Shown one piece after another: positions 1-64,000 of a stretch of 64,000 nt of DNA. This DNA comes from Microbulbifer thermotolerans (GTDB taxonomy: Bacteria > Pseudomonadota > Gammaproteobacteria > Pseudomonadales > Cellvibrionaceae), in the NCBI RefSeq assembly GCF_900112305.1, contig NZ_FOKT01000003.1, positions 248,001 through 312,000 on the forward strand, read 5' to 3'. The notes beneath the pieces are model-generated. The model worked only from the letters and a program-made list of their open reading frames with translations, did not search any database and was not told where the DNA came from. Position numbers and translations under genes: made by a program. Each line of letters opens with the position of its first letter. Position 1 is the first letter of the stretch.

Positions 1-271
1 ATCCACCGCTGTACTCTTCGGTGACCTGGACAGGGTGATGACCGCTGCCCTGCAGTGCCTGTCGCTCTTTGCCCTACTGCTGGTTGGCGGGCGCTTCGAA
101 CTGGGCACTGCCTATTACCTCGGGCTGGCGATCGCCGCGATGCTCTCCATCTATCAGCAGTGGCTGGTGCGCGACCGCGAAAGGGAAGCCTGCTTCCGCG
201 CCTTCCTCAACAACAACTGGGTTGGCGGCGCGATATTTGCCGGAATTTTCGTCCATTTCCTTCTGGTTTAG
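1..271 (+). CDS. ubiA: 4-hydroxybenzoate octaprenyltransferase, C-terminal part
   Basis: The gene is cut by the window edge; only about 90 C-terminal residues are present, read in frame from base 2. UbiA is an integral membrane prenyltransferase that attaches the polyprenyl chain to 4-hydroxybenzoate in ubiquinone synthesis. The visible stretch begins [12 protein letters not shown] and continues through hydrophobic helices to [18 protein letters not shown], which matches the C-terminal signature of proteobacterial UbiA (the NREREACFKAFMNNNYVG region of the E. coli protein). Its position just before phoB-phoR agrees with the ubiC-ubiA-phoB-phoR order known from Pseudomonas. The internal GTG/ATG near base 35 is not a start. 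Confidence 0.93.
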
Positions 272-298
272 CGTCTAACCACCAACGCGGTTGCGGAC

Positions 299-332
299 CC
301 GTCATATATTTGTAACCAAAATGCCGTTAAAT
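299..332 (+). promoter_or_regulatory. Pho box and -10 of phoB
   Basis: Bases 299-316, CCGTCATATATTTGTAAC, match the Pho box consensus CTGTCATAWAWCTGTCAY as two direct TGTCA-like half sites 11 bp apart. A TTAAAT hexamer follows at 327-332 after a 10-nt spacer, where PhoB-activated promoters have their -10. This implies that phoB-phoR is autoactivated under phosphate limitation, with an untranslated leader of roughly 45 nt. Read by eye, not scored with a matrix. Confidence 0.75.
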
Positions 333-382
333 CCTCGGCTATCAATGGAAAAAACAGATTCAAAAGCGGGCGCGACAGGCAG

Positions 383-1087
383 ATGCAAAGCAAGAAGATC
401 CTGATAGTCGACGACGAAGCCGCCGTACGCGATATGCTGCGGGTGGCGCTGGAGATGGCGGACTACCGAGTCATCGAAGCGGAGAACGTCCAGGAAGCAC
501 ACGCGCTGGTCATCGACGAGAAGCCCGACCTAATTCTTCTGGATTGGATGCTGCCGGATGTCTCCGGCGTTGAACTGGCGCGCCGCCTCAAACGCGACGA
601 GCTCACCGCGGCACTGCCGATCATTATGCTCACCGCCAAGGGCGAAGAGGACCATAAGGTCAAAGGCCTTGAAACCGGCGCCGACGACTACATCACCAAA
701 CCCTTCTCACCGCGGGAACTGGTCGCGCGCCTGAAGGCAGTTCTGCGTCGCGCCGGCCCCACTGAGCCAGAAGAGCCGCTAACCGCCGGTGGTCTGGTGT
801 TAGACCCTATCAGTCACAGAGTCACCATCAACGGCCAAGCGGTGGACATGGGCCCCACCGAGTTCCGCCTGCTGACCTTTTTCCTTTCTCATCAGGAACG
901 CGCTTACACCCGCACTCAATTGCTGGATCACGTCTGGGGCGGCAATGTGTACGTGGAGGAACGCACCGTCGATGTGCACATCCGCCGACTACGCAAGGCC
1001 CTGGCCCTGGACGGTCACGACCGCTACATACAAACGGTGCGCGGCACCGGTTACCGCTTTTCTGTGCAAACCGCGGAAAAAGTGTAA
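383..1087 (+). CDS. phoB: Phosphate regulon response regulator PhoB
   Basis: This is an OmpR-family response regulator that binds Pho boxes when phosphorylated by PhoR. The 234-residue length is typical. The receiver domain shows the acidic pair at residues 10-11, the phosphoacceptor Asp54 in ILLDWMLPD, Thr84 and Lys106 (ITKPFSP). The C-terminal half is a winged-helix DNA-binding domain with the VDVHIRRLRKAL and VRGTGYRF signatures. The ATG start follows a weak purine-rich site. A Pho box lies upstream and the kinase gene phoR follows on the same strand. Confidence 0.97.
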   Translation: MQSKKILIVDDEAAVRDMLRVALEMADYRVIEAENVQEAHALVIDEKPDLILLDWMLPDVSGVELARRLKRDELTAALPIIMLTAKGEEDHKVKGLETGADDYITKPFSPRELVARLKAVLRRAGPTEPEEPLTAGGLVLDPISHRVTINGQAVDMGPTEFRLLTFFLSHQERAYTRTQLLDHVWGGNVYVEERTVDVHIRRLRKALALDGHDRYIQTVRGTGYRFSVQTAEKV

Positions 1088-1175
1088 GATTCCGCGCAAA
1101 CCCGCACCCCCCAACCAGGCGCGGCGCCGGTGGCCAGATTGCCGCACCGCGGCCGCCAGACATAACGGCACTTCT

Positions 1176-2477
1176 ATGCTGGATCGCAGTATTGGCGAGT
1201 TTTCACGCTTTATCACCATCGCCCTCGGCTGCACCATCTTCGGCGTTGCCAGCGGACAATGGCTGTTATCCATCACCCTGGGACTGGCGGTCTATCTCAG
1301 CTGGGTATTGTGGCAATACCGGCGTTTCTACCGCTGGCTGATCAACGGCCGCCGCGGTCCGGCACCTACCGCGTTTGGCATCTGGGGCGAAATCTCCGAC
1401 GACTTCTACCGCATACAACGCCGCCACCGGCGCGAGAAGCAAAAGCTGCACGCCATGCTGCGTCGGGTACAGGACAGCACCAGCGCATTGCGAGAGGGGA
1501 TAGTGGCACTGGAGGATGACGGCAACTTGGCCTGGTGGAATCCGGCTGCGGGTGACCTGTTGGGCCTGCAACCCGGCGACGCAGGCCAGCCGCTGGTGAA
1601 TTTCGTGCGCGACCCCGGCTTCGTCAACTATCTGCAGCAGGGCACCGAGGGCGCGCACGAACCACTGACAATGCCCGCACCGGGTGACGATACACGCATT
1701 CTACAGCTCGAAGTCACCCACTATGGCCAGGACGAAGCACTGGTGATCGTCCGCGACATCACGCGCCTGCACAAACTGGAGCAGATGCGCCGCGACTTTG
1801 TCGCCAATGTATCCCACGAACTGCGCACTCCCCTGACCGTGATCGCCGGCTATCTGGAGACGCTCGAGGCCAGCGGCCAGGCGCCACAGGGCTGGCAGAG
1901 GCCCCTGACACAGATGCGAGAGCAGACAGCGCGTATGACCTCTCTGGTGAATGACCTGCTGTTACTCGCGCGGCTGGAAACCTCCGAACGCGACAGCGGC
2001 CGCGAGCGAGTGGCTGTGGGTGAATTGATTGGCAGGGTGGCGCGGGAGGCGCGCAGCTTCAGTGGTGGCCGCCACGAAATCAGCGTGGACTGCCAGGGGG
2101 ATACCACCATTACCGGCGACGCCAATGAGCTGCACAGCGCCTTCGCCAACCTGGCCCTGAACGCGGTGAAGTACAGCCCGGACGGCGGCCCCATTCAGCT
2201 GCGCTGGCGGGTAGATGAAAATGGCGGGCATTTCTCGGTCACCGACAGCGGCATCGGCATAGATCCCATTCACATCCCGCGCCTCACCGAGCGTTTCTAT
2301 CGCGTGGACGCGGGCCGCTCCCGCGAAAGCGGAGGCACAGGCCTCGGCCTCGCCATCGTCAAACACGTCCTGCTGCGCCACAGCGCGGAGTTATCCATCA
2401 GTAGTGTGCCGGGTCGCGGCAGTACCTTCACTCTGCACTTTCCCGCACAGAAGCTGGAATCAACGACTTCCACGTGA
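1176..2477 (+). CDS. phoR: Phosphate regulon sensor histidine kinase PhoR
   Basis: This inner-membrane histidine kinase phosphorylates PhoB when phosphate is scarce. The ATG at 1176 gives 433 residues, the usual PhoR length; the open frame runs further upstream into phoB but without family resemblance. Two hydrophobic segments lie at about residues 11-46, with no large periplasmic domain between them, then a charged linker and a PAS domain (about 100-195). The H box has phosphoacceptor His214 in NVSHELRTPL; N, G1 and G2 boxes follow (NLALNAVKYSP, DSGIGI, GGTGLGLAIV). The 88-bp gap to phoB is open, so the two are probably cotranscribed. Confidence 0.96.
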   Translation: MLDRSIGEFSRFITIALGCTIFGVASGQWLLSITLGLAVYLSWVLWQYRRFYRWLINGRRGPAPTAFGIWGEISDDFYRIQRRHRREKQKLHAMLRRVQDSTSALREGIVALEDDGNLAWWNPAAGDLLGLQPGDAGQPLVNFVRDPGFVNYLQQGTEGAHEPLTMPAPGDDTRILQLEVTHYGQDEALVIVRDITRLHKLEQMRRDFVANVSHELRTPLTVIAGYLETLEASGQAPQGWQRPLTQMREQTARMTSLVNDLLLLARLETSERDSGRERVAVGELIGRVAREARSFSGGRHEISVDCQGDTTITGDANELHSAFANLALNAVKYSPDGGPIQLRWRVDENGGHFSVTDSGIGIDPIHIPRLTERFYRVDAGRSRESGGTGLGLAIVKHVLLRHSAELSISSVPGRGSTFTLHFPAQKLESTTST

Positions 2478-2508
2478 GCAGGCGAAAACAGGCTGGGGTT
2501 CCCGGGGA

Positions 2509-2868
2509 CTACGCCAGTTCCTGCAGCGCCACTTCCTCACCGTCTTTTCGGTAGGTGACCGTCTCTCCTTCACCGACGGCGGTGCACTGTCGATGCAGAG
2601 TCACATGATGCAGCTGGCGGTCGGCGTCGCGCAGCAGCAGGTGCTCACGGCCCTCGTCGTCTACAGGCAGGGTGCCGGCGGAAATCAGTGCATCGCGCAG
2701 GGCGCGCAGGCGCGGCATATCGCGGTAGCGATCCAAGTCATTGGAAAGGCGCTTTTTCATGCGCTCACTCTCGTGCAACGCGGCGGCCGTCTCGCGGTAC
2801 TTTGCGAAAAAAAAGACCGCTGCAATCGCGAAAACAATCACGACACTGGTTTCAAACCATTCGGGCAT
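2509..2868 (-). CDS. Small membrane-anchored protein with coiled coil, unknown function
   Basis: No family is recognised for this 119-residue protein. Residues 1-22 contain one hydrophobic segment (VVIVFAIAAVFFFAKY), followed by a charged, helical stretch (about 23-60, rich in E, K and R) that could form a short coiled coil, then a more polar C-terminal part. The topology suggests a single-pass inner-membrane protein with a cytoplasmic tail. It lies convergent to phoR and 47 bp downstream of yaaA on the same strand, so it may be in a yaaA operon. Confidence 0.6.
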   Translation of the reverse strand: MPEWFETSVVIVFAIAAVFFFAKYRETAAALHESERMKKRLSNDLDRYRDMPRLRALRDALISAGTLPVDDEGREHLLLRDADRQLHHVTLHRQCTAVGEGETVTYRKDGEEVALQELA

Positions 2869-2915
2869 ATCTGCTCCCTCTTTGTGTGGCGCCAGACCAG
2901 TTGCTGGCCGCCGGC

Positions 2916-3689
2916 TTACGGTTCATCGCGGGTGAAAACCCAATCGTTGCCTTTCGACATAGCGGCGTTGAATCGGTAGCCGGCGACATCGAAGGCTTTC
3001 AGTTCCTCCGCCTTTTTCACCCGGTGGTCGATGGCCCAGCGGCTCATCATGCCGCGAGCTTTCTTGGCGAAAAAGCTGATCATCTTGTACTGGCCGTTCT
3101 TCAAGTCCTTAAAGTGTGGCGTGATCACTTCCGCATCCAACACCTTTGGCCGCACCGCCTTGAAGTACTCATTGGAAGCTAGGTTGACCAGCTCCCGGCT
3201 CTTGAGGCTTTGCAATTGCCGGTTCAATGCCTCGGTGATCGCATCGCCCCAGAACTCATACAGGTTTTTGCCGCGAGCATTTTCAAACTTGGTACCCATT
3301 TCCAGCCGGTAGGCCTGCATCAGATCCAGTGGGCGCAGCAGGCCATAGAGACCGGAGAGGATGCGCAGGTGCTTCTGCGCATAGTTGAAGTCCCGCTTGT
3401 TCATGGTCTCCGCCGCCAACCCGGTGTAGACGTCGCCCTTGAAAGCGAGCAGGGCGGGGCGGGCGTTATCGTCGCTAAAGGGGCGCTCCCACTGCTGGAA
3501 GCGGTCGTAGTTCAGTACGCCCAGTTTGTCGGAGATTTTCATCAGCGCAGAAATCTGCTGGGGGCTCAGCTCGCGCAGCTCCTCGATCAACGCCGCGGAT
3601 TCCTCCAGAAACTCCGGCTGGCTGGTATCGAGAGCCGGTATATCGCTCTCGTAATCGAGCGTCTTGGCCGGGGAGATGACAATTAACAT
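2916..3689 (-). CDS. yaaA: Peroxide stress protein YaaA (DUF328)
   Basis: The YaaA/DUF328 family lowers intracellular unincorporated iron during hydrogen peroxide stress in E. coli and also binds DNA. The start [15 protein letters not shown] is the family's N-terminal signature; the ATG at 3689 has an AAGGA ribosome site 5 nt upstream, so the seven extra upstream in-frame residues are left out. The 257-residue length is normal, and the [14 protein letters not shown] and YRLEMGTK blocks are both present. Confidence 0.95.
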
Positions 3690-3777
3690 CGGATTCCTTG
3701 TGTGCCGCATGCGCCGAGCCCCAGCTCGGCAATTTTTTCAATGGATTCTTTAGCCGCGCTGGGGCCCGGCCTCGCGC

Positions 3778-4257
3778 TCATTCCGGCTTGAGAATATCCT
3801 GCCACCAGTTAAGCGGTGTCTGGCCGTCTTGCGGATCGTAGACGTTGCCGTAATACCAGACGCTGTTGGCGCCGTCACAGGCACCGTTGAGTATTTTTTC
3901 TATTTTGTCAAAACCGCAACTGACGTGGATCGAGTAGACCAGCAGGCGCGGGCTCTCCATATCCAGCTCTCCGCCGAGCTTTTCCAGCTGTGGTGTCAAC
4001 TTGTCCGAGAGTGCCACACTGTCGCCGCGGCAGAAGACCCGAATCGCCAGGTTGCCGGAGCGCCTGACCAACTCGAACTGGCGAGTGTCTTTGTTGACCT
4101 TGACTGTATCGCCGCTGGCGATGCCCTTAACGAAAGCCGGCGAGCGCACCAGTTGACAGCTATTGTCTTCATTCACCCGCACCTGCAGCCGCTCCACTAC
4201 CGGTTCGCCATCGGGGCCCGTGCCGGCAAATAATTCGATGACCTGCAGTGCTGTCAT
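3778..4257 (-). CDS. DUF4265-like protein
   Basis: This is a soluble protein of 159 residues with no signal peptide or membrane segment. The pattern PDGEPVVERLQV, LVRSPAFVKGIASGDTV and RRSGNLAIRVF resembles DUF4265 proteins, whose function is unknown. The start at 4257 is preferred over the upstream in-frame ATG because a GGGGGGAG ribosome site sits 6 nt before it. It lies 88 bp upstream of yaaA on the same strand and is divergent from the M48 peptidase gene. Confidence 0.7.
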   Translation of the reverse strand: MTALQVIELFAGTGPDGEPVVERLQVRVNEDNSCQLVRSPAFVKGIASGDTVKVNKDTRQFELVRRSGNLAIRVFCRGDSVALSDKLTPQLEKLGGELDMESPRLLVYSIHVSCGFDKIEKILNGACDGANSVWYYGNVYDPQDGQTPLNWWQDILKPE

Positions 4258-4345
4258 AACTTCTCCCCCCAAACGCAACATCGGTTGGGTATCAGTGTTG
4301 TGTAAAATGGCTGACTAAAACCAAGCATTATACAGGGAGGAAGCG

Positions 4346-5623
4346 ATGATCTCGCGTATACCCAAATTCACCGCAGCCGCCGTGGCCCTGTTGCTGCTGG
4401 CCGGCTGCGCGGTCAACCCGGTTACCGGCAAGAAAGAACTGTCACTGCTGTCGACGAGCCAGGAGCTGGCTCTGGGGGAGCAGCAGTATCCGATCAATCA
4501 GCAGCAACAGGGTGGTCAGTACAATGTCGACCCGTCACTGCAAGAGTATGTCAACCAAGTGGGTCAGAAGCTGGCAAAGGTATCGGACCAGCCGCAGCTT
4601 CCCTACGAGTTCGTGGTATTGAACAACTCAGTGCCCAACGCCTGGGCCCTGCCCGGCGGCAAGATTGCGGTGAACCGGGGCCTGCTGGTGCTGCTTGAGG
4701 ATGAGGCGGAACTGGCTGCGGTATTGGGCCACGAAATCGTTCACGCCGCCGCCCGCCACTCCGCCGCCGCCATGTCGCAGCAAACGCTGCTGAATGCCGG
4801 ACTGGCGGTGCTGGGTGCAGCCACACAAGAATCTGCCTACGGTGATCTGATTGCGCTCGGCGGCCAATTGGGGGGCTCCGCTTATATCGCCCGCTATAGC
4901 CGCAGCAACGAGTCCGAGGCAGACCAGTACGGTATGAAGTACATGGCCGCCGCCGGCTACGATCCCCAGGGGGCAGTGCGCCTGCAGCGCAAGTTTGTCG
5001 AACTGTCCAAGGGTAAACAGGCAAGCGGCCTGGAAGCGCTCTTTGCCAGTCACCCTCCATCCCAAGCGCGTGTCAACGCAAACATCGAACACGCCAAGCA
5101 GTTGCCCTCCGGGGGTGTCACCAACCGCGCCGCCTACCAAAAGGCAATAGCCTCGCTAAAACGCGATGCCGATGCCTATCAGAAATACGACGAGGCTCTG
5201 GCAGCCGTTAACAACAAGCAGTACAGTCAGGCCCTGAGCCTGGTGCGTCAGGCGCAGCAGAAACAGCCAAAGGAAGCAGCCTTCTATGCCCTGGAAGGCG
5301 ATCTGCTCGCCCGCAATAAGCAGTACCGCGAGGCCCACAGCGCCTATGACGCCGCGGTGCAAAAAAATCCCGCGCTCTTCTCCCACTGGCTCAAGCGCGG
5401 CATTATCAGCGCGCAGCTGAACGACTACAGCGCGGCAGAGCGGGACTTGAACCGCTCTCTAAATTATCTGGAGACTCCCTACGCGCACTACTATTTGGGG
5501 CAGGTGTACGAAAAGCAGGGGCAGGTGCAAAACGCCTACAACCACTACCAGACAGCGGCCAGTGCCGGCGGTGATATCGGCAGCAGAGCGCAGGCGCGCA
5601 TGCAGGCGCTGAGCGGCCAGTGA
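4346..5623 (+). CDS. M48 family metalloprotease lipoprotein with C-terminal TPRs
   Basis: This is a predicted envelope zinc protease related to BepA/LoiP-type M48 peptidases. The signal peptide ends in a lipobox (LLLLAGC, Cys21) followed by AVNPVTGKKEL, typical of this lipoprotein group. The zinc motif is His129-Glu130-x-x-His133 (GHEIVHAAARH), with a downstream ESEAD helix (about 189-193) supplying the third ligand. Residues from about 275 onward form TPR-like repeats, as in BepA, which assists outer-membrane protein assembly and LptD maturation. The start is backed by an AGGGAGG site. It ends at a bidirectional terminator. Confidence 0.92.
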   Translation: MISRIPKFTAAAVALLLLAGCAVNPVTGKKELSLLSTSQELALGEQQYPINQQQQGGQYNVDPSLQEYVNQVGQKLAKVSDQPQLPYEFVVLNNSVPNAWALPGGKIAVNRGLLVLLEDEAELAAVLGHEIVHAAARHSAAAMSQQTLLNAGLAVLGAATQESAYGDLIALGGQLGGSAYIARYSRSNESEADQYGMKYMAAAGYDPQGAVRLQRKFVELSKGKQASGLEALFASHPPSQARVNANIEHAKQLPSGGVTNRAAYQKAIASLKRDADAYQKYDEALAAVNNKQYSQALSLVRQAQQKQPKEAAFYALEGDLLARNKQYREAHSAYDAAVQKNPALFSHWLKRGIISAQLNDYSAAERDLNRSLNYLETPYAHYYLGQVYEKQGQVQNAYNHYQTAASAGGDIGSRAQARMQALSGQ

Positions 5624-5634
5624 TAATCTTTGCC

Positions 5635-5669
5635 AATAAAAAAGGCCGCGCAGTGCGGCCTTTTTTATT
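5635..5669. terminator. Bidirectional intrinsic terminator
   Basis: Two 15-bp perfectly complementary arms (5635-5649 and 5655-5669) flank a 5-nt GCAGT loop. The GC core GGCCGC/GCGGCC has an A-tract on one side and a T-tract on the other, so it works as a rho-independent terminator on both strands. It separates the convergent M48 peptidase and porin genes. Confidence 0.9.
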
Positions 5670-5686
5670 GCTTCAGAAACTGGTTA

Positions 5687-6487
5687 TCAGAGCTGAACCG
5701 TTACGCCCAGCAGAAAAGTATCAACATCCGTATCGCTATTAGTGGTGTAGGCTATATTGCCGGCGATATTGCGGTTGAAGAAGTGGGAAACACCCAAGCC
5801 CAGAGTCTCTTCCTTGTTGTAATTGGCAAAGATAGATGTTGCCTTACTGAAATAGTATTCGGTACCAACGAGCCAAATATCCTCAAAATCATCGTTGGCG
5901 GTGTAACTGGCATTGGCGGTAAACCAGGTCTCACCACCTAACTCTTTGAAGAACTTGGAAGACAGGGTGCGGCTGTCAAAATTGTCATCAGTGGAGAAGC
6001 TGAAGCCAATGTAGTCGTTGCCACTCAGCTGGTGGTTGTAACTTGCATTAACAAAGTAGTCCGCGTCGCGGTCTTCCCATTTCACACTCTCAAGACTCAG
6101 CAGGAAATTTGGGGAAAACAGATACCCGACGGAGGCCGTATAGAGATCGTTATCTCCAAAATCTGCCGCACTTCCGCCTACGACGAAACCATTGGATGCA
6201 AAGTACTCTCCGCCAACAGCCAGCGTATCTTCATCGTCACCGTCATATTCAAAGTAGCTGTAGCCAGCGAATAGATTGCTTGTTTTGTTGATATATTCAA
6301 ATTCTTTAAGGGGCCCCAGAGTTTCCTTGGGGGCAAAGTAATAAGTAGTACCGATATCAAATTGATCGACATCTCCAAAAGATTTTTCAGCCTCTGAATA
6401 ATTCGCCTCCGAGATAGAAGTGTATTCCTCCGCAGAAACGGTGGCGGAGCAAATCATCAAAGGCAGGGCGAGATACTTAAACTTCAT
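5687..6487 (-). CDS. Putative outer-membrane porin / beta-barrel protein
   Basis: A cleavable signal peptide (about residues 1-19, ending VSAEE) is followed by alternating hydrophobic/polar strands rich in Y, F, N and D, ending in the hydrophobic FLLGVTVQL expected for a beta-barrel C terminus. The length of 266 residues suits a barrel of 12-14 strands. It resembles small gammaproteobacterial 'putative porin' proteins, but the substrate cannot be told. It is AT-richer than its neighbours, and is monocistronic between a terminator and an upstream intergenic gap. Confidence 0.7.
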   Translation of the reverse strand: MKFKYLALPLMICSATVSAEEYTSISEANYSEAEKSFGDVDQFDIGTTYYFAPKETLGPLKEFEYINKTSNLFAGYSYFEYDGDDEDTLAVGGEYFASNGFVVGGSAADFGDNDLYTASVGYLFSPNFLLSLESVKWEDRDADYFVNASYNHQLSGNDYIGFSFSTDDNFDSRTLSSKFFKELGGETWFTANASYTANDDFEDIWLVGTEYYFSKATSIFANYNKEETLGLGVSHFFNRNIAGNIAYTTNSDTDVDTFLLGVTVQL

Positions 6488-6572
6488 TCCAGTTTCCTTG
6501 TTTAAATTTCCAACCAGGAGCTGAGGACTATAGTGATGATGCCTGAACAGTATATGAACCGGGGGATGAGTC

Positions 6573-6899
6573 TTATTTTTTCCGCGACTCGGCCGCTGGT
6601 CTCACCACCCATTGAGGTTCCTCAAATTCACCGATTGGACGCACTTCAACAAAAGGGGCAGCGCTGCGGATAATTTCATCGATCTCGGCGTCGTGCTGTG
6701 TCTCCATAGTATCTCGATGTGCCTTGCTCTCCCAGCTGGCAATGGCAATCAGGGTACTGGGATCACCGATTTTTCGATGCAGTTCGGTACCGCGCGCACC
6801 GGGAGCCCGTTGTATCAGTTCAGAAGCGCGCACCCAGATATCGGCGTACTCCTCAGCGGTATGGCCTTCTTTAATGCGAACCTCGAAGATGTACTTCAT
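6573..6899 (-). CDS. Antibiotic biosynthesis monooxygenase (ABM) domain protein
   Basis: A small ferredoxin-like ABM/dimeric alpha-beta barrel protein of 108 residues. MKYIFEVRIKEGHTAEEYADIW begins the first strand and helix; APGARGTELHRK and IAIASWESKAHRDTM are the typical middle block. Members range from quinol oxygenases to proteins of unknown role, so the reaction is not assigned. The ATG at 6899 is chosen over an upstream in-frame ATG because a GGGAGAG ribosome site precedes it and the domain starts there. Confidence 0.75.
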   Translation of the reverse strand: MKYIFEVRIKEGHTAEEYADIWVRASELIQRAPGARGTELHRKIGDPSTLIAIASWESKAHRDTMETQHDAEIDEIIRSAAPFVEVRPIGEFEEPQWVVRPAAESRKK

Positions 6900-6924
6900 T
6901 GGCAATCTCTCCCTGTTTGTCGCC

Positions 6925-6956
6925 AAAAAAAATGGCCGCTTAGTGCAGCCATTTTT
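6925..6956 (-). terminator. Rho-independent terminator after phoU
   Basis: An imperfect hairpin with AAAAATGGC/GCCATTTTT arms and one internal C-A mismatch around a TTAGT loop, followed on the minus strand by a run of Ts. It lies 34 bp past the phoU stop and would end the pst-phoU transcript. It may also work in the plus direction. Confidence 0.8.
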
Positions 6957-6990
6957 ATCGTATGCATGGGGGATTTCCCACAGGAAAACG

Positions 6991-7692
6991 TCATTTCGTT
7001 TTCAGTTTGTCTTCGTGGCCATGACGAATATCGGCGCCCTCGACCAAATAGACCACCTGCTCGCAGATATTCTTGGCGTGGTCACCGATACGCTCCAGGG
7101 AACGCAGGATCCAGAGAACGTTGATCACGCGGGAAATACTGCGCGGGTCTTCCATCATGTAAGTGATCAACTCGCGCACTGCGGTACGATAGTCCATATC
7201 CACCTTTTCATCCTCTGTCAGGGTGCGCATCGCCGCGATCACATCGAAACGGGTATAAGCATCCAGGGCGTCGTTGAGCATTTTGCGCACGGCGTTGGCG
7301 ATATGGCGGATTTCCGTGTAACCGCGCGGTGAAGAGCCTTCGTCGGTCAACGCTATGGCCATTTTGGCAACCTTACTGGCCTCGTCGCCAATGCGCTCCA
7401 AGTCGCGGGCAATACGGGTCACCGACATGACCATGCGCAGGTCGGAGGCGGCGGGCTGGCGCTTGGCAATAATCAGGGTGGCGTGTTCATCCAAGGCCAT
7501 CTCGCGCTTGTCGATTTCTTCTTCAGCACGCAGCACCTTTTCCGCCAGCTCGCTGTCGGCGTTGGAAAGTGCATCTACCGCATCGGCTACCTGGCGGGCG
7601 ACGAGGCCGCCCATTTCCAGCATCTCGGTCTTGATGCTCTCCAGGTCTTCGTTGAATTGACGGGAGATGTGTTGGTCGAAATGCATTTCCAT
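6991..7692 (-). CDS. phoU: Phosphate signalling protein PhoU
   Basis: PhoU is a cytoplasmic all-helical protein that links the Pst transporter to PhoR and keeps the Pho regulon off when phosphate is plentiful. The 233-residue length is normal. Both three-helix repeats show the metal-binding signature: RIARDLERIGDEASKVAK in the first half and ILRSLERIGDHAKNICE in the second. It is the last gene of the pst operon, 23 bp after pstB, and is followed by a terminator. Confidence 0.97.
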   Translation of the reverse strand: MEMHFDQHISRQFNEDLESIKTEMLEMGGLVARQVADAVDALSNADSELAEKVLRAEEEIDKREMALDEHATLIIAKRQPAASDLRMVMSVTRIARDLERIGDEASKVAKMAIALTDEGSSPRGYTEIRHIANAVRKMLNDALDAYTRFDVIAAMRTLTEDEKVDMDYRTAVRELITYMMEDPRSISRVINVLWILRSLERIGDHAKNICEQVVYLVEGADIRHGHEDKLKTK

Positions 7693-7715
7693 AATCTTTT
7701 CTCTGCGCAGGCACC

Positions 7716-8588
7716 TCAGCCGAAGCGGCCGGTGATGTATGCCTCGGTCAGTTCGTGTTGTGGGTTGGTGAATACTGTCTCGGTATCGTTGACCTCCACC
7801 AGGCGTCCCAGATGGAAGTAAGCGGTGCGCTGGCTGACCCGCGCGGCCTGCTGCATGGAGTGGGTTACTATGGCAATCGTGTAATTCTCACGCAACTCGT
7901 TGATCAGCTCCTCGATGCGCGCGGTGGCAATAGGGTCCAGAGCCGAGCAGGGCTCGTCCATCAGAATCACCTCGGGGCTTACAGCAATGGCGCGGGCGAT
8001 ACACAGGCGCTGCTGCTGGCCGCCGGAAAGGCCGGTGCCGGGCTGGTCGAGACGATCCTTTACTTCATTCCACAGGCCCGCGCGGCGCAGGCTGTTTTCG
8101 ACGATTTCATCCAACTCCGCCCGGCGCCGGGCGATGCCGTGAATCTTGGGGCCATAGGCGACGTTTTCATAAATGGACTTGGGAAAGGGGTTGGGTTTCT
8201 GAAACACCATGCCCACCCGCGCGCGCAGGGGCACCACATCTACCTTCTGGCCGTAGATAGGCTCTCCGTCCAAGGTCAGTTCTCCCTCGACACGGCAATC
8301 CTCGATGGTATCGTTCATGCGGTTCAGACAGCGCAGAAATGTAGATTTGCCGCAGCCCGAGGGGCCGATCATGGCCACAACTTCGTTGCAGCCGATATCC
8401 AGACTGATATCGTGTATCGCCTGAGTTTCGCCATAAAAGACATTGACATTGCGCATCCGCATCTTGGCATCGTCGCAAAAGGGTTTGCCGACGGTTTTAC
8501 TGGTGTTGGTGTCCACAGCTTCTCTTTCCGCCGATTCCGGTTGGGACGCCGCTGTCTGACCGGCGGCATCCAGGGTCATGGTATCCAT
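7716..8588 (-). CDS. pstB: Phosphate ABC transporter ATP-binding protein PstB
   Basis: The ATPase of the high-affinity phosphate importer, 290 residues. Walker A is GPSGCGKST (about 75-83), followed by LSGGQQQR (ABC signature) and VILMDEP (Walker B). The first 40 residues are a polar extension not found in E. coli PstB. The ATG has a strong AAGGGAAG ribosome site. It sits 29 bp behind pstA in the pst operon. Confidence 0.97.
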
Positions 8589-8617
8589 AAATCTTCCCTT
8601 TATCTTAGCGCCGGCCG

Positions 8618-9916
8618 CTACCAGCGGCGCTCGAGTTTCTTGCGCAGCAGTACCGCTGCGGTGTTCATTGCGATCAGGAAACTGAGCAGCACCATGATCG
8701 CCGCGGAAGTGCGCTCCACAAAGGCGCGCTCGGGGCTGTCCGCCCAGAGAAAAATCTGTACCGGCAGCACAGTGGCGGGGTCGGTAATGCCAGTGGGCAC
8801 GTCGACGATAAAGGCCACCATGCCGATCATTAACAGCGGCGCCGTCTCACCCAGCGCCTGGGCCATGCCGATGATGGCACCGGTGAGCATCCCCGGCATT
8901 GCCAGCGGCAACACGTGGTGGAATATGGTCTGCATGCGGGAGGCACCCAGCCCCAGTGCCGCTTCGCGGATCGAGGGCGGTACAGCTTTGAGCGCCGCGC
9001 GGCTGGAGATAATAATGGTGGGCAGGGTCATCAAGGTCAGCACCAAACCGCCCACCAGCGGCGCCGAACGCGGCAGCTCGAAGAAGTTAATAAAAATCGC
9101 CAGTCCCAGCAGGCCAAAGACGATAGACGGCACCGCGGCGAGGTTGTTGATATTTACCTCGATCAAGTCCGTCCACTTGTTCTTAGGCGCATACTCTTCC
9201 AGGTATATGGCGGCCGCCACGCCAATCGGGAAGGACAGCACCAGTGTCACTAGCAAGGTGAAAAAGGAACCCAGCAACGCGGCGCGGATGCCCGCCTGTT
9301 CCGGTTCGCGGGAATCTCCCTGGGTGAAAAAGGTGGTATTAAAACGCTTCTTCAGCTCGCCGCTGTCGATCAGCTGTTGTATCCACTCGGCCTTTTGATC
9401 CGACGTGCGACCGCGAAATCCCTCCTTGGAGTCGGAAAGGCTTTTCACGAAAGTATCCACATCGTCGTCGGCCGTCAGCCAGACGGTCTGTGTCTTACCC
9501 AGCAGCTCTGGGTCGGATTGCAACCGCTTGCGCAGTGTAAAGGGGGCGCCGGAGGATACCAAGCTGTAGAGTTCGCGCTTCTCGCTGCGACTCTGCACCT
9601 TGGGGAAACGCTCGCGCAACGCCTCGCGGATCACCCCGGTAAAGTTGGCCCAGGTCAGGCTCTCCTCGTCCACCTTGTCGATGCCGAGCACAAGCGGATC
9701 GTAGGTTACCTCCAGCTGTATGGCGCTCTGCACAAAAGCGCCGCTGCCTTTGCTGATGATATCGGTGAAAAGCACCAGCACGGCGAGTATGCCAAAGGCG
9801 ACACTGGCAATGCCCAGACCGCGAAACACTTTTTCCTTGCGGTGGCGACTGGCGAGGTGCTGTTCGATGCGCTGGCGCACCTGCTCCTGTGTCAAATTCC
9901 GGTTTGTATCAGTCAT
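8618..9916 (-). CDS. pstA: Phosphate ABC transporter permease PstA
   Basis: Inner-membrane permease of the phosphate importer. At 432 residues it is much longer than E. coli PstA (296). After a first membrane segment (about 37-55) comes a large soluble region (about 56-230) that should be periplasmic and corresponds to the DUF3333-type N-terminal extension of marine and pseudomonad PstA. The canonical permease part follows, with the coupling block [25 protein letters not shown] split across the membrane domain end. It overlaps pstC by 8 bp, indicating translational coupling. Confidence 0.95.
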
Positions 9917-11288
9917 ATTGTTCCCGATATTTTTTCACCACATGCAGGGCAACAAAGTTCAGCATCAAAGTGGAAATGAACAGCATCAAGCCCAGGGCAA
10001 ATGCGGCCAGGGTTTTGGGGCTGTCGAACTCCTGGTCGCCCACCAGCAGAGTGACAATCTGCACCGTTACGGTGGTTACGGATTCCAGTGGGTTGGCAGT
10101 CAGATTGGCGGTCAAGCCCGCGGCCATCACCACAATCATGGTCTCGCCGATCGCGCGGGACACCGCCAGCAATACTCCGCCGACAATGCCGGGCAACGCC
10201 GCCGGAATCACTACCTTGCGCACCGTCTCCGAGCGGGTGGAACCCAGGCCCAGGGCGCCGTCGCGCAGAGACTGGGGCACAGCGTTGATGACATCATCGG
10301 ACAGGGATGAGACAAACGGAATAATCATCACCCCCATAACCAGCCCCGCGGCCAGCGCACTTTCGCTGGAGGCCTGCAGCCCCAGGCTGGCCGCCAGATC
10401 ACGCACAAAGGGTGCCACCGTCAGGGCGGCAAAAAAGCCGTAAACCACCGTGGGCACGCCAGCGAGAATTTCCAACACCGGTTTGGCCAGGGCACGCACC
10501 CGCTTGCTGGCGTACTCAGCCAAGTAGATGGCGGACATCAATCCCACCGGCACAGCCACGAACATGGCGATCACAGAGACCATCAGCGTACCCGTGATCA
10601 GCGGCACGGCACCGAAGGCGCCACTGGATCCCACCTGGTCGGCGCGCAGAGCCATCTGCGGACTCCAGTGCAGGCCGAAAAGAAATTCCGTCAGCGACAC
10701 TGTCTGGAAAAAGCGCAGGGATTCAAAGAGCACTGACAACAATATGCCGACCGTTGTGAAAATTGCCGCGCAGGCGCAGGTGAGCAGCACCCAGCGCAAT
10801 ACTTGTTCCACCTTTTCGCGCGCACGCAATTCGGGAGAGAAGCGCAATAGCGCGAAGGCGCCGAGCCCCACCGCCAGAATCAGACTCAGGGCCGCCTGCA
10901 GGTTGCGCGAACCAGTGCGCAGGCGATTCAATTGCAAAGCGGCTTCCTGCAACTGTGGCGCGGCGTCGCCGATCAGGCGGCCGGAGGCCAGGTTTTGAAT
11001 CTGCGCATAAAGCAGGTTCTGCCCGGCGATTGTGTCCGGCTTATCGGCGATACGGTCCATGACCAGTGCGCGGATAATGGCGTCATCGAAAATCAGCCAA
11101 GTACCCAGCAGCAGCAGCGCCGGAAGCCCACACCAGAGCGCAGTGTAGGAACCGTAATAACCGGGCAACGCGGCCAGCTTGCGCAGACCACCGCGCTTAT
11201 GCGCGACCGTCAGCGCGCGGCTGATACCAGCACCGTAGGCCACCAGTATCAACAGCAACAGCAGGGCGAACAGGGTGGATGTTTGCAT
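9909..11288 (-). CDS. pstC: Phosphate ABC transporter permease PstC
   Basis: Partner permease of PstA, 459 residues from the ATG at 11288 (an in-frame TTG lies four codons upstream). It is longer than E. coli PstC (319). The N-terminal third holds two or three extra membrane segments and a soluble loop with DKPDTIAGQNLLYAQIQNLA. The C-terminal permease core includes the coupling motif DGALGLGSTRSETVRKVVIP. It follows pstS after a 130-bp gap that contains a hairpin, and overlaps pstA. Confidence 0.95.
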   Translation of the reverse strand: MQTSTLFALLLLLILVAYGAGISRALTVAHKRGGLRKLAALPGYYGSYTALWCGLPALLLLGTWLIFDDAIIRALVMDRIADKPDTIAGQNLLYAQIQNLASGRLIGDAAPQLQEAALQLNRLRTGSRNLQAALSLILAVGLGAFALLRFSPELRAREKVEQVLRWVLLTCACAAIFTTVGILLSVLFESLRFFQTVSLTEFLFGLHWSPQMALRADQVGSSGAFGAVPLITGTLMVSVIAMFVAVPVGLMSAIYLAEYASKRVRALAKPVLEILAGVPTVVYGFFAALTVAPFVRDLAASLGLQASSESALAAGLVMGVMIIPFVSSLSDDVINAVPQSLRDGALGLGSTRSETVRKVVIPAALPGIVGGVLLAVSRAIGETMIVVMAAGLTANLTANPLESVTTVTVQIVTLLVGDQEFDSPKTLAAFALGLMLFISTLMLNFVALHVVKKYREQYD

Positions 11289-11354
11289 TGGTCCATTCAA
11301 CTTAAAAATTTGCCGGCATTATCCGGGCTTTTTGTTGCGGTTGCATGGAATTCA

Positions 11355-11385
11355 GAAAAAACAAAACCAGGCCCCCTGGGCCTGG
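11355..11385 (-). terminator. Attenuator-like hairpin between pstS and pstC
   Basis: On the minus strand a perfect 7-bp stem, CCAGGCC/GGCCTGG, around a CAGGG loop is followed at once by TTTTGTTTTTT. It lies about 35 bp after the pstS stop, inside the operon. Partial termination here would give more PstS than PstCAB, the usual stoichiometry for binding-protein importers. Confidence 0.75.
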
Positions 11386-11420
11386 CCGGTAGTTCCATTT
11401 ACCTACTGCTTTTCCGAGCC

Positions 11421-12473
11421 TTAGTTTTCCGACAGATCCGTCAGCACATTCAGCTCGCGTACATCGGCGGCGACCTGACGACGCTTGGCGGTGGGCAGTG
11501 AAATCATGCCCTTGTCAGCTAGGTAACCATCCTCGCCCCAGGCGCGCTCACTGGTGAACTCCGCCAGGAATGGCTTAATGCCGGGAATCACATCGGCGTG
11601 TGCCTTCTTCACATAGATAAATAGTGGGCGGGAAATCGGATAGCTCTGATCGGCAATGGACTCAAAGGTCGGCGCCTTGCCCTCGATTACTGTGCCCTGT
11701 ACTTTGTCCGAGTTCTGATCCAGGAAGCTGAAACCGAATACACCTAAAGCATCCGGGTTGGCCACCAGCTTGTTTACGATCAGGTTGTCGTTTTCGCCGG
11801 CCTCGATATACGCACCATCTTCACGCACTGTGTGGCAGATCGCTTTGTAGGTGTTTTTATCGGTCTTTTTCTTGGCCGCAATCCAAGCGAAAGATTTACA
11901 GCCCCCCTCCAATCCCAGCTCCGCAAAGGCGTCGCGGGTTCCGGAAGTCGGGGGCGGCCCCAGCACTTCTATGCGGGTATTGGGCAGGGCCGGATTCACG
12001 TCCTTCCATGTCTTATAGGGGTTGGGAACCAGGGTCTCGGAACCGTCCGGGTTGGGCACTTCTTTGGCCAGGGCCAGAAAAATTTCCTTGCGGGACAACT
12101 TGAAAGACGCTGCACTTTTAGCGTTCGCCAGGACGATTCCGTCGAATCCGATCTGTATTTCCACCACCTCGACACCATTGCTGTGACACATATCCAATTC
12201 GGACTGCTTGATGCGGCGGGACGCCCCCGTAATGTCGGCGGTATTTTCACCCACCCCCTGGCAAAACAACTTCATGCCGCCACCAGTGCCGGTGGACTCC
12301 ACCACTGGTGTCTTGAACTTGGTCGCACGGCTGAAACGTTCGGCCACGGTGGTTGTAAAAGGGTATACCGTAGATGAGCCTACGATGCTGATGTGGTCGC
12401 GGGCGGCCATGGCCATCTGAGATGCGGCGATGGTCACTGCCGCCAGGGTAGAGGCCAAAATGCGCTTGTTCAT
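11421..12473 (-). CDS. pstS: Phosphate-binding periplasmic protein PstS
   Basis: Periplasmic high-affinity phosphate receptor of the Pst importer, 350 residues. A signal peptide (about 1-23, ending AMAAR) precedes the phosphate-binding fold: ISIVGSSTVYPF, SRATKFKTPVVESTGTGGG and GPPPTSGTRDAF provide the phosphate-contacting loops. It has Pro-rich and Lys-rich stretches but no break. First gene of the operon, directly under a Pho box and ahead of an attenuator hairpin. Confidence 0.97.
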   Translation of the reverse strand: MNKRILASTLAAVTIAASQMAMAARDHISIVGSSTVYPFTTTVAERFSRATKFKTPVVESTGTGGGMKLFCQGVGENTADITGASRRIKQSELDMCHSNGVEVVEIQIGFDGIVLANAKSAASFKLSRKEIFLALAKEVPNPDGSETLVPNPYKTWKDVNPALPNTRIEVLGPPPTSGTRDAFAELGLEGGCKSFAWIAAKKKTDKNTYKAICHTVREDGAYIEAGENDNLIVNKLVANPDALGVFGFSFLDQNSDKVQGTVIEGKAPTFESIADQSYPISRPLFIYVKKAHADVIPGIKPFLAEFTSERAWGEDGYLADKGMISLPTAKRRQVAADVRELNVLTDLSEN

Positions 12474-12530
12474 GCTGACTCCAATGTGTGTTTTCAGTTC
12501 TTGCAGCGATGCTAGGAATAACGGGTGATG

Positions 12531-12564
12531 ATTCTATGAATGGAAGATGACAAAAAGGTTACAG
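12531..12564 (-). promoter_or_regulatory. Pho box and -10 of pstS
   Basis: On the minus strand, CTGTAACCTTTTTGTCAT (12564 down to 12547) is a Pho box with two half sites 11 bp apart; a third weaker GATGACC-like site lies just upstream. TAGAAT (12536-12531) follows after 10 nt and fits a -10 hexamer. The spacing equals that at phoB. It should drive pstSCAB-phoU under phosphate starvation. Confidence 0.8.
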
Positions 12565-12648
12565 CTGGTCATCCCGCCCGGTTGGCACACAAACCGCCTA
12601 AAGGTTAGGCTTCGGGTCAAAGAATAAAATGCGTTGAGAGAGTTCCCC

Positions 12649-13224
12649 ATGTCCCTCTTGCTCCGGGGCGCACGCGCCCTAGACCGGCTGGCCAGCGGCG
12701 CTGGTCAACTGCTCGGCTGGTTCACACTGGCGATGGCACTGCTGCAAAGTGCCGTGGTGATTTTGCGTTATGTATTTCACGGCGGATCAGTGGCCCTGCA
12801 AGACGCCGTTATCTATCTGCACGGCTCAGCCTTTATGCTGGGACTGGCCTACGCATTGCACGCTGGCGCCCATGTGCGCGTGGATGTTTTCTACCGCCGC
12901 ATGGGGCCGCGGGGAAAAGCCTGGGTCAATGCGGTCGGCACTCTGGTGTTTCTACTGCCCCTGTGTGCCTTTATCTGTGTGGGCAGTTGGCAGTTCGCGG
13001 CCAATAGCTGGGCGGTGTTGGAATCCAGTTCCAGCGCCGGCGGTCTGCCCGGAGTCTTCCTCTTGAAAAGCCTGATCCCGCTCTCGGCCCTGACCCTGGC
13101 TCTCGCCGGCCTGGCGGAATTCGCTCGCGCCCTGACACAGTTGATGCACGAGACCACGAGCACCAATCCCCCTCCGGCACCCGCGGCAATACCCAGCCAC
13201 AACATAGAGGAGGCCAGCGCGTGA
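12649..13224 (+). CDS. TRAP transporter small permease (DctQ type)
   Basis: Four-helix small membrane subunit of a tripartite ATP-independent periplasmic transporter, which imports carboxylates using the sodium gradient. The protein of 191 residues shows LLGWFTLAMALLQSAVVILRY and later helices, plus the DctQ-family block GSAFMLGLAYALHAGAHVRVDVFY. The ATG at 12649 has a GAGAG site; a TTG five codons upstream is less likely. The stop codon overlaps the dctM GTG start by 4 bp (GTGA), so the two are coupled. The binding protein is not adjacent but lies 4 kb away. Confidence 0.9.
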   Translation: MSLLLRGARALDRLASGAGQLLGWFTLAMALLQSAVVILRYVFHGGSVALQDAVIYLHGSAFMLGLAYALHAGAHVRVDVFYRRMGPRGKAWVNAVGTLVFLLPLCAFICVGSWQFAANSWAVLESSSSAGGLPGVFLLKSLIPLSALTLALAGLAEFARALTQLMHETTSTNPPPAPAAIPSHNIEEASA

Positions 13225-14582
13225 CGGAGTTGATACCGCTGTTAATGTTCGCCGCCGTCTGCGGGGCACTGATGTTCGGCTACCCGGTGGCTTTTACCCT
13301 CGGTGGCACCGCGCTTGCGGCCGCCGGCCTGGGCATTGTGTTCGGCATATTCAATCCCGAATTGCTGCGCGCCTTTCCCGACCGCCTCTACGGCATCATG
13401 CAGAACGGCACCCTGATGGCGGTGCCGCTGTTTGTACTGATGGGGGTAATGCTGGAGCGGGCGCGTATTGCGGAGGATTTGTTGGTCAACCTCGCCAAAG
13501 TGTTTGCGCGACTGCCGGCCGGCATGGCGGTATCGGTGGTGGTAGTCGGCGCCCTATTGGCCGCCAGCACCGGTATTGTGGGCGCCACGGTGGTGACCAT
13601 GGGGCTGATGTCCCTACCCACCATGTTGCGCAATGGCTACCCGGCAGGACTCGCCACCGGCACCATCTGCGCCACCGGCACTTTAGGGCAAATCATCCCG
13701 CCATCCATTGCCCTAGTGCTGCTGGGCGATACTCTCTCCAACGCCTACCAGCAAGCACAATTGTCGGCGGGGATTTTCAATCCACAGCCGGTTAGTGTCG
13801 GCGATCTGTTTATCGGCGCTATAGTGCCCGGGCTGCTGCTGGTGGCCGCTTATATCGTCTACCTGTTGTTCGTCGCCCGGCGAGAACCGGTTGTAGCGCC
13901 AGCGGGTGAAAGTGAATCCGTAGATCTGACACATACACTGAAGAGTCTGCTGCCGCCCATCGTACTGATGCTGCTGGTATTGGGCTCTATTATCAGCGGC
14001 GCCGCCACGCCCACTGAGGCGGCCGCTGTCGGCGCACTGGGCGCTGGAATTCTTGCCTGGAGCCGCGGTGCCTTGAGCTGGAATCGCGCTGGCGAAGTAG
14101 GGCGCAATACTCTGCAGGTGAGCGCCATGGTGTTCGCGATACTGATCGGCGCATCGCTGTTTTCACTGGTGTTCCGCGGCTACGATGGCGAGGAGTTGGT
14201 GACCAGCATCTTCAACAGCCTGCCCGGCGGTGTTGTGGGCGCTACGCTGCTGGTCATGGTGGTGATCTTCCTGCTCGGCTTTATCCTCGACTTTATCGAG
14301 ATCACTTTCGTGGTGGTGCCCATCGTCGGCCCGGTATTGTTAGCCATGGGCGTGGACCCGGTGTGGCTGGGCATTATGATTGCCATCAACCTGCAAACTT
14401 CCTTTCTGACCCCACCTTTCGGCTTCGCGCTTTTCTACCTCCGTGGCGTGGCGCCGGAGGAAGTGGCCACCGGCGCCATCTACCGGGGAGTAGTGCCATT
14501 TATCGCCATACAGCTGCTGCTGCTCTGCGCCCTCGCCTTGTGGCCGGAACTGGCTACTTGGCTGCCGGGACGCTTGTCTTAG
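13221..14582 (+). CDS. TRAP transporter large permease (DctM type)
   Basis: Large membrane subunit of the TRAP transporter, about 12 membrane helices in 453 residues. It starts with GTG inside the dctQ stop. Family signatures include MQNGTLMAVPLFVLMGVMLERARIAE (in part), STGIVGATVVTMG, GTLGQIIPPSIALVLLGD and NLQTSFLTPPFGFALFYLRG. The TAG stop directly abuts a decayed end of the miniature transposable element found elsewhere in the window. Confidence 0.93.
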   Translation: MTELIPLLMFAAVCGALMFGYPVAFTLGGTALAAAGLGIVFGIFNPELLRAFPDRLYGIMQNGTLMAVPLFVLMGVMLERARIAEDLLVNLAKVFARLPAGMAVSVVVVGALLAASTGIVGATVVTMGLMSLPTMLRNGYPAGLATGTICATGTLGQIIPPSIALVLLGDTLSNAYQQAQLSAGIFNPQPVSVGDLFIGAIVPGLLLVAAYIVYLLFVARREPVVAPAGESESVDLTHTLKSLLPPIVLMLLVLGSIISGAATPTEAAAVGALGAGILAWSRGALSWNRAGEVGRNTLQVSAMVFAILIGASLFSLVFRGYDGEELVTSIFNSLPGGVVGATLLVMVVIFLLGFILDFIEITFVVVPIVGPVLLAMGVDPVWLGIMIAINLQTSFLTPPFGFALFYLRGVAPEEVATGAIYRGVVPFIAIQLLLLCALALWPELATWLPGRLS

Positions 14583-14632
14583 GGAGGCTTTGATTCATTC
14601 GTGGAAGGATTTGGTTGGTTTCGGGGCGCTTC
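14583..14632 (-). repeat. Decayed end of the GGAACCTCTGATT miniature element
   Basis: The first 50 bases after the dctM stop align with the right-hand end of the full elements read in reverse: GGCTTTGATTCATTCG for the terminal repeat, then GGTTGGTTTCGGGGCGCT for the GGTGGGTTCCGGGGCGCT segment. The rest of the element is not recognisable. The remainder of the gap up to the thioesterase gene shows no clear feature. Confidence 0.55.
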
Positions 14633-14776
14633 GGGGTACTTTTTTAGTCGCGCGATTCTTCAAATAAGGCGGATTTTTCTCCACAGACAGTTGTCTATTT
14701 GCTGTCCACTTTGTGCTAGAATGCGCCGCCCGCAATGCCGCGGAAGCCTATAAGTCTAACAATTCGTGAGCAGTCG

Positions 14777-15172
14777 ATGTCCGCACTCGATGAAAACCCA
14801 CAGCCCACAGGCACCCTGACGCTGCAGACCCAAGCTATGCCCCGGGACACCAACCCGCAGGGCGACGTATTTGCCGGTTGGCTGATGTCTCAAATGGACA
14901 CCGCCGGCGCCATTCTGGCCCAGAGTATTGCTCGTGGTCGTGTAACCACCGTCGCTGTAGGTAGCATGGTATTTCTGCGCCCGGTACCTGTGGGCTCCAC
15001 CGTCAGCTGCTATGCCGAAGCCCTGGAAGTGGGCCGCTCTTCAATACGCACCATGGTGGAAGTCTGGCTGACCCGGGTGGATTCCGGCGAGCAGGTGAAG
15101 GTCACCGAGGGCGAGTTTGTCTTTGTCGCCATCGACGACCACGGGCGCACCCGGCCGCTGCCTCAGCGCTAA
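14777..15172 (+). CDS. Acyl-CoA thioesterase (YciA-like hotdog fold)
   Basis: Hotdog-fold acyl-CoA hydrolase of 131 residues, close to YciA. NPQGDVFAGWLMSQMDTAGA is the helix-bearing segment with the catalytic Asp, followed by VGSMVFLRPVPVGSTVSCYA and a final strand EGEFVFVAID. These enzymes release free fatty acid and CoA from short to long acyl-CoAs. The ATG at 14777 is chosen as the family start; upstream in-frame residues look non-native. It is flanked by mobile-element remnants, and appears to be a single-gene unit. Confidence 0.88.
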   Translation: MSALDENPQPTGTLTLQTQAMPRDTNPQGDVFAGWLMSQMDTAGAILAQSIARGRVTTVAVGSMVFLRPVPVGSTVSCYAEALEVGRSSIRTMVEVWLTRVDSGEQVKVTEGEFVFVAIDDHGRTRPLPQR

Positions 15173-15271
15173 GTAGAGTGATAAATCTGACAAAAAACAG
15201 CAGAAGCTGAACCTGATTTCAGAGGCGATATTTCACCCTATTTCTGCCTGGAAACCTCAAGGAAGTGAAAA

Positions 15272-15580
15272 ATGGCTATTACCGCACTATGCATTGCTTT
15301 TTTTTCCACAGTTACCTTTTATGCAGGCATGGCCCTTGCGCGGAGAATCCGCAATAAGTGGTATGCGATCCTTGTGAGGTTGGGCAGTTTCCTTTTAGGT
15401 TTTATTGTCTTAGGAATAGCTGCATTTCTACTAGACGTGCATCCGCTGGTTGCTGAGTTGGCGGGTCGGTATTTCTTTTATATGCTTCTGGCCGGAGCCT
15501 TGGTCTATAAGTTGCTGCTGGTGAAGTTTATTCCTCTACCTCAGGATGACACCGACACACAGAAAAACCAAAGTTCCTAA
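15272..15580 (+). CDS. Small membrane protein, unknown function
   Basis: A 102-residue hydrophobic protein with three likely membrane segments (about residues 3-22, 32-55 and 65-88) and a short polar tail. It begins after an AAGGAAG ribosome site, and no family is recognised. It is AT-richer than the neighbouring thioesterase. Its TAA stop is immediately followed by the terminal repeat of a full miniature element, so the native 3' flank has been displaced without changing the protein. Confidence 0.7.
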   Translation: MAITALCIAFFSTVTFYAGMALARRIRNKWYAILVRLGSFLLGFIVLGIAAFLLDVHPLVAELAGRYFFYMLLAGALVYKLLLVKFIPLPQDDTDTQKNQSS

Positions 15581-15793
15581 GGAACCTCTGATTAATTCGC
15601 GTGAACACTATGGTAGCTTCCTGAGCGCTCAGGCAATAGAACGGACATTTCGAAAACGCTCGAGTACTTCCCTGTAGCTCCGCCGGATACATCCTTGTAT
15701 CAGACGGTTTCGAACTATCCATCCCATTACCTGAACTTCTCATTTGGGTGATATGTCTCTTTGCCGTCCAGGAGCAAATTCATCAGAGACTCC
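15581..15793 (-). mobile_element. Miniature inverted-repeat element, full-length copy C (reverse orientation)
   Basis: This 213-bp non-coding element has a left end GGAACCTCTGATTAATTCG and a diverged right end matching its complement (CAAATTCATCAGAGACTCC). The interior has the same order as copies at 18.3 and 46.4 kb but reversed, including the CTGAGCGCTCAGGCAATAG segment and the central GGATACATCCTTGTATC hairpin. Flanks are TAA on the left (the stop codon of the preceding gene) and TTA on the right. A short minus-strand frame across it is shared with the other copies and is only a by-product of the repeat. Confidence 0.85.
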
Positions 15794-15840
15794 TTAACAA
15801 AATTGGGGCTCTGCTTTACAGCTGCCCCAATAGTCCGTCC

Positions 15841-18099
15841 CTAAGATTGTTTACAGGCTACCCCGTCGACACTTACCGAATAAGCCGGTGTATACCCTTC
15901 CGACTCCAGCCAGAAGCCTTGGTCGAAAAATAGACTCAGCATGTAGTCTCCCAGCTTTAGAGATTCCTTGCGGCTGGTACATTTCTGCTTAGGCCCAGTT
16001 CGAGAGTCAGTTGTCCAGCAGATTTCCTCAGCTGCGGACTCACCGCGGCTTAACAAGGCAATGCGCTGCTGACCGTAGCCGCCTAACCCAATAATCGGAC
16101 GCGTATCATAGCTGTGGCTAACACTCAGGTAGGCCTCGTCAGAAAAATCACAGTCAATGTTTGCGGACTCTTTCAAGTAATCAATGATCTTCCTGGCCCG
16201 CGGCCCTTTGGGTGATAGCTTCTGAGCCATAAACAAGCTATCAAACAGATATTCTTTGTAGTAACGGTTAGTACCGAGCTTAAGTGGCCAGCGCTGTGGA
16301 TCAGATTTGAAGTAGTCTTCAATTGTGATGCCGAAATTAAAATAAGCAGCTGCCTTCATGTCATCCGACACACCGGATTTAATCAACTGATCCGCCGCTT
16401 TTACTGCTTGCAGATGATTTCCTGCTCTAAGGGCCACCAGTGACAGATTGGACAGGGCGCGGTAATTGTCTGGGTCCAGCTGCACCGCTTCTCTTAACTT
16501 GCTGTAGGCAGCACCGATATCTCCCTCTCCATAGATGCGTTCAGCTTCCAGATTGAGCTTGGCGGAACGCTTTTTGGCCTCGTCCGGTGATGGCATGGCC
16601 AACCGCTTCTGCAGAGCAGCAATATCACCGGGCTCCAGGACGGGATTTTCCTCCAGCCAGTCCACTGGGTACTTCTCGTCATCTTTTTTATAACGCAGCT
16701 CAGTTTTCGCGTATGGCAAAGCGCCCGCATCCAACAAAAGCTGTATTAGATCGTGGGAAGCATAACGCGCTGCATAGTGTAGTGGCGTATATCCGGAAGT
16801 TCTGATCCTATAGAGGCAGCGATCATCAGGGATGTAAGTTTCTGCATTTACATCCGCTCCAGCTTCGATCAGTGCCCGCACGGATTCAATATTGTTATAC
16901 TGAGCCGCATACATTAACGCGGTTTTTCCAAATGCATTGCGCCGATCTACTTCCAAGCCTTGATCGAGCAAGTATTTAAGCGCGGAGGGGTTCCGCACTG
17001 ATATCGTTAGCAGGTTTTCCGGATAACCAATAAGCTTTTGCAATCCAGCCCGATACGCATCGTAATCAAAAGCGATAGCGTCTATCCCTTTACCCTGTAG
17101 GATAGCCTTGCGGATATCCCTCTCTTCCTCCATTACAAAAGGCGAGTAATTGTAGAAACGGATACTAGCCCCAACCAACGCCTGGAGCGCATCGGTAGCG
17201 ACGACATTGGATTTTTGCGCATCCCAGTTGAATTGTTCCTGATAAAAGCGCACCAGCAAGTCCTTTAAGCGGGTAAAGTGCTTTTCGTAGGCTTCCATAT
17301 GATCATAATTATCAATCCCCATAAGCGCCCAGTCCCGCATTCCTTGCAGATCCTTAGAATAAGTTTCTTCGGCGAATAGCCCATCCTCTGTTAACGACCA
17401 GGGGCGACTTAACAGCAGGGGTAGGTTATTACCAAATTCATATTTCCAACGGTCTAAAGTTCGAGACGATCCACAATTACCTTCGCTCCGTGAAATTGCG
17501 CTCTGGGATTCCTTCAGCTGCTCAATAGCCAGGATAAGATCCGCCGGCAAACCACTGATACTATCGATCGATTTTGGCTTCAGCCGGATTCTGCAAGCTT
17601 CTTCCCAATATCCTTCTGGCTTCGCCTGATGAAGAGTGAGAAATTCGTTGGTTTCCACCAAACCGAAATAAACCTCTTCCGGAGACTGAACAAGAGTTGT
17701 CCCTCTTGTCGACGCTGGAGGGCTTTCCTGCACCAAGGTTATGTAGCGTTCGTCACTTCTGTTCAGAGGAATTTCTTGATTGGACAATAACAATTGATAA
17801 GTTTCGCAAGCACCACCACAACCGGGATTATAATGGCGAGCAAAGTAAACGCTTCTCCCTTCAATTTTCTCTGGGAGCTCCTCTCTGACGTTCAGGATAC
17901 CAGGCATTCCCGTGTTTTGGTCAAAATACCAGTTGTTGGCACTTTTATGTATTTCCAGAACGCTTTTATAAACAGTTGTACAAATCGGATGGCTATCGTT
18001 AACAAGTTCTGGTTTCAGCCCCTCCACCGGTTTGGCAACAGAGCCAGTGAAATAACAAGCACTTAACAGCAGTGCTACCACAGCTAAGCTGTACTTCAT
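15841..18099 (-). CDS. Ankyrin- and TPR-repeat lipoprotein
   Basis: A 752-residue protein with a lipoprotein signal (LLLSAC, Cys15), so probably anchored in the envelope. The N-terminal ~350 residues match nothing I recognise. Two to three ankyrin repeats follow at about 375-475 (GKTALMYAAQYNNIESVRALIEAGADVN split around the repeat core, then GYTPLHYAARYASHDLIQLL). A TPR-like unit lies at about 530-570 and an unassigned C-terminal domain ends the protein. Base composition is clearly AT-richer than flanking genes, which suggests acquisition. Ankyrin and TPR units point to protein binding; no enzymatic motif was found. Confidence 0.75.
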   Translation of the reverse strand: MKYSLAVVALLLSACYFTGSVAKPVEGLKPELVNDSHPICTTVYKSVLEIHKSANNWYFDQNTGMPGILNVREELPEKIEGRSVYFARHYNPGCGGACETYQLLLSNQEIPLNRSDERYITLVQESPPASTRGTTLVQSPEEVYFGLVETNEFLTLHQAKPEGYWEEACRIRLKPKSIDSISGLPADLILAIEQLKESQSAISRSEGNCGSSRTLDRWKYEFGNNLPLLLSRPWSLTEDGLFAEETYSKDLQGMRDWALMGIDNYDHMEAYEKHFTRLKDLLVRFYQEQFNWDAQKSNVVATDALQALVGASIRFYNYSPFVMEEERDIRKAILQGKGIDAIAFDYDAYRAGLQKLIGYPENLLTISVRNPSALKYLLDQGLEVDRRNAFGKTALMYAAQYNNIESVRALIEAGADVNAETYIPDDRCLYRIRTSGYTPLHYAARYASHDLIQLLLDAGALPYAKTELRYKKDDEKYPVDWLEENPVLEPGDIAALQKRLAMPSPDEAKKRSAKLNLEAERIYGEGDIGAAYSKLREAVQLDPDNYRALSNLSLVALRAGNHLQAVKAADQLIKSGVSDDMKAAAYFNFGITIEDYFKSDPQRWPLKLGTNRYYKEYLFDSLFMAQKLSPKGPRARKIIDYLKESANIDCDFSDEAYLSVSHSYDTRPIIGLGGYGQQRIALLSRGESAAEEICWTTDSRTGPKQKCTSRKESLKLGDYMLSLFFDQGFWLESEGYTPAYSVSVDGVACKQS

Positions 18100-18122
18100 T
18101 CGTAATCCCTTTCTGAATTTAA

Positions 18123-18297
18123 CGAACCTCTAATGAATTCGCCTGAATGCGTCTGTCGATTCAGGAGCGTTCGGGTCATGGAATAGACGTTATAAAAAGC
18201 AATTACTTCACAATATTACCGCCGGACACAGTCCTGTGCCTGGTGCTTTCGAAACACCTATCCCATCAATTGAATTTCTTTTCGAATAGAAAGCTTT
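18123..18297 (-). repeat. Decayed miniature element copy D (reverse orientation)
   Basis: GAACCTCTAATGAATTCG starts this copy 24 bp upstream of the ankyrin gene start. CCGCCGGACACAGTCCTGTGCC and TTTCGAAACACCTATCCCAT further in match the interior of copy C. The far end has been lost where the intact copy A begins. Any promoter for the ankyrin gene must lie in or beyond this repeat. Confidence 0.65.
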
Positions 18298-18300
18298 TTA

Positions 18301-18514
18301 GGAAACCTCTGATTAATTCGCTTCCTGACGGTAAAAATTCTTTGGCGCTAGATGAGAAGCTCAGGTGATAGGATGGCCATTTCGAAACCGTCGGATACAG
18401 GGATGTATCCGTCGGAGCCACAGGGAAGTACTCGTGCGTTTTCGAAATGGCCATCCTATTGCCTGAGCGCCACGGAACTAGCCAAAGCGCTCACACGAAT
18501 TAATCAGAGGTTCC
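18301..18514 (+). mobile_element. Miniature inverted-repeat element, full-length copy A
   Basis: Best-preserved copy, 214 bp. Terminal repeats are GGAAACCTCTGATTAATTCG and its complement CGAATTAATCAGAGGTTCC. TTA flanks both sides (18298-18300 and 18515-18517), a likely 3-bp target duplication. Inside, a long stem pairs CTCAGGTGATAGGATGGCC (continuing ATTTCGAAA) with its near-perfect complement some 60 bp on, around a small GGATACAGGGATGTATCC hairpin. No transposase is encoded. It lies between the convergent dctP end and the ankyrin gene's upstream side; apart from copies A and D, the gap of about 435 bp holds no other gene. Confidence 0.9.
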
Positions 18515-18535
18515 TTAGATTTTACAGACTATTCT

Positions 18536-19687
18536 TTAATTTTGTGATGAAGGTGATTTACCTAGCTCCCTTGCTTTATAGTAGGCTTCTTCACTGACTT
18601 GGTGATAGGGCAGCACATTACCTTCAAACTCCTTGAAGGCTTTATAGACACGGGCAAATTGCGGGTCTTCCGCCGCTGTCTCTTGCAGAAGCTGAGTGCT
18701 GATTTTTTGCAGGTGTGCAATCACATCATCCGGCAGCCGCTTGAGCTGTACTCCGTGCTTTTCCACCAATTCGACCAGCGCGCGGTTGTTGCGCGCCGTG
18801 TATTCGTCGAGCATATCCTGGTTGGCTGCGCGTGCGGCGGTGCGGACAATTGCCTGTAAATCTTCCGGCAGTTTTTCGAAAGCAGTTTTGTTAACGATAA
18901 ACTCGAGGATGGAGCCCGGCTCGTGCCAGCCGGGATAATAGTAGTAGTCGGCGATCTGGTAGAAACCGAAGGCTAGGTCATTGTAAGGGCCGACCCATTC
19001 AGTGGCATCGATCACACCCGTCTGCAGCGCAGTATACACCTCGCCGCCGGGAATATTGACGGCAATACCACCCGCCCGGCTCAGCACCTCACCGCCTAAT
19101 CCCGGAATCCGCATTTTCAAACCTTTGAGATCTTCAACAGAGTTGATCTCTTTGTTAAACCAGCCCGCCATCTGCACACCGGTGGAACCGCCGGCAAGGG
19201 GAATCAGGTTGAAGGGTGCGTAGACTTCTTCCCACAGCTCCAGCCCGCCACCGTAGTGCAGCCAGCCGTTCATCTCCTGGGCATTTAAGCCAAAGGGCAC
19301 CGCGGTAAAAAATTGCGCGGCCGGAACTTTGCCTTTCCAGTAATAGGCGGCTCCGTGGCCCATCTGCGCGGCCCCCTCGGAGACGGCACCGAACACACCC
19401 ATGGCCGGGACCAGCTCACCGGCGCCGTAGACCTTGATCTTCATGCGCCCGCCGGACATCCGCTCGACATTGTCCGCAAAGCGCTGTGGCGCGCTGCCAA
19501 GGCCGGGGAAATTTTTCGGCCAGGTGGTGACGAGTTTCCATTCGAAGATTTCCCGTTCACCGCCCTCGGTGAAATGCTTTACTGGCCCCTGGGTTGCGCG
19601 GGAGGCAACCAGGGCACCAAAGGTAATAACCAACAAGGCGAGAAGGCCGAGGATAATTGCCGGATACCAGTTTATTTTCTTTGTCAT
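18536..19687 (-). CDS. TRAP transporter substrate-binding protein (DctP type, 2-oxoacid/lactate subgroup)
   Basis: Extracytoplasmic receptor of a TRAP transporter, 383 residues. An N-terminal hydrophobic segment (about 8-28) is a signal anchor or uncleaved signal. The segments WFNKEINSVEDLKGLKMRIP, GLGGEVLSRAGG, GGEVYTALQTGVIDATEWVG and YYYYPGWHEPGS place it with TakP-like 2-oxoacid and calcium-lactate receptors. The ATG at 19687 is used because the longer open frame would overlap the upstream gene. Its probable partners dctQ-dctM lie 4 kb away on the other strand, separated by an ankyrin gene and mobile elements. Confidence 0.9.
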   Translation of the reverse strand: MTKKINWYPAIILGLLALLVITFGALVASRATQGPVKHFTEGGEREIFEWKLVTTWPKNFPGLGSAPQRFADNVERMSGGRMKIKVYGAGELVPAMGVFGAVSEGAAQMGHGAAYYWKGKVPAAQFFTAVPFGLNAQEMNGWLHYGGGLELWEEVYAPFNLIPLAGGSTGVQMAGWFNKEINSVEDLKGLKMRIPGLGGEVLSRAGGIAVNIPGGEVYTALQTGVIDATEWVGPYNDLAFGFYQIADYYYYPGWHEPGSILEFIVNKTAFEKLPEDLQAIVRTAARAANQDMLDEYTARNNRALVELVEKHGVQLKRLPDDVIAHLQKISTQLLQETAAEDPQFARVYKAFKEFEGNVLPYHQVSEEAYYKARELGKSPSSQN

Positions 19688-19709
19688 ATTCTTGTGTATT
19701 TTCTTTATG

Positions 19710-20231
19710 TCATATTCTGTCTGGCTGGTAAGTTGCCAGTTCAAATTGCAGCCTCAGATATTCATAAACTTCAGAGATATATCCAAGTTTTAGGGCCACA
19801 ATAAATCCTATACTTAAAAAAATCATTAAAGGAACTAACACTGTACTGAGTCGACTCAGTGGGGCCACTTCCAAATAAGCAACAGAGTTAACCTTCGGGT
19901 GAACTCTAGCATTTACTAAATCACCCACTTGATACTTCTTGGTGAGATTCTTTTCATAATCAAAATCTGGAAATAAATCATAACCACGTAGTACAGGTGT
20001 CTCCGACCTGTATGACTTCCCACGGAACGTATATTCGAAAGCAATTATGGCTTCAACCATTTTTCGCCCATCAACATCGAGCTGATTCAAGAAACGTGAG
20101 TATGTAATTCTCGCTGTGACATTCGGCCAATTGTTAAAGGTTTTCTTAAGCTTCAAATAAATGAACGTCTGTAGAAAACCAGTCGCTATAAGAAACATCG
20201 GGATCAGTACTGAAAATAACTTTAGAATCAT
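19710..20231 (-). CDS. DUF3592-type membrane protein
   Basis: 173 residues with a membrane segment at each end (about 5-25 and 132-152) enclosing a beta-rich extracytoplasmic domain: WPNVTARITYSRF, FEYTFRGKSYRSETPV and YQVGDLVNARVHPKVNSVAYL. That layout and the strand pattern fit the DUF3592 family, whose function is unknown. Strikingly AT-rich compared with uvrD beside it. It lies 22 bp upstream of dctP on the same strand, so the two may be cotranscribed. Confidence 0.72.
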   Translation of the reverse strand: MILKLFSVLIPMFLIATGFLQTFIYLKLKKTFNNWPNVTARITYSRFLNQLDVDGRKMVEAIIAFEYTFRGKSYRSETPVLRGYDLFPDFDYEKNLTKKYQVGDLVNARVHPKVNSVAYLEVAPLSRLSTVLVPLMIFLSIGFIVALKLGYISEVYEYLRLQFELATYQPDRI

Positions 20232-20294
20232 TTTTATTTAATATTCTTGATCCCCAATCAATTCGTTCCTGTCCCTCCAGCAAAGAGGACAGAA

Positions 20295-22496
20295 CTAAAG
20301 CGGCTGCAACTTGGCCATAGCCACCACCAGCCACTTGCTTCCCGCGTCGTCGAAGTTGACCTGCACTCGCGTGCGGGGCCCACTGCCTTCGAACTGTATC
20401 ACTGTGCCCTCGCCAAATTTTGGATGTTCGACGCGCCCACCGAGGGCCAGTGGGGGCAGGTCGTCAAAGTCCGGCGGCGGGTCGGAGAGCTTGCGGACCT
20501 TGCCGTAGTCCGGCTGGAAGAGCGGGCGCGAGATCTCAGTTTTCAGGCGCACTTCGTGCACCAGTTCCGCCGGGATCTCGCCGATAAAGCGCGACGGACT
20601 GTTATAGGTCTCGGAGCCGAAAAGGCGACGGTTTTCCGCATAGGTGATATAGAGTTTTTGCATGGCGCGGGTGATGCCCACGTAGCAGAGGCGCCGCTCC
20701 TCCTCCATGCGCCCCGGTTCCTGCATCGACATTTTGTTCGGAAACAGGTTCTCCTCCACACCGCTCATAAACACCAAGGGGAATTCGAGCCCCTTTGCCG
20801 AGTGCAGAGTCATCAGCTGTACGGCATCCTCAAATTCATCCGCCTGACCTTCACCGGCGTCGAGAGCGGCACTATCGAGGAACTGGTCGAGCAGTGGACG
20901 CTCTTCCTCGTCCTCCCCCTCGACGACATCAATACCTTCGAAGGCTCGGCAGGCGCTGACCAGTTCTTTCAGGTTCTCCACCCGCGTCTGGCCCTTTTCA
21001 CCTTTCTCTTTGCTGTGGAATTCGAGCAGACCGCTGGTCTCGATCACATCCTCGGCAATGGCTTCGAGCAATTTGTCTTCGGCGTTGGCAGCGAGTTGAT
21101 TAACAAGGTCGAGGAACGACTGCAATGCATTGCCGGCACGGGCTGCCAGCAACCGCTGTTGCAGCATTTGCCTGGATGCCTGCCACAGGGAACAACCGTG
21201 TTCGCGGGCGTAGGCGCGCACTGTATCCACAGTGCGCGCACCTATGCCGCGGGTCGGTGTATTAACCACGCGCTCGAAGGCCGTATCGTCGTCGCGGTTG
21301 GAGATCAGGCGCATATAGGAGAGGGCATTCTTGATTTCCATGCGCTCGTAGAAACGCTGGCCTCCGTAGATGCGGTAGGGCACCTGCTCGCGCAACAGCG
21401 CCTCTTCCAGTACCCGCGACTGGGCGTTGGAGCGGTAGAGGATCGCCACGCTGTCGCGGCGGTTGCCATCGCGCACCCAGTCTTTCACCCGTTCAACGAT
21501 AAAGCGCGCTTCGTCCTGCTCGTTGTAGGCCGCATAGAGGGATATCGGATCGCCTTCCTCGCCCTCGGTCCACAGCTCCTTGCCCAATCGCCCGGTATTG
21601 TGGGATATCACCGCATTGGCAGCGTTGAGAATGGTGGCGGTGGAGCGGTAGTTCTGTTCCAGACGCACCGTCTGCACATCGCGCCTATCCTGGGCGAAAT
21701 GCTGAATATTCTCGATCTTGGCACCGCGCCAGCCGTAAATGGACTGGTCGTCGTCCCCCACCGCGGTGATATGGCACTGGTCTCCGGCCAGCAGGCGCAA
21801 CCAAGCGTATTGAATGGTGTTGGTATCCTGGAATTCGTCCACCAGGATAAAGGGGAAGCGGCGGCGGTAGTGGGCCAGCACCGCGTCGTTGTCTCGCAAC
21901 AGTTCGTGGGCGCGCAACAGCAGTTCACCGAAATCCACCAGGCCACCGCGCTGGCAAGCCTCTTCGTAGGCGAAATAGATACGCACCATCGTCTGCCGCC
22001 ACTGATCGCCACCAGCCTGAATATACTGGGGGCGCAGGCCTTCGTCCTTTTGCGCACCGATCCACCATTGGGTTTCCCGCGGCGGCCATTTTTTCTCGTC
22101 CAGCTGCAGGTCGCTCTGCACCCGCTTGATCAGGCGCAGTTGGTCGTCGCTGTCGAGAATCTGGAAGTTCTGCGGCAGCTTGGCCTCCTGCCAGTGGGCC
22201 TTGAGCAAACGGTGCGCCAAACCGTGGAAAGTGCCCACCCACATGCCAAAAGTGTTTACTCCCAGCAATCCTTCTATGCGCGCGCGCATCTCTCGGGCCG
22301 CTTTGTTGGTAAAGGTCACCGCGAGGATAGAGTAGGGGGAGGCCCCCTCCACCTGCATCAACCAGGCGATGCGGTGTACCAATACGCGGGTTTTGCCGGA
22401 ACCGGCGCCTGCCAGTACCAACTGATTGCCCGGAGGCGCGGCCACGGCCTCGCGCTGGGCGTCGTTAAGGGGGTCTAGAATCAGAGATACGTCCAT
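20295..22496 (-). CDS. uvrD: DNA helicase II UvrD
   Basis: Superfamily 1A 3'-5' helicase for nucleotide excision repair and mismatch repair, 733 residues (E. coli 720). The start MDVSLILDPLNDAQREAVAA matches the UvrD N terminus; the 65 in-frame residues upstream are not native. Walker A is GAGSGKT at residues 30-36; later motifs DEFQDTN, DDDQSIYGWRGA, LEQNYRST, LMTLHSAKGLEFP and YVGITRAM are all present. The C-terminal part ends in the typical VEHPKFGEGTVIQFEG Tudor-like region. It is monocistronic, divergent from the HexR-type regulator. Confidence 0.97.
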   Translation of the reverse strand: MDVSLILDPLNDAQREAVAAPPGNQLVLAGAGSGKTRVLVHRIAWLMQVEGASPYSILAVTFTNKAAREMRARIEGLLGVNTFGMWVGTFHGLAHRLLKAHWQEAKLPQNFQILDSDDQLRLIKRVQSDLQLDEKKWPPRETQWWIGAQKDEGLRPQYIQAGGDQWRQTMVRIYFAYEEACQRGGLVDFGELLLRAHELLRDNDAVLAHYRRRFPFILVDEFQDTNTIQYAWLRLLAGDQCHITAVGDDDQSIYGWRGAKIENIQHFAQDRRDVQTVRLEQNYRSTATILNAANAVISHNTGRLGKELWTEGEEGDPISLYAAYNEQDEARFIVERVKDWVRDGNRRDSVAILYRSNAQSRVLEEALLREQVPYRIYGGQRFYERMEIKNALSYMRLISNRDDDTAFERVVNTPTRGIGARTVDTVRAYAREHGCSLWQASRQMLQQRLLAARAGNALQSFLDLVNQLAANAEDKLLEAIAEDVIETSGLLEFHSKEKGEKGQTRVENLKELVSACRAFEGIDVVEGEDEEERPLLDQFLDSAALDAGEGQADEFEDAVQLMTLHSAKGLEFPLVFMSGVEENLFPNKMSMQEPGRMEEERRLCYVGITRAMQKLYITYAENRRLFGSETYNSPSRFIGEIPAELVHEVRLKTEISRPLFQPDYGKVRKLSDPPPDFDDLPPLALGGRVEHPKFGEGTVIQFEGSGPRTRVQVNFDDAGSKWLVVAMAKLQPL

Positions 22497-22671
22497 GGGC
22501 GGGGATTGTATCAGAGGCGGCCGGGCAGTCCTGTAGAAATAAACAGGTTTGGGGAGGGAGGATGAGAAAGTATAGTGATTCCGATGCCGCGACCCGGCAC
22601 AAACCCAAGCCACTCGCCAGCGGGTAGGCTTGGGGCTAAACTGCGCAGTCCGGCTTGTAGAAGGAAGTCCA

Positions 22672-23526
22672 GTGAAACCGGCGGAAGTCACGCAGAAAAT
22701 CAGCGATCACCTGTCCTCCATGCGCAAATCTGAGCGCAAGGTAGCAGAGTATATCCTCGCCCACCCCGACGAAATTATCCATATGCGTATTGTGGATCTG
22801 GCCACTGAGGCCCAGGTCAGCGAGCCGACAGTGGTGCGCTTCTGCCGGGCAGTGGGTTGCTCAGGATTCCAGGAATTTAAACTGAACCTGGCACAACAAC
22901 TGGCCTCCAGCCCCAGTTTTGGTCAGATAGCGGTGACCGATACGGACACCATCGCCGAATACAAGCGCAAGGTGTTCGATTCCACGGTGGATACGCTGCT
23001 CAACGTGCGGGACAAAATCGACAACCGCGCCCTGGAAGCGGCAGTCACCGCCATCGCATCCGCCACCCGGGTCGAATTCTTCGGCTTCGGCGCCTCCGGC
23101 GCCGTGGCCGCCGACGCCCAACACAAGTTCTTCCGCCTGCAACTGGCCACCGCCGCCCACTCGGATCATCACATCCAAAATATGTCCGCCATGTCCATGG
23201 GGCCCGGTGACGTGGTGGTAGCTATCTCTCAGAGTGGGCGCACCAAGGCACTGCTGCGCTCTATGGGCATGGCCAAGGAGCAGGGCGCCACAGTGATCGG
23301 TTTGGCACCTAGTGGCTCCCCGGTAGCCCATCAGGCCAGCATCCCCCTGGAGGTGGACGTGGAAGAAGACATAGAGATCTACACGCCGCTGTCGTCCCGT
23401 ATCGCCCATCTGGTGGTAATCGACGTGCTCGCCATTGGTGTTGCCCAGCGCAAGGGCCCACAGCTGCAGGATCACTTGATGAAACTCAAGCAGGGTCTCT
23501 ATACGCTGCGCGAAGATAAGCACTGA
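22672..23526 (+). CDS. HexR-like RpiR-family transcriptional regulator
   Basis: A helix-turn-helix regulator with a C-terminal sugar isomerase (SIS) domain, 284 residues from the GTG at 22672, which has an AAGGAAG ribosome site. The HTH covers about residues 35-60 (AQVSEPTVVRFCRAVGC); the SIS domain contains FFGFGASGAVAADAQHKFFR and VVVAISQSGRTKALL. The whole sequence resembles HexR, which represses central carbohydrate genes (zwf, edd, gap, pgl) and responds to 2-keto-3-deoxy-6-phosphogluconate. Those targets are not next to it here, so HexR is a family-level call. Confidence 0.85.
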   Translation: MKPAEVTQKISDHLSSMRKSERKVAEYILAHPDEIIHMRIVDLATEAQVSEPTVVRFCRAVGCSGFQEFKLNLAQQLASSPSFGQIAVTDTDTIAEYKRKVFDSTVDTLLNVRDKIDNRALEAAVTAIASATRVEFFGFGASGAVAADAQHKFFRLQLATAAHSDHHIQNMSAMSMGPGDVVVAISQSGRTKALLRSMGMAKEQGATVIGLAPSGSPVAHQASIPLEVDVEEDIEIYTPLSSRIAHLVVIDVLAIGVAQRKGPQLQDHLMKLKQGLYTLREDKH

Positions 23527-23675
23527 CCCCTCAGCACCGCTGTTACCATTTTTTCCAAGGCCGCTGGCGTAAGCGGCCACCCGCCGCTAACATGGCGCCC
23601 CGCGAAGTATAAGCCCAATTTCCGGCCGCTCCCCCCCTGTATCCCGCTTTCACCAAGCTGTACCAGAGTCGATTT

Positions 23676-24935
23676 ATGAGTCCCGCTGCGACACGCACTG
23701 ACAAAACACCACCACGTTGGCTGGCAGTATGGCTGGCGATACTGGTAGCACTGACCCCCCTTTCGATAGACAGCTACCTTCCGGCAATCCCGGCTATGGC
23801 CGAGGCGCTGAATACGGTGGTGGCGCGGGTACAGCACTCTGTATCCAGTTTCTTGCTCGGATTCGCCATCGGTCAACTGTTCGGCGGACCTTTATCCGAC
23901 CGCTGGGGAAGACGGCTGGTGGGTACCATCGGGCTCGGTATTTACATTGCCTCCTCTGCGTTGGTGTTGTTCACGAACCATGTGGACCAGTTGATCATTC
24001 TGCGCTTCCTGCAGGCCATCGGCGGAGGCTTCGCCACCGTGATATGCGCAGCCATAGTGCGCGATCTACACAGTGGACGGGAGGCAGCTAAGATCATCTC
24101 CATGATCAGCACTATGATGCTGGTGGCGCCGCTGGTGGCTCCCGTGATTGGCTCCATGTTACTCGCGACCTTCGGCTGGCAGAGCATCTTTATCTTCTTG
24201 TTGATATATGCTGCGGCAATGCTGATGCTGGTGCAGTTCCTGTTACCTGAAACGGTATCGCGCTTCTCCCGCGCGCGGCGCCAGCGCAAACCGATGAAGT
24301 CGCTGATTGAAAGCTACGGCCAAGTGATGGGCAACCGCCGCGCACTGGGATTTCTCGCCGCCCAAGCTTGCGTCAGCGGTGCCATGTTTATCTATGTCAC
24401 CACAGCACCTTTCGTCTTTATGCGCTATTTCGAGGTGCCGGCCAGTCAGTTTCCGCTGTATTTCGGTGTCTGTGTGTTGGGGCTGATCTGCATGGTGCAG
24501 GTAAATATCCGCCTGCTAAACCTGTTTGAGCCGCGCAATATCCTGCTAGCGGGCATACTGCTGCAGATGGTCGGCTGCGGCCTTTTGTTGTTGGGCACCT
24601 TGACGGGAGGAAAGGATATAACGCTGTGGATGGTGCCGCTTGTGCTGGTGATGGCCTGTATCGGTATCACCGGACCCAATGCCGCCGCCTGCTTTCTGGA
24701 GTTCTTCCCCAAAATCAGCGGCAGTGCCAATGCCCTTTACGGTGCCACCATTTTTACCACTGGCGGATTTCTTGGCGGTATCGTCAACAGCCTGCACACA
24801 GGCACCCTGATCCCTATTGCTGCAGCTATGCTCGGCTGTGCCGTGGCGGCACTGCTGGCGGCGGTTTTCATCGCCCGCGCACAGAAGCCAATCGAAGTAG
24901 CGGTGCCTGCTGCGCGGCGCTACGTACCACGCTAG
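23676..24935 (+). CDS. Bcr/CflA family multidrug efflux MFS transporter
   Basis: Twelve-helix major facilitator, 419 residues. TPLSIDSYLPAIPAMAEAL is the DHA1 Bcr/CflA signature of helix 1 and GQLFGGPLSDRWGRRLVG the motif A loop between helices 2 and 3. Relatives export chloramphenicol, bicyclomycin, sulphonamides or cysteine-like metabolites; the substrate here is unknown. It ends 12 bp from the convergent yqjG-like gene, and no regulator is adjacent except the HexR-like gene upstream. Confidence 0.9.
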   Translation: MSPAATRTDKTPPRWLAVWLAILVALTPLSIDSYLPAIPAMAEALNTVVARVQHSVSSFLLGFAIGQLFGGPLSDRWGRRLVGTIGLGIYIASSALVLFTNHVDQLIILRFLQAIGGGFATVICAAIVRDLHSGREAAKIISMISTMMLVAPLVAPVIGSMLLATFGWQSIFIFLLIYAAAMLMLVQFLLPETVSRFSRARRQRKPMKSLIESYGQVMGNRRALGFLAAQACVSGAMFIYVTTAPFVFMRYFEVPASQFPLYFGVCVLGLICMVQVNIRLLNLFEPRNILLAGILLQMVGCGLLLLGTLTGGKDITLWMVPLVLVMACIGITGPNAAACFLEFFPKISGSANALYGATIFTTGGFLGGIVNSLHTGTLIPIAAAMLGCAVAALLAAVFIARAQKPIEVAVPAARRYVPR

Positions 24936-24947
24936 GCGCTTTTTGTG

Positions 24948-25919
24948 TCAGCTGCGGTTGTGGGGAGCCGCATAATCTAGCTCTGGCCCCTTAGGCACTA
25001 TGCCGCTGGGATTAATGGTGGCGTGGCTGGCGTAGTAGTGGGTCTTGATATGGTGGAAATCCACAGTGGCGGCCACCCCCGGCCACTGGTAGAGCTCGCG
25101 CGTATACGCCCATAGGTTCGGATAATCCGCCAGCCGCTGCTTATTGCACTTGAAGTGCCCGTGGTAGACAGGATCGAAGCGCACAAGGGTGGTGAACAGC
25201 CGCCAATCCGCCTCGGTAATGCGGTCGCCGCACAGGTAACGGTTGTTGGCCAGGCGTTGCTCAAGCTGCTCCAAGGTGTCAAAGAGGCGCTCGTAGGCGT
25301 GCTCATAGGCCGCTTGTGTCGTTGCAAAACCTGCGCGATAGACACCGTTGTTAACATTTTCGTAGACAGTTGCGTTAATTGCGTCAATATCGCCACGCAG
25401 TGCCTGCGGGTAAAAGTCCGCGCTGTTGCCGGTCAGGCCGTCGAAGGCGCTATTGAACATGCGGATGATCTCCGACGATTCATTGCTGACCACACAGGCA
25501 CGCTGCTTGTCCCACAGTACCGGGACGGTAACGCGGCCGCTGTAATCTGCCTTGTTTCTGATATAGAGCTGATAGAGGTAGTCGGCACCGTAGAGAGCGT
25601 CGCCAGTGGACCCCTCTTCAGTGGCAAATGTCCATCCGTGCTCCCGCATGTAAGGGCTCACTATCGACACACTGATGTAGTCTTCCAGCCCCTTCAGTTT
25701 GCGAAAGATAAGGGTGCGGTGGGCCCAGGGGCAGGCCAGGGATACATAGAGGTGGTACCGCCCCTTCTCCGCGGCAAAACCGCCCTCGCCGCTGGGCCCG
25801 GGACTGCCGTCGGCAGTGATCCAGTTGCGCAGCTGCGCCGCCTCGCGCACAAACTCGCCGCGATGCTTTGCGGTGTCGTACCACTGATCCTGCCACTTGC
25901 CCTTAACCAACAGGCCCAT
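24948..25919 (-). CDS. yqjG: Glutathionyl-hydroquinone reductase (YqjG/PcpF family)
   Basis: Xi-class glutathione transferase that reduces glutathionyl-hydroquinones, 323 residues. The thioredoxin-like domain has the catalytic Cys63 in SLACPWAHRTLIFRKLKGLE (the CPWA motif of the class); the helical C-terminal domain includes LCGDRITEADWRLFTTLVRF. The N terminus MGLLVKGKWQDQWYDT is diagnostic. It is 56 bp downstream of a DoxX gene on the same strand, as in the E. coli yqjF-yqjG arrangement, which suggests a joint role against quinones or aromatic stress. Confidence 0.94.
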   Translation of the reverse strand: MGLLVKGKWQDQWYDTAKHRGEFVREAAQLRNWITADGSPGPSGEGGFAAEKGRYHLYVSLACPWAHRTLIFRKLKGLEDYISVSIVSPYMREHGWTFATEEGSTGDALYGADYLYQLYIRNKADYSGRVTVPVLWDKQRACVVSNESSEIIRMFNSAFDGLTGNSADFYPQALRGDIDAINATVYENVNNGVYRAGFATTQAAYEHAYERLFDTLEQLEQRLANNRYLCGDRITEADWRLFTTLVRFDPVYHGHFKCNKQRLADYPNLWAYTRELYQWPGVAATVDFHHIKTHYYASHATINPSGIVPKGPELDYAAPHNRS

Positions 25920-25975
25920 TGCTATCTCCCAGTTGCCGCGGAATAGGGGCCCGGGTCAGGGCCCATTGTGTGTGC

Positions 25976-26371
25976 TCACTTACTGTGCAGATGATGGTCC
26001 ATGCTCATTCTGCCGGCACCGGCACAGGCGAGAATGAAGAAACCGCCAGCGATGGCGATGTTTTTCATAAAGCTCTGCATCTCACCCTGGTCGCCGGGCA
26101 CGAAGTGAAACAGGATGGCAGTGGCCAGGCAGAAAAACGCCAGAGCCAGTGCCCACCAGCGGGTAAACCAACCCACCAGCACGCCCAAGCCGCCGATCAG
26201 CTCGACAATGATCACCAGTGGCAACAAGATGCCGGGGACGCCGGCACTCTCCATATAGGCCTGGGTACCGGCATAGCCGCCGATCTTGGCCCAACCGGCG
26301 AGAATAAATGGCAGCGCCAGCAGCACGCGGCCGAGCAGTTTGGCGAGATCGCAGAAAATGGAATTGGTCAT
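25976..26371 (-). CDS. yqjF: DoxX family membrane protein (YqjF-like)
   Basis: Four-helix DoxX-type inner-membrane protein of 131 residues. GRVLLALPFILAGWAKIGGY and LVVIVELIGGLGVLVGWFTR split over helices 1-3 are typical. YqjF of E. coli is induced by aromatic nitro compounds and quinones and neighbours yqjG, as here. The biochemical activity of the family is not settled. The ATG has a GAGAGGG site 6-7 nt upstream. Confidence 0.85.
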   Translation of the reverse strand: MTNSIFCDLAKLLGRVLLALPFILAGWAKIGGYAGTQAYMESAGVPGILLPLVIIVELIGGLGVLVGWFTRWWALALAFFCLATAILFHFVPGDQGEMQSFMKNIAIAGGFFILACAGAGRMSMDHHLHSK

Positions 26372-26511
26372 CGTTGAACCCTCTCTTGAGACAGGTTCGT
26401 AAACAATAGTGAAGCTGCGCGCAGTCTAGACCCTTTAACGGTGGAAAAAACCGCAAAAATTCGCGCAGAGTGTTCGAAAATTTAGGCACCTCGCTCAGAG
26501 GCTGAGATTAA

Positions 26512-26644
26512 GGAACCTCTGATAAATCCGCTTCTAGCCGGTAAAGATACGGCGAGGCCAGATAAGTAGCTCAGGTGATGGGATAGGCAGTCTGAGCGCC
26601 CCGAAGCCCACTACAGCGCTCATGCGAATTCATCAGTGGATTCC
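26512..26644 (+). repeat. Internally deleted miniature element copy E
   Basis: 133 bp in forward orientation. GGAACCTCTGATAAATCCGC at the left and GCGAATTCATCAGTGGATTCC in part at the right are diverged terminal repeats. The left segment GGTAAAGATACGGCG and the AGCTCAGGTGATGGGATAG arm are kept, and the sequence then jumps to TCTGAGCGCCCCG, so the central hairpin of about 80 bp is gone. Its right end lies 6 bp from the stop of the LysR gene. Confidence 0.75.
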
Positions 26645-26650
26645 GGGGGA

Positions 26651-27538
26651 TTATTCCAGCGGCCCCAATCCACTGCGCAGGGCATCAATCAGGAAAGCCG
26701 CCGCCGGGCCGCAGCGGTCTGCGTCGGCGTAGACCAGATAGACAGTCACATCCCGCTCCCAGGACTCCTCCGTCGGCAGCGGCAGCAGGCGGTCGGAGGA
26801 CAGAGACTCACGGATACGCGTCTCCGGCAGCCAGGCAAAGCCCAGCCCGCGCTCGATCAGATCAATGGAGGTCTGCACATTGGTCACCGTAATGCGCTGG
26901 TCGGAGCCCAGCCAGCCGTCATCCTGGGGATTTTTGATCGCCGAATCCCGCAGTACTATCTGCCGACAGGCCTTGAGGTCTTCCCGCTGCACGGGCCGCC
27001 CGAGCTGGTGCAACGGGTGCTCGGGATGGGCGACGGGGAGAAAGCGCACCCGGGCTACCGGCTCACCGACAAATCCCTGTGGCACCCGCGCGCTGAGAAT
27101 AAAGTCGGCCCGCTGTTGAAGCAGCAGCTCCTCGGCACCGGACAGCACCGTCTCGCGCACTTCAAGACGGGTGTGGGGAAACTCTGCGGCAAAGCGTTCC
27201 ACAGCGCCGAGCAGGCATTCGTAGTCGAAGATGACATCCACCGCCAGGGTCAGTACCGCCTCGACGCCCTCCGCCAGACTTGCCGCCACCGTCTCCAGCG
27301 CCTCGGCCTCGCTCAGCAGGCTGCCGGCGCGCGCCAGCAGAATGCGACCGGCATCGGTCAGTTCAGCCTTGCGCCCGCGCACTTCCAAAAGCGCCACCCC
27401 CAGGCTCTCCTGCAGCTTGTGCACCGCGTGATTAATAGAGGACTGGCTTTTGTGCACCGCCTCGGCTGCCTGGGAAAAGCCGCCGTGCTCCACGACAGCC
27501 TGAAACATACGCCACTGTTCCAGCGTCACCTTGGCCAT
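26651..27538 (-). CDS. LysR-family transcriptional regulator
   Basis: 295 residues; winged-helix HTH at about 5-62 (FSQAAEAVHKSQSSINHAVH, then LEVRGRKAELTDAGRILL), and a periplasmic-binding-protein-like effector domain after residue 90. Of two close ATGs, the one at 27538 has an AAGGGGGG site 8 nt upstream. The gene is divergent from a pirin gene, so it probably regulates it. The effector is unknown. Confidence 0.9.
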   Translation of the reverse strand: MAKVTLEQWRMFQAVVEHGGFSQAAEAVHKSQSSINHAVHKLQESLGVALLEVRGRKAELTDAGRILLARAGSLLSEAEALETVAASLAEGVEAVLTLAVDVIFDYECLLGAVERFAAEFPHTRLEVRETVLSGAEELLLQQRADFILSARVPQGFVGEPVARVRFLPVAHPEHPLHQLGRPVQREDLKACRQIVLRDSAIKNPQDDGWLGSDQRITVTNVQTSIDLIERGLGFAWLPETRIRESLSSDRLLPLPTEESWERDVTVYLVYADADRCGPAAAFLIDALRSGLGPLE

Positions 27539-27625
27539 CCACATCCCCCCTTGTTTGTCTTGTTGTAAATTTTCGTGCGGCTGCAATTCTGTATAACGCA
27601 ACCTGTCCATAAATTCGAATAAAAG

Positions 27626-27641
27626 TGGCAACTTTTTGCCA
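27626..27641. promoter_or_regulatory. Candidate LysR operator in the LysR-pirin intergenic region
   Basis: A perfect inverted repeat TGGCAA-CTTT-TTGCCA lies in the 159-bp divergent region. A TATACT hexamer at 27664-27669, before the pirin start, could be its -10. The arms are short, so this is a suggestion only. Confidence 0.35.
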
Positions 27642-27697
27642 TTTTTAATCGAAACGATCGGCCTATACTGCGTACAAACGCACGACTGGAGCTATCT

Positions 27698-28567
27698 ATG
27701 GTGGATTTTGAGAAAGGGTCCGGCGCCCGCCCGCTGATCTGCAGCATCGAGAGCACCGCGTCCGCCGACGGTGCAGGTGTCAACATTCAGCGGGTAGCGG
27801 GCTTCGACAGCCCGGAATTCAGTCCCTTCCTGATGCTGGACGAAATACGTTCCGACAACGCCGATGACTATATGGCCGGATTTCCACCCCACCCTCATCG
27901 CGGCATAGAAACGCTGACCTATATGCTCAACGGCGCGTTCGAGCACCGCGACCACCTGGGCAACCGTGGCGCAGTGTCTGCCGGGGGCGCCCAGTGGATG
28001 CGCGCCGGGCGCGGTATTGTGCACTCCGAGATGCCAGTTCAAGGAGATGGGGGGATGCACGGCTTCCAACTGTGGATCAATATGCCCGCGGCAGACAAAA
28101 TGCGCCCGCCCGAATGGCGCGATATTCAATCCGCTGAGATTCCGGAACTGGCGCTGGACAGTGCGGGATCGCTGATCCGCCTGATCGCGGGCCGTTGGAC
28201 ATTCGGCGACGGGGAAGTCGCCGCGCCTCTAACCGACGCCTCCAGTGAAGCCGCGGCAGCAGATATCCGCTTGCGCGGTGACAGCGAAGTCGAGTTGCCG
28301 TTACCCATGGAGCACAGCGCGCTGGTTTATGTCTACCGCGGGGGCCTGATTACCGGTCTCGGCCCGATTGTGCGCGGAACCATGCTGTTGTATGGCCCTG
28401 GGGAATCGTTACAATTGCACTCCAACTCTGAGGGAGCCGGCCTGTTGTGCCTGCACGGCCGGCCTCTGCGCGAGCCCGTATACCACTACGGGCCTTTCGT
28501 GATGAACAGCCGCGAGGAAATCGAGCAGGCCTTGCGCGACTACAATAACGGCACACTTACCGGCTAA
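27698..28567 (+). CDS. Pirin family protein (YhhW-like)
   Basis: Bicupin pirin of 289 residues. The first cupin holds the metal ligands His65 and His67 (PHPHRGIETLTYML), His109 and Glu111 (GRGIVHSEMP). Bacterial pirins such as YhhW act as quercetin 2,3-dioxygenases in vitro; others modulate regulators. Length and the GGAQWMRAGRGIVHSEMP block are standard. It is divergent from a LysR gene and followed 33 bp later by an antiporter gene. Confidence 0.92.
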   Translation: MVDFEKGSGARPLICSIESTASADGAGVNIQRVAGFDSPEFSPFLMLDEIRSDNADDYMAGFPPHPHRGIETLTYMLNGAFEHRDHLGNRGAVSAGGAQWMRAGRGIVHSEMPVQGDGGMHGFQLWINMPAADKMRPPEWRDIQSAEIPELALDSAGSLIRLIAGRWTFGDGEVAAPLTDASSEAAAADIRLRGDSEVELPLPMEHSALVYVYRGGLITGLGPIVRGTMLLYGPGESLQLHSNSEGAGLLCLHGRPLREPVYHYGPFVMNSREEIEQALRDYNNGTLTG

Positions 28568-28600
28568 TAGCCATTTTTTCCTCTCTTCAGGAGCGGCCAC

Positions 28601-29956
28601 ATGCCACTCCTGCGAGGTTGTACGCAATCCCCAAAGTTCTCAAAAGCGGAGCCCGCAAGCGGCATGCAAGTCTATTACACCTTTTGTTTTCTGGCCGCCA
28701 TCTCAGTATTTCTCGGCTTTCTGAACCAATATGTACTGCGCGCCCAGGCCACCATCGCCATCACCGCAGGTGCCCTGGCCCTGTCACTGGTGGTGCTTGG
28801 CCTGGGCAAGCTGGGCATTGTGGAACTGCGCTCCTGGGCCGATCAGCTTCTGCCACTGCTGAACTTGGAAGACTTGCTGTTAAAGGGGATGCTCGGCTTC
28901 CTTCTGTTCGCCGGCAGCCTGCACATCGACCTGCTGGCACTGCGCAACCAGCGCCTGGAAATCGGCCTACTGGCTGTGGTCGGCACCCTGATCTCCACCT
29001 TCGCCGTGGGCGCATTGCTGTATTGGTTTCTGCAGCAGGTGGGCATGCCGGTGGCTTTTGTCTATTGCCTGCTGTTTGGGGCGCTGATCTCGCCCACCGA
29101 CCCCATCGCCGTGCTGGCGATCATCAAAAGCCTAAAGGCCCCGGAGCAGGTGTCGATACAGGTAGAAGGGGAGTCGTTGTTTAACGACGGCTTCGGCATC
29201 GTGATTTTCGCGGTGATCTATGCGCTGGCCTTCGAAGGCGGTGAACCGACACTGCCAGCGGTGGCGCATCTGTTCGCCTTAGAGGCGATTGGCGGCGTAG
29301 TGCTCGGGCTCGCAATTGGCGGCCTCTTTCACTGGTTGATCTGTTCCACCAATGACCACAGCCTGGAGCTACTGCTCACCCTGGTAATTCCCACCGCCGG
29401 CTTCTCCCTGGCCAATGTTCTCGGAGTGTCCGGTGCCCTGGCCATGGTGGTCAGTGGCATCATCATCGGCAACTTCACCCGAGAGACCGGCTTCTCCCGG
29501 GTAAGCCAGCACGAGCTGGATAATTTTTGGACCATCACCGAGGACTTTTTGAACGGGCTGCTTTTCCTACTGGTAGGACTGTTCCTTATCACCATTGACC
29601 TGCAACCCTTCGACTACCTGATCATGGGGGCGGGGATCATCATTGTGTTGCTGGGCCGCAGCATAGCGGTGACGGTTCCCTTCACTGTGCTGAAACGCTT
29701 CCGCCGCTACCACCCCTATACCGAGCGCATTCTCATTTGGGGCGGTCTGCGCGGCGGCCTGGCACTGGCGCTGGCGATGTCCATTCCCGCTGGGCACGCC
29801 ATGGTGCAGGGACAGGACCTGCGCCACCTGTGGGTAGTGATGACCTATGGCGTGGTAGTCTTCTCAATTGTGGTGCAGGGCTCCACCATAGCGCCGCTGA
29901 TCCGCCGCAGCCGCGGCATCGCCGAACCGGAAACAAAGCCGGAGGCGGGACCGTAA
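28601..29956 (+). CDS. CPA1-type sodium/proton antiporter
   Basis: Monovalent cation/proton antiporter of about 430-450 residues with 12-13 helices. GFLLFAGSLHIDLLAL, LISPTDPIAVLAIIK and GESLFNDGFGIVIFAVIYAL are the NhaP/YjcE-type CPA1 core, with the conserved Asp in the ND pair. The ATG at 28601 has a CAGGAG site 8 nt upstream; an in-frame ATG at 28664 begins the family-like sequence MQVYYTF and is the alternative start. Next to it is a second antiporter of the CPA2 type. It probably serves sodium and pH homeostasis in salty habitats. Confidence 0.9.
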   Translation: MPLLRGCTQSPKFSKAEPASGMQVYYTFCFLAAISVFLGFLNQYVLRAQATIAITAGALALSLVVLGLGKLGIVELRSWADQLLPLLNLEDLLLKGMLGFLLFAGSLHIDLLALRNQRLEIGLLAVVGTLISTFAVGALLYWFLQQVGMPVAFVYCLLFGALISPTDPIAVLAIIKSLKAPEQVSIQVEGESLFNDGFGIVIFAVIYALAFEGGEPTLPAVAHLFALEAIGGVVLGLAIGGLFHWLICSTNDHSLELLLTLVIPTAGFSLANVLGVSGALAMVVSGIIIGNFTRETGFSRVSQHELDNFWTITEDFLNGLLFLLVGLFLITIDLQPFDYLIMGAGIIIVLLGRSIAVTVPFTVLKRFRRYHPYTERILIWGGLRGGLALALAMSIPAGHAMVQGQDLRHLWVVMTYGVVVFSIVVQGSTIAPLIRRSRGIAEPETKPEAGP

Positions 29957-29990
29957 CAACCATTTCACCGATAACAACAGATAACTTTCT

Positions 29991-31841
29991 ATGGAAGAAG
30001 CCGGGTTTCTGCAACAAGCCGTCATTTACCTCTCCGCAGCGGTCATCGCTGTACCAATCGCCACCCGCCTGGGGTTGGGCTCTGTTCTCGGCTATCTACT
30101 CGCAGGTGTAGCCATAGGTCCATACGTGCTGGGACTGGTGGGCGATGCCAGTGAAGAAATGCATATGGCCGAATTCGGTGTGGCATTGATGCTGTTTCTC
30201 ATCGGCCTGGAGCTGCAACCGAAAAAGCTCTGGAAGATGCGCGGCGCTATTCTCGGCACGGGCAGCGCACAGGTGCTGCTGACGGCTGCCGCGGTCAGCC
30301 TGCTGGCGCTGCTGCTGTTTGGCAAAGACTGGCGCAGTGCGGTTGCTATCGGCTTGATACTCGCACTGTCATCCACCGCCATTGTGTTGCAGTCCCTGAG
30401 TGAGAAGGGGCTGCTCAAGACGGAAGGGGGGCGCGGCGCCTTCGGCGTGCTGCTGTTCCAGGATATCGCGGTGATACCGATTTTGGCTTTGCTGCCGCTG
30501 TTGTCCGGCAACCCGCCGGAGGAGGATCACACCGGGCTCAGCGGCTGGAGCTATGGCCTGGCCCTCGCCGGGACAGTGATCGCATTTGCCGCCGCTGGTC
30601 GTTACCTGCTGGGGCCGCTGCTGCGCCTGGTGGCGGGCAGTGATCTGCGAGAAATGTTCACCGTCACTTCACTGCTGATCGTACTCGCCGCGGCAGCCAC
30701 CATGCACTGGCTGGAGCTGTCGCCAGCCCTGGGCACCTTCCTGGCGGGAGTGCTGCTGGCGGAGAGCGAGTTCCGCCACGAGCTGGAAGCGGATATTCAG
30801 CCGTTTAAGGGGTTGTTGTTGGGGCTCTTTTTTATCGCCGTGGGCGCCAACCTGAACTTCAATCTAATCATTCAACACCCGCTGCTATTGCTGGGACTGG
30901 TGCTGTTGCTGGTGGGCGTGAAGTTTGCCGTGCTCCACCTGCTCGGCCGCATGGTTGGAATGTCGCGGGGGGAAGACTGGCTGTTTTCCCTGTCCCTGGC
31001 ACAGGCGGGTGAATTCGGCTTCGTGCTCGTGTCCTTTGCCGTCGGCCAGCAGGTATTGGACAACACAACCGCCAACCTGCTGCTTGCGGTGATCGCCTTG
31101 TCGATGGCACTGACGCCTGTGCTGCTGCTGATCTATGAGGAGGTGATTCGCCCGCGCTATCTACGCGGAGCCAGCGAAACACCACGGGAAGAGGAAGTGC
31201 CGCTAGAGAGCGACTCGCCGGTGATCATTATCGGCTACGGCCGCTTCGGTCAGATCACCGGGCGGCTGTTGAACGCCTGCGGGTTCGGCACCACGCTGCT
31301 GGAGCGCAGCGCGGAACAGCTGGATTTGGTGCGGCGCTATGGCATCAAGGCCTACTACGGCGACGCTTCCCGGCAGGATCTATTGCGCGCCGCGGGCGCC
31401 GACAACGCCAAGCTGGTGATCCTCACCCTGAGCGATCAGGCCGCCTGCCTGGAGATAGTCGCGCAGATCCAGAAACACTTTCCGCACCTGACCATTCTGG
31501 CGCGGGCCCGCAACCGCATGCACCAGTACGCGCTGATGGAGGCGGGGGTAAAATACATCTTCCGCGAAACAGTGGATTCGGCGCTGTCCATCGGCGAGTG
31601 CGCCCTGCAGCTGCTCGGTTTCAACAAGTTCCGTGCCGCCCGCGCGGCGCGCAAGTTCAAGCAGCACGACCAGCGCATGTTGGAAAAACTGTTCCCTTAC
31701 TGGCGCGACGAATCCCAGCATATCGCACAGACCAAGATTTACCGGGAACAACTGTTACAGGCACTGCGGGAGGACAGGCGGGACAAAGATCTGCACCTGG
31801 ACCACCACTGGGATGAAAATCAGCCCAAGCCGAGCCTGTAG
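29991..31841 (+). CDS. CPA2 cation/proton antiporter with RCK (TrkA-N) domain, KefB/KefC-like
   Basis: 616 residues: a 12-13-helix exchanger domain (about 1-380) with GYLLAGVAIGPYVLGL, ALSSTAIVLQSLSEKG and FGVLLFQDIAVIPILALLPL, then a cytoplasmic Rossmann RCK domain starting at about 405 (VIIIGYGRFGQITGRLLNAC). This layout is that of glutathione-gated potassium efflux systems KefB and KefC, although gating residues were not checked. It lies 34 bp behind the CPA1 gene, so the two antiporters are probably coexpressed. Confidence 0.92.
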   Translation: MEEAGFLQQAVIYLSAAVIAVPIATRLGLGSVLGYLLAGVAIGPYVLGLVGDASEEMHMAEFGVALMLFLIGLELQPKKLWKMRGAILGTGSAQVLLTAAAVSLLALLLFGKDWRSAVAIGLILALSSTAIVLQSLSEKGLLKTEGGRGAFGVLLFQDIAVIPILALLPLLSGNPPEEDHTGLSGWSYGLALAGTVIAFAAAGRYLLGPLLRLVAGSDLREMFTVTSLLIVLAAAATMHWLELSPALGTFLAGVLLAESEFRHELEADIQPFKGLLLGLFFIAVGANLNFNLIIQHPLLLLGLVLLLVGVKFAVLHLLGRMVGMSRGEDWLFSLSLAQAGEFGFVLVSFAVGQQVLDNTTANLLLAVIALSMALTPVLLLIYEEVIRPRYLRGASETPREEEVPLESDSPVIIIGYGRFGQITGRLLNACGFGTTLLERSAEQLDLVRRYGIKAYYGDASRQDLLRAAGADNAKLVILTLSDQAACLEIVAQIQKHFPHLTILARARNRMHQYALMEAGVKYIFRETVDSALSIGECALQLLGFNKFRAARAARKFKQHDQRMLEKLFPYWRDESQHIAQTKIYREQLLQALREDRRDKDLHLDHHWDENQPKPSL

Positions 31842-31889
31842 GCCCCTGCCTGCAAGCGGACTGGCGCACCGGCAAGAGTTCCCAAACCA

Positions 31890-32948
31890 ATGGACTTTCT
31901 CGTCTCCAGCTATACCCTGCGGCCAATCAATATGCTGGAGCTGATTGTCATCAGCACCCTGGCATTTTCCTGCCTGCTGCTGTGGCAACGGCCCCGCTTT
32001 AAGGGGCTGACGCTGCTACTCGTGCAGGAAATACTGCTGATGGCCTTCAACTTCTCCGAGGAGACCGGCTTCTGGCGCCAGCAACACTTGGTCACCCCCA
32101 TCTTCAGCCTCTGGACCGGCCCGACGTTTTATCTGTTTATCCGTCACCTGGTGTTTGCGCACCAGCCCTGGCGGGTGCGCGAGGGCTTGCACCTACTGCC
32201 AGCACTACTGGCACTGCCGTTTACCCATTACACCCAGGCCGTGTTGGCGGTGGGTACCGTCAGCCTGGTCGGTTACGGGGTGGCCTCTTTCCTACTGGTA
32301 CGCCGCTATCACCGCGCGCTGCGGAATATGCGCGCCGACCCGGAGGCGCTCCAATTGCGCTGGCTGCAGGGCATTATGTTGGCCTTCGCCCTGCTCGCTG
32401 TCACCGACGCAGTGCGTGTCAACAGCCAGCCATATCTCGACTACACCCTCCGCAACAGCTGGTATCTACTGCAGCAGCTGGCGAACTTTTGCACCTTCCT
32501 AACACTGGTCTACCTGGCCATTCGCCAACCGGCGCTGTTCGACCAATTGGACTTCTTCGAGCGCCAGGTAAAGCCGGTCGCCCCAGCGGTGGTTCAACCG
32601 GCGCTGGAGCAGCAGCTGTTCGAGCAAATCGATCGCACGGTGCGTTCGCACCAGCTATTCCGGACCCCGCGCCTGTCGTTACAAGATGTCGCCGAAAAGA
32701 CGGGACTGGTGGTGCGGGACGTTTCCACTGCGATCAACCAAGGCGGCGGACAGAGTTTCAGCGACTACATCAACGGCTTGCGGGTGGAATTTGTCACCAC
32801 CCAGCTGCGGCAACCAGAGCGGCCGCAAGAAAACCTGTTACAACTGGCCATGGATGCCGGATTTAACTCCAAAACCGCCTTCAACACAGCTTTCCGGCAG
32901 CACTGCGGCATGACACCCAGCCAATTTATCAAGCAGCTCCAAAACTGA
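31890..32948 (+). CDS. Membrane-anchored AraC-family transcriptional regulator
   Basis: 352 residues. The N-terminal ~215 residues contain six to seven hydrophobic segments, and the C terminus (about 240-350) is an AraC/XylS-type double HTH: LSLQDVAEKTGLVVRDVSTAIN, then LLQLAMDAGFNSKTAFNTAF and GMTPSQFIKQ. Such membrane AraC proteins are common in marine gammaproteobacteria and bacteroidetes and may sense envelope signals. It is 48 bp downstream of the antiporter pair and 147 bp upstream of an amidohydrolase, its most likely targets. Confidence 0.88.
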   Translation: MDFLVSSYTLRPINMLELIVISTLAFSCLLLWQRPRFKGLTLLLVQEILLMAFNFSEETGFWRQQHLVTPIFSLWTGPTFYLFIRHLVFAHQPWRVREGLHLLPALLALPFTHYTQAVLAVGTVSLVGYGVASFLLVRRYHRALRNMRADPEALQLRWLQGIMLAFALLAVTDAVRVNSQPYLDYTLRNSWYLLQQLANFCTFLTLVYLAIRQPALFDQLDFFERQVKPVAPAVVQPALEQQLFEQIDRTVRSHQLFRTPRLSLQDVAEKTGLVVRDVSTAINQGGGQSFSDYINGLRVEFVTTQLRQPERPQENLLQLAMDAGFNSKTAFNTAFRQHCGMTPSQFIKQLQN

Positions 32949-33095
32949 GGGCCCACTGCCCGACAATATGCGCTTTAGTTGACGCCGGGCGCCCCGAAAC
33001 CGGCCGAAACGGGTGCGGAATCATGATCCGGAACGCCGCACACACCGCGCGCGGCTAAGGTGGCTCCGTTTTTCGATCCAACGGAGCGCACCGCA

Positions 33096-34544
33096 ATGAC
33101 ACCGAAACGCCTCGCTATCCGCATACTGCTTTGGCCCCTGGCGGCACTGCTATTGCTTGCCGTACTGTTACTGGCCGCGATACCGGCCGCCTGGCTGGAC
33201 AAACCACAGGATCTGCCCCCAATGCCGCACCTGCAGGTGTACGCACTGGACAATGTACACTTGGTCGACGTCAGGCACGGTACCCTGATCCGCGACCAGC
33301 AGCTGTTGATCTCCGGTACACGCATTCACGCCGTGCGCCCGGCGGGCACTCCGGCGCCAAGCGGCGCCGTGCGTATCGATGGTGAAGGCCGCTATGTATC
33401 GCCGGGCCTCACCGATATGCACGTGCACATCTACGATCGCAAGGAGCTGGTACTGAACCTGGCCTACGGGGTGACCAGCGTGCGAAACCTGCGCGGACTG
33501 CCCATGCACCTGCGCTGGCGGCGGGAAATTAATGAGCGGCAGTGGCTAGGTGCCACCCTCTACACTTCGTCTCCCGCGCTGGATGGCCCGGACTACGCCC
33601 ACGCCCTGCAGGAGGTGGTCACCCGCCCCGAACAGGCGCGCGCTCTGGTGCGCCACTACCGAGACAAAGGGTATGACTTGGTCAAGCTTTATGGTTACCT
33701 GGACGACGACGTTCTGCTGGCGGCGCTGGACGAGGCCCGCCAGCTGGGTATGCCGGTGGCCAAACACGCCCCCCATGCCGGTCCCCGCCTGCCCATCGCC
33801 GCACTGCGGGGATTGCAGTCTCTGGAGCATGTGGAAGATCTCTTCCAGGGACCACTGCAATATCGCTTCGACGCCGAGGCGCTGCCCGATGTCATCCGCG
33901 AGCTCAAGGACATAAACCCCTATATCACTCCGACCCTGGCCACCTTCAATCACTTGACCGAGCTGAGTGACAAAAAACAGGGCTATCTGTCCACACAGCC
34001 CATCGACCGCCTGAACCCCTTTTATTGCGTTCTGAACCACGTCTTCGGCGCGCAGCGCTGGCTGGAGGCCAGCCGCGAAGAGGCGGACTGGAACCTGAAG
34101 GAACGGGACTTTTTGCTGCGGATCACCGCCGAACTGGACCGGGCCGGCATCCGGCTGCTGGTGGGGTCGGATGCCGGCACCATGTATATGAGCGCCGGTC
34201 TGTCCACCCACGAGGAGATGCAGCTGATGCAGCGCGCCGGCCTGTCACCGGCACGCATCCTGGCCGCGGCGACCTGGAACCCGGCACAGGCGATGGGACT
34301 GACACAAGACTATGGCAGCATCGATGCGGGCAAATACGCGGATCTGGTGGTGACCAGCCGCAGCCCCCTGGAGGATATTGCCCATCTGCAGACACCCTGG
34401 GCGGTGGTGAAGCACGGCCAGTGGCTGGACGCAGCGAAGTTGGAAGAATTCAAGCGCAGTGCCACCCGCACCTCGCACTGGTATCCCAGCCTGGGGCGGC
34501 TACTGGAGGATCTGATGGTGCGCCTAATACCGCCGAACAACTGA
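33096..34544 (+). CDS. Membrane-anchored amidohydrolase
   Basis: 482 residues with one N-terminal membrane segment (about 8-30), so the enzyme domain probably faces the periplasm. It is a metal-dependent TIM-barrel amidohydrolase: GLTDMHVHIYD gives the His-x-His pair, VKLYGY the bridging Lys, KHAPHAG and EHVEDL two more His ligands, and GSDAGT the catalytic Asp. The C-terminal GSIDAGKYADLVV closes the small domain. The combination resembles prolidase/imidazolonepropionase-type hydrolases; the substrate is unknown. ATG at 33096 with a GGAG site. Confidence 0.88.
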   Translation: MTPKRLAIRILLWPLAALLLLAVLLLAAIPAAWLDKPQDLPPMPHLQVYALDNVHLVDVRHGTLIRDQQLLISGTRIHAVRPAGTPAPSGAVRIDGEGRYVSPGLTDMHVHIYDRKELVLNLAYGVTSVRNLRGLPMHLRWRREINERQWLGATLYTSSPALDGPDYAHALQEVVTRPEQARALVRHYRDKGYDLVKLYGYLDDDVLLAALDEARQLGMPVAKHAPHAGPRLPIAALRGLQSLEHVEDLFQGPLQYRFDAEALPDVIRELKDINPYITPTLATFNHLTELSDKKQGYLSTQPIDRLNPFYCVLNHVFGAQRWLEASREEADWNLKERDFLLRITAELDRAGIRLLVGSDAGTMYMSAGLSTHEEMQLMQRAGLSPARILAAATWNPAQAMGLTQDYGSIDAGKYADLVVTSRSPLEDIAHLQTPWAVVKHGQWLDAAKLEEFKRSATRTSHWYPSLGRLLEDLMVRLIPPNN

Positions 34545-34578
34545 AACAGCGTCACCGGGCGCACAGACCCATGGAGGC

Positions 34579-35382
34579 TTATTCGAACATATCCGGCTGT
34601 TCGGCGCAGATCACATCATATAGCGGCTGAAAGCTGAAAAGCCCCGCCAGCTCCGTGCCCACCACCGCGCGGGTGCGTATCGCTACCTCCGGTTCTATCA
34701 GGATCGGATCGCCGGCGGCCTCCGCCAACAGCTGTGCCTGACAGCTCCGCTCCATGGTGATATACCACCAGGCCGCCTCATCCACCGACTTACCCACAGT
34801 CAGCAGTCCATGGTTCTGCAGTATCAGCGCTTTCTTGTTGCCCAGCGCGCGCGCCAGCGCTTCGCCTTCCCCCATTTCCAGTACCACGCCGGAAAAGGTG
34901 TCCAGCAGGCCGTGATCACCGAAGAAAGCACAGGAATCCTGGGTGATCGGGTCCAACAGGCGCCCCAGGGACGACCAGGCCTTGCCGTAAAGAGAGTGGG
35001 CGTGGGCCGCGGCCACCACATCCGGGCGCATGCGGTGGATATGGGAGTGGATGGTAAAGGCGGCGCCGTTCAGATAGCCGTCTCCCTCGACGACTTCGCC
35101 CCTGTGGTTGACCAGCAGCAGCTGCGACATTTTCAGCAGCTTGAAGGAAACCCCCATAGGGTTGACCCAGAAGTGGTCCTCCAGCTCCGGGTCGCGCACT
35201 GTGATATGGCCGGCGACCCCCTCGTCGAATCCAAACTTGCCGAACAGGCGAAAAGCGGCGGTGAGCTTTCTCTTGCGCTCCTCGCGCACCTGCTCCGGGG
35301 GCTGCGACGGCTCGCCGAAGATCACACTGACGTCACCATTCATTACCGCATCGTTGGTGGTGGCGGTTTCCGCGGTGGTCAT
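34579..35382 (-). CDS. Class II aldolase/adducin family protein
   Basis: 267 residues. The zinc site is visible as HSHIHRMRPDVVAAAHAHS (the HxH-type pair and later His), with ILQNHGLLTVGKSVDEAAWW providing the third ligand; GFDEGVAGHITVRDP is the usual N-terminal block. Family members are aldolases, epimerases or decarboxylases of sugar phosphates and related acids; many proteins of this subgroup have no known substrate. It stands alone, convergent with the amidohydrolase. Confidence 0.88.
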   Translation of the reverse strand: MTTAETATTNDAVMNGDVSVIFGEPSQPPEQVREERKRKLTAAFRLFGKFGFDEGVAGHITVRDPELEDHFWVNPMGVSFKLLKMSQLLLVNHRGEVVEGDGYLNGAAFTIHSHIHRMRPDVVAAAHAHSLYGKAWSSLGRLLDPITQDSCAFFGDHGLLDTFSGVVLEMGEGEALARALGNKKALILQNHGLLTVGKSVDEAAWWYITMERSCQAQLLAEAAGDPILIEPEVAIRTRAVVGTELAGLFSFQPLYDVICAEQPDMFE

Positions 35383-35494
35383 GGGTCTTTCCTCTCATCT
35401 TCGCTGGCGGCGAGAGCTCGTTATAGCACGCTGCTCGACTTTTGAGCACAAGAAGGCGCCGACATCGTTGTTTCTTTGCATTCGCACCACAAAA

Positions 35495-36388
35495 TCAGAC
35501 CGATGGAGCGGAATCCTGCACAGACAGTGCCTCAACGAAATAATCCAGTAGCAATCTGACTTTTGGCGAAAGATGGCGGTTTTGCGGGTAGACAGCCCAA
35601 ACCCCCTCGTCGGAACGGCGGAACCGCTCCAATACGGGAATCAGATCACCGGATTGCAGATAGCGCAGCACATAGAAGTCCGGCAACTGCACCAGCCCTA
35701 TCCCTTTGAGCGCCGCATCCAGCAGTACCCAGCCGCTGTTGCAATGGAGACTGCCCGCGACACGGATATCCCGAGCGCGGCCATCTTCCTCAAAACGCCA
35801 GTAATCCAGTGTCCCGCGCAGGCAGTTGTGCCGTTCCAGCTCCGACAGGCTGTGCGGCTCCCCGTAAGTGGCGAGATAGCTGCGCGCTCCACATACATAC
35901 AAGGTCCGGGAGGCGAGGCGCCGAGCCATCAACGTGGAATCCTTCAACTGCCCCAGACGGATCGCAAGATCGTAACCCTCTGCCACCAGGTCCAGCTTCT
36001 GATTGGTCAAAAAGAGCTCCACCTCCAGCTCCGGATACTGAATGGTGAAGTCGTTGATCAGTGGCGCCAGGGTTTTCTCGCCGAAGGCCACTGGCGCGGT
36101 CATGCGCAGTTTGCCCCTGGGCACCTGCTGCTGGCTGGTGACCGCCAGCTCCGCCTCTTGCAGTCCATCCAGCGCCTGGCGGCACATGCGGTAGTACACT
36201 TGTCCCAAATCGGTGACCGTAACCCGGCGCGTGGTTCTATACAGCAACTTGGTCGCCAGCCGCGCCTCCAAGGCACTGACCTGGCGGCTGACCTGAGCCG
36301 TGGAAATGCCCAGCCGCTTCGCCGCGGCGGTAAAGCCTCCCTGTTCAACCACGGCGACAAACTCACTGACACCTTCCCAACTCAACAC
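35495..36388 (-). CDS. LysR-family regulator divergent from adhC
   Basis: 297 residues; HTH at about 1-60 (GGFTAAAKRLGISTAQVSRQ) and a LysR effector domain. A GGAGG ribosome site precedes both a GTG (36388) and a TTG one codon later, so the exact start is open. The gene is divergent from the formaldehyde-oxidation genes, as is seen for LysR regulators of adhC in several gammaproteobacteria (the FrmR repressor is used in E. coli). It probably activates adhC-fghA. Confidence 0.9.
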   Translation of the reverse strand: MLSWEGVSEFVAVVEQGGFTAAAKRLGISTAQVSRQVSALEARLATKLLYRTTRRVTVTDLGQVYYRMCRQALDGLQEAELAVTSQQQVPRGKLRMTAPVAFGEKTLAPLINDFTIQYPELEVELFLTNQKLDLVAEGYDLAIRLGQLKDSTLMARRLASRTLYVCGARSYLATYGEPHSLSELERHNCLRGTLDYWRFEEDGRARDIRVAGSLHCNSGWVLLDAALKGIGLVQLPDFYVLRYLQSGDLIPVLERFRRSDEGVWAVYPQNRHLSPKVRLLLDYFVEALSVQDSAPSV

Positions 36389-36544
36389 AGAACCTCCGCG
36401 CGATCACACTGCAACAAACCGCAATTATTACCAAACTGAAAAAGTCATTTTATATGGCCCCAGATTATCTCACCTTCGTATCAACCTATACTCACTCCCG
36501 ATTCCCGCGGCCAGTGCCGCCAACTTCTTTCAGCCGAGGAATGA

Positions 36545-37675
<1,131 letters not shown>

Positions 37676-37682
37676 CCGCACC

Positions 37683-37712
37683 GCCCCCGCTGCCTTGCGA
37701 CGCAGCGGGGGC
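37683..37712. other. Intercistronic stem-loop between adhC and fghA
   Basis: An 11-bp perfect GC-rich stem, GCCCCCGCTGC/GCAGCGGGGGC, around an 8-nt loop. There is no following T-tract, so it is more likely an mRNA-stabilising or partly terminating structure than a full terminator. The fghA ribosome site (CGGAG) begins about 8 nt later. Confidence 0.7.
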
Positions 37713-37731
37713 ACCGCTTACCGGAGACACC

Positions 37732-38568
37732 ATGTCCATAGAGAACCTGAGCAGCCACAAAAGCTTCGACGGCTGGCACAAGCAGTACAGACACCACGCC
37801 GAGACGCTCAACTGCCCCATGCGTTTCGCCATCTACCTGCCGCCGCAAACCACACAGGGCGAAAAGGTGCCCGTGCTCTATTGGCTATCCGGGCTAACCT
37901 GCACCGACGAAAACTTTATGCAGAAAGCCGGTGCCCACCGCATCGCCGCCGAACTGGGCATCGCCATCGTGGCCCCGGATACCAGCCCCAGGGGCGAGGC
38001 GGTGGCTGACGACGAAGGCTACGACCTGGGCCAGGGCGCCGGCTTCTACGTCAACGCCACCCAGGCCCCCTGGAACCGCCACTACCACATGTACGACTAT
38101 GTGCTGCAGGAGCTGCCGCAGCTGATCGAAGCCAGCTTCCCGGTCAGTGACAAACGCGCTATCGCCGGCCACTCCATGGGCGGCCACGGCGCCCTGGTAC
38201 TGGCCCTGCGCAACCCGGAACGCTACACCTCGGTTTCCGCCTTCAGCCCCATCGCCAATCCGGTGGACTGCCCCTGGGGACAAAAAGCCTTCAGCGCCTA
38301 TCTGGGAGAAGACACGAGCAAGTGGAAAGACTACGACGCCAGCCTGCTGATGCGCAGCGCGACCGCCAAAGTGCCAGCACGGGTCGATATCGGCGAAGCG
38401 GACGAGTTTTTACACGAACAGCTCAACCCCCAGGCCCTGGAAGCCGCCGCCGAAGCCAGCGGCTACCCCCTGCAGCTCAACCGCCATCCGGGCTATGACC
38501 ACAGCTACTATTTCATTGCCAGCTTTATTGAGCAGCAGCTGCGGTTTCATGCGCGGCACCTGCAGTAG
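37732..38568 (+). CDS. fghA: S-formylglutathione hydrolase
   Basis: Serine hydrolase (esterase D family) that releases formate and glutathione from S-formylglutathione. 278 residues. The nucleophile Ser148 is in [11 protein letters not shown], the acid in [13 protein letters not shown] and the His in [11 protein letters not shown]. The conserved [15 protein letters not shown] and [11 protein letters not shown] blocks are intact. It is 57 bp downstream of adhC with an intercistronic hairpin. Confidence 0.96.
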
Positions 38569-38645
38569 TAAGGAAAGGCACAGCGCCGCCGCGGCCGGTC
38601 ACCGCGGCTGGCATGCCCGCCAGCTGGCTGTAGTACCATGACACC

Positions 38646-38807
38646 ATGCCGGACCTTTCCGAAATCCACCGCATCATCCGCACACACCCCGCGGTCATGC
38701 TGTTCTTCAGCGCACCGGACTGCGGTGTCTGCCATGCCCTCAAACCAAATGCGCAGCACGCCCCCCCACCAACTCCAGAAATTTCTGCAACTGCAATGAA
38801 AGCGTAA
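38646..38807 (+). pseudogene. Truncated thioredoxin-like protein
   Basis: A 53-codon frame encodes MPDLSEIHRIIRTHPAVMLF and then FSAPDCGVCHALKP, which looks like the first beta-alpha unit of a thioredoxin-fold protein with a CGVC redox motif. After Lys-Pro the family resemblance stops and the reading frame ends in a low-complexity HAPPPTPE stretch and TAA. A complete protein of this kind has about 100 residues, so the gene has lost its C-terminal half. The following 220 bp up to the next gene show no recognisable remainder, only a short CCAGCAGT/ACTGCTGG hairpin at 38949-38971. Confidence 0.6.
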
Positions 38808-39028
38808 TAGATATGGACTACTGGAATTGCCAGGCACTGGAAAGCACCGCTGTGATTGCCTGCTGCCTTTTGCTGTAGAGGTGCGCTGCCGGGGAAAATA
38901 TGCGTTAGGATTTCCAGTATTGCCGCACAGGCAATATCATAATCGTCCAGCAGTAAATGCAACTGCTGGACGGCCAGAGTTCGCCTGTATCCTTGTACGG
39001 TAAACCCTGACAATCAGTTAGATGAAGT

Positions 39029-39667
39029 TCAGGGCGCGTTTACACCACCCCCAGTAATATTTTTTATTTGATCCACATACGGGCGCACCGCTTCAATATC
39101 TTCCTTGGGAACATTGCGAATAGCTTCGTTCATTTTCAAAGAGCTTTCCATAATTCCACGCAGACTCTCCATATTGGCAGCAGGCATCCCTCCTATTTCA
39201 CCTAAAGATTTCATGTAGCTCTCCATTGCCGCTGGATCAATACCAAACGATTGGCCCTCCAGGGAAATGGCCCAGTAGGCCAAATCAACACGGTCTCCAA
39301 TATCTGCCCATTCCTCAAGGTCATTGAAACCGTGCCGTTTAACTATAGCCTCTACCTTTTGAAAAGTTGGAGGATGCTTGCGCATTTCCTTCACTAAAGC
39401 TGAAGCGGATCCATTAAATTCACTCTCCATATTCACAGGCCAATTATCATCGTCAGCACTATTGTCAATAACGTCCTCGTCTTCTGGCTCTTCCTCAAAA
39501 AAACCGAGAACGGTATAAACTTCTTTCGCGCTAGCTATATAAGATTCGATGGCGGCATCTTTCAGCGTGGACGCTTGCGCTGTTAGCGCAGTCAAGCAAA
39601 ACGCTAATGCACACATGAAGCGAGGAAAATATCCATGTATGGAAGCAGTATAGATATTAGATTGCAT
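39029..39667 (-). CDS. Secreted hypothetical protein
   Basis: 212 residues with a signal peptide (hydrophobic core FMCALAFCLTALTAQAST, cleavage near residue 33). The mature part is helical and acidic (FFEEEPEDEDVIDNSADDD), with no membrane segment, Cys pair or catalytic motif that I recognise. The ATG at 39667 has a GGAG site 6 nt upstream; the preceding TTG is not used. It is AT-richer than adhC-fghA and sits in a decayed region. Confidence 0.65.
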   Translation of the reverse strand: MQSNIYTASIHGYFPRFMCALAFCLTALTAQASTLKDAAIESYIASAKEVYTVLGFFEEEPEDEDVIDNSADDDNWPVNMESEFNGSASALVKEMRKHPPTFQKVEAIVKRHGFNDLEEWADIGDRVDLAYWAISLEGQSFGIDPAAMESYMKSLGEIGGMPAANMESLRGIMESSLKMNEAIRNVPKEDIEAVRPYVDQIKNITGGGVNAP

Positions 39668-39670
39668 CAA

Positions 39671-40190
39671 ATACTCCGTTACTTAGAGTTTAAATAATCG
39701 CGAACTAACCGGGTTAGAGGTCAGATCACGTCTTAAAAGATTTGAGCAATAGCTCCAGTTTTTCTTGGCTTGAAACGTTAAAGAAGAGTTCGAGACTGTA
39801 TATCAAGTTGTGTAACTGCTTATGCTCCGAACTCGGTGTTGGAGGGTGTCATGAGCAGAACAGAGGACAGCAAAGACCTCGAACAGCAACTCAAACCCCA
39901 CGTCACTGAACTGGTCAAAGGTGCTAAATCTTTAACAGGCCTCAACACGCTAACGCTGAGGTTCCCTAGATGGTGACGGATGCCAAGCAGGTCAAGTATC
40001 TTGGCTACCGACAAACATTAGTACGCTCGCCGTTCTTTGAGATTCAAATGCTAAAGGCTAATTGTCTCTCAGGCGTGCTCAAGATCCGAGAACCAGTGCA
40101 CATTTAATCAGGAAGTAGCGGCACTATCCGTGAATCGCTTATCGGTGTTCACTGTCCTCCACGCTGCCATGAGACAAATTGAACATTGCG
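39671..40190. other. Non-coding stretch with one short unsupported frame
   Basis: Apparently gene-free and AT-richer than its surroundings. A 42-codon plus-strand frame (39851-39979; MSRTEDSKDLEQQLKPHVTE and on) has a GGAGG-type site just before its ATG and could be the start of a lost gene, but I recognise no family. The frame stops next to AGGTTCCCTAG, which resembles the outer tip of the local miniature elements. Nothing else is supported here. Confidence 0.35.
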
Positions 40191-40191
40191 A

Positions 40192-40279
40192 GGGAGTCTC
40201 TGAATCAGGCGCTTCGTGACAGTAAAAATACTTTGAGGCCGGCTCTGAGCACCTCTCAACCAAATCAATCAGAAGCTCC
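40192..40279 (+). repeat. Internally deleted, decayed miniature element copy G
   Basis: GGGAGTCTCTGAATCAGGCG and GACAGTAAAAATACTTTGAG match the left end of copy A (CTGATTAATTCGCTTCCTGACGGTAAAAATTCTTTG, in two segments), and AAATCAATCAGAAGCTCC matches the right terminal repeat. The middle is missing. The rest of the gap to glmS contains only the stem-loop listed next. Confidence 0.55.
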
Positions 40280-40320
40280 GCAAGATCACTATGGATTAGA
40301 AAATTGAAGGCGGGCGTCCT

Positions 40321-40348
40321 GCCCCTCTCCCGTAACCAGGAGAGGGGC
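40321..40348 (-). other. Stem-loop downstream of glmS
   Basis: A 10-bp perfect stem GCCCCTCTCC/GGAGAGGGGC around an 8-nt loop starts 8 nt after the glmS stop on the minus strand. No T-run follows, so it may be a 3'-end stabilising or rho-assisted structure rather than an intrinsic terminator. Confidence 0.55.
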
Positions 40349-40356
40349 GTAACGGG

Positions 40357-42186
40357 TTATTCCACGGTTACCGACTTGGCCAGGTTGCGCGGCTGATCCA
40401 CATCCGTGCCCTTGAGCAGCGCCACATGGTAGCTGAGCAGTTGCAGCGGCACTGTGTAGAGGATGGGGTGCAGGCTTTCCGGTGCGTCGGGGACTTCCAC
40501 AACAGTGACGCCCGGCTCGCTGGTGAAGCCAGCTTTGGGGCTGGCGAAGACGAACAGTTGGCCGCCGCGGGCGCGCACTTCCTGCAGGTTGGATTTCAGT
40601 TTTTCCAGCAGTTCGTCGTCCGGCGCTACAGCGACAACAGGCATATCCGCGTCCACCAGAGCCAGTGGGCCGTGTTTCAGTTCACCGGCCGGGTAGGCCT
40701 CGGCGTGGATATAGGAGATCTCTTTCAGCTTCAGCGCCCCTTCGAGCGCGATGGGATATTCGACGCCGCGGCCCAGGAAAAGAGCGTGGTGTTTTTCGGC
40801 AAAAGCTTCGCTGGTGTCCTGTACCAGTTTATTCAGGCCGGTGAACTGTTCCATCAGCTGTGGCAGCTGGTGCAGGGCGGTGACCAGTTCCGCTTCCCGC
40901 TCTGCACTCAGGCCGTTGACCTTGGCCAGAGCGATGCAGAAGAGCTGCAGCGCCACCAGCTGGGTGGTAAAGGCTTTGGTGGAGGCGACACCGATTTCCG
41001 GACCCGCCTCGGTCATCAGGGACAGCTCGGATTCGCGCACCAGGGAGCTGTTGGGCACATTGCAGATGGCCAGAGAGGCCAGGTAGCCCAGTTCCTTGGC
41101 CTGGCGCAGGGCCGCCAGGGTGTCGGCGGTCTCGCCGGACTGGGAGATGGTCACGAAGAGAGTACCCGGGCGCACGGCGGTTTTGCGGTAACGGATTTCG
41201 CTCGCCACTTCGACGGAGCAGGGGATGCCGGCCCAGTCTTCCAGCCAATAGCGCGCCACCAGACCCGCGTGGTAGCTGGTGCCGCAGGCGACGATCTGTA
41301 CCTGTTTTACCTCGGGCAGTATTTCGTGGGCGCGGGCGCCCAGCGCCTCGGACAGTACTGATTTTTCCCCCAGGCGCCCGGCCATGGTGGCGACCACCAC
41401 TTGCGGCTGCTCGAAGATCTCCTTCTGCATATAGTGGCGATAGCGCCCTTTGTCGGCGGCGTCGTGACCACCGTTCATTTTGTGTACCGGGCGGCTCACT
41501 TCCTCTCCCTGCCGGTCACGCACACTGATACCGTCGAGGGTAATTTCCGCCACATCCCCCTCTTCGAGAAAGATAAAGCGGTCGGTGACCTGACGCAGGG
41601 CCATGGGATCGGAGGCGATAAAGTTCTCTTCAATGCCGACGCCTACCACCAGCGGACTACCGGAGCGGGCGCAGACCAGCACTTCCGGCTCATCGGCACA
41701 GATCACCCCCAGCGCATAGGCGCCCTCGAGTTGTCTGGTGGCTTCGGTCACCGCATCCAGCAGACTCCGGCCCCCGGCCACCAGGGAGTGAATCAGGTGC
41801 ACCACCACTTCGGTATCCGTATCGGAGGCGAATTGGTAGCCCTGTGCTTGCAGCTGTACGCGCAGGGCCTGATAGTTTTCGATAATGCCGTTGTGCACCA
41901 GAGCGACATGCTCGGAGACATGCGGATGGGAATTGACGTCCGACGGCGCGCCGTGGGTAGCCCAGCGGGTGTGGGCGATACCGAGGCGCCCACTGGCGGG
42001 CACTTCGGCAAACCGGGATTCCAGATCGGCGACTTTGCCCTGGCTTTTGCACAACCGCAGCTGCCGGTCACTGTCCAGCAGGCAGACGCCCGCGGAATCG
42101 TAACCGCGGTATTCCAGACGCCGCAGTCCCTCTAGCAGAATTTCACTCACGTTGCGCTGGGCCAGCGCGCCGACAATTCCACACAT
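40357..42186 (-). CDS. glmS: Glutamine-fructose-6-phosphate aminotransferase (isomerizing)
   Basis: Makes glucosamine-6-phosphate from fructose-6-phosphate and glutamine, the entry step to peptidoglycan and LPS amino sugars. 609 residues. The N terminus [12 protein letters not shown] exposes the catalytic Cys1 after Met removal, so the ATG at 42186 is the start. A class II glutaminase domain (1-230) is followed by two SIS domains ([16 protein letters not shown] and [14 protein letters not shown]) and the conserved C terminus [15 protein letters not shown]. It lies 62 bp behind the DeoR-type regulator and probably shares its promoter. Confidence 0.97.
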
Positions 42187-42248
42187 CGCATTCACCTCGG
42201 TAATTCTTTGAAAAATATAGCGCCAGTCTGTTTAGCGCGCCGCTTGCA

Positions 42249-43019
42249 TTAATAGTGACCACTCACTTTGGCGCAGATGACTCTCACCCCCAGCTGCTCC
42301 AGCCGTGTCCGGGCTGGGCTCTCCAGGCCGCTGTCGGTCACCAATGTGTCGATCTGATCCCAGGGCAGTTCCAGGTTGGGGATACGGCGGCCAACCTTGC
42401 TGGATTCCGCCAGAATCACCACCTCCCGCGCCACTTCCGCCATCACGCGGGAGAGGCCCGTCTGTTCGTTGAAAGTGCAGGTGCCGCGCTCCAGATCGAT
42501 ACCGTCGGCACCGATAAAGGCCTGGTCGAAGTCGTAACTGCGCAGCACCCGCTCGGCCACTTGTCCTTGGAATGCCTCGAAATGGGGGTCCCAGGTGCCG
42601 CCGGTCATCAGCAGGGTGGGCTCGTTTTCCAGCTCGCGCAGGGCGTTGGCCACGTGCAGGGAGTTGGTCATCACCACCAGGCCGCGCTTGGCCTCCAGTT
42701 CCGGAATCATGGCCGCGGTGGTGCGCCCGTAGTCGATTACGATGCGGTGGTGGTCGGGGATCAGCGCTGCCGCCGCGCGGCCTATGGCGCGCTTGACCTC
42801 GGAGGGTGCATCCTCAGCCACCAGCTCCCGTGGCACAGGGATGGCGCCGCCGTGGCGGCGCAGCAGCAGGCCGTGATTTTCCATCGCAGTCAGATCCTTT
42901 CGAATCGTAACTTCCGAGGTGCCAAAATGGCGCGCCAACTGCTCTACGCTAACTTCTCCGGTTTCGTTAACCAGTGCCAAAATCTGATGGCGACGTTGCT
43001 GAGTATTGCGTTTGGACAT
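42249..43019 (-). CDS. DeoR/GlpR-family regulator of amino-sugar synthesis (GlmR-like)
   Basis: 256 residues. The N-terminal DeoR HTH (VSVEQLARHFGTSEVTIRKD and GLLLRRHGGAI) is followed by a sugar-phosphate-binding domain (GRAAAALIPDHHRIVIDYG and FIGADGIDLERGTCTF). A DeoR-type gene between glmU and glmS is a conserved arrangement in pseudomonads and relatives; here it is directly upstream of glmS, so control of glmS is likely. An inverted-repeat operator sits in its own upstream region. Confidence 0.88.
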   Translation of the reverse strand: MSKRNTQQRRHQILALVNETGEVSVEQLARHFGTSEVTIRKDLTAMENHGLLLRRHGGAIPVPRELVAEDAPSEVKRAIGRAAAALIPDHHRIVIDYGRTTAAMIPELEAKRGLVVMTNSLHVANALRELENEPTLLMTGGTWDPHFEAFQGQVAERVLRSYDFDQAFIGADGIDLERGTCTFNEQTGLSRVMAEVAREVVILAESSKVGRRIPNLELPWDQIDTLVTDSGLESPARTRLEQLGVRVICAKVSGHY

Positions 43020-43032
43020 CTTTCGCTAAGTT

Positions 43033-43064
43033 TCGTTTAGAAACTAAACGATAGCAAAACGAAA
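43033..43064. promoter_or_regulatory. Candidate operator of the DeoR/GlmR-type regulator
   Basis: A perfect inverted repeat TCGTTTAG-AAA-CTAAACGA (43033-43051) is followed by another AACGAAA half site (43058-43064) and preceded by TTTCGCTAAG. TTTCG/CGAAA repeats are typical targets of DeoR-family repressors. It lies 13-45 bp upstream of the regulator start, suggesting autoregulation of the regulator-glmS unit. Confidence 0.65.
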
Positions 43065-43110
43065 GTTAAATTCCCAGACAACAGAGGCAGTGGCGAGATG
43101 GCAGGGCGCT

Positions 43111-44229
43111 CTAGTTCGAGCCGCTGGATGAAAGCGCCTGCATCAGGATTTTGAGGAAGCGCGCCAGCTCACCGCCGGTGACAGCGCGGTGATCGGCGCT
43201 GATGGACAGGGGCAGCAGGGGGCGCACCACAGGTTTGTGGTCCTCCGCCACCACCCCCTCAAAGACGCGCCCGGCACCGACGATCGCCACCAACGGCGGC
43301 ATCACCACCGGCGTAGCGTAGCGGCCGGCCATGCCACCGAAGTTAGACAACAGTATGGTGGCGCCCTGGAGGTCCCGCTGGACGATGCCCTGGTCGCGGG
43401 CCTGCACCTTAAAATCTTCTACCTGTTGCAGAAGCTCGCTATCGAGGCGGGATGCCACATTTTTGAGGACCGGTACAAAGAGCCCCCGGGGGGAGTCCAC
43501 CGCAAGACCGATATTGATTGTCGCCGCAGGTTTTAGCACCCCGTCTTCATACAGGGCGTTCAGACTGGGCTCCGCCTCGCAGGCCCTCTGCATTGCGCGG
43601 ATCAGGCGCAGGGTGGGTGGCTCGCCGCCCCACCAGGAGGACACATCCACCTGGTCGCACAGGGTCACGGGCATCACTGCATCGCGGGCGCGGCTCATGG
43701 CCAAGGCCATGGCGCGGCGGGCCGGGGACATGGTGGCAGCGGGGGATTTCTCACGGTTTTCCGCGGGCGACCCAAGCGCCGCCGCGGCCCGCACTTCTTC
43801 AGCGGTAAACCGCTCGCCGGCGGGGCGCATTTGCGACAAATCCACGCCCAGCCGCCGGGCCAGGGCGCGCACCGAAGGGGTGGCGAGGCGGCGGGGGGCG
43901 TGCGCAGGGGGTTGCTCCCTGGCCAGAACCTGGCCGCTCTGGTCGATCTTGCCCACCACCGTGCCACTATCAGAGTCCGGCTCTTCCGCTGTCTCAGCTT
44001 CCGCAAAACCGACTAGGGGCTGGCCGACCTGTACTGTGTCTCCCTCAGCGGCAAAGCGTTTTTCCAAGGTGCCGCTCCAGGGGGAGGGCACGTCCACCAA
44101 GGCCTTGGCGGTCTCGACAGTGACCAGGGTTTCATCGGCGGCAACGCGGTCCCCCTCGGCCACATGCCACTGGCGGATTACCGCATCCGGCAGTCCCTCT
44201 CCCAGGTCCGGCAGTTTGAACAGCTTCAT
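43111..44229 (-). CDS. 2-oxoacid dehydrogenase E2, dihydrolipoamide acyltransferase
   Basis: 372 residues. One lipoyl domain at the N terminus (MKLFKLPDLGEGLPDAVI; lipoyl-lysine in VETAKALVDVPS), a peripheral subunit-binding domain (ATPSVRALARRLGVDLS) and a catalytic domain with the ISADHRAVTGGELARFL active-site block. It is short for an E2, with a compact linker. Its start overlaps the E1-beta stop by 4 bp. The three-gene set is either a branched-chain 2-oxoacid or a pyruvate-type complex; the E3 gene is not in the window. Confidence 0.9.
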   Translation of the reverse strand: MKLFKLPDLGEGLPDAVIRQWHVAEGDRVAADETLVTVETAKALVDVPSPWSGTLEKRFAAEGDTVQVGQPLVGFAEAETAEEPDSDSGTVVGKIDQSGQVLAREQPPAHAPRRLATPSVRALARRLGVDLSQMRPAGERFTAEEVRAAAALGSPAENREKSPAATMSPARRAMALAMSRARDAVMPVTLCDQVDVSSWWGGEPPTLRLIRAMQRACEAEPSLNALYEDGVLKPAATINIGLAVDSPRGLFVPVLKNVASRLDSELLQQVEDFKVQARDQGIVQRDLQGATILLSNFGGMAGRYATPVVMPPLVAIVGAGRVFEGVVAEDHKPVVRPLLPLSISADHRAVTGGELARFLKILMQALSSSGSN

Positions 44230-45221
44230 TGGCCCCCTCCATCCCGATAGTCCAGGGCGGCGCGGACACCGGCCAGAATCCCTTCCACATCCGGGAGGTA
44301 AACATGTTCCAGCTGGTAGTAGGGCATCACTGTGTCGTAGCCGGTGACCCTCTGCACCGGGGCCTCGAGCAGGTCGAAGGCGTATTCATTGATCTGCGCG
44401 ACTATCTCGGCACCCAGGCCGCCGCTGCGCGGTGCCTCGTGGACCACCACGCAGCGGCGCGTCTTCTCCAGGGAATCGATAATGCTGTGGATATCCAGTG
44501 GTTTAAGGGTAGCCGGGTCCAACACCTCGGCCTCCACACCCTCGCCGGCGAGCTGCTCCGCCGCCTGCAGGGTTTCCTTCAACGAGGCGCCCCAGGAGAT
44601 CAGGGTAATATCCGAGCCCTCCCGCAACACAAAGCAGCGGTCCAGGGGCAGGGCCTCGCCGTCGTCCGGCACTTCCTGGGTTGCCGCGCGGTAGATTCTC
44701 TTCGGCTCCAGAAAGATCACCGGGTCCGGATCGCGGATGGCGGCCAACAGCAATCCGTAGGCGCGGGCGGGGGAGGAGGGCACCACCACCCGCAGCCCCG
44801 GGATATGGGCGAATAGGGCTTCGAAGCTCTCGGAGTGATGTTCCGGCGCGTGGATGCCGCCGCCGTAGGGAGCGCGGTAGACGACGGGGCAGGAGAGGCG
44901 GCCGCGGGTGCGGTTGCGGAAGCGGGCGGCGTGGCTGAGGATCTGATCCAGACCGGGATAGATAAAGCCCATAAACTGGAATTCCCCCACCGGTCTCAGC
45001 CCTTGGGCGGCCATGCCCACAGCGATGCCGGCAATCATATTTTCCGCCAGGGGTGTATCGAGTACACGGTCAGGCCCGAAGGTCTTCTGCAGGCCGTCGG
45101 TGGCGCGGAAGACACCGCCGTTTGCGCCCACATCCTCACCGAACACCACCACCCGGGGGTCCCGGTGCATTTCGTAAGCCAGAGCCTGGGTAACCGCTTC
45201 CACCAAAGTGATCTGCGCCAT
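44226..45221 (-). CDS. 2-oxoacid dehydrogenase E1 component, beta subunit
   Basis: Transketolase-like beta subunit of a heterotetrameric E1, 331 residues from the ATG at 45221, whose first base overlaps the E1-alpha stop (TGATG). MHRDPRVVVFGEDVGANGGV, GRLSCPVVYRAPYGGGIHAP, HSESFEALFAHIPGLRVVVP and ALDYRD-type ends are standard. It binds thiamine diphosphate together with the alpha subunit and decarboxylates the 2-oxoacid. Confidence 0.93.
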   Translation of the reverse strand: MAQITLVEAVTQALAYEMHRDPRVVVFGEDVGANGGVFRATDGLQKTFGPDRVLDTPLAENMIAGIAVGMAAQGLRPVGEFQFMGFIYPGLDQILSHAARFRNRTRGRLSCPVVYRAPYGGGIHAPEHHSESFEALFAHIPGLRVVVPSSPARAYGLLLAAIRDPDPVIFLEPKRIYRAATQEVPDDGEALPLDRCFVLREGSDITLISWGASLKETLQAAEQLAGEGVEAEVLDPATLKPLDIHSIIDSLEKTRRCVVVHEAPRSGGLGAEIVAQINEYAFDLLEAPVQRVTGYDTVMPYYQLEHVYLPDVEGILAGVRAALDYRDGGGQ

Positions 45222-46324
45222 CAATCTCTCCCTTCCGCCAAGCGGCCGAGCTGCTCATACTGCTCCAGAAAAGCCTCCGGCAGCTCCGCATAGAGGTGGT
45301 CGAAGATAGCGGTGGGCTTGTCCCTGGGGGTGTCGGCGAAGGCGCGCAGTGCCCGCTCCATTACTTCCGCCAGTTCCCTTCGCAATTCCTCCTCCTGCTC
45401 GTCGCTCCAGAGCCCTTCGCTGCGCAGGTATTTCCCCAGGCGGGCGACAGGCTCTCTGCGCCAGGCGGCTTCAACCTCCTCCCGGGGCTGGTAGCGGCCG
45501 GCGTCGTCGGCGGTGGTGTGATCGCACAGGCGGTAGCAGGTGGCTTCGATCAGGGTGGGGCCCTCGCCGCTGCGGGCCCGCGCCACGGCATCGGCGACCG
45601 CCGCGCGCACGGCGATTACGTCGTTGCCGTCCACTTGCAGTCCGGGAATACCTACGGCTATGGCCTTCTGGGCGATGGTTTTGGCGGCTGTCTGGGCGCT
45701 GCGGGGTACCGAGATGGCCCACTGGTTGTTGTTGATCACCACCACCAGCGGCAGCCGCCACACACCCGCCAGGTTGATGGCCTCAAAGAAGTCCCCGCGG
45801 GAGGTGGCGCCGTCGCCACCACTGGCCACAGCCACCCGCGGTGGCTTATGCAGTTGTTTCTGTTGGTACTTGAGGGCAAAAGCGACACCGGCGGCGTGCA
45901 GGAACTGAGTAGCGATGGGAATGGCAAGTGGCAGATCACAAGGCGCGTGGCGGAAATTCTGGCCCCGTTCGTCGCCGCCCCAGATTGCCAGGATTTCTTT
46001 TATTTCGACGCCGCGCTCGAGCAGGGCGCCGGTCTCGCGGTAATAGGGGCAGTAGACGTCGTCTTTTGCCAGGGCACCGCCAGTGCCGACACCAATGGCT
46101 TCCTGTCCGAGGCTGGACGGATAGGTACCGAGCTGCCCGGTGCGCTGCAGTTTGACCGCGCGATCGTCCACCAACCGCGCCAGGACCATCTGCCGGTAGA
46201 GGGCCAACAGGGTGTCCGGCGTGGCGAAATCCGGTAACTCCTGGGTGGCGCGGCCCTGCTCGTCGAGATACTGCAAGCGGGCAATATCGAAGGAGGCGAG
46301 CAGGTGCATTCTAGGTTTGTGCAT
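45221..46324 (-). CDS. pdhA: 2-oxoacid dehydrogenase E1 component, alpha subunit (PdhA/BkdA1 type)
   Basis: 367 residues. The thiamine diphosphate motif is GDGATSRGDFFEAINLAGVW ending in NNNQWAIS; GQEAIGVGTGGAL and GTYPSSLGQ are the usual N-terminal blocks. Sequence style is closer to the PdhA-like alpha subunits than to pseudomonad BkdA1, but branched-chain versus pyruvate specificity cannot be set by eye. GAGGG site 9 nt before the ATG. It is the first gene of the E1-alpha/E1-beta/E2 operon, placed between glmU and glmR, where most relatives have no gene. Confidence 0.85.
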   Translation of the reverse strand: MHKPRMHLLASFDIARLQYLDEQGRATQELPDFATPDTLLALYRQMVLARLVDDRAVKLQRTGQLGTYPSSLGQEAIGVGTGGALAKDDVYCPYYRETGALLERGVEIKEILAIWGGDERGQNFRHAPCDLPLAIPIATQFLHAAGVAFALKYQQKQLHKPPRVAVASGGDGATSRGDFFEAINLAGVWRLPLVVVINNNQWAISVPRSAQTAAKTIAQKAIAVGIPGLQVDGNDVIAVRAAVADAVARARSGEGPTLIEATCYRLCDHTTADDAGRYQPREEVEAAWRREPVARLGKYLRSEGLWSDEQEEELRRELAEVMERALRAFADTPRDKPTAIFDHLYAELPEAFLEQYEQLGRLAEGRD

Positions 46325-46390
46325 CGGTCAATTCCCTCTTTCCGATGCAAGAAGTGTAATTGATCGCGCGGAAGGCGCAGGGGATGTTAT

Positions 46391-46442
46391 TGAGCGCCTC
46401 GAAACCCGCTACAGTGTCCTTGCGGGTTATTCAGTGACTCCC
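46391..46442 (+). repeat. Right-end remnant of a miniature element (copy H)
   Basis: TGAGCGCCTCGAAACCCGCT, ACAGTGTCCTTGCGGGTTAT and TCAGTGACTCC line up base for base with the right end of copy B (TGAGCGCCCCGGAACCCACC, ACAGTGTTCACGCGAATTAA, TCAGAGGTTCC). It lies just outside the left end of copy B and is followed by the same CTA trinucleotide, so copy B inserted next to an older copy. Confidence 0.75.
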
Positions 46443-46445
46443 TAA

Positions 46446-46658
46446 GGAACCTCTGATTAATTCGTTTCCTGGTAACAGAGATACTTCACGGGCGGATGAG
46501 AAGCTCAGGTGATAGGATGGATATTTCGAAACCGTCGGATACAGGGATGTATCCGTCGGAGCTACAGGGAAGTACTTGTGCATTTTCGAAATATCCATCC
46601 TATTGCCTGAGCGCCCCGGAACCCACCACAGTGTTCACGCGAATTAATCAGAGGTTCC
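46446..46658 (+). mobile_element. Miniature inverted-repeat element, full-length copy B
   Basis: 213 bp, forward orientation, with intact terminal repeats GGAACCTCTGATTAATTCG and CGAATTAATCAGAGGTTCC. The inner stem pairs AGCTCAGGTGATAGGATGG (then ATATTTCGAAA) with its complement around the CGGATACAGGGATGTATCCG hairpin. The right flank CTA (46659-46661) is the glmU stop codon read on the minus strand; CTA also flanks the left side with one extra A. It encodes no transposase. Confidence 0.9.
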
Positions 46659-48020
46659 CTATGATTTCTTGGATGGACGCTTCCAACCGGTGATATTGCG
46701 CTGCCTGCCGCGGGCCACCGCCAGTTCGTCAGCGCCCACTTCACTCGTGATGGTGGAACCGGCACCAACAGTGGCACCGACACCCACGGAAACCGGGGCC
46801 ACTAGCGCGGTGTTGGAGCCAATAAAGGCACCGTCACCGATTTCAGTCGTGAACTTGTTTACGCCATCGTAATTGCAGGTAATGGTGCCGGCACCAATGT
46901 TTACTTGGTCGCCAACAATGGCATCACCAATATAAGACAGGTGGTTTACCTTGCTGCCTCGGCCAATTTTCGCCTTTTTGGTTTCTACGAAGTTACCCAC
47001 CTTGGCGCCATCCGCCAGCTGAGTGCCGGGGCGCAAACGCGCAAAGGGGCCAATAGTGCAGGCTTGACCCACCTCGGCGTCCTCGATCACGGAGTTGGCT
47101 TCAACACAAGTGCCATCCGCCAGACGGCAGTTCTTGAGCAGGCAGTTAGGGCCTATCTGCACCCCTTTGCCCAGAACCACCTGCCCCTCAAAAATACAGT
47201 TGATGTCGATGGATACATCGGTATCGCACTCAAGGCTGCCGCGTACGTCGATGCGCGCCGGGTCCAGCAGGGTGACACCAGCGTTCATCAGCGCCAGGGC
47301 GCGACTGTGCTGTAGGGCGCGCTCCAGCTGGGCCTGCTGGGCGCGGCTGTTGACGCCGGCCACTTCGATCGAGTCACTCGCTCGCACGCCGGTGACCGGG
47401 ATATTCTCGCCGACTGAGCGGGCGATCACGTCGGTCAGATAGTACTCGCCCTGGGCGTTGTCGTTAGACAGCTCCGGAAGCCAACGCGCCAGAAGATCCG
47501 AGGGCGCAGCCAGTATGCCAGTGTTCACTTCGCGGATAGCCAGCGTGTCCGCGTCGGCGTCCTTCTCCTCAATAATCGCCAGCACGCGGCCGGTATCGTC
47601 GCGGACAATGCGCCCGTAGCCAGCCGGATTGGCCATTTCCACCGACAGCAACGCCGGGCCTTTGTCGGACGCAGACAACAGCGACTGCAATGTGCCGACT
47701 TTAACCAGCGGTACGTCTCCGTAGAGCACAAGCACTGTCGACCCCTTGCGAAAGTTGGGTATCGCCTGGGCTACCGCATGACCCGTGCCCAGCTGCTCCT
47801 TCTGTTCCACGAACTTTACACCGCTGTCAGCGAATCGCTCACGCACCAGCTCGGCACCATGACCGACAACGACGGTAATCTCTACTTCTCCGAGCTGCTT
47901 GGCCGTGTCTATCACCCGGCCCAGCATGGGTACACCGCCTATAGGGTGCAGTACCTTGGGCAGGTCTGAACGCATACGGGTGCCTTTTCCGGCGGCGAGG
48001 ATGACAACGTCGACAGTCAT
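46659..48020 (-). CDS. glmU: Bifunctional N-acetylglucosamine-1-phosphate uridyltransferase / glucosamine-1-phosphate acetyltransferase
   Basis: Makes UDP-GlcNAc for peptidoglycan and LPS. 453 residues from [16 protein letters not shown]; 29 upstream in-frame residues are not native. The uridyltransferase domain has [18 protein letters not shown]. The C-terminal left-handed beta-helix has hexapeptide repeats and the acetyltransferase residues around [38 protein letters not shown] and [14 protein letters not shown]. It ends normally (GWKRPSKKS), but its TAG stop coincides with the CTA flanking a mobile element, so the downstream sequence was replaced right at the stop. Confidence 0.97.
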
Positions 48021-48254
48021 GGAAAACCTAAAGCTCGTTGAAGTGGATAAATTGCGGGCATTGTGGCCATTCAAGGGGGGTAACTCAAGGGCACCTCGGT
48101 TCGTCATGAAATTGGGTCATTGGGCGCAATGTGATTGCCGGGAGCAACCCGCGCCGGTAACGTAATGCCCGCAAATTAATCCGTTGCATTTAAATTCGAC
48201 CAATAACAAACCGGATAACCGCCAGCTCACGAGGCCGGCGGGAGGAAATCTCGT

Positions 48255-51200
48255 ATGACCACAATCCAGCAGAGCAATGGGCGCCGTAAGCTGTTGGCGC
48301 TGTCAGCCCTGGCGCTGGCCCTGCCGCTCGGCGCCATGGCCGGCGCGGAAACAGGCAATCAAACCGACAAAGAGCCTGTACAGGCCTGGGACGTCAACCA
48401 GCCCCCCAGTGAATACCACCCCGTTCATATTGAGACCACTGAAACCACCTGGAGCAATCTGGATATCAGCCCGGACGGCAAAACCATCCTTTTCGACATG
48501 CTTGGCGATATCTACACGATGCCAATCTCCGGCGGCGAGGCGAGGGCACTGACCAATGAAATCGCCTGGAATATGCAGCCACGCTTCAGCCCCGACGGCA
48601 AGTTCATTGTTTTTATCAGTGACCGCGATGGTGCCGATAACATTTGGCTGATGGACCGAGACGGCAAAAACCTGCGCCAACTCACCCACGAAAAAGAAAA
48701 CCTGGTGCACTCTCCCAACTGGAGTCCAGACGGCCAATACTTAGTGGCGCGCAAAGGCTTTATGTCCGGGCGCAGTATTCCCGCTGGTGAGATCTGGATG
48801 TACCACTACGGCGGCGGCGAGGGACGCCAGCTGAAGGAGCGCATTGGCGGTGAAATTGCACAGAAGAATATCGCCGATCCAGCCTTTTCTCCGGATGGTC
48901 GCTATGTCTACTACTCGATAGATACCACCCCGGGCACCGTGTGGGAGTACAACAAGAACTCCACGCGGGAAATCTTCGCCATCAACCGCTACGACCTGCA
49001 AGATGGCAAAGAGGAAACCTTTGTTTCCGGCCCCGGCGGCGCGGTAGCGCCGGTACCGTCCCCGGATGGGAAAAAGCTGGCCTTTATCCGCCGCCAGGAT
49101 GACAAGACCTCTCTGTTCCTGAAAGATCTGGAAACCGGTCTGGAAACACCCGTTTACGCTGGCCTGGAGCGCGATTTACAAGAGATCTTTGGCTCTCACG
49201 GCAACTATGTGCAGTACGACTGGATGCCCGACGGGAAGTCCCTGATTGTATGGACTGGAGGAAAATTCCTCCGTATCGCCGCCGATGGCAGTGGCGTCGA
49301 TAAGATCACCGCCCAAATCCGTGTCGACAAGCAAGTGGCGGAAGCGGTCCGTTTCCCTGTGGAAGTGGCGCCGGAAGAGTTCAGCGTAAAAATGATCCGC
49401 TGGGCGCAGAAATCCCCGGACGGCAAGCAAATCGCCTTCCAGGCCCTGGGTAAAATCTATATCCAGGACGTGGCCAGCGGTGAGCGCCGCCGCCTTACGC
49501 GCCAAGACGACCATTTTGAGTTTTACCCCAGCTGGTCCCGGGACGGAAAAAAGATCGCCTATGTCACCTGGCACGACGAGAAGTTGGGCCACGTGCGCGT
49601 GGTCTCCGCCAGCAGTGGTCGCGGCAAGAACATTACCACGGAGCCCGGTCTGTACGTGGAACCCGCCTTTTCACCCAGCGGCAAAACCGTCGCCTTCCGG
49701 CGCTTTACCGGCGGCTATCTGCTAAGTCCGGAATACGCCCTGGAGCCCGGCATTTATCTGGCCGATGCCGGTGGCAAGTGGCAGCGCCGCATCGCCAAGT
49801 CGGGCTACGCCCCCCATTTTGGCGCCAGATCTGACCGCATCTATTTTTCCGATTACGGCAACAACAAGCGGGTTTTGAAGAGTGTTAACACAGACGGCAA
49901 AGATGAGCGCGAACACCTGTACGGTGCCGAGATTACCTCTTTCCGTTTGTCGCCGGACAATCGGTGGATAGCCTTTACTCAGGATTTCAAAGCCTATGTG
50001 GCGCCCTTTATGCCCACTGGCAAACCCGAGGCCATAGGCCCGGACACCAAGGCTGTGGCGGTCACTCAGGTTTCCACACGCGCGGGCGAGAACCTGCACT
50101 GGTCTGCCGACAGCGAGACTCTGGGCTGGGCCCACGGCCCTAATCTCTATGAGCGCCAGTTAAAGGATGCCTTCTCGTTTGTCGCCGGTGCCGCCGATCA
50201 ACTGCCAGAGCCCGTGGCCGAGGGGATTGATCTCAGCTTTAAACACAAATTCCACAATCCCGGGAAACTGGTTGCCCTCACCGGGGGCAGAGTGGTCACG
50301 ATGCGCGACGCGGAAAATAGCCAGGAGGTGATTGAACAAGGCACAGTGCTCTTCCGCGGCAACCGCATTTTAGCCGTCGGTCCGGTGGATCATGTGGAGA
50401 TTCCAGCGGATGCCAAACGCATTGATGTCAGCGGTAAAACCGTGCTGCCGGGCCTGATTGATGTCCACGCTCACGGCGCCCAGGGCCGCGAAGAAATCAT
50501 CCCGCAACAGAACTGGAACCTCTTTTCCAGTTTGGCCTTTGGTGTCACCACCATCCACGACCCATCCAATGACAGCAGCGAGATCTTCTCCGCCGCAGAG
50601 ATGCAGAAGGCCGGCATCATTACCGGTCCGCGTATTTTCTCCACCGGCACCATCCTCTACGGTGCCAAGGGCCCTGGCTACAAAGCCAAGATCCATTCTC
50701 TAGAGGATGCCCGTTTCCACGTGGGGCGTCTGAAAGAAATGGGGGCCATTTCGGTGAAAAGCTACAACCAACCCAGAAGGGATCAACGTCAGCAGGTGCT
50801 ACAGGCTGCCCGCGAGCTGGGGATCATGGTGGTGCCCGAAGGCGGCGGCAAGTACCAGCACAATATGAATATGGTGGTGGACGGCCACACTGGCTTGGAG
50901 CACTCGCTGCCAATCGCCCATGTTTACTCAGACGTGGAACAGCTGTGGAGCCAGACTAAAGTCGGCTATACCCCCACTTTCGTGGTCGCCTACGGCGGAC
51001 TTTGGGGGGAGGAGTACTGGTACGATCGTACTGAGGTGTGGAAAAACCAGCGCCTGACCCGCTTCACCCCGGACTTTATCGTCAATCCGCGATCCATCCG
51101 CCGCCCCACGGCGCCGGATTCTCACTACAACCACTTCAACGTAGCGCACCAGGCCAAGCAACTGCGCGATCGAGGGGTCACGATACATATCGGCGCCCAC

Positions 51201-51581
51201 GGCCAGCGGGAGGGCCTCGGCGCCCATTGGGAGCTGTGGATGATGGAGCAGGGCGGCTTCACTCCCTGGGAAGCGTTCCGCGCCGGTACCATTGATGGCG
51301 CTCGCTATCTGGGGATGGACAAAGACATCGGCAGCATCGAGGCGGGCAAGCTGGCGGACCTGATTGTGGTGGACGGTAACCCGCTGGAAAACCTGCGCCA
51401 GTCGGAAAACATCACTTATACAGTGATCAACGGCCGCGTCTTCGAAGCGGAGACCATGAACGAGCTCGGCGGCGAAACGCGCCTGGCCTTTTTCCACGAG
51501 CGTCTGCCGATCAGTGCCATGCCCACTGCAACGGTGGAAGCGATACAAGAAAAAAGGGAGCGGCACCACTGGGTGCACTGA
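48255..51581 (+). CDS. Secreted TolB-like propeller / amidohydrolase fusion protein
   Basis: 1108 residues. A signal peptide (about 8-30) exports it. Residues ~60-660 form TolB/WD40-like beta-propeller repeats (ISPDGKTILFDMLGDIYTMP, FSPDGKFIVFISDRDGADNI and similar). Residues ~670-1090 are an amidohydrolase barrel: LPGLIDVHAHGA (His-x-His), SVKSYNQ (Lys), GLEHSLP (His) and SIEAGKLADLIVVDGNP. Where canonical members have a catalytic Asp after the last strand, this one reads IGAHGQREGLGAHWELWMM. The pairing suggests a periplasmic or secreted peptidase-like hydrolase; the substrate is unknown. GGGAGGAAA site. It ends at a strong bidirectional terminator. Confidence 0.85.
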   Translation: MTTIQQSNGRRKLLALSALALALPLGAMAGAETGNQTDKEPVQAWDVNQPPSEYHPVHIETTETTWSNLDISPDGKTILFDMLGDIYTMPISGGEARALTNEIAWNMQPRFSPDGKFIVFISDRDGADNIWLMDRDGKNLRQLTHEKENLVHSPNWSPDGQYLVARKGFMSGRSIPAGEIWMYHYGGGEGRQLKERIGGEIAQKNIADPAFSPDGRYVYYSIDTTPGTVWEYNKNSTREIFAINRYDLQDGKEETFVSGPGGAVAPVPSPDGKKLAFIRRQDDKTSLFLKDLETGLETPVYAGLERDLQEIFGSHGNYVQYDWMPDGKSLIVWTGGKFLRIAADGSGVDKITAQIRVDKQVAEAVRFPVEVAPEEFSVKMIRWAQKSPDGKQIAFQALGKIYIQDVASGERRRLTRQDDHFEFYPSWSRDGKKIAYVTWHDEKLGHVRVVSASSGRGKNITTEPGLYVEPAFSPSGKTVAFRRFTGGYLLSPEYALEPGIYLADAGGKWQRRIAKSGYAPHFGARSDRIYFSDYGNNKRVLKSVNTDGKDEREHLYGAEITSFRLSPDNRWIAFTQDFKAYVAPFMPTGKPEAIGPDTKAVAVTQVSTRAGENLHWSADSETLGWAHGPNLYERQLKDAFSFVAGAADQLPEPVAEGIDLSFKHKFHNPGKLVALTGGRVVTMRDAENSQEVIEQGTVLFRGNRILAVGPVDHVEIPADAKRIDVSGKTVLPGLIDVHAHGAQGREEIIPQQNWNLFSSLAFGVTTIHDPSNDSSEIFSAAEMQKAGIITGPRIFSTGTILYGAKGPGYKAKIHSLEDARFHVGRLKEMGAISVKSYNQPRRDQRQQVLQAARELGIMVVPEGGGKYQHNMNMVVDGHTGLEHSLPIAHVYSDVEQLWSQTKVGYTPTFVVAYGGLWGEEYWYDRTEVWKNQRLTRFTPDFIVNPRSIRRPTAPDSHYNHFNVAHQAKQLRDRGVTIHIGAHGQREGLGAHWELWMMEQGGFTPWEAFRAGTIDGARYLGMDKDIGSIEAGKLADLIVVDGNPLENLRQSENITYTVINGRVFEAETMNELGGETRLAFFHERLPISAMPTATVEAIQEKRERHHWVH

Positions 51582-51593
51582 CTCCCCTTCTGT

Positions 51594-51636
51594 CAACGAA
51601 AAGGCCGGCAGGGCTCTCCTGCCGGCCTTTTCGTTG
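51594..51636. terminator. Bidirectional terminator with 19-bp perfect arms
   Basis: CAACGAAAAGGCCGGCAGG pairs fully with CCTGCCGGCCTTTTCGTTG around a 5-nt GCTCT loop. AAAA/TTTT tracts flank the GC core on both strands. It separates the convergent amidohydrolase and GST genes and is unusually long and perfect. Confidence 0.9.
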
Positions 51637-51649
51637 CAAGTATTGCGAA

Positions 51650-52282
51650 TCAGCCCTCGCTGATTTCCTTTGCCTGGACGTCGTCCAAGGACATTGCCCG
51701 CGTAAAGGCCGGGCGCTCCCGAAGGCGGTCGAAATAGCGGATAAATTCTTCCCGGCTTTCCATGGTGCCAAATTGCAGGCCCCAGCCAATATGGGAACCC
51801 ACATAGACATCGGCCGCGGTAAAACGGTCACCGGCAATATAGGGGTTGGCCTTTACGGCGACGGACAGGGCATTCAGCGTATCCCGGAAATTGCCATAAC
51901 CCAGCATCCTTTGTTTTTCCACCTCCGGCTCCTCCTTGAAAACAGCCCTGTTATTTAGAACTGATTCCAGAGGGCCTGCGGCAAAAAAGAGCCAGCGGTA
52001 ATAATTTGCCTTTTCGTCCAACGTCTGCGGCAAAAGCCCGGCCTCTGGGAGGACATCCGCCAGATAAGCACAGATTGCCGCACACTCGGTCACCACACGA
52101 CCTCCATGCACTATGGCTGGCACCTTGCCCATGGGGTTTATGGACAGGTACTCGGGCGACTTCATGGTAGTGCCGTACTCCAGTACTTTTGTCTCGTAGG
52201 GAACTCCCACTTCTTCGAGCATCCAGCGCACTATGCGGCCGCGGGATTGGGGGTTGGTATAGAAGATCAGCTCCTCGGCCAT
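51650..52282 (-). CDS. Glutathione S-transferase family protein
   Basis: 210 residues. Thioredoxin-like N-terminal domain (LIFYTNPQSRGRIVRWMLEE, cis-Pro region MGKVPAIVHGGRVVTECAAI) and a helical C-terminal domain with DRFTAADVYVGSHIGW. The N-terminal Ser/Arg after NPQSR may be the catalytic residue, as in beta-like or Ure2-like GSTs. Substrate unknown. It ends next to the bidirectional terminator. Confidence 0.9.
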   Translation of the reverse strand: MAEELIFYTNPQSRGRIVRWMLEEVGVPYETKVLEYGTTMKSPEYLSINPMGKVPAIVHGGRVVTECAAICAYLADVLPEAGLLPQTLDEKANYYRWLFFAAGPLESVLNNRAVFKEEPEVEKQRMLGYGNFRDTLNALSVAVKANPYIAGDRFTAADVYVGSHIGWGLQFGTMESREEFIRYFDRLRERPAFTRAMSLDDVQAKEISEG

Positions 52283-52405
52283 CGCTATTCCCTTTTGTTA
52301 TCTGTGGGGGGATAAGTCTATGCGAGGCGGATGAACGCATCGAGGGACATCCCCGCCATCACAGTGTGAAATTACAACTCCCTTCAACCCAGCGCTCAAC
52401 GGAGA

Positions 52406-53395
52406 TCATGCGGGCAATATCACATCCTCTAACCAGGTGCGCAGTCGCAGTGTCTCTGCTTCGCCAGCCTCTATCGCTTCGGCCGCACGGGCAAATTCCA
52501 TACCGCTGATATCCCGCACTTTGGGCATAATCAAAACATCCGGTGGTGAGCCAGTGAGCCGTGTCCGCTTTAGGCGCCGCTCGAGGATATCCATGGCCGA
52601 GGTCATGGTATCGAGCATGCCCGGCGCATCCCTGTGGCGCTTCGATAGGCGCACCGTTAATTGAGCCAAATGGGCTTTGCCTTGAGCTACCAGCCCATTG
52701 AAGGATAGAGTGCTGTGGTTCGTTTGTTCTGTCACAACCTCTTCCCCCTCACGCGGTTCCTCTTGTAACTGAGGGGTGGCTTCACTGTGCACCTTTTTCA
52801 CTTGCCCCTGACGGCGATCCTGCAGGGAAACCCCGTCCTCGGTAACATCCACAGCAATGACTCGCGTGGCACCCATAGCGCGACAGACATCGACGGGAAT
52901 CGGGTTAACCACTGCGCCATCTACCAACCAGCGCCCCGACAAGCGCTTTGGTGACAGCAGCCCGGGAATGGCGCAAGAAGCGCTGACCGCATCTCTCAGA
53001 TTGCCACTTTGCAACCATATCTCCTGGCCACTGTGCAGGTCCGTGGCTACTGCGGTGAAGGGGAGGGGAAGCTCCTCGATCAGCTTGCAGTCGATATTGT
53101 CAAAAAAGGCATTGAAAGGTTTCCGCCCACCAAGCACGCCGCCGTTGAGAGTCCAGTTGATATCCAACAGTGAAAATACTTGCCAGTTATCCAGTCGGCG
53201 CACCCAATCTTCCAGTGCCGCCAGCTTTCCGGCGGCATAAGCAGCGCCAACGAAGGCCCCCATGGAAGTACCCGCCACCACATGGGGGAATATTCCCATC
53301 TGTTCCAGTGCCTTCAGTACCCCAATATGGGAGAAGCCTTTGGCGGCGCCGCTGCCGAGCGCAATGCCGATACGGGACTCGGATTGGGAATGCAC
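52406..53395 (-). CDS. Patatin-like phospholipase (RssA-like)
   Basis: 329 residues starting with a GTG that has a GGAG site. The patatin fold has the oxyanion motif GSGAAKGFSHIGVLKALE, the nucleophile Ser44 in GTSMGAF and the Asp in VDGAVVNP. It resembles RssA/NTE-type cytoplasmic or membrane-associated lipid acyl hydrolases. A polar insert of about 45 residues (QDRRQGQVKKVHSEATPQLQ and on) interrupts the C-terminal part. It lies between atpC and the GST gene, a place where relatives usually have glmU. Confidence 0.9.
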   Translation of the reverse strand: MHSQSESRIGIALGSGAAKGFSHIGVLKALEQMGIFPHVVAGTSMGAFVGAAYAAGKLAALEDWVRRLDNWQVFSLLDINWTLNGGVLGGRKPFNAFFDNIDCKLIEELPLPFTAVATDLHSGQEIWLQSGNLRDAVSASCAIPGLLSPKRLSGRWLVDGAVVNPIPVDVCRAMGATRVIAVDVTEDGVSLQDRRQGQVKKVHSEATPQLQEEPREGEEVVTEQTNHSTLSFNGLVAQGKAHLAQLTVRLSKRHRDAPGMLDTMTSAMDILERRLKRTRLTGSPPDVLIMPKVRDISGMEFARAAEAIEAGEAETLRLRTWLEDVILPA

Positions 53396-53504
53396 AGTTA
53401 TCTCCGAATACTTTTTCTGGGCGCTGTTAAATTGTTACCAGGTACCAAAACGCACTAACGCGGTATTACACAAATTTGTGGGGAGAGAGAAAAGAAACAG
53501 GTAC

Positions 53505-53531
53505 AAAAAAAGCAGCCGAAGCTGCTTTTTT
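53505..53531 (-). terminator. Terminator of the atp operon
   Basis: AAAAAAGCAGC and GCTGCTTTTTT arms close on a CGAA loop; on the minus strand the loop is TTCG, the stable UUCG-type tetraloop, followed by a T-run. It lies about 43 bp after the atpC stop. It can also act on the plus strand. Confidence 0.9.
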
Positions 53532-53573
53532 CGATAACTTGCAAGCAAGCGCTTAAGAGAATTTGAGAACCGC

Positions 53574-53993
53574 TTACTTGCCAGCCGCCTTGCGGATCGC
53601 CTGCAGGGTGCGCAGACGCGCCTCGGCTTCGGCCAGCTGAGCGGAGATGCGCGCATAGTCGACCTCGGAAGGCGCCTTGTGCAGGGCGTGTTCCGCTTCC
53701 TCGCGGGCCTTTTGCGCTGCCTCCTCGTCGATTTCGCGCTCGGCCACATCCGCGAGGATGGTCACCATATTCGGCTGCACCTCTGCGTAGCCACCGCTGA
53801 CGAACAGCACTTCCTCTTCACCATCTTCCTTGATGATGCGCACCGGACCGGGTTTGAGCGCGGTGAGCAGTTGCGCATGACCGTAGGAGATACCGAGTTC
53901 CCCTTCGATCCCGCTCACTACTACCATCTTCACCAGTCCGGAGAAGAGAGACTGCTCGGCGCTGACAATGTCACAATGTACTGTCATGGCCAT
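53574..53993 (-). CDS. atpC: ATP synthase F1 subunit epsilon
   Basis: 139 residues, similar to E. coli AtpC from the first residues on ([19 protein letters not shown]). The N-terminal beta-sandwich carries [20 protein letters not shown] and the C-terminal helical pair contains [20 protein letters not shown]. It regulates ATPase activity of F1. Last gene of the atp operon, 18 bp after atpD, then a terminator. Confidence 0.96.
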
Positions 53994-54011
53994 ATTGTCT
54001 GCCTCTGTCGC

Positions 54012-56314
<2,303 letters not shown>

Positions 56315-56394
56315 AGTCTGTTACCTTGTTCGCTGGACAGTTTCCCGCGGCGCCGTCAGAGACCGCCGCCACGGGGATTCCAGGGCCGGCCGCT

Positions 56395-57939
56395 TTACCA
56401 GCTGCCGGTGGCGACGAACTTCTCGATGGCAGCCTTGAAGGCAGCGTCGATCTCGTCGTTGTAATCGCCGGTGCTGTTCACTTTTTCCATCAGCTCTGCA
56501 TGTTCGCTGTTCATGTAAGCGAGCAGGGCGGATTCAAAGTCGAGTACCTTGGAGACGTCCACGTCTTTCAGGTAACCCTTGTCAGCGGCGTACACGGAAA
56601 CAGCCATCTCGGCAATCGACAGCGGGGTGTACTGCTTCTGTTTCATCAGCTCGGTGACGCGTTCACCGTGGTCCAGCTGCGCCTTGGTAGCTTCGTCCAG
56701 GTCGGAGGCAAACTGGGAGAAAGCCGCCAGTTCGCGGTACTGGGCCAGAGCGGTACGGATACCGCCGGAGAGCTTCTTGATCACCTTGGTCTGGGCCGCA
56801 CCACCGACGCGGGATACGGAGATACCCGGGTTGATCGCAGGGCGGATACCGGAGTTGAACAGATCCGTTTCCAGGAAGATCTGACCGTCGGTAATGGAGA
56901 TCACGTTGGTCGGTACGAATGCGGATACGTCACCGGCCTGGGTCTCGATAATCGGCAGCGCGGTCAGAGAGCCGGTCTTACCTTTTACCTCACCATTGGT
57001 GAACTTCTCCACATAGTCGGCGTTGACGCGCGCTGCGCGCTCCAGCAGACGGGAGTGCAGGTAGAAAACGTCACCCGGGTAGGCTTCGCGGCCCGGCGGG
57101 CGTCTCAGCAGCAGGGAGATCTGGCGGTAGGCCCAAGCCTGCTTGGTGAGGTCGTCGTAGATAATCAGGGCGTCTTCACCGCGGTCGCGGAAGTATTCAC
57201 CCATAGTACAGCCCACATAGGGCGCCAGGAACTGCATGGAAGCCGGGTCGGCGGCGCCAGCGGCAACCACAATGGTGTGCTCCATGGCACCGTGCTCTTC
57301 CAGCTTGCGCACTACGTTGGCAATAGACGACTGCTTCTGGCCGATTGCAACGTAGATACACTTAATGCCAGTACCTTTCTGGTTGATGATGGTGTCGACG
57401 GCCACAGCAGTCTTACCTACTTGGCGGTCACCGATAATCAACTCGCGCTGGCCGCGGCCGATCGGCACCATGGTATCGATGGCTTTCAGACCGGTTTGAA
57501 CCGGTTGATCCACGGACTGACGGGCAATAACGCCCGGCGCCACTTTTTCCACCGCATCGGTCAGTTTGGTGTTCAGCGGGCCCTTGCCGTCGATGGGGTT
57601 GCCCAGGGCATCCACGACGCGGCCGAGCAGTTCCGGACCGACAGGGCATTCCAGAATACGGCCGGTACAACGGCATTTCTGACCTTCGGCCAGGGATTTG
57701 TAGTCGCCCAGGATCACCGCGCCCACGGAGTCACGCTCCAGGTTCAGCGCCATACCGTAGACACCGCCCTGGAATTCAATCATTTCTCCGTACATCACAT
57801 CGGCCAAGCCGTGGATGCGGATAATGCCGTCGGAAACGGATACGATGGTGCCCTCGTTCTGGGGCTGGGTGCTCACATCGAGACTTTCGATGCGGCTCTT
57901 GATAATTTCACTGATCTCGGAGGGATTCAGTTGCTGCAT
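56395..57939 (-). CDS. atpA: ATP synthase F1 subunit alpha
   Basis: Non-catalytic nucleotide-binding F1 subunit, 514 residues. Walker A is [20 protein letters not shown]; the arginine finger region is in [21 protein letters not shown]-terminal [20 protein letters not shown] is typical of proteobacterial AtpA. Ends 80 bp before atpG. Confidence 0.98.
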
Positions 57940-57988
57940 GCTCTGTTCCTCGATTTCCCCGCGAGCCTCGGCGCGCGGGGAAGGTAAT

Positions 57989-58525
57989 TTAGGAGTTCAT
58001 CGCCTCGGCGAGTTTGGCCAGCCGTCCGCGCACCGTGCCGTCGATCACGGTATCGCCAGCGCGAATAATCGCGCCGCCCAGCAGACTCTCGTCCACTGAG
58101 CTGTGCAGGTGCACTTCCCGCGCAAACTTCTCACTGAGTGCCTGGGTCAGCTTTTGTGCCTGAGACTCACTCAGGGGACGCGCGGAAATAACTTCCACGT
58201 CCAGAGTTGCCTCGGCCTGCGCCTTCAGCTCTTCAAACAGCGCTGAAATTTCCGGCAGCAGCGACAGGCGGTGGTTTTCCGCCAGCAGGCGGATAAAGTT
58301 CCCACCGGCCTCGCTGAGTTCGTCTGAACAGATCGACAGGAATTTGTCTGCGCGCTCTTCGCTGGTGAGCTGCGGGTTCTCCAGCAGCTCACGCACCTTT
58401 TCGCTCTGGCTGACCGCGGCTGCGGTAGCCAGCGCAGTGCTCCAACCGTTGAGGTCGGAAGCTGCCTGCGCGTAGCTGAATGCCGCTTTGGCGTAGGGCC
58501 GGGCCAGTGTGCTGAGTTCCGCCAT
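57989..58525 (-). CDS. atpH: ATP synthase F1 subunit delta
   Basis: Peripheral stalk subunit, 178 residues. [18 protein letters not shown] at the N terminus and [34 protein letters not shown] at the C terminus are the two family signatures. Twelve bp after atpF. Confidence 0.97.
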
Positions 58526-58537
58526 GGGGTTCCTCGC

Positions 58538-59008
58538 TTACAGCTCGGCTGCCAGTTTTTCGATCAGGTCGTCATGGGCCTGAGCGTCGATATTGACCGA
58601 GAGGATCTTCTCCGCACCGGCCACAGCCAGGGTCGCCACACGGCTGCGCAGCTGCTCTTTGGCACGGTTAACTTCCTGTTCGATTTCAGCCTTGGCCGCT
58701 GCTTTCAGGCGATCGCCTTCAGCTTCGGCGGCATTCTTGGCTTCCTCGATGATCTGATTGGCGCGCTTGTTGGCGCCATCGATAATCTCCGCGGCCTGTT
58801 CTTTGGCTTCCTTCAGCTGCTCCGCAGCCTTGCGGCGCGCCAGCTCCAGATCCTTACTCGCGCGCTCGGCCTCTTCCAGGCCGGAGGCGATTTTCTGCTC
58901 GCGCTCTTGCATCACACCGAGCAGCGGCGGCCACACGAAGCGCCAGCAGAACCATACGAAGGCCAGGAATGTGATCGACTGGCCGATAAGAGTCAGGTTG
59001 ATATTCAC
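58538..59008 (-). CDS. atpF: ATP synthase F0 subunit b
   Basis: Peripheral stalk, 156 residues: one N-terminal membrane helix ([25 protein letters not shown]) and a long charged coiled-coil helix. Starts with GTG, supported by an AAGAGG site 7 nt upstream. No second b or b' gene is present, so the stalk is a b homodimer. Confidence 0.96.
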
Positions 59009-59060
59009 ACCGACACCTCTTGCTCTTTAAAAAGGGTTAAGGGCAATTGGAACGGTGTAA

Positions 59061-59348
<288 letters not shown>

Positions 59349-59383
59349 TTAAAGGGTTAACTGTCAAACTGTTTCACGCGCGA

Positions 59384-60316
<933 letters not shown>

Positions 60317-60376
60317 TCAACAATCGCAAAGTGTGAATTCTTGTTCACCGCACCGGTCTGCGGAGCCGTAAGGGCT

Positions 60377-60739
60377 TCAACGCACCAAGCGCGCCGCCAG
60401 CAACCACTGCAGGATCACGCAGAGGCCGTAGCTGATAAACACTGCCGCCGGGTTCAGAGGTTTAATACTCGCGAAAACCACGGCAAAGCCGGTCAGGGTC
60501 AGCACAAACTTGCCCACTTCGCCGCGGTAGAAGTTTTGCAGTACCCGGTCCGCTGCCCGCGCGCCGCTCTCGCGGAAGGCGCGCAGGCCAAAATAAGCAT
60601 TGGGCAGCGCACATAGGGCGCCGCCGAGAAATACAGAGAGAGCGCTTACCGGTCTGCCGTAAAAGTGCAAAACCGCAGCTGCCAGCGATACAAGCACCAG
60701 CTGCACCGCGGCAATCACCAACACCGGGGGTTTTGTCAT
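60377..60739 (-). CDS. atpI: ATP synthase subunit I
   Basis: 120-residue, four-helix membrane protein. AVQLVLVSLAAAVLHFYG, GGALCALPNAYFGLRAFRES and YRGEVGKFVLTLTGFAVVF match AtpI, which helps c-ring assembly. First gene of the operon; about 225 bp separate it from parB. That gap probably holds the atp promoter, but no hexamer pair stands out convincingly. Confidence 0.93.
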   Translation of the reverse strand: MTKPPVLVIAAVQLVLVSLAAAVLHFYGRPVSALSVFLGGALCALPNAYFGLRAFRESGARAADRVLQNFYRGEVGKFVLTLTGFAVVFASIKPLNPAAVFISYGLCVILQWLLAARLVR

Positions 60740-60964
60740 AGGCGGGATTAGCCGGCCCTGTTGTTCAGGTTATTTTTTGCGCTGTCGCCCAAATTTTGGG
60801 CGTGCGAATTATGGAGCAAGCTGCGGGACGGTTCAACCGGCAAATGTCGCCAACTTGTTTAAATTTCAGTGTTTTTTCTTGCAAGTAGCCGGCGTAGTAA
60901 GTGTTAGCAAATAGAAGGGTTACGCGCCAGAACAGCCCTCGGGCCTCCCGGCGCAGTTGCGCAC

Positions 60965-61864
60965 TCAGTCCTCACTGTACCCCAGGTGGGCGAGAATACC
61001 GTCAAGCTCATCCAAGCTGTTGTACTTTAGTACCAGCTTTCCAACCCCTTTCTCGTTATGGTCGATGGCGACGGGCACACCGATCTTTTCCGCAAGGCGC
61101 TCGCTGAGGCGACGGATATTCGGATCCTCTTTCTGCTTGGCCGGCGCCGGTTTCTGCACCTGTTGTTGCAGGCGACGTACCAACGCCTCGGTCTGGCGCA
61201 CAGTCAGGCCGCGTTCGACCACTTGGCGCGCGGCAGCGCGCTGGGTCTCACCCGCCAGCCCCAGCAGAGCCTTGGCGTGGCCCAATTCCAGATCACCGCG
61301 CTCGAGGAAAGTGCGCACCTCGCTGGTGAGGCTGAGCAGGCGCAGCAGGTTGGTCACCGCAGTGCGGGACTTGCCTACCGCATCGGCCACTTCCTGCTGG
61401 GTCAACTGGAACTCGTCCTGCAACCGCTTGAGCGCCACCGCTTCCTCAACGGGGTTCAGGTCTTCGCGCTGGATGTTCTCAATCAGGGCCATGGCGATAG
61501 CGGCTTCGTCGGACACCTCGCGCACCAGCGCCGGCACCCGGTCCAGCTGCGCCATTTGCGCCGCGCGCCAGCGGCGCTCGCCGGCAATGATTTCGTATTT
61601 GAGCTCTCCGACGGGACGCACCACGATGGGCTGCATTATGCCCTGGGCGCGGATGGAGTCCGCCAGCTCCTGTAGCGTTTCCTGGGGAAAATCGCGGCGC
61701 GGCTGGTAGCGGCCGCGCTGCAGGTATTCAATCGGTAGTTCTCGCAGTTCGCCATCAGCGGCCTTGGCATCCACCTCGCCGGTGGCAACCGCGATGGCCT
61801 CGCTGGCATTGTCACTGATCAGGTGGGACAGGCCCCGGCCGAGTCCCTTGCGTTTGGCGGCCAT
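60965..61864 (-). CDS. parB: Chromosome-partitioning protein ParB
   Basis: Centromere-binding CTP hydrolase, 299 residues. ParB/Srx box with GRYQPRRDFPQETLQELADS and the CTP motif EIIAGERRWRAAQMA; HTH region QQEVADAVGKSRTAVTNLLR; a C-terminal dimerisation domain ends KYNSLDELDGILAHL. It acts with ParA at parS sites near the origin. Fifteen bp after parA. Confidence 0.97.
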   Translation of the reverse strand: MAAKRKGLGRGLSHLISDNASEAIAVATGEVDAKAADGELRELPIEYLQRGRYQPRRDFPQETLQELADSIRAQGIMQPIVVRPVGELKYEIIAGERRWRAAQMAQLDRVPALVREVSDEAAIAMALIENIQREDLNPVEEAVALKRLQDEFQLTQQEVADAVGKSRTAVTNLLRLLSLTSEVRTFLERGDLELGHAKALLGLAGETQRAAARQVVERGLTVRQTEALVRRLQQQVQKPAPAKQKEDPNIRRLSERLAEKIGVPVAIDHNEKGVGKLVLKYNSLDELDGILAHLGYSED

Positions 61865-61879
61865 AACTCGATACCTCTG

Positions 61880-62692
61880 TTAAACCGCTTCCGCCACGGA
61901 CGGGCGGCCTGGATTGGAATTATTTTGACTAGCCGCGTGGCGGCGGGTCATTTCGCCAGCCAGCGCCAGGTAGGCAATAGCGCCCTTGGAATGACGGTCG
62001 TAATCCAATGCCGGTTTACCGAAACTGGGGGCTTCCGCCAGGCGCACATTGCGCGGAATACAAGTGCGGTACAGGCGCTCCCCAAAGTATTCAGACAGCT
62101 GCTCGGACACGTCGCTGGTCAGGCTATTGCGGGGGTCGTACATGGTGCGCAGTATGCCCTCGATTTTCAGTTCGGGGTTGGCTGCGCGCTGTATTTGGGT
62201 GATGGTATCGATCAACGCAGAGAGCCCCTCCAACGCGTAGTATTCGCACTGCATAGGAATCAGTACGCCGTTGGCGGCACAGAGGGCGTTGACCGTCAGC
62301 ATATTCAGGGATGGCGGGCAGTCCACCACGATATAGTCGTAATCTTCACGGACATCGCGCAGGGCGCGGCGCAGTCGGGACTCGCGCCCGTCTATTTCCA
62401 GCAGTTCCACCTCCGCGGCGGAAAGGTCACCGTTGGCCGGCATCAGGTCGTAGCCGCTTTCGGTGGTGACGATCGCCTTGCGCGCCGGCAGCTCGGTGGC
62501 GAGCACATCGTAGGCGGACAGTTGCAGTTCCCCCTTGTCGACGCCGCTGCCCATGGTGGCATTGCCTTGGGGGTCGAGATCGATCAACAGGACCCGGCGC
62601 CGGTTGGCGACCAGGGATGCGGCCAGGTTGACGCAGGTGGTGGTCTTGCCCACCCCCCCTTTCTGGTTGGCCACTGCAAATATCTTGCTCAA
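61880..62692 (-). CDS. parA: Chromosome-partitioning ATPase ParA
   Basis: Deviant-Walker ParA/Soj ATPase, 270 residues. Walker A' is ANQKGGVGKTTTCVNLAASL; DYIVVDCPPSLNMLTVNAL holds Walker B. It starts with TTG (the family N terminus MSKIFAVANQKGG requires this codon). Upstream is rsmG, downstream parB. Confidence 0.97.
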   Translation of the reverse strand: MSKIFAVANQKGGVGKTTTCVNLAASLVANRRRVLLIDLDPQGNATMGSGVDKGELQLSAYDVLATELPARKAIVTTESGYDLMPANGDLSAAEVELLEIDGRESRLRRALRDVREDYDYIVVDCPPSLNMLTVNALCAANGVLIPMQCEYYALEGLSALIDTITQIQRAANPELKIEGILRTMYDPRNSLTSDVSEQLSEYFGERLYRTCIPRNVRLAEAPSFGKPALDYDRHSKGAIAYLALAGEMTRRHAASQNNSNPGRPSVAEAV

Positions 62693-62836
62693 GGTTCTTG
62701 TCCTATATTCTCCCGAAAAGCGCTCTCCCCGAGCTCTTCAGGTGTCGCCGCGAAAAGCCGGCATCAAGGGCACTCATCCTCCTTGCAAAGGGAGTGCTCG
62801 GGTCTCGCAAATTCGATTCTTCCACGGGCGCAGGGT

Positions 62837-63484
62837 CTACGCCGGATTGCCGCGCGTTGCCTCGCGGCGGAGTACGATCAGGTGGCGATCCGCGTCGCAA
62901 CCGGGTACCGACAGGGGGCGCACCTGCTCGACCTTAATGCCTTTTGGGAGTCCACTCAACTCATCTTCCGGCAACTTGCCTTTCATCGCGTAAAACCTAC
63001 CCTCGCTTGACAGCAAGTGCTCACTTACAAGCACCATATCAGCGATGGATGCGAAGGCCCGGGAGACCACCGCGGCGAACTTTTCCTCCGGTGCGAAGGC
63101 TTCCACGCGCTTGTTTACCACCTGCACATTGGGCAGCGGCAGCGCACAGGCCACCTGAAACAGAAAGCGGGTTTTCTTGCCGTTGCTGTCGAGCAGGGTA
63201 ACCGGCCGCTCCGGATGTGCGATCGCCAGCGGTATGCCCGGGAGGCCGCCGCCGCTTCCCACATCGATAAGCGGTCCCTCACCGCAGAGGTCGACCACAC
63301 TTAGACTGTCGATAATGTGCCGCTCGAGCATTTGCTGCGGATCGCGGATTGCCGACAAGTTGTAAGCGGCATTCCAGCGCGCGAAAAGCGCCAAGTACTG
63401 CAGCAGCTGGTCCTGCTGGACAGCGCTCAACTCGACCGACAGTTGTGACGCCGCCTCAACCAATCGCGGGCGAAATGCTTCCAT
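62837..63484 (-). CDS. rsmG: 16S rRNA (guanine527-N7)-methyltransferase RsmG
   Basis: Methylates G527 of 16S rRNA with S-adenosylmethionine. 215 residues from MEAFRPRLVEAASQL; upstream in-frame residues are discarded because the family starts here, although the ribosome site is weak. The SAM motif is DVGSGGGLPGIPLAIAHP and the NLSAIRDPQQMLERHIIDSL block is typical. Follows mnmG by about 90 bp, the standard gidA-gidB order. Confidence 0.95.
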   Translation of the reverse strand: MEAFRPRLVEAASQLSVELSAVQQDQLLQYLALFARWNAAYNLSAIRDPQQMLERHIIDSLSVVDLCGEGPLIDVGSGGGLPGIPLAIAHPERPVTLLDSNGKKTRFLFQVACALPLPNVQVVNKRVEAFAPEEKFAAVVSRAFASIADMVLVSEHLLSSEGRFYAMKGKLPEDELSGLPKGIKVEQVRPLSVPGCDADRHLIVLRREATRGNPA

Positions 63485-63573
63485 TTGCAGAGAAATTGTA
63501 GATTCTCCCCTATAAACCCCGAGAGGTATTGTTATCAGCTGCGGGAATGCCCCCATCGGCTCCCGCGAAACAG

Positions 63574-64000
63574 TTATACGGCTTTTTTGCGCGTCAGCAG
63601 GCCCCGCTTCTTGAGCTGGATCAGCAGCAGTGACACCGCTGCCGGTGTCACTCCGGGGATCCGGGAAGCGCGTGCCAGGGTGTCCGGGCGCGCTTCGCCC
63701 AGCTTCTGTTTGACCTCGCTGGAAAGGCCGGATACCTGGCTGTAGTCAAAGTCCACCGGAATGGGTGTGTCTTCATAGGCCCGCAACCGCTCGATCTCTT
63801 CCCGTTGGCGATCGATATAGCCGGCATACTTAGCGGATATTTCAACCTGCTCGGCAACCCGCTCATCTTCCACCGGCTCTCCCTTCAGCGACGCCACATC
63901 CGTGTAGCCCAGCTCCGGGCGGCGCAGGAGATCCATCAAGCTGTACTCCCGCGCAAGCGGCTGCGGCAGTTTGCCTTCGACGGCGGCGGCCTGGGGGGTC
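63574..64000 (-). CDS. mnmG: tRNA uridine-5-carboxymethylaminomethyl modification enzyme MnmG, C-terminal part
   Basis: The C-terminal ~142 residues of MnmG (GidA), which with MnmE installs the cmnm5 group at the wobble uridine of certain tRNAs. The frame stays open to the window edge; the ATG near 63.94 kb is internal. [20 protein letters not shown] and [27 protein letters not shown] are the family's C-terminal signatures. The start is outside the window. Confidence 0.95.

Follow-up and report, generated by a model that had tools for sequence, protein, structure and literature searches.

The DNA analysed here, referred to as the window, is a stretch of 64,000 nucleotides covering positions 248001-312000 of contig C14 (NZ_FOKT01000003.1) in the 3.92-Mb draft genome of Microbulbifer thermotolerans. 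At 46446-46658 a 213-bp repeat, which on its sequence is classed below as a MITE, stands with its terminal repeat directly against the stop codon of glmU. The window holds three full 213-bp copies of the repeat and one degenerate copy near 26.5 kb, and an end-like stretch follows the stop of dctM, whose product is a TRAP permease (TIGR00786). A tRNA search of the window found none. The features are given below in window positions.

14583..14601, plus strand: end-like stretch after the dctM stop, 4/19 mismatches to the terminal repeat; not counted as an element
15272..15580, plus strand: 102-aa ORF, ending in TAA directly at the element
15581..15793, minus strand: MITE copy adjoining the 102-aa ORF, 213 bp, flanks CTAA / TTAA
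18302..18514, plus strand: MITE copy, 213 bp, with an exact 4-bp TTAG / TTAG duplication and no called stop codon there
26512..26642, plus strand: degenerate element relative, matched by the profile in two partial stretches
46442..46445: left target duplication of the glmU copy, CTAA
46446..46658, plus strand: MITE copy adjoining glmU, 213 bp, with terminal repeats GGAACCTCTGATTAATTCG and its reverse complement, both ends exact
46659..46662: right target duplication of the glmU copy, CTAT, differing in one base from that on the left side; CTA here reads TAG, the glmU stop, on the minus strand
46659..48107, minus strand: glmU (TIGR01173, 614.6 bits)

Abutments on stop codons and copy number

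The original prediction placed an element end directly after a stop codon at three loci, and two of these stand. The glmU stop TAG (46661-46659, minus strand) directly adjoins the terminal repeat ending at 46658, and the TAA at 15578-15580, closing what had been described as a membrane protein, directly adjoins the GGAACC at 15581. The glmU protein has the same aligned end residue in all 11 fetched relatives, which are all without the element and whose glmU genes stop with TGA in nine cases, TAG in one and TAA in one; the terminal repeat was not found in the 11 glmU loci of 4.3 kb from these relatives, the best match having 7 mismatches in 19. The 102-aa ORF was left uncalled by the gene caller and is probably a gene, being matched in 8 of the 48 genomes from the genus, its own included, and best in another genome by an open frame of 98 aa at 59%. 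At the third locus, where dctM TAG was said to be followed by the element end GGAGGC, no insertion can be demonstrated, and dctM was rejected as a third insertion on account of a single end-like stretch that lacks both a match to the nhmmer profile and, on reading the region, a second end. Ten mononucleotide shuffles of the window contained no terminal-repeat match with 4 or fewer mismatches, and the stretch could possibly be a relic end.

Over the whole genome, the terminal repeat GGAACCTCTGATNAATTCG has 209 forward and 222 reverse matches with up to 3 mismatches, the reversed control giving 1 on each strand. A profile search of 2.43 of the 3.92 Mb, comprising parts of 7 of the 30 contigs, gave 206 match places, of which 99 have both ends and score at least 100; these are the full copies counted in what follows, nine full copies with a score below 100 and 98 partial places being left out, and a first, smaller sample of 1.65 Mb held 61 copies. 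With a length of 213 bp, too short for a transposase gene, and many copies in the genome, the repeat has the makeup of a MITE. An array of three element units, head to tail with a period of about 172 bp, lies elsewhere in the same genome (G000:C14:16323-16880). The centre of the element (window 46523-46592, about 70 bp) matches repeats in at least 20 of 47 other genus genomes at 75-93% identity, G012, G013, G020 and G028 among them, in a survey that scored six candidates per genome; these alignments end before the terminal repeats, as if different elements had a hairpin core in common.

The duplicated target and the partner insertion sequence

The duplicated target is a 4-bp YTAR, as derived from the flanks of occupied sites. 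Comparison of left with right flanks over the 99 full copies gives identity at length 4 in 58 cases and at lengths 2, 3, 5 and 6 in 1, 2, 1 and 0 cases, respectively; when the flank partners are shuffled, identity at length 4 arises in 13.1 cases on average and in 23 at most. YTAR flanks 82 of the 99 copies on one or both sides and is absent from both sides in 17, none of which belongs to the 22 copies at called stops discussed below. In the first sample of 61 copies, CTAG, TTAG, CTAA or TTAA made up the four bases to the left in 43 cases and those to the right in 42, the rarer flanking 4-mers including TTAT, CTAT, CTTT, TTTG and TAAG. Of the predicted TAR duplication, the motif is thus retained, being contained in the target, and the length is not, a 3-bp duplication of TAR, TTA or CTA being rejected by the count of 2/99 against 58/99. 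The copy described as having TTA on both flanks fits that at 18302-18514, which really has TTAG / TTAG, and the one described as having CTA on both sides with one extra base is the glmU copy with CTAA / CTAT; both are 4-bp duplications, the second with one base differing. A duplication of another length had been named beforehand as speaking against the prediction, and in part this is what the flanks reveal, namely 4 bp in place of 3. The target of IS5 is published as YTAR (Py-T-A-Pu) with CTAG as its commonest form (PMC5493358; PMC10359306).

Matches to the transposase domain PF01609 number five in the genome, four of them at contig ends, as is expected of a repeated insertion sequence that breaks the assembly, and two contig ends have 310 aligned bases in common at 98%. 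One of these two contig ends (L166) reads CTAG, then GGAACCTCTGATCAACTC, then the C-terminus of a transposase, and the MITE end GGAACCTCTGATTAATTCG matches this end. No complete copy of the insertion sequence was seen in this genome, and its 49-aa C-terminal transposase piece, being partial, scores 45.7 bits to NF033581, below the cut-off of 140. The relative G036 has five matches to the insertion sequence at 84-86%, and in it one copy is delimited by both ends:

L245:1502-2672 (G036): copy of the insertion sequence with both ends, 1171 bp, flanks TTAG / CTAG

The transposase of this copy reaches 356 bits to NF033581 ("IS5 family transposase", cut-off 140). A further transposase frame of 385 aa (L163) is located in the M. 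thermotolerans genome at G000:C15:376900-377488, near a MITE copy at C15:377906-378119, and is accompanied by an end-like GGAAGGTCTGAATAACCC preceded by CTAA. Judged from these sequences, the repeats are MITEs of an IS5-group insertion sequence, and since the terminal ends and the target are common to both, they are most likely moved by an IS5-group transposase with matching terminal repeats.

Insertion rates at stop codons and downstream of genes

All rate tests are based on a purpose-written gene caller, which gave 1828 genes in the 2.43-Mb sample, with the flanks of occupied sites masked and the lengths of the elements taken out of the distances. Among the 82 YTAR-flanked copies, 22 adjoin the stop of a called gene, compared with 7.2 expected if insertions were spread evenly over stop and noncoding sites with the same YTAR tetranucleotide; of the 414 stop-codon YTAR sites in the sample 22, or about 5%, are occupied. 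Eight more copies, including the one at the 102-aa ORF, adjoin an uncalled ORF of at least 60 aa and were not counted as stops. It had been proposed that landing on a stop codon would keep the stop and leave the protein unchanged; this holds, because the YTAR target includes TAR, and with 22 of 82 copies it is frequent. Five of the 22 genes that have an element at their stop, glmU included, were matched in 400 kb of genome G008, at identities of 30, 41, 74, 91 and 93% and with ends no more than 3 residues from that of the own protein, the other 17 being unmatched there.

Insertions and empty YTAR sites were distributed as follows, distances being those from the nearest 3' end:

At a stop: 22 insertions, 392 empty sites
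1-10 bp: 4 insertions, 49 empty sites
11-30 bp: 8 insertions, 160 empty sites
31-60 bp: 14 insertions, 231 empty sites
61-120 bp: 11 insertions, 358 empty sites
121-250 bp: 5 insertions, 439 empty sites
251-600 bp: 3 insertions, 553 empty sites
More than 600 bp: 6 insertions, 1387 empty sites
Neither neighbour's 3' end facing the site: 9 insertions, 977 empty sites

Measured against the YTAR sites 1-120 bp downstream, stop codons have no significant excess (22/392 vs 37/798, OR 1.21, p 0.48), and there is none against the nearer zones either (OR 0.95 vs 1-60 bp and 0.98 vs 1-30 bp). In a logistic model of 4628 sites, the OR of the stop is 1.20, with a 95% CI (0.68-2.11) that still allows a twofold stop effect. 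Location within 120 bp of a 3' end has an OR of 7.8 (4.5-13.6) in the same model, allowing for start distance, A+T and CTAG, and location within 60 bp of a start one of 0.14 (0.04-0.45); CTAG is favoured among YTAR sites (OR 2.33, 1.43-3.81), and local A+T, with an OR of 1.05 per 10%, has no effect on the insertion rate and was rejected as the cause of the 3' zone. Omission of the flank masking and distance correction changes little, giving 7.3 expected copies, an OR of 1.16 (p 0.67) for the stop vs 1-120 bp and an adjusted OR of 1.13. The first sample likewise had no excess, with 13 of 50 copies at stops (13 insertions with 281 empty sites vs 26 with 544 at 1-120 bp). When sites were filtered such that none lay in any ORF of at least 70 aa, the rate at stops (22 with 406) was below that at 1-60 bp (26 with 194), a filter which fell unequally on occupied and empty sites, the filtered table being therefore left out of the rate tests.

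In this genome stop codons thus show no significant sign of being preferred and are hit like any other YTAR site of the tolerated 3' zone. The enrichment that the original prediction had put up for checking exists relative to all noncoding YTAR and disappears relative to position-matched sites, which means that a stop preference over all intergenic YTAR is numerically true but explained by position, and that the idea of stop codons as favoured targets is not borne out.

None of the 1828 called genes spans any of the 99 copies or starts inside one, and two end inside a copy. These two, of 190 and 408 codons (C14:145471 and C22:48928 of genome G000), end 67 and 11 bases inside the element, which consequently supplies their stop. 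When the element is excised in silico, the flanks join into an open frame of at least 150 codons in 21 of the 99 cases, a figure that has no control, and some copies may lie in broken genes.

Mechanism, alternatives and known systems

The explanation that best fits these results, and that is regarded as very probable, is that the repeats are non-autonomous MITEs moved by an IS5-group transposase at YTAR and that stop codons are hit as ordinary sites of a tolerated 3' zone. Directly observed are the element ends, the 4-bp YTAR duplication, the IS5-group ends together with a transposase piece in the genome, and the position rates. In the mechanism proposed to connect them, the IS5-group transposase would use a YTAR target and duplicate it on both sides of the new MITE; where YTAR occurs at the end of a reading frame, as Y followed by TAR in frame, the gene-side duplicate would keep the stop and the protein would remain unchanged. 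Few surviving insertions are found in called genes or less than 60 bp from a start, and copies would accumulate where they do little harm, which is to say at the stop itself and in the first 120 bp or so downstream, with stop codons as ordinary members of the tolerated zone that are not recognised as stops. The 3' zone would arise because harmful insertions are lost, and not because such sites are chosen. It has to be noted that the data cannot show selection, as opposed to site choice, to be the maker of this zone: no age gradient was found, the 3'-zone share being 33/47 in young and 36/52 in old copies (p 1), so that no gradual disappearance of harmful insertions can be seen and an age gradient as proof of gradual purging was rejected.

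The same equality of young and old copies is what would be expected if the element favoured gene 3' ends in general, for instance through destabilisation of the DNA by superhelicity or where transcription ends, and the stop were merely included. The large effect of location within 120 bp of a 3' end agrees with such a preference, as does the published indication that IS5 insertion apparently needs structural features of the DNA besides the tetranucleotide (PMC5493358), but the lack of any effect of local A+T speaks against it, and distant sites, as measured from called 3' ends, could lie partly in uncalled genes or upstream regions, in which insertions would be lost. This explanation is possible, although doubtful. 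A role of the long hairpin as a terminator, or as protection for mRNA 3' ends, is unlikely to be the reason why copies persist downstream of genes. The majority consensus of 76 full-length copies does fold into one long hairpin (-113 kcal/mol), and a separate, alignment-based structure of 58 pairs (-52.1) contains 133 compensatory, 261 one-sided, 137 broken and 3870 unchanged cells, these counts having no control; against it, no intrinsic-terminator-like site is found in 46300-46800 and no Rfam match over gathering scores in the window. Long palindromes are common in MITEs generally, which lessens the weight of the fold.

The remaining alternative concerns the stop codon itself, and evidence in its favour includes a small set from other taxa, in which at least 76 loci with the same terminal repeat were found by means of a TAR-containing pattern. 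The listed loci yield 47 paired elements, 98-206 bp long, that have YTAR on one or both sides; in 29 the two flanks are identical. Of the 47, 13 adjoin the stop of an ORF of at least 100 aa, vs 4.1 expected. The rate at stops among these listed loci exceeds that in the 1-120 bp zone (OR 3.2, p 0.005), in figures for which occupied flanks can count as empty, distances run through elements, and element L221 is counted twice with different left ends. This crude method gives an OR of 1.0 when applied to the M. thermotolerans genome, and the pattern, containing TAR, favours stops, so that the excess may come from the way in which the loci were chosen; yet in an ascertained subset of 41, only 8 of the 12 stop abutments are at the selected end, the other 4 being at the opposite one. 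That GGAACCTCTGAT-ended IS5-type MITEs across proteobacteria hit stops above equivalent neighbouring YTAR, as a safe-site strategy in which the duplication regenerates the stop, is accordingly seen as improbable. These short, YTAR-flanked elements (L168-L243) are in records labelled Gammaproteobacteria and Deltaproteobacteria, and single ends of the same terminal repeat also occur in an Acidobacteriota metagenome bin. It is very unlikely that insertion is steered to TAA/TAG by the transposase or by features of the target such as terminating ribosomes or gene-end structure. The 22 copies at stops do exceed the 7.2 expected from all noncoding YTAR, but in the own genome the rate at stops is not significantly above that in the 1-120 bp zone, with or without adjustment, and shows no excess over the 1-60 or 1-30 bp zones, and the other-taxon set was picked with the TAR-containing pattern.

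With the preferred reading, MITEs moved at YTAR by an IS5-group transposase, the system is largely one already known, an IS5-group MITE with a known target, the minor twist being that this target happens to contain a stop codon. Stop-codon insertion had been put forward as not known to be described for this family; the YTAR target itself is published for IS5 (PMC5493358, PMC10359306), and for the retention of a stop by duplication no description was found, titles and abstract openings containing no report of IS5-type MITEs on stop codons, by which absence from print is not established. The case illustrates how a mobile element can be present in many copies while few called genes are altered, and it is a warning that abutments on stops are not readable as stop-codon targeting without position-matched controls.

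In comparison with IS5, the likeness lies in the 4-bp Py-T-A-Pu duplication, for which CTAG is likewise most frequent (15/24 in a published table, PMC5493358), in rare target variants such as the published CTTT (PMC5493358), also present among the flanks here, and in a partner transposase that fits the IS5 family model NF033581; the MITE differs from IS5 in its 213 bp and in having no transposase gene. In QMITE2 of Coxiella burnetii, a stop codon directly precedes the element at a gene 3' end in one strain, an abutment attributed in the report on it to an indel and not to target duplication (PMC5896051). MITEAba12, with ISAba12 an example of bacterial MITEs that a resident insertion sequence mobilises, is similarly short and has terminal repeats in common with that insertion sequence, with target duplications reported on 40% of its copies as compared with 58/99 here; its duplications are described as 9 bp long with no identifiable sequence trend (PMC6382973), whereas those of the present element are 4-bp YTAR, a target within which the stop codon is contained.
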